Source: Anaerolineae bacterium
Lineage (GTDB): Bacteria > Chloroflexota > Anaerolineae > 4572-78 > J111
Assembly (NCBI GenBank): GCA_020433835.1
Contig: JAGRBY010000169.1
Coordinates: 1-12,364, forward strand
DNA length: 12,364 bases
Reading direction: 5' to 3'
Below the pieces are notes generated by a model. The model saw only the letters and a program-made list of their open reading frames with translations. It had not been told where the DNA came from and did not search any database. Positions 1-12,364 of this stretch are shown one piece after another (the first letter of the stretch is position 1; every line of letters begins with the position of its first letter). The position numbers and the translations under genes are program-made.

Positions 1-2
1 TC

Positions 3-26
3 ACGCACTACCCGTTTGTAGTGCGT
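3..26. repeat. Perfect 9-bp inverted repeat (hairpin)
   Basis: ACGCACTAC at 3-11 is the exact reverse complement of GTAGTGCGT at 18-26, with a 6-nt loop. It lies 68 bp beyond the stop codon of mgsA. No T-run follows on the plus strand, and the window ends too soon to judge the minus strand. It may be a 3'-end stabilising or terminator-like hairpin for mgsA, or part of something beyond the left edge. Confidence 0.5.
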
Positions 27-46
27 ATCTGACGGTTTAGTCATTA

Positions 47-66
47 TGGTAGCGTAATTGCTACCA
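47..66. repeat. 7-bp inverted repeat (hairpin) downstream of mgsA
   Basis: TGGTAGC at 47-53 pairs with GCTACCA at 60-66 across a 6-nt loop. It sits 27 bp after the mgsA stop and is the first hairpin an mgsA transcript would form. No U-tract follows, so it is not a canonical intrinsic terminator. Confidence 0.45.
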
Positions 67-93
67 GCAATAATTCAGTTATACGGTGTGACC

Positions 94-618
94 TTATCCT
101 TCGAGAAATACTTCGGGAATCGGTTCGATGTCGTTCGCTTCGTCTTCTTTCGGCACATTACTATCCAAAACCCGCTCTCGGTACAGGTTGTAGTTGGGTA
201 AGATGCGGGGATATTCTTGATCCATTAGGTTTGACGTAAACAAGAAGTCAGCCGAAGCGCGGTTACAGGCCATCGGAATATTCCAAACAACCGCAATACG
301 CAGCAGCGCTTTCACATCCGGGTCATGGGGCTGCGGTTCCAGCGGATCCCAAAAGAAGATGACAAAGTCTATATCGCCTTCGGCAATCTTAGCGCCGATC
401 TGCTGGTCGCCGCCCAGCGGCCCACTTTGCAGCTTAACGATATCGATCCCTAATTTTTCTTCCAGCAGTTTGCCGGTGGTACCGGTTGCCAGAACGGTAT
501 GCTCTGCCAGAATGTGGCGGTTGTACTTGGCCCATTCCATCAGGTCGTATTTTTTGTTATCGTGAGCGATAAGGGCTATACGCTTTTTCGCTCCAAGAAT
601 TGAAATATTGTTTTCCAT
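94..618 (-). CDS. mgsA: Methylglyoxal synthase
   Basis: This cytoplasmic enzyme converts dihydroxyacetone phosphate to methylglyoxal and phosphate, the entry to the methylglyoxal bypass of glycolysis. The 174-residue product has the family signature GPLGGDQQIG. Its key residues fall at the same numbers as I recall for the E. coli enzyme: His19, Asp71, Asp91, His98 and Asp101. The phosphate-binding segment ATGTTGK is at 44-50. The usual length is about 150 residues. Here an acidic, proline-containing tail of about 23 residues follows the normal end (around RERVL, 147-151). The start is supported by AAGGAG at 629-634, about 10 nt upstream. The gene stands alone on the minus strand with its own promoter and a long leader containing a terminator, so transcript attenuation is a reasonable inference. 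Identification is very secure; the role of the tail is unknown. Confidence 0.96.
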   Translation of the reverse strand: MENNISILGAKKRIALIAHDNKKYDLMEWAKYNRHILAEHTVLATGTTGKLLEEKLGIDIVKLQSGPLGGDQQIGAKIAEGDIDFVIFFWDPLEPQPHDPDVKALLRIAVVWNIPMACNRASADFLFTSNLMDQEYPRILPNYNLYRERVLDSNVPKEDEANDIEPIPEVFLEG

Positions 619-810
619 GATAATAAAACTCCTTAAAAAAATTTTTCAAGCTCTGGTGGTTACAGATTTATGAAATTTTGGCACAAAAAAAGTGACTGGG
701 TTTTAACGCCATAAAGAGAGCTGTGCCAGTCACTACATCGATGTCTATTCAGCTACGTCGCCAGCTATAGCAGCTACACCTTTTTTCGCTACAGCTTTGA
801 AAACGATTAC
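619..810 (-). promoter_or_regulatory. Long mgsA 5' leader with alternative pairings
   Basis: The inferred transcript from the promoter at 817-845 has a leader of about 190 nt, long for a single small enzyme gene. It contains an intrinsic terminator (685-734). The terminator loop carries ACAGCTCT (minus-strand sense), which could instead pair with AGCTGT upstream (near 790) or with AGAGCT downstream (near 645). GGCACA (from 722-727) can also pair with TGTGCC (from 680-685), competing with the terminator stem. A 10-bp palindrome ACATCGATGT lies at 735-744. I could not match the leader to a named riboswitch class, and it shows no T-box signature. A regulatory role is inferred. Confidence 0.45.
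685..734 (-). terminator. Intrinsic terminator inside the mgsA leader (candidate attenuator)
   Basis: On the minus strand AGTGACTGG (from 726-734) pairs perfectly with CCAGTCACT (from 691-699) over a 26-nt loop, followed at once by seven T residues (A-run 685-691 on the plus strand). It lies between the mgsA promoter and start codon, about 66 bp before the ATG. With no minus-strand gene recognised just upstream, it more likely attenuates mgsA than ends another transcript. Confidence 0.65.
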
Positions 811-816
811 AATGGC

Positions 817-845
817 ATGGTAACTGATATTTTCGGTTTTGTCAA
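817..845 (-). promoter_or_regulatory. Sigma70-type promoter of mgsA
   Basis: The minus strand reads TTGACA (840-845), a 17-nt spacer, then TACCAT (817-822). The -35 is a perfect consensus match and the -10 matches 4 of 6. The predicted start near 810 gives the long mgsA leader. No other minus-strand gene lies between this site and mgsA. Confidence 0.65.
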
Positions 846-961
846 GGGGTTTTGTGAAAAAAAGCGCATACTTTTAAGTAAAATTAACAAAAAGTCGCTC
901 GATTTCGCTAGTTATGACAAGTTTTTTCGATTTTGCCGCGTTTGTTATCTTGAATGAGTGT

Positions 962-1067
962 TTAAGAAAACGGGTTAATGCAGATTAGCCCCGGCCCGAT
1001 TGAAACGTCCATATTGGGCCGATTGGGACTTTCCGAAGAACAGCTTAAAGCGGCTGCGCAAGATTGA
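962..1067 (+). pseudogene. Remnant of a short-chain dehydrogenase/reductase gene
   Basis: Plus-strand codons from 984 to the TGA at 1065-1067 read ISPGPIETSILGRLGLSEEQ followed by LKAAAQD. This matches the classical SDR region after the active site, where N-A/V-I/V-S-PGP-I-x-T contacts NAD(P)H. Directly before it, 971-982 reads RVNA in another frame. Removing one base (G at 983) joins them as RVNA-ISPGPIET, the normal SDR sequence, so a one-base insertion is apparent. The rest of the enzyme (glycine-rich motif, catalytic Tyr-x-x-x-Lys, C-terminal 50 or so residues) is missing on both sides. I infer a decayed gene. TetR regulators often neighbour SDR genes, so it may be a former partner of the next gene. 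Confidence 0.7.
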
Positions 1068-1088
1068 ATAAGGGTTTACGACCTCTCG

Positions 1089-1131
1089 GTCCAAAACGCG
1101 GTGGTATTTTTGACTCATCAGTCCAAAACTG
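1089..1131. promoter_or_regulatory. Operator-like direct repeat in the tetR promoter
   Basis: GTCCAAAAC occurs at 1089-1097 and again at 1121-1129, 32 bp apart (about three helical turns). The second copy lies inside an imperfect palindrome, CAGT-CCAAA-ACTG (1119-1131), sitting in the spacer between the -35 and -10 boxes. This placement suits a repressor-binding site, possibly for autoregulation by the TetR protein encoded downstream. The assignment is inferred. Confidence 0.35.
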
Positions 1132-1138
1132 CTATACT
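1110..1138 (+). promoter_or_regulatory. Sigma70-type promoter of the tetR-family gene
   Basis: TTGACT (1110-1115), a 17-nt spacer and TATACT (1133-1138) match the consensus at 5 of 6 positions each. Transcription would begin near 1145, about 70 nt ahead of the regulator's start codon and upstream of the short ORF at 1176. Confidence 0.75.
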
Positions 1139-1159
1139 TAAATTCATTGAAAAATTGTC

Positions 1160-1195
1160 TGAGGAGATTGGTACGATGTGCTATCAGACTCCTCA
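1160..1195 (+). promoter_or_regulatory. Hairpin covering the Shine-Dalgarno of the upstream ORF
   Basis: TGAGGAG (1160-1166) is the exact complement of CTCCTCA (1189-1195). The 5' arm contains GAGGAG, the only good Shine-Dalgarno before the TetR gene, and the loop contains the ATG at 1176. The hairpin could limit initiation at the short ORF and thereby at tetR. Confidence 0.4.
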
Positions 1196-1208
1196 CCTTT
1201 TACTCTGA
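1176..1208 (+). CDS. 10-codon upstream ORF (leader peptide) before tetR
   Basis: ATG at 1176 follows GAGGAG (1161-1166) with a 9-nt gap and encodes MCYQTPHLLL before TGA at 1206-1208. The stop is 6 nt before the TetR start at 1215, which has no recognisable Shine-Dalgarno of its own. The short ORF and the regulator are in the same reading frame, separated by TGA-GTA-CTT. I infer translational coupling or reinitiation. Alternatively this may be an eroded N-terminal extension, or a chance ORF. Confidence 0.4.
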   Translation: MCYQTPHLLL

Positions 1209-1214
1209 GTACTT

Positions 1215-1796
1215 ATGGCCCGACCAAGAGAATTCGACGAAAATACGGTTTTAGACAAAGCAATGGATCTTTTCTGGCACAAAGGCTATGAAGCTACCTC
1301 GATTCAAGAGCTGATCGCGACGATGGGTATTAGCCGAGGCAGCCTTTATGACAGTTTTGGCGATAAGCATGCCCTGTTTGTGGCAGTTTTAAAGCGGTAT
1401 CGCCAGCGCTCGCACGACCGCTTTTTGCAAATTTTGAGCCAGCCTGGTTCGGTAAAAGCAGCCATTGCCGATATGTTTAATTACGTGGTGCATGAAGCTT
1501 TAGCCGATGCAAAACGGCGCGGTTGTTTGATGACAAATTCCACTATTGAGCTATCGCCGCACGATGCGGAGATTGCCGAGGTGGTGCAATTTAATCAGCA
1601 ATGGGTACAAGAGGCGCTGTACAATGCGCTTGGCCGCGGTCAAGCGCAAGGGGAAATTGCGACCAATACGGACATTCTAGCGTTAGCTCAGTTTCTGTTC
1701 AACAGCCTGCAAGGTTTGCGCGTAGTCAGTAAAACAACCCCTGATCGACAGGCTTTGGAGAATATCGTAACGATAACGTTATCCAGTGTGGCTTAA
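1215..1796 (+). CDS. TetR/AcrR-family transcriptional regulator
   Basis: A 193-residue DNA-binding repressor of the TetR family. The N-terminal helix-turn-helix domain covers about residues 7-55: PREFDENTVLDKAMDLFW opens it, and SRGSLYDSFGDKHALF (40-55) is the typical recognition-helix region. The C-terminal helical domain (about 60-190) would bind the ligand and dimerise. The protein has one cysteine, Cys104, in the context RRGCLMTN. A Gly-Cys-Leu motif at this place occurs in a TetR subgroup that includes NemR, whose Cys106 senses electrophiles and methylglyoxal. The canonical MARPREF opening supports the start at 1215, although no Shine-Dalgarno precedes it. The gene has its own promoter and terminator, so it is probably a single transcription unit. 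The target is unknown; autoregulation and control of mgsA or the downstream genes are possibilities. Confidence 0.92.
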   Translation: MARPREFDENTVLDKAMDLFWHKGYEATSIQELIATMGISRGSLYDSFGDKHALFVAVLKRYRQRSHDRFLQILSQPGSVKAAIADMFNYVVHEALADAKRRGCLMTNSTIELSPHDAEIAEVVQFNQQWVQEALYNALGRGQAQGEIATNTDILALAQFLFNSLQGLRVVSKTTPDRQALENIVTITLSSVA

Positions 1797-1803
1797 GGTA
1801 TTA

Positions 1804-1833
1804 GAGCGTAGGGTTTTGCTTTACGCTTTTTTT
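1804..1833 (+). terminator. Rho-independent terminator after tetR
   Basis: AGCGTA (1805-1810) pairs with TACGCT (1822-1827). The stem can be extended inward by G-U and G-C pairs around a TTTTG loop, and runs into seven T residues (1827-1833). It begins 8 bp after the tetR stop and separates that unit from the HAD gene. Confidence 0.7.
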
Positions 1834-1887
1834 GTTGGTGTTTTTGGACTGTTTGTTCTGAAATGAATATTGTTAAGAGGAGACATG

Positions 1888-2565
1888 ATGCCCCGCATAA
1901 TTGTATTCGATGTCAATGAAACGCTGTTGGATTTAAGTGCACTCGATCCGCATTTTGAGCGTCTTTTTGGTGATGCTGCCGTCCGCAAGCAGTGGTTTGG
2001 ACAGGTATTGCGGTCGTCGTTGGTAGCGACGATTACCGACACTTACCACGATTTCGGCGTTATTGCCGGTGACGCTTTGGCTATGATGGCCATGAGCCAT
2101 CATGTTACCCTGTCAGAGGAGGATCGGGCAGCCGTAATAAAGGGAGTGCGTTCTCTGCCGGCGCACGAAGACGTACCTGATAGCCTGGAGCGGCTCAAGG
2201 CGGCGGGGCTGCGCGTGGTAGCGCTGACCAATTCGCCGCCGCACGTGCTGAAAGATCAGCTAACCAACTCTGGTTTGATCGATTATTTCGAGCAGACGCT
2301 GTCGGTTGATGCGACGCGCAAATTCAAACCGGCCAAGGAAGTGTATCTTCATGCAGCGAAAAGTTTGGGGGTAGCTCCCGGCGAGCTGCGAATGGTTGCC
2401 GCGCACGATTGGGATATCGCCGGAGCGATGCGAGCCGAATTAGCCGGTGCCTTTGTAGCGCGACCGGGGATGGTCATGGGACCGCTGCAAGAACCACCGG
2501 ATATCATCGGTTCTGATATGCGTGAAGTCGTCGCGCAGATTATAGAAAAAGAATTGGGTGGATAG
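1888..2565 (+). CDS. Haloacid dehalogenase, type II-like (HAD superfamily hydrolase)
   Basis: A 225-residue HAD-fold hydrolase resembling type II (L-2-)haloacid dehalogenases, which remove halide from 2-haloalkanoic acids through an aspartyl-ester intermediate. Motif I is FDVNETLLDL (7-16) with nucleophile Asp8; the second Asp typical of HAD phosphatases is Asn10, which favours a dehalogenase-type enzyme. Motif II is LTNSPP (113-118), motif III Lys147 in KFKPAKEVY, and motif IV AAHDWDIAGA (171-180). In characterised enzymes motif IV is closer to S-S-N-x-W-D, so the Ser and Asn positions are Ala and His here and the true substrate is uncertain. The start at 1888 is chosen because AGGAG (1878-1882) is spaced 5 nt from it; ATG at 1885 is also possible. 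The OsmC gene follows after 63 bp on the same strand. Confidence 0.85.
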   Translation: MPRIIVFDVNETLLDLSALDPHFERLFGDAAVRKQWFGQVLRSSLVATITDTYHDFGVIAGDALAMMAMSHHVTLSEEDRAAVIKGVRSLPAHEDVPDSLERLKAAGLRVVALTNSPPHVLKDQLTNSGLIDYFEQTLSVDATRKFKPAKEVYLHAAKSLGVAPGELRMVAAHDWDIAGAMRAELAGAFVARPGMVMGPLQEPPDIIGSDMREVVAQIIEKELGG

Positions 2566-2580
2566 TGGGTTTGTAACCAG

Positions 2581-2607
2581 CCATCCAACTATCAAACCAT
2601 CCAACTA
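2581..2607 (+). repeat. Two direct copies of an 11-bp repeat
   Basis: CCATCCAACTA occurs at 2581-2591 and 2597-2607, a 16-bp period, in the short gap between the HAD and OsmC genes. The Shine-Dalgarno of the OsmC gene starts 9 bp later. No function is evident. Confidence 0.6.
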
Positions 2608-2628
2608 AATCATACAAGGAGAGAAACA

Positions 2629-3027
2629 ATGCCTGAAGTAACTGTACAAGTCAAACAAATCGATGCGACAGCGAGTCTGGGAACAGCGCGCCAGCATCAG
2701 GTGAATATTGATCGCCCGGTTGCGAAAGAGGGGACCGATACCGGCGCTATGGGCGGTGAACTGCTTTTGGTTTCGCTGGGGGGCTGTTTTATCAGCAATC
2801 TGTTGGCGGCTATTCGGGCGCGTGAAGCAGCGGTATCGAATATTGATATCCAAATTACCGGCACGCTCGATAGCGCCCCACCGCGTTTTAGCGCCGTGCA
2901 TATGCAGATTACGGCCGATTATGAGGATCGTGCCCTAATGGAGAAATTGGTCACTATCTCGGAACGCGGCTGTATTGTGGCTAATACTCTCAAAAATGCT
3001 GTTGATTTATCGATAACTATCGATTAG
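2629..3027 (+). CDS. OsmC/Ohr-family protein
   Basis: A 132-residue protein of the OsmC family, cytoplasmic thiol-dependent peroxidases acting on organic hydroperoxides or related electrophiles. The two family cysteines are present: Cys53 in SLGGCFISNLLAAI and Cys114 in ERGCIVANTL. The N-terminal strand region ends in the typical INIDRP-like segment (VNIDRP, 25-30), whose Arg would fall near the active site. The length is close to normal. AAGGAG at 2616-2621 is spaced 7 nt from the ATG and fixes the start. The gene probably shares a transcript with the HAD gene 63 bp upstream. The subgroup (OsmC, Ohr or YhfA-like) is not resolved. Its stop codon overlaps the first unit of a 9-nt repeat array. 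Confidence 0.9.
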   Translation: MPEVTVQVKQIDATASLGTARQHQVNIDRPVAKEGTDTGAMGGELLLVSLGGCFISNLLAAIRAREAAVSNIDIQITGTLDSAPPRFSAVHMQITADYEDRALMEKLVTISERGCIVANTLKNAVDLSITID

Positions 3028-3080
3028 AGTTCATAGAGTTTATCCAGTTTATGGAGTTCTTAGAGTTTTGTGAGTTTTTT
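3027..3080 (+). repeat. Degenerate 9-nt tandem repeat, six units (left array)
   Basis: Six consecutive 9-nt units start with GAGTT or CAGTT: 3027 GAGTTCATA, 3036 GAGTTTATC, 3045 CAGTTTATG, 3054 GAGTTCTTA, 3063 GAGTTTTGT, 3072 GAGTTTTTT. The array begins at the last base of the OsmC stop codon. It is partner to the oppositely oriented array at 3134-3178. Confidence 0.7.
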
Positions 3081-3133
3081 GGTAAGTAGTGGGTACATAT
3101 TTGTCAAGAATAAAGCTATGCAAAAAATGCTTT

Positions 3134-3178
3134 AACTCCACTGACTCTATTAACTCCACTAACTCCACTAACTCATAA
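3134..3178 (-). repeat. 9-nt tandem repeat, five units (right array, inverted)
   Basis: On the plus strand, five 9-nt units run AACTCCACT, GACTCTATT, AACTCCACT, AACTCCACT, AACTCATAA from 3134. On the minus strand they read as GAGTT-type units, the same family as the left array but inverted. A transcript across 3027-3178 could fold the two arrays together as a long imperfect stem around a loop of about 50 nt. Confidence 0.7.
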
Positions 3179-3204
3179 ATTCTTGAGCAATGTCGTGACC
3201 GCGC

Positions 3205-3233
3205 TTTCCAATCGGGTCGGGTTCGGGTACAAT
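3205..3233 (+). promoter_or_regulatory. Candidate promoter of aroH
   Basis: TTTCCA (3205-3210), a 17-nt spacer and TACAAT (3228-3233) match the consensus at 4 and 5 of 6 positions. The predicted transcription start near 3240 lies after an ATG at 3232 and before the aroH start chosen at 3265, which supports the downstream start. Confidence 0.5.
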
Positions 3234-3264
3234 GGGCCATATACTTTTCCTTGGAGGGATGATT

Positions 3265-3660
3265 ATGTTGGTTTGTCGCGGTGTGCGAGGGGCTACGACG
3301 GTTGAGGCGGATACGCGGACGGAAATTTTGGCTGCTACGAAAGAACTGCTGACAGCAATGATCGAGGCTAACGGCATCGAGGAAAAAGATGTGACCAGCG
3401 TCTTTTTTACGACAACGTCTGATGTTGTTTCAGAATATCCGGCTTTGGCCGCTCGCCAGTTGGGCTGGAAGGATACCGCTCTGTTGTGCTCGCATGAAAT
3501 GGCCGTGCCGAGAGGGTTAGCCAAGTGTATTCGTATTTTGGTGCATTGGAATACGATGAAGTCGATTAAAGAGATTAAACACGTGTATCTCAACGAGGCT
3601 GAGTCGCTGCGCCCCGATCGAGCGCTGGATCAACTGCAAAAAGATTTGGGGGAAAGCTGA
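3265..3660 (+). CDS. aroH: Chorismate mutase, AroH type
   Basis: A cytoplasmic, trimeric-type monofunctional chorismate mutase that rearranges chorismate to prephenate on the way to phenylalanine and tyrosine. The 131-residue product opens with RGVRGATTVE, the hallmark of the Bacillus subtilis AroH family. Its active-site residues align by number with the B. subtilis enzyme as I recall it: Arg8 (Arg7 there), Cys75, Glu78, Arg90, Tyr108 and Arg116. The start at 3265 is chosen because GGAGGG (3253-3258) lies 6 nt upstream and the family begins here. Starts at 3232 or 3259 would overlap the candidate -10 box or the Shine-Dalgarno. The gene is probably transcribed alone from 3205-3233 and ends at the terminator at 3717. 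No other aromatic amino acid gene is present in the window. Confidence 0.95.
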   Translation: MLVCRGVRGATTVEADTRTEILAATKELLTAMIEANGIEEKDVTSVFFTTTSDVVSEYPALAARQLGWKDTALLCSHEMAVPRGLAKCIRILVHWNTMKSIKEIKHVYLNEAESLRPDRALDQLQKDLGES

Positions 3661-3716
3661 TCCTTCTCTGATGTGGTGAGGTAGGCATGGCCCTAACGCC
3701 AAAATTGTTGAACAAG

Positions 3717-3755
3717 AACAGTCACTTTATCCCAAAAAGTGGCTGTTTCTTTTTT
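3717..3755 (+). terminator. Strong Rho-independent terminator after aroH
   Basis: AACAGTCACTTT (3717-3728) pairs with AAAGTGGCTGTT (3736-3747), 12 bp with a single G-U pair, over a 7-nt loop. It is followed by TCTTTTTT. It lies 57 bp beyond the aroH stop. The complement is A-rich before the stem, so partial bidirectional activity is conceivable. Confidence 0.85.
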
Positions 3756-3985
3756 GTAAACCCTTTTTGTCACCCATGTGAGCTAGAAAACAATACTTTT
3801 ATATCATCCGATTTAGCCCTTGTGCTATTCGGCAGAATACTTCTTTTGAGTTCCCCCTTATTGCCCTGTCTGGTATAGGCAATTAACTCTTGGTATGATA
3901 GGGTATACCCATAACTTGTATCTCAGATTAAATTGATAACGCAAGCGCTCTGTTTGCCATATCTCATCTTGAAAAAGGACAAACC
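3756..3985 (+). promoter_or_regulatory. Intergenic region upstream of mscL
   Basis: The stretch from 3661 to 3985 has no convincing gene. After the aroH terminator, the part nearest mscL carries three GGTAT elements: 3872-3876, 3892-3896 and 3903-3907. The last two form an inverted repeat, GGTAT...ATACC, and TATGAT (3894-3899) is a plausible -10 box. No good -35 pairs with it at 17 bp, so the mscL promoter remains unplaced. AAGGA at 3975-3979 is the mscL Shine-Dalgarno. Confidence 0.3.
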
Positions 3986-4573
3986 ATGCTCAAAATACTC
4001 AATGATCTTAAAGAATTTGCAATGCGGGGTAACGTTGTTGACCTGGCTGTTGGTTTTACGGTTGGGGCGGCGTTTACAACCATCGCCAAATCGTTGGTCG
4101 ATGACATGATTATGCCGGTTGTGGGTCTAATTGTTGGTCAGGTTGAATTTAAAGAGTTGTTTTTGCTGCTTAAAGCCGGTACAGAACAGCCGTCGCCCTA
4201 TGCTACTTTGGCTGATGCGCAAGCCGCCGGCGCGGTGACGGTTAATTACGGAATATTTATTAATAACGTTTTGGCTTTTCTGATTGTGACCGTAGTTATG
4301 TTTATGCTCATTCGCCTTCTGAATAAGCTTGAAAAGGAACTTGAAGAGGAATTCGGCGCTAAAGAAGAAGACGATGCTCCCAAGCAAAAAAAATGCCCTT
4401 TCTGTTTGTCGACTATTCCAGCCAAGGCAACGCGTTGTCCGCAATGTACCTCTGAGTTGCAGCCGGTAGACCAACCTAGTAGTCGGACAAACAAGATTTG
4501 CCGGTTAAATCCTCGCAAAATATCGAGAGTTTGCCCGACAAAAAAACATTGTCGGAGTACTAGAATGGTTTAG
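3986..4573 (+). CDS. mscL: Large-conductance mechanosensitive channel with C-terminal zinc ribbon
   Basis: An inner-membrane homopentameric channel that opens under membrane tension and releases solutes on hypo-osmotic shock. The N-terminal MscL signature is clear: LKEFAMRGNVVDLAVGFTVG (8-27), TM1 to about residue 50, an extracytoplasmic loop, TM2 at about 88-112, then an acidic helix LEKELEEEFGAKEEDD (115-130). A cytoplasmic zinc-ribbon motif follows: Cys137-x2-Cys140-x10-Cys151-x2-Cys154. AAGGA 6 nt upstream fixes the start. Residues 167-195 look wrong: very basic, cysteine-containing and unlike a normal tail. The -1 frame from 4483 is open and better balanced, reading DKQDLPVKSSQ and ending SEY at TAG 4561-4563. 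A one-base error or mutation near 4481-4486 is likely. As written, the end overlaps the convergent kinase gene by 4 bp. Confidence 0.93.
   Translation: MLKILNDLKEFAMRGNVVDLAVGFTVGAAFTTIAKSLVDDMIMPVVGLIVGQVEFKELFLLLKAGTEQPSPYATLADAQAAGAVTVNYGIFINNVLAFLIVTVVMFMLIRLLNKLEKELEEEFGAKEEDDAPKQKKCPFCLSTIPAKATRCPQCTSELQPVDQPSSRTNKICRLNPRKISRVCPTKKHCRSTRMV
4535..4555. repeat. Inverted repeat between convergent genes
   Basis: CCGACA (4535-4540) and TGTCGG (4550-4555) flank a 9-nt A-rich loop, close to the shared 3' ends of mscL and the histidine kinase. No T-run follows the stem on either strand, so it is at most a weak bidirectional 3'-end hairpin. Confidence 0.4.
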
Positions 4574-7500
4574 CTATCGCCTTCATTCAATAGTTCACGA
4601 ATTTTAAGCAGCAAAGCTTTTGGTGTAAACGGTTTTTCTAGAAAAAATAAGCCGGAATCAAGAACGCCGTAATGAATAATAACATTGTCTGTATAACCGG
4701 ATATATACAGCACTTTAAGTTTAGGATACTGTTTGACTAATATTGTGGCTGTTTGTACACCATTCATGCCTTCGGGTAAAATGACATCGGTTATGAGCAA
4801 ATCAATGGTCTGATTGTATTGGTCGACGATAGTAAGCGCCTCGCGGCCATTTGAGGCAGTTAAAACTGTATATCCTTTATCCGTCAGGATGCGGTAGGTA
4901 AAGTCTTTTACCATCGCTTCATCTTCAATCAAAAGGATAGTTTCAGAACCGTCTGTGGTTTCAAACGCGCTAGAGGGATAAGTCTGTACCGGAGAAGATG
5001 CATCGATGCGCGGTAGATAAATTTTGAATATGGTTCCCTGGCCAAGTTCGCTGTAAAGCCAAATATGCCCACCGCTTTGTTTAATAATACCCTGCACCAT
5101 TGCCAGCCCTAACCCAGTTCCTTGCCCCCGATCTTTGGTTGTAAAAAACGGTTCAAATGCCTGGCTTTGGGTTGCGCTATCCATGCCGTGGCCGGAGTCG
5201 CTAACGGACAGCATGATATAGTGGCCCGGAGTAACATCGATATGGGTGTGGGCATAGGTTTCATCCAGTTCGGCGTTAGCGGTTTCGATGGTTAATTGGC
5301 CTCCCTGAGGCATGGCATCCCGGGCGTTGATCGCCAGGTTAACCAGAACTTGGTCGATTTGACCGGGATCGATTTTAACCGTTCCCAAATTAGGGTAAAA
5401 CTGGGTAACCAGGTTAATATCCTCACCCAACAAGCGCTTAAGCATTTTACTCATATGCTCAATGGTATGATTTAAGTTAATTATACGAGGTTGAAGCATC
5501 TGCTTACGACTGTAGGCCAGTAGCTGCTGCGTTAATGTGGCTGCGCGATGGCCTGCTTTTACAATTTGCTCAACATCTTGACGCATTGGATCATCTTTGT
5601 TAAGACGGTTCTGCAAAATCAGTTCGCCGAAGCCGGTGATAACGGTGAGTATGTTGTTAAAATCGTGGGCGATGCCGCCGGCCAGTCGGCCGATAGCCTC
5701 CATTTTTTGCGCTTGGTATAACTGTTCTTCCAAGCGCTTTCGCTCGGTAATGTTGCTGACAACGCCATAAATAAGCTTCGAACCATCAGCCATTGACTCA
5801 GCCCTCGCATTATCGCGTACCCAAACTACGTCGCCATCGGCCCGAATGATGCGATACTCTGTTTCACTGTCTTGCCCCCGTGTTAATTTTGCCCATTGCA
5901 CAGCCGCGTCAGCCCGATCATCCGGGTGAATGACATTGTCAATCCAAAATCTCCAGTCGGTTAAATAGGTTTGCTCCGAGTAGCCCGTTAATTGATGAAT
6001 CTGGGGCGACACATACTGATTTGTAGAATGTCCTGATGCCGTCATCTCGGTCATATAAATACAATCGCTAATAGAGGTAATAACACGCCGAAAGCGGTTG
6101 GTCAGTTGAGCATTTTGGATGGCAATTGCTAATTGGTTAGCGACTTCCTGAACTATCTGCTGGTTTTCTTCGTTAGAGGTATCGAGGGTTGAGGGCCAGA
6201 TAGTTAGCGTACCTAAGATCTCATTCTGAAAAAGAAGCGGAGCGTTCAACCTGGTATCAGTCGCTTCGCTGTGGGTTGTTATCAGAGTGTTACCCTGTCG
6301 GAGTATGTCGAGATCGTTTGCCGATAATGTTAACGGTAAATATTTTCCTTGCTGTGAATGCTCCTGATAAGCGGGATATTCAGCGATAACAACGGCTTCA
6401 TTGTTTTTAAGATTGAATAAGTTTATCGTAGCTTGCTGGTAAGCAATTAAGCCTTCTAAATGAATCAGGGCCGCTTGCCCTATCTCTTCCGGAGATTGCG
6501 CACTTAGAATAGTCTGGGCAATCTGATATAAAGCCTCTAGTCGGTCGGCATAACGCTGACGTAATAGCTCTGCTTGTTTTCGCGTAGAGATATCTTGGAG
6601 AACCCCCCTTATTTTTACTACTTTGTTATTTTCCCAGATAGGGGTAGCGATGGTTCTGATCCATTTATGATTTCCTTTGCTACTGATAAACTCTACTTCC
6701 AAATCATACGGTTCGCCCCGTTCGATGGCATTTTTTACTGCGTTCTCAACAAGCTGACGTGATTCTTCTGGGAAAAAGGTTAGCGCATATTCAACACTCG
6801 CAGGGTAATTAGGATCGATCTCATGGATGCTCGTTACCATTTCTGTCCATTGCCCTTGCAATGTTGCGGCATCAAACTCCCAGCCACCGACCATAGCAAT
6901 TTTACTGGTTTCGCGCAGAAGTAACTCGCTCGCTTGGAGGGCGTGTTCTATTTCCTTTTTTCGGGTGATATCAATGTGGCCACCCAGCATGCGCACTGGT
7001 TGACCGTTTTCATCGTGAAATAACGATGCGGTGGTCAGGATCCAAAGATATGAACCATCTTTGTGTCGAAGACGAAACTCCTCCTCATAGTTAGGCCAGG
7101 GCTTTTTTAAATAGGCCGTGATGGTTTTGCGCATGCGCTCGATATCGTCGGGATGAACCCGATCTTCCCATTCACTAAATGCGGTCGTGATTTCATCATC
7201 GTCGTAGCCAATTTGGCGTTTCCATTCGGGCGAATAATGAACGATGTTTTTTTGAATATTCCAGTCCCACAACCCCACATTGGCCGCTTGAACAGCCAGC
7301 TGAAAGCGGGTCTCACTCTCACGTAAATTTTCCTCAACCCGTTTGCGAGCGCTTATATTGTGGTCAACTGCCGATGTCAACCGTTCTGTATTGAGCCAGG
7401 TTTGATTTACAATAAACAGCACACTTAAGAGTAAAAGCGTGCCGCCGCCCCAGATAAGAAGCAGTGTTAGCGTATCCGGTTGGAAGGGCGGCGTATCCCA

Positions 7501-8190
7501 GCCCAAAATGAGTGTCCAGGTGCTATCGCCCACAGAAATGTTAGATGTTTGGGTTTTTTCGGTTATGGCCTCAGCTCCCCAAAATTGAATTTTGTCGGCA
7601 TCATACAATTGAAATTTATAAGAGGGCGGCAATTGGGGCTCGACATCCTTTAAAATCTGATCGATATCAAAAATGCCTTGAACCAGGCCAAGAAACGTAT
7701 TCTGTTGATACAACGGTGTACGCGCTATAATGGCGAGAGAGCCTTGAAAAGTGAGGGTAGGGTTGGTAATGGTAATTTGGCGTTGACGAATGGCCTTTTC
7801 AATGAAAGGAGCGGCCGGATGCGTTGTGAGATCGAGGTTGAGCACCGGTTCGTTGCCGGCTAACGGATAAATGTAGCGAATGATGCGATCCGTATCAACA
7901 TATTGAACGGTTTTGATAGTAGGATAGGTAACCACCAACTCAGCAGCGAAACGATCAAACGTTTGGTTGTTGGGTAGGGTTGGAGTCGCTAGCATAAAAG
8001 CCTTGAGATTCTCTACGGCAGCCAAGTGCAATCGGATAGTCGAAAGCAGACTTTTTTGAAACTCTTTCATTTCTTCCGCTAGAGCATCAGTATTACGCTT
8101 ATCAATTTGCTGCCGATATTGATAATCAATAAACAGCATGATGATCAGTCCGGTTGCAGCTATTAAAAACAAGACCGGCCATCGCTTCAT
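4570..8190 (-). CDS. CHASE-PAS-PAS-GAF-PAS hybrid sensor histidine kinase
   Basis: A 1206-residue membrane-bound hybrid kinase. Segments in order: TM1 at 5-21; extracytoplasmic CHASE domain at about 40-235, with LNLDLTTHPAAPFIEKA and an IARTPLY strand; TM2 at about 240-262; PAS/PAC at 290-413 (WEDRVHPDD); PAS/PAC at 425-538; GAF at 550-695; PAS/PAC at 700-818 (VIHPDD). HisKA carries His842 in GGIAHDFNNIL. The HATPase has Asn955 (N box), Asp998 in SDSGHGM, and GQGTGLGLA (1022-1030). The C-terminal receiver at 1084-1203 has acidic Glu1089/Asp1090, phosphoacceptor Asp1135, Ser1164 and Lys1186. All catalytic residues are present, so it should autophosphorylate and relay. There is no output domain, and no phosphotransfer protein or regulator is adjacent. 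GGGAG 5 nt upstream supports the start. The ligand is unknown. Confidence 0.95.
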   Translation of the reverse strand: MKRWPVLFLIAATGLIIMLFIDYQYRQQIDKRNTDALAEEMKEFQKSLLSTIRLHLAAVENLKAFMLATPTLPNNQTFDRFAAELVVTYPTIKTVQYVDTDRIIRYIYPLAGNEPVLNLDLTTHPAAPFIEKAIRQRQITITNPTLTFQGSLAIIARTPLYQQNTFLGLVQGIFDIDQILKDVEPQLPPSYKFQLYDADKIQFWGAEAITEKTQTSNISVGDSTWTLILGWDTPPFQPDTLTLLLIWGGGTLLLLSVLFIVNQTWLNTERLTSAVDHNISARKRVEENLRESETRFQLAVQAANVGLWDWNIQKNIVHYSPEWKRQIGYDDDEITTAFSEWEDRVHPDDIERMRKTITAYLKKPWPNYEEEFRLRHKDGSYLWILTTASLFHDENGQPVRMLGGHIDITRKKEIEHALQASELLLRETSKIAMVGGWEFDAATLQGQWTEMVTSIHEIDPNYPASVEYALTFFPEESRQLVENAVKNAIERGEPYDLEVEFISSKGNHKWIRTIATPIWENNKVVKIRGVLQDISTRKQAELLRQRYADRLEALYQIAQTILSAQSPEEIGQAALIHLEGLIAYQQATINLFNLKNNEAVVIAEYPAYQEHSQQGKYLPLTLSANDLDILRQGNTLITTHSEATDTRLNAPLLFQNEILGTLTIWPSTLDTSNEENQQIVQEVANQLAIAIQNAQLTNRFRRVITSISDCIYMTEMTASGHSTNQYVSPQIHQLTGYSEQTYLTDWRFWIDNVIHPDDRADAAVQWAKLTRGQDSETEYRIIRADGDVVWVRDNARAESMADGSKLIYGVVSNITERKRLEEQLYQAQKMEAIGRLAGGIAHDFNNILTVITGFGELILQNRLNKDDPMRQDVEQIVKAGHRAATLTQQLLAYSRKQMLQPRIINLNHTIEHMSKMLKRLLGEDINLVTQFYPNLGTVKIDPGQIDQVLVNLAINARDAMPQGGQLTIETANAELDETYAHTHIDVTPGHYIMLSVSDSGHGMDSATQSQAFEPFFTTKDRGQGTGLGLAMVQGIIKQSGGHIWLYSELGQGTIFKIYLPRIDASSPVQTYPSSAFETTDGSETILLIEDEAMVKDFTYRILTDKGYTVLTASNGREALTIVDQYNQTIDLLITDVILPEGMNGVQTATILVKQYPKLKVLYISGYTDNVIIHYGVLDSGLFFLEKPFTPKALLLKIRELLNEGDS

Positions 8191-8367
8191 TGGTGCTCCC
8201 TTTCGTTGGCTTCTTTGCTCTAAGTATTATATTGTTGACAGAGGATGCGAAGGTAATTATAACCCACCCTATCTTTACTAACCAACCTTTCCTCTGTTAT
8301 TTGATCTAAAAGAACAACCTGCACTATCATGATGCCATCTCATAGGGGAAAGTGTAGAGAGCGCGCA
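8191..8367. promoter_or_regulatory. Divergent intergenic region (kinase / glycerol-kinase-like)
   Basis: This 177-bp gap separates two divergent genes. The plus-strand promoter at 8235-8263 lies close to a perfect TATAAT on the minus strand (complement of 8226-8231), a possible -10 for the kinase. No good minus-strand -35 was found at the right spacing. The two transcription starts would be close, so their expression may be linked. Confidence 0.35.
8235..8263 (+). promoter_or_regulatory. Sigma70-type promoter of the glycerol-kinase-like gene
   Basis: TTGACA (8235-8240), a 17-nt spacer and TATAAC (8258-8263) give a perfect -35 and a 5-of-6 -10. This is the strongest promoter match in the window. 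Transcription would start near 8270, about 100 nt before the start codon at 8368. Confidence 0.75.
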
Positions 8368-9921
8368 ATGACAAATTATCTTATCACCGTAGATCAAAGC
8401 ACTCATAGTACAAAGTGTATTATTTTTAATCGTCTTGGTCAGGTAGTGAGCCAGGCCGAATTAAAACATCGGCAGGTTCATCCTGAAGCCGGTTGGCTTG
8501 AGCATTATCCGCTGGAAATTTGGGCCAATACCCAGGTGGTTATCACCAGCGCCATGAGCCAAGCCGGGCTTAAGGCTCGCGATATTGCCGCTGTTGGTTT
8601 AGCCAACCAGCGCGAAACCACTGTGGTGTGGAATAAGCGCACCGGCAAACCATATTACAATGCCATTGTCTGGCGCGATATCCGTACTGTAGAAATCTGT
8701 AAGCGGCTGGCTCGAAACGGTGGTCAAGATCGCTTCCGGCCTTATGTTGGCTTGCCGATTGCCACCTACTTCTCGGCTCCCAAATTGAAGTGGTTGCTGG
8801 ACAATGTTGAGGGACTGCGCGATGATGCCGAATGCGGCGAGGCCATCTTTGGCACGATAGATTCGTGGTTGGTCTGGAATCTAACCGGCGGTGTTAACGG
8901 CGGCGTGCATATCACCGATGTCACCAACGCCTCGCGCACTATGCTCATGAATTTAGCCACTGGCACCTGGAACCAAGACATCTGTGAGATCATGGCGGTT
9001 CCGGAAGCGATGCTGCCCCAAATTCGCCCCTCCAGCGATCCCAACATTTACGGCCATACCCAGCCTGACGGCCCGGTCGGGGGGAGCGTGCCTATTTGCG
9101 GTATTTTAGGTTCGCAGCAAGCGGCGGCTGTCGGTCAAGTTTGTTTTCGTCCTCAAGAAGTTAAAAATAGCTATGATGGAGCTTCGTTTGTGGTGATGAA
9201 TACCGGCTCCAAAATTATTGCCTCTGAACGGGGGTTGCTAACAACGGTCTGTTATAAATTTGGCAACCAACCCACCACCTATGCTCTGGAGGGGTCGATT
9301 GCCTTCACCGGTGCGGTCGTCGACTGGCTGCGCGATAATTTAGGCATCATCGAAGATTTTTCAGACGTCGAAGCCCTGGCCAAGACGGTGGACGATAACG
9401 GCGGCGGTTACTTTGTCCCGGCCTTCAAGGGGCTGTTTGCCCCCTACTGGCGCAGCGAAGCCCGGGGCGCGGTGGTCGGTCTGACGCATCATACCAATCG
9501 CGGGCACCTGGCTCGAGCGGCTTTAGAATCTATTGCTTACCAGACCTACAGTATTCTGGAGGCCATGGAAAGCGATTTCGGAGCGCAAGTATTGGCCCTT
9601 AAGGCCGATGGCGAAATGACCAACAATGATCTGTTGATGCAGTTTCAGGCCGATCTTTTGGGCGTGCCGGTTGTACGGCCCGAAGTGAAAGAAACCACCG
9701 CTCTAGGAGCCGCCTATGCCGCCGGATTAGCCATCGGCTTTTGGCGCGATCTGGCCGAAATTCAGCAGCAGTGGACTATCGACAAAGTGTGGAAACCGGG
9801 TATGAGCCGTGAAACACGTACCAAACTCTATACCGGCTGGCAAAAGGCGGTTACACGCACCTTCTGCTGGACCGACGAAGTACCGGCCCTTCAAGTGGAA
9901 ATGCCGATGAGTTTTGGATAG
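8368..9921 (+). CDS. Glycerol-kinase-family (FGGY) protein with altered active site
   Basis: A full-length (517-residue) cytoplasmic FGGY protein, very similar overall to GlpK, which makes glycerol 3-phosphate from glycerol and ATP. Glycerol-contact residues are kept: Arg82-Glu83, Trp102, Tyr134, and Phe274. However, the catalytic Asp (E. coli Asp245, in GDQQAA) is Ser249 in GSQQAA. The ATP-site motifs also differ: DQGTTSS is DQSTHST (9-15), YGTG is YDGA (269-272), GLGAPYW is GLFAPYW (355-361), and DGGAVANN is DGEMTNND (414-421). The reading frame is intact, so I infer a maintained pseudo-kinase or an enzyme with changed chemistry. The start at 8368 matches the family N-terminus and follows AGAGAG; upstream ATGs at 8329 and 8332 would add 12-13 unconserved residues. 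It is divergent from the hybrid kinase. Confidence 0.9.
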
Positions 9922-9946
9922 GTTAGTGTTTGTGCCTAGATATCGA

Positions 9947-10432
9947 TTACAGGCCAGCCCTATTTTGGCTTTGTAGGGCAGTAAGTTTCTCATGAATTAG
10001 GGCGATGGCCTGGTTTTGTGCTTCAAGGTGCTCTATAATAAGCCGAATCTCCTCTTCGGCTTTTTGATTGATGACATAGTCGTGATGTGCTTCCAACCGA
10101 TCCTTGGCCGACTGACGATTTTGACTCATCATAATGATGGGCGCAGCATAAGCCGCCTGAAGCGACAGCCCCAAATTGAGCAAAATAAACGGATACGGAT
10201 CCCAATGTTGAAACCAGGCTACGACATTAAGAATAATCCACATCGTCAACAGCAATGATTGGGCAATGATAAAAGGCCACGACCCCATAACCCCGGCCAC
10301 CCGATCGGCAATGCGTTGGCCAAAGGTGAGCTGTTCTTCAAACAACGCATTGATATTTTGCACTGGCGGATGTCGATGGGTGAAGGGCGATGGGAAAACC
10401 AGTTTACCCATCGATGGATTAGATCGGGTCAT
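9947..10432 (-). CDS. DUF1003 family membrane protein
   Basis: A 161-residue protein with the DUF1003 pattern: FGQRIADRVAGVMGSWPFI (37-55), two membrane segments at about 50-73 and 80-103, the signature DPYPFILLNLGLS (77-89), then SQNRQSAKDR and a charged helical tail (about 108-158) with heptad-like spacing suggesting a coiled coil. The function of this family is not established. GAGG about 5 nt upstream lies inside the end of the permease gene. The start codon is only 2 bp after the permease stop, so the two are almost certainly co-transcribed and perhaps translationally coupled. It converges with the glycerol-kinase-like gene 25 bp away, with no terminator seen between. Confidence 0.88.
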   Translation of the reverse strand: MTRSNPSMGKLVFPSPFTHRHPPVQNINALFEEQLTFGQRIADRVAGVMGSWPFIIAQSLLLTMWIILNVVAWFQHWDPYPFILLNLGLSLQAAYAAPIIMMSQNRQSAKDRLEAHHDYVINQKAEEEIRLIIEHLEAQNQAIALIHEKLTALQSQNRAGL

Positions 10433-10434
10433 GG

Positions 10435-12364
10435 TTACCTCGCTGAAACTTGTTCGGATTGGTTATCATTATTATCGCCGCTGTGGACTTTTACGTGGCG
10501 GAACTGCTTGCCGTCGGCCACGGTAATGACCATGCGAACATCAATATTTTTCGGAATAAGATCGAAATCTTGTAGAGTCCAGATAGTTGTAATGCGCCCG
10601 CTAAGGTTAGGCCACTGAGCTTTGGCCCACAGATAACGGCGTCGACAAAACTGCCAAATTGGTTCAGGTTGACGCGTTGGTTGAAAGGCGCAATATCCCG
10701 CCCAAATCGTATCGTGATCCTCCTGGGGAAATAAAACGTCAACCATCGCTTGCTGCACGTCGGCCGCATCACGGCCATATTCCGGAGCCACCCAGTTGAC
10801 ATGATAGTTGCGAATGAACATGAAGATACCAAAGCGCGAGTAATGCTCAATCTGTTTAACAATCTCCTCGCGTTGGCTGTAGGCAAGCTGGTATGTTTCC
10901 TCAAGCTTAATGTTAGGTTCCTCAATCCGTTCGTAATCTTCATGTTCTTCATAGTGATTAAACAGCGCATGGTCGATGTTGTACAGATACGCTACCAGGA
11001 TTCTAAGGCGCTCAGGGCCGACATCAAACTGGGCTAACGTATTGGATTCAATGAGATCATCTAAGGCATCAACAACCCCACGCTGCCGAGCGTAGTCGTG
11101 CGCCCGCTGAATGCCCATTTCAAACCTGGGTTTGTGATCGCCTGTATGGGGCACAGGCGGCACCTCGTTCATGACCGATACGCGTTTAAAGCCACCGTTG
11201 GCAATATAAATTTGGTAGAGCGTTATCGCTGCGCCGGCCAGAATGATAACCCCCAATGCCTCGGTCTTCTGGGTAACCAGCACAGCCGCCATAAAATAGC
11301 TGGCAATCATGCCGCGTAGTCCGGCAAAATGCAGAGAGCGGGCTTCGGGCGAACCTGGGGTGATGCCACGCTGGCGGAGAATATCGTCTCGTACAAAAAA
11401 TACCGTCGTACTGGTGATGACAAACGCACTGACAAAACCGAAGGCGTAATACGCCTCAACCACAACCACCTGCCGGATAATCGGAATGAGCACGGCTGAG
11501 ATGGCCCAGATCACGGCAATACCAATCCGGTCATCGGTGAAGAAATGGGGCAATCGCCCCAAACGCGCGGCATTGGCGGCCACAGCCGCCCCGCCGACAT
11601 ATCCACCCCCTTGTGCCAGCAGCAAAATAATCGCCAGCAGCAGCCCGGCTACGGTTAAAAATGTCTGGCCGGTTGTGCCGGCAATCGCGCTTTTTATAGC
11701 CCGAGAAATGGCGATGTCATAGGCGACCGTGTTGATGAACTCGCTCTCAGACAGGCGGTCGCGCTCGCTGGCCAGGTGTGATTCGGTCTCGCCAAACAAC
11801 TCTTCCGAGGCCCGAGCCGCTGGGATCGAGTTGTAGAGATTGGCCGCGGCTTGCCGATCGTTGTTGGTTACAATAATATCTTTCGGCTCAATGCCTTCGC
11901 CAAAAACTTGAACCGCGCCGATTTCATATTCAATCAGTAAGGTGCTGTAGCCTTCGGTTGCGGGGATGTTCCACAGCTTAGCGGCGTATAGCTGCACCAC
12001 GCCGGTGCCGATCAAAAAAACAGCCGCCAGTGTAAGCGCGGTGTTAATAACTTTCCATTTGGGGCGAGCGGCGTGCTTGCCGCTGGCCGGAATAACTTCG
12101 TACCCGGAAAAGCCGAGCATTGCGCTCGACATCGAGTGAAAGAACAACTGAAACATGAGTAGTGTCCCGATGGCTGAAATATCTTCGCGAACCTGAATTA
12201 CCTGTTCAACAACACCGTTCGCTTCCAGTCGGTTGACAATACCTTCCGTTAAAAAGGCCCACTGCGGATGAATTATGGCCGTAACGCCCACCATTCCCAG
12301 AGCGCCCAGCGTAAAAAGGGTGAACAGGCCACCGCCAATCAAAAACAAGGGTACAGCCCGCTTA
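10435..12364 (-). CDS. APC-superfamily amino acid permease with large C-terminal soluble domain (5' partial)
   Basis: The N-terminus lies beyond the right edge; the frame stays open to 12363. Counting from a TTG at 12348, the visible 637 residues hold membrane segments at about 2-26, 60-82, 101-124, 226-246, 274-294, 298-320, 345-360 and 364-383. GFSGYEVIPASGKHAARPKW (79-98) resembles the APC G-Y-E followed by basic-Pro pattern, and GGAAVAANAARLGRLPHFF (252-270) the later APC motif. These suggest a transporter of amino acids or similar solutes. Two things are unusual: a polar stretch of about 100 residues (125-222) between membrane segments, and a soluble tail of about 250 residues (385-637) rich in aromatic and charged residues that I do not recognise. 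DUF1003 follows 2 bp downstream. The substrate cannot be stated. Confidence 0.8.
   Translation of the reverse strand, partial: KRAVPLFLIGGGLFTLFTLGALGMVGVTAIIHPQWAFLTEGIVNRLEANGVVEQVIQVREDISAIGTLLMFQLFFHSMSSAMLGFSGYEVIPASGKHAARPKWKVINTALTLAAVFLIGTGVVQLYAAKLWNIPATEGYSTLLIEYEIGAVQVFGEGIEPKDIIVTNNDRQAAANLYNSIPAARASEELFGETESHLASERDRLSESEFINTVAYDIAISRAIKSAIAGTTGQTFLTVAGLLLAIILLLAQGGGYVGGAAVAANAARLGRLPHFFTDDRIGIAVIWAISAVLIPIIRQVVVVEAYYAFGFVSAFVITSTTVFFVRDDILRQRGITPGSPEARSLHFAGLRGMIASYFMAAVLVTQKTEALGVIILAGAAITLYQIYIANGGFKRVSVMNEVPPVPHTGDHKPRFEMGIQRAHDYARQRGVVDALDDLIESNTLAQFDVGPERLRILVAYLYNIDHALFNHYEEHEDYERIEEPNIKLEETYQLAYSQREEIVKQIEHYSRFGIFMFIRNYHVNWVAPEYGRDAADVQQAMVDVLFPQEDHDTIWAGYCAFQPTRQPEPIWQFCRRRYLWAKAQWPNLSGRITTIWTLQDFDLIPKNIDVRMVITVADGKQFRHVKVHSGDNNDNQSEQVSAR

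Follow-up and report, generated by a model that had tools for sequence, protein, structure and literature searches.

Eukaryotes are already known to have pseudoenzymes that descend from central metabolic kinases, namely, yeast Gal3, which belongs to a different kinase family from the glycerol kinase GlpK, and the mammalian proteins Gykl1 and Gk2. In the part of PMC5566117 considered here, Gykl1 and Gk2 are described as glycerol kinase paralogs that have no detectable glycerol kinase activity and likely act as adaptors. Gal3 is presented, in the portion of PMC8964464 on which we draw, as a metabolic-kinase paralog that no longer has kinase activity and serves as the ligand-dependent signal transducer of the pathway. 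In Escherichia coli, LsrK acts through LsrR, which senses a phosphorylated product (PMC10223898, the section used here), and the FGGY kinase LsrK has been solved with HPr (5ya0 to 5ya2); the link between DhaK and DhaR is taken from a citation within the excerpt of PMC6643234 used here.

The window analyzed here, a stretch of 12,364 nucleotides from an Anaerolineae bacterium, carries a gene for a GlpK homolog, which is referred to as pseudo-GlpK. It shares with GlpK (TIGR01311) the full-length fold and six glycerol-contact residues, and it differs in having no Asp245, in carrying YDGA in place of YGTG, and in the loss of Thr14, Gln314, Gly411, and, mostly, Arg17. Gykl1 and Gk2 differ from it in being eukaryotic and mitochondrial, with no operon or transcription factor. 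The function of Gal3 has been demonstrated, whereas we infer that of pseudo-GlpK. The E. coli LsrK/HPr/LsrR and DhaK-DhaL-DhaR systems are similar in that a sugar or triose kinase feeds a transcription regulator and PTS proteins are involved, but LsrK and DhaK are active kinases; LsrK-HPr-LsrR is the nearest bacterial arrangement. Among the open-license PMC papers listed, no paper on a bacterial pseudo-GlpK was found by title or abstract opening.

The pseudo-GlpK gene and the Ser245 clade

The pseudo-GlpK coding sequence (8368..9921, plus strand) encodes 517 amino acids from an ATG at 8368, the start consistent with the family; the automatic open reading frame (ORF) list gives it as 8329-9921 (+), 530 amino acids, with the start 13 codons before 8368. 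The whole reading frame is open both in the window and in four genomes that carry the gene, the window protein contains the domains PF00370 (FGGY_N) and PF02782 (FGGY_C), and its match to the GlpK equivalog model TIGR01311 scores 680 bits (cutoff, 590), which agrees with the initial annotation of an intact gene for a full-length GlpK homolog. The structure model is moderate, with a mean pLDDT of 79.8 (50 to 64 for the other four models) and with 352 to 367 below 50. The window protein is not classed here as a glycerol kinase, because its catalytic residue was checked and is absent.

A protein search covered 5.8 billion proteins, of which about 8,000 candidates were scored and the best 120 were taken. 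Among these 120 matches listed, 29 clusters (P0001 to P0027, P0051, and P0090) have GSQQ and SYD(G/T)(A/S)SF in common, and the other 91 are canonical, with the catalytic Asp and TYGTGCF. Nearly all of the 29 clusters have DQST at the N-terminal motif, with P0001 having DQGT and P0022 being without its N terminus. The window protein is 61 to 65% identical to the canonical rows among the matches listed. A search with a profile of the clade placed the same 29 clusters on top, at 929 to 1,046 bits, followed by a score gap to the next match at 896, and no further clade member was present among its best 120 rows. In plasmid records, 899 had a match, all below 60% identity. The signature is conserved, being shared beyond the window sequence, and it is not a product of chance or sequencing error, since 29 clusters share the changes and at least two bases must change to turn Asp into Ser.

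The 30 clade rows (the query and 29 clusters) were aligned with 114 canonical rows, including 23 extra canonical proteins from the profile search. For the tree, the clade was joined by every fourth canonical row (29 out of 114), 16 homolog loci, and four canonical genes of the genomes examined, and the root was on a long E. coli branch; P0090 is a long row, and the N-terminally truncated P0022 was excluded from A1 and from the tree. With the 22 signature columns masked, the Ser245 clade is monophyletic with a support of 100/100 and is nested within canonical Anaerolineae GlpK, with a stem length of 0.3 changes per column. The Ser245 homologs group as a single clade and share nearly all of the changes, a possibility that the initial annotation had raised.

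The dN/dS ratios, calculated by the Nei-Gojobori method with a custom script, are low. In the closest pair of carriers (G002 and G297), for which dS is already 1.14, the ratio is 0.052 for the pseudo-gene and equals that of the true glpK (0.055), and ten other operon genes compared range from 0.045 to 0.152. Between G002 and G319, it is 0.144 for the pseudo-gene and 0.135 for the true glpK, and further pseudo-gene pairs give 0.104 (G297-G319) and 0.218 (G319-G001), whereas the G002-G001 and G297-G001 pairs are saturated and give no value. The window gene compared with the others gives 0.078 to 0.169 at a dS of 1.6 to 2.3. One usable close pair stands behind the dN/dS estimate, with the distant pairs spanning 0.078 to 0.218 at a dS of 1.2 to 2.3. 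The identity between G002 and G319 is 67% for pseudo-GlpK and 85% for true GlpK. Pseudo-GlpK is evolving faster than true GlpK and yet is clearly constrained.

The glycerol pocket and the nucleotide site

In the part of PMC3245297 used here, Arg83, Glu84, Tyr135, and Asp245 (E. coli PDB numbering, as for the corresponding residues below) hydrogen bond glycerol, and Phe270 contacts it. The pocket residues Arg83, Glu84, Trp103, Tyr135, Gln246, and Phe270 are each unchanged in 30/30 clade rows; they include the Arg-Glu, Trp, Tyr, and Phe contacts that the initial annotation noted as retained. At the position of the catalytic Asp245, Ser249 of the window protein (9112..9114, +), within GSQQ, corresponds to a Ser in 30/30 clade rows and an Asp in 114/114 canonical rows.

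The nucleotide-site motifs are altered along the length of the protein. DQSTHST (8392..8412, +; canonical DQGTTST) keeps Asp10 and Thr13 and has Gly12 and Thr14 changed. NSYDGASF (9166..9189, +), with YDGA itself at 9172-9183, replaces the phosphate-binding hairpin NTYGTGCF; in the clade, G266D and C269S are found in 30/30 rows and T267G in 29/30, and G268 is replaced by Ala in 25 and Ser in 5. DGEMTNND (9607..9630, +; canonical DGGMVxNx) has lost Gly411, a position that is variable in the clade, and Val413 is replaced by Thr in 28/30 rows. No readable clade row retains Thr14, Gln314, or Gly411, and Thr267 (29/30), Ser15 (27/29), Arg17 (25/29), and Ala311 (28/30) are lost in most. Other residues are newly fixed, including Arg104, Ser264, Asp266, and Ser269 in 30/30 rows each and Gly267 in 29/30. 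Arg103 of the window protein (8674..8676, +) corresponds to E. coli Gln104 and adjoins the glycerol-contact residue Trp103, and Asp319 (9322..9324, +) corresponds to E. coli Gln314, which is Gln in 114/114 canonical rows and Glu in 24 or Asp in 6 of the 30 clade rows. Asp10, Thr13, and Gly310 are kept in the clade, as is Asn415 in 27/30 rows, and the protein may therefore still bind a nucleotide or metal to some extent. The histidine of DQSTHxT was considered as a catalytic residue and rejected, since the position holds H in 21, R in 5, D in 2, and N in 1 of the 29 readable rows.

Of 251 columns conserved at 97% or more in the canonical rows, 36 are retained in less than half of the clade. The changes affect 10 of 13 columns that we take to be ATP-site columns versus 26 of 238 others (P = 2 × 10^-7), the 13-column list including the motif glycines of the initial annotation; in a stricter list of nine presumed ATP-site columns, 6 are changed (P = 4 × 10^-4). 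Some of the motif roles given above are likewise presumed. The changes had been described as confined to the phosphoryl-transfer site; they are concentrated there but not confined to it, with 10 of the 36 changed columns falling in the 13-column list. The initial annotation had placed GSQQ, YDGA, GLFAPYW, and DGEMTNND correctly, and its reading of DQSTHST was right, although this motif lies outside the interval 9109..9630 that it gave. GLFAPYW (9430-9450, +), however, is ordinary sequence, with GLFAPYW or GLYAPYW being normal in the 91 canonical rows and in the Cellulomonas kinase 2d4w, and it should therefore be struck from the five changes originally listed.

Operon context and the SorC-family regulator

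Carriers were identified by an exact match to a DNA motif, so that a carrier whose motif had diverged would go uncounted; the motif was present in 4 of 396 sampled genomes of the class, in 4 of 25 genomes of the order, and in 1 of 400 genomes of the phylum sample, namely, G002. The catalytic residue was read directly in some noncarriers (four in one comparison), and the others were assigned by motif and identity; three order genomes have GlpK fragments only, and three have no GlpK above the limit.

In 4/4 carrier genomes, pseudo-glpK is part of a glycerol (glp/dha) operon, with a gene for a SorC-family regulator nearby (glpA, ptsI, and plsY were named from translations and the other genes by Pfam or similarity to G002). 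The order in G002 (L002) is glpF-dhaK-dhaL-glpK-glpA-glpB-glpC-methyltransferase-pseudo-glpK, followed by dhaM-HPr-SorC-ketopantoate reductase-ptsI-plsY. The arrangement in G297 matches that of G002, except that a shorter GlpA-like protein and other ORFs take the place of glpABC; at L097:5831-8618 (+), the GlpA-like protein (44% identical) and three unassigned ORFs lie between glpK and the methyltransferase gene. In G319, pseudo-glpK immediately precedes the SorC gene, and dhaM and HPr are absent there. G001 (L001) has dhaM-pseudo-glpK-SorC. The canonical glpK suggested for such genomes in the initial annotation is present within the same operon in G002, G297, and G319, 3.6 to 5.7 kb from pseudo-glpK; it was not found in the G001 assembly, in which the contig stops at glpA, before the expected site, and so does not reach the part of the operon where glpK would lie. 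G001 also encodes a second GlpK-like protein (L084:1375-2880, minus strand), 35% identical to the query and below the GlpK cutoff (402 of 590 bits), in which GNEQ places an Asn where the catalytic Asp would be and the phosphate loop reads SHGTASF; it may be a further FGGY protein whose catalytic site is altered.

Among query-recruited loci (L003 to L049), dhaK or dhaL adjoins glpK in 29 of 47. The GSQQ motif or this SorC regulator occurs only in L001 and L002 of 80 loci, many of which end early. L022, on a contig labeled Caldisericota, contains a glycerol kinase gene and dha genes, and its kinase groups with Chloroflexota rows, so a mislabeled metagenome-assembled genome or a transfer is likely.

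The SorC-family regulator of the operon matches the DeoR and LsrR models below their cutoffs, and an ortholog with at least 74% identity occurs in each of the four carriers and, among the 21 other order genomes, in one (G201). The G201 operon (L154:2861-9347, minus strand) has glpF-dhaKL-glpK-methyltransferase-dhaM-SorC without pseudo-GlpK, which indicates that SorC does not need pseudo-GlpK and weakens a strict dependence; this operon offers a natural counterpart against which the role of pseudo-GlpK can be judged. SorC-like genes also lie beside ordinary FGGY kinases, as in G319:C21, where a SorC-like match comes 30 bases after a kinase whose GDSH is intact, so adjacency alone is weak evidence. 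The association of pseudo-glpK with SorC is strong but not obligate, in genomes that are few and related. An identical 22-bp inverted repeat, CTTTGACAATGGGGTTTCAAAG, lies upstream of glpF in G002 (L091:19747-19768) and G297 (L097:1519-1540) and is a candidate operator for the SorC regulator. Its core pattern is absent from the window and from the G319 and G201 stretches searched, and coregulation through this repeat is unsupported.

The window gene stands outside a glycerol operon, with no SorC, dhaM, HPr, or glp genes beside it, so that pseudo-GlpK acts in trans or this lineage uses it differently. Two window neighbors have scattered matches across the 25 order genomes. One encodes a DUF1003 protein, with matches in G319 and G232. 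A 637-amino-acid ORF (10435-12348, minus strand), by eye an amino-acid-permease-type membrane protein, has homologs (69 to 70%) in 2 of the 25 genomes (G270 and G106); it had no Pfam or NCBIfam match at an E value of 0.001, lies close to the edge of the window, and may be truncated. The gene had also been called well promoted, which the sequence does not bear out: between 8100 and 10050 on both strands, 4 sigma-70-like sites, including two that lie on the strand of the gene and upstream of it, were counted versus 2.5 ± 1.5 in shuffled sequence. A TTGACA is visible by eye at 8235-8240, but a strong promoter gains no support from the scan.

Possible roles of pseudo-GlpK

The loss of the catalytic base and phosphate contacts, the retained pocket, the paralog in the same operon, the nearby regulator, and purifying selection together point to a regulatory glycerol-binding pseudokinase, which is probably the role of the protein whichever its partner. 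They suggest that pseudo-GlpK may sense glycerol or regulate glycerol use and would not phosphorylate glycerol. A glycerol kinase would have been duplicated in one Anaerolineae lineage; one copy would then have lost the catalytic Asp and most ATP contacts, retained the two-domain fold along with the glycerol pocket, and become fixed as a protein in its own right. The interdomain cleft may bind glycerol, a close triol, or glycerol 3-phosphate (G3P) and could close without ATP, and the closed state may be passed to a partner that controls the use of glycerol and dihydroxyacetone. The SorC-family regulator encoded nearby in the four genomes is a tentative candidate for this partner.

True GlpK is a less likely partner, in a mixed oligomer. 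Pseudo-GlpK acting purely as a regulatory subunit, with mixed dimers or tetramers tuning GlpK activity and no transcriptional role, overlaps the preferred reading and is somewhat doubtful. The canonical gene in the same operon of three of the four carriers, the close identity to canonical rows given above, and the fact that E. coli GlpK is an allosteric oligomer are consistent with such a subunit, but pseudo-glpK adjoins SorC rather than glpK and is encoded apart in the window. A PTS-linked adaptor that binds DhaM or HPr, much as the FGGY kinase LsrK is bound by HPr, and reports the PTS phosphorylation state also overlaps the preferred reading. It is unlikely, because canonical glpK operons that lack the pseudo-gene are followed by dhaM and HPr as well (e.g., L008, L009, L016, and L021) and neither adjoins it in G319.

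The newly invariant Arg104, Asp266, and Glu/Asp314 could mean new chemistry instead of none. An altered enzyme catalyzing a different reaction, such as G3P hydrolysis or phosphotransfer from a non-ATP donor, would fit the retention of Asp10 in the cleft, the cofixation of these charged cleft-motif positions in 30/30 rows each, and purifying selection. It is nevertheless very unlikely, as two new acids at former nucleotide-binding positions would presumably repel phosphate, and we know of no FGGY enzyme without the catalytic Asp. It is also improbable that Ser245, Arg104, Asp266, and Glu/Asp314 represent a cleft that has been rebuilt and not simply broken, and that serves as a nucleotide-independent switch or in G3P-directed chemistry and is read by a SorC-type regulator; an Arg-acid bridge between the two domains would then replace ATP in closing on glycerol or G3P, and the protein would be a bacterial counterpart of yeast Gal3.

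A decaying pseudogene or sequencing artifact, to which the loss of several normally invariant residues might point, can be dismissed given the 29 clusters sharing the changes, the dN/dS of 0.052, and the open frame in the window and four genomes. A maintained pseudokinase, as proposed in the initial annotation, is instead well supported by the clade and the low dN/dS.

Clade members are named glycerol kinase in public sources (P0005, P0018, P0025, and others), and the curated GlpK equivalog model, which scores pseudo-GlpK well above its cutoff, is an annotation trap, through which metabolic models could count pseudo-GlpK as a working enzyme. A bacterial pseudo-GlpK in the operon of its active-looking paralog would be a simple, testable case of the conversion of an enzyme to a sensor.
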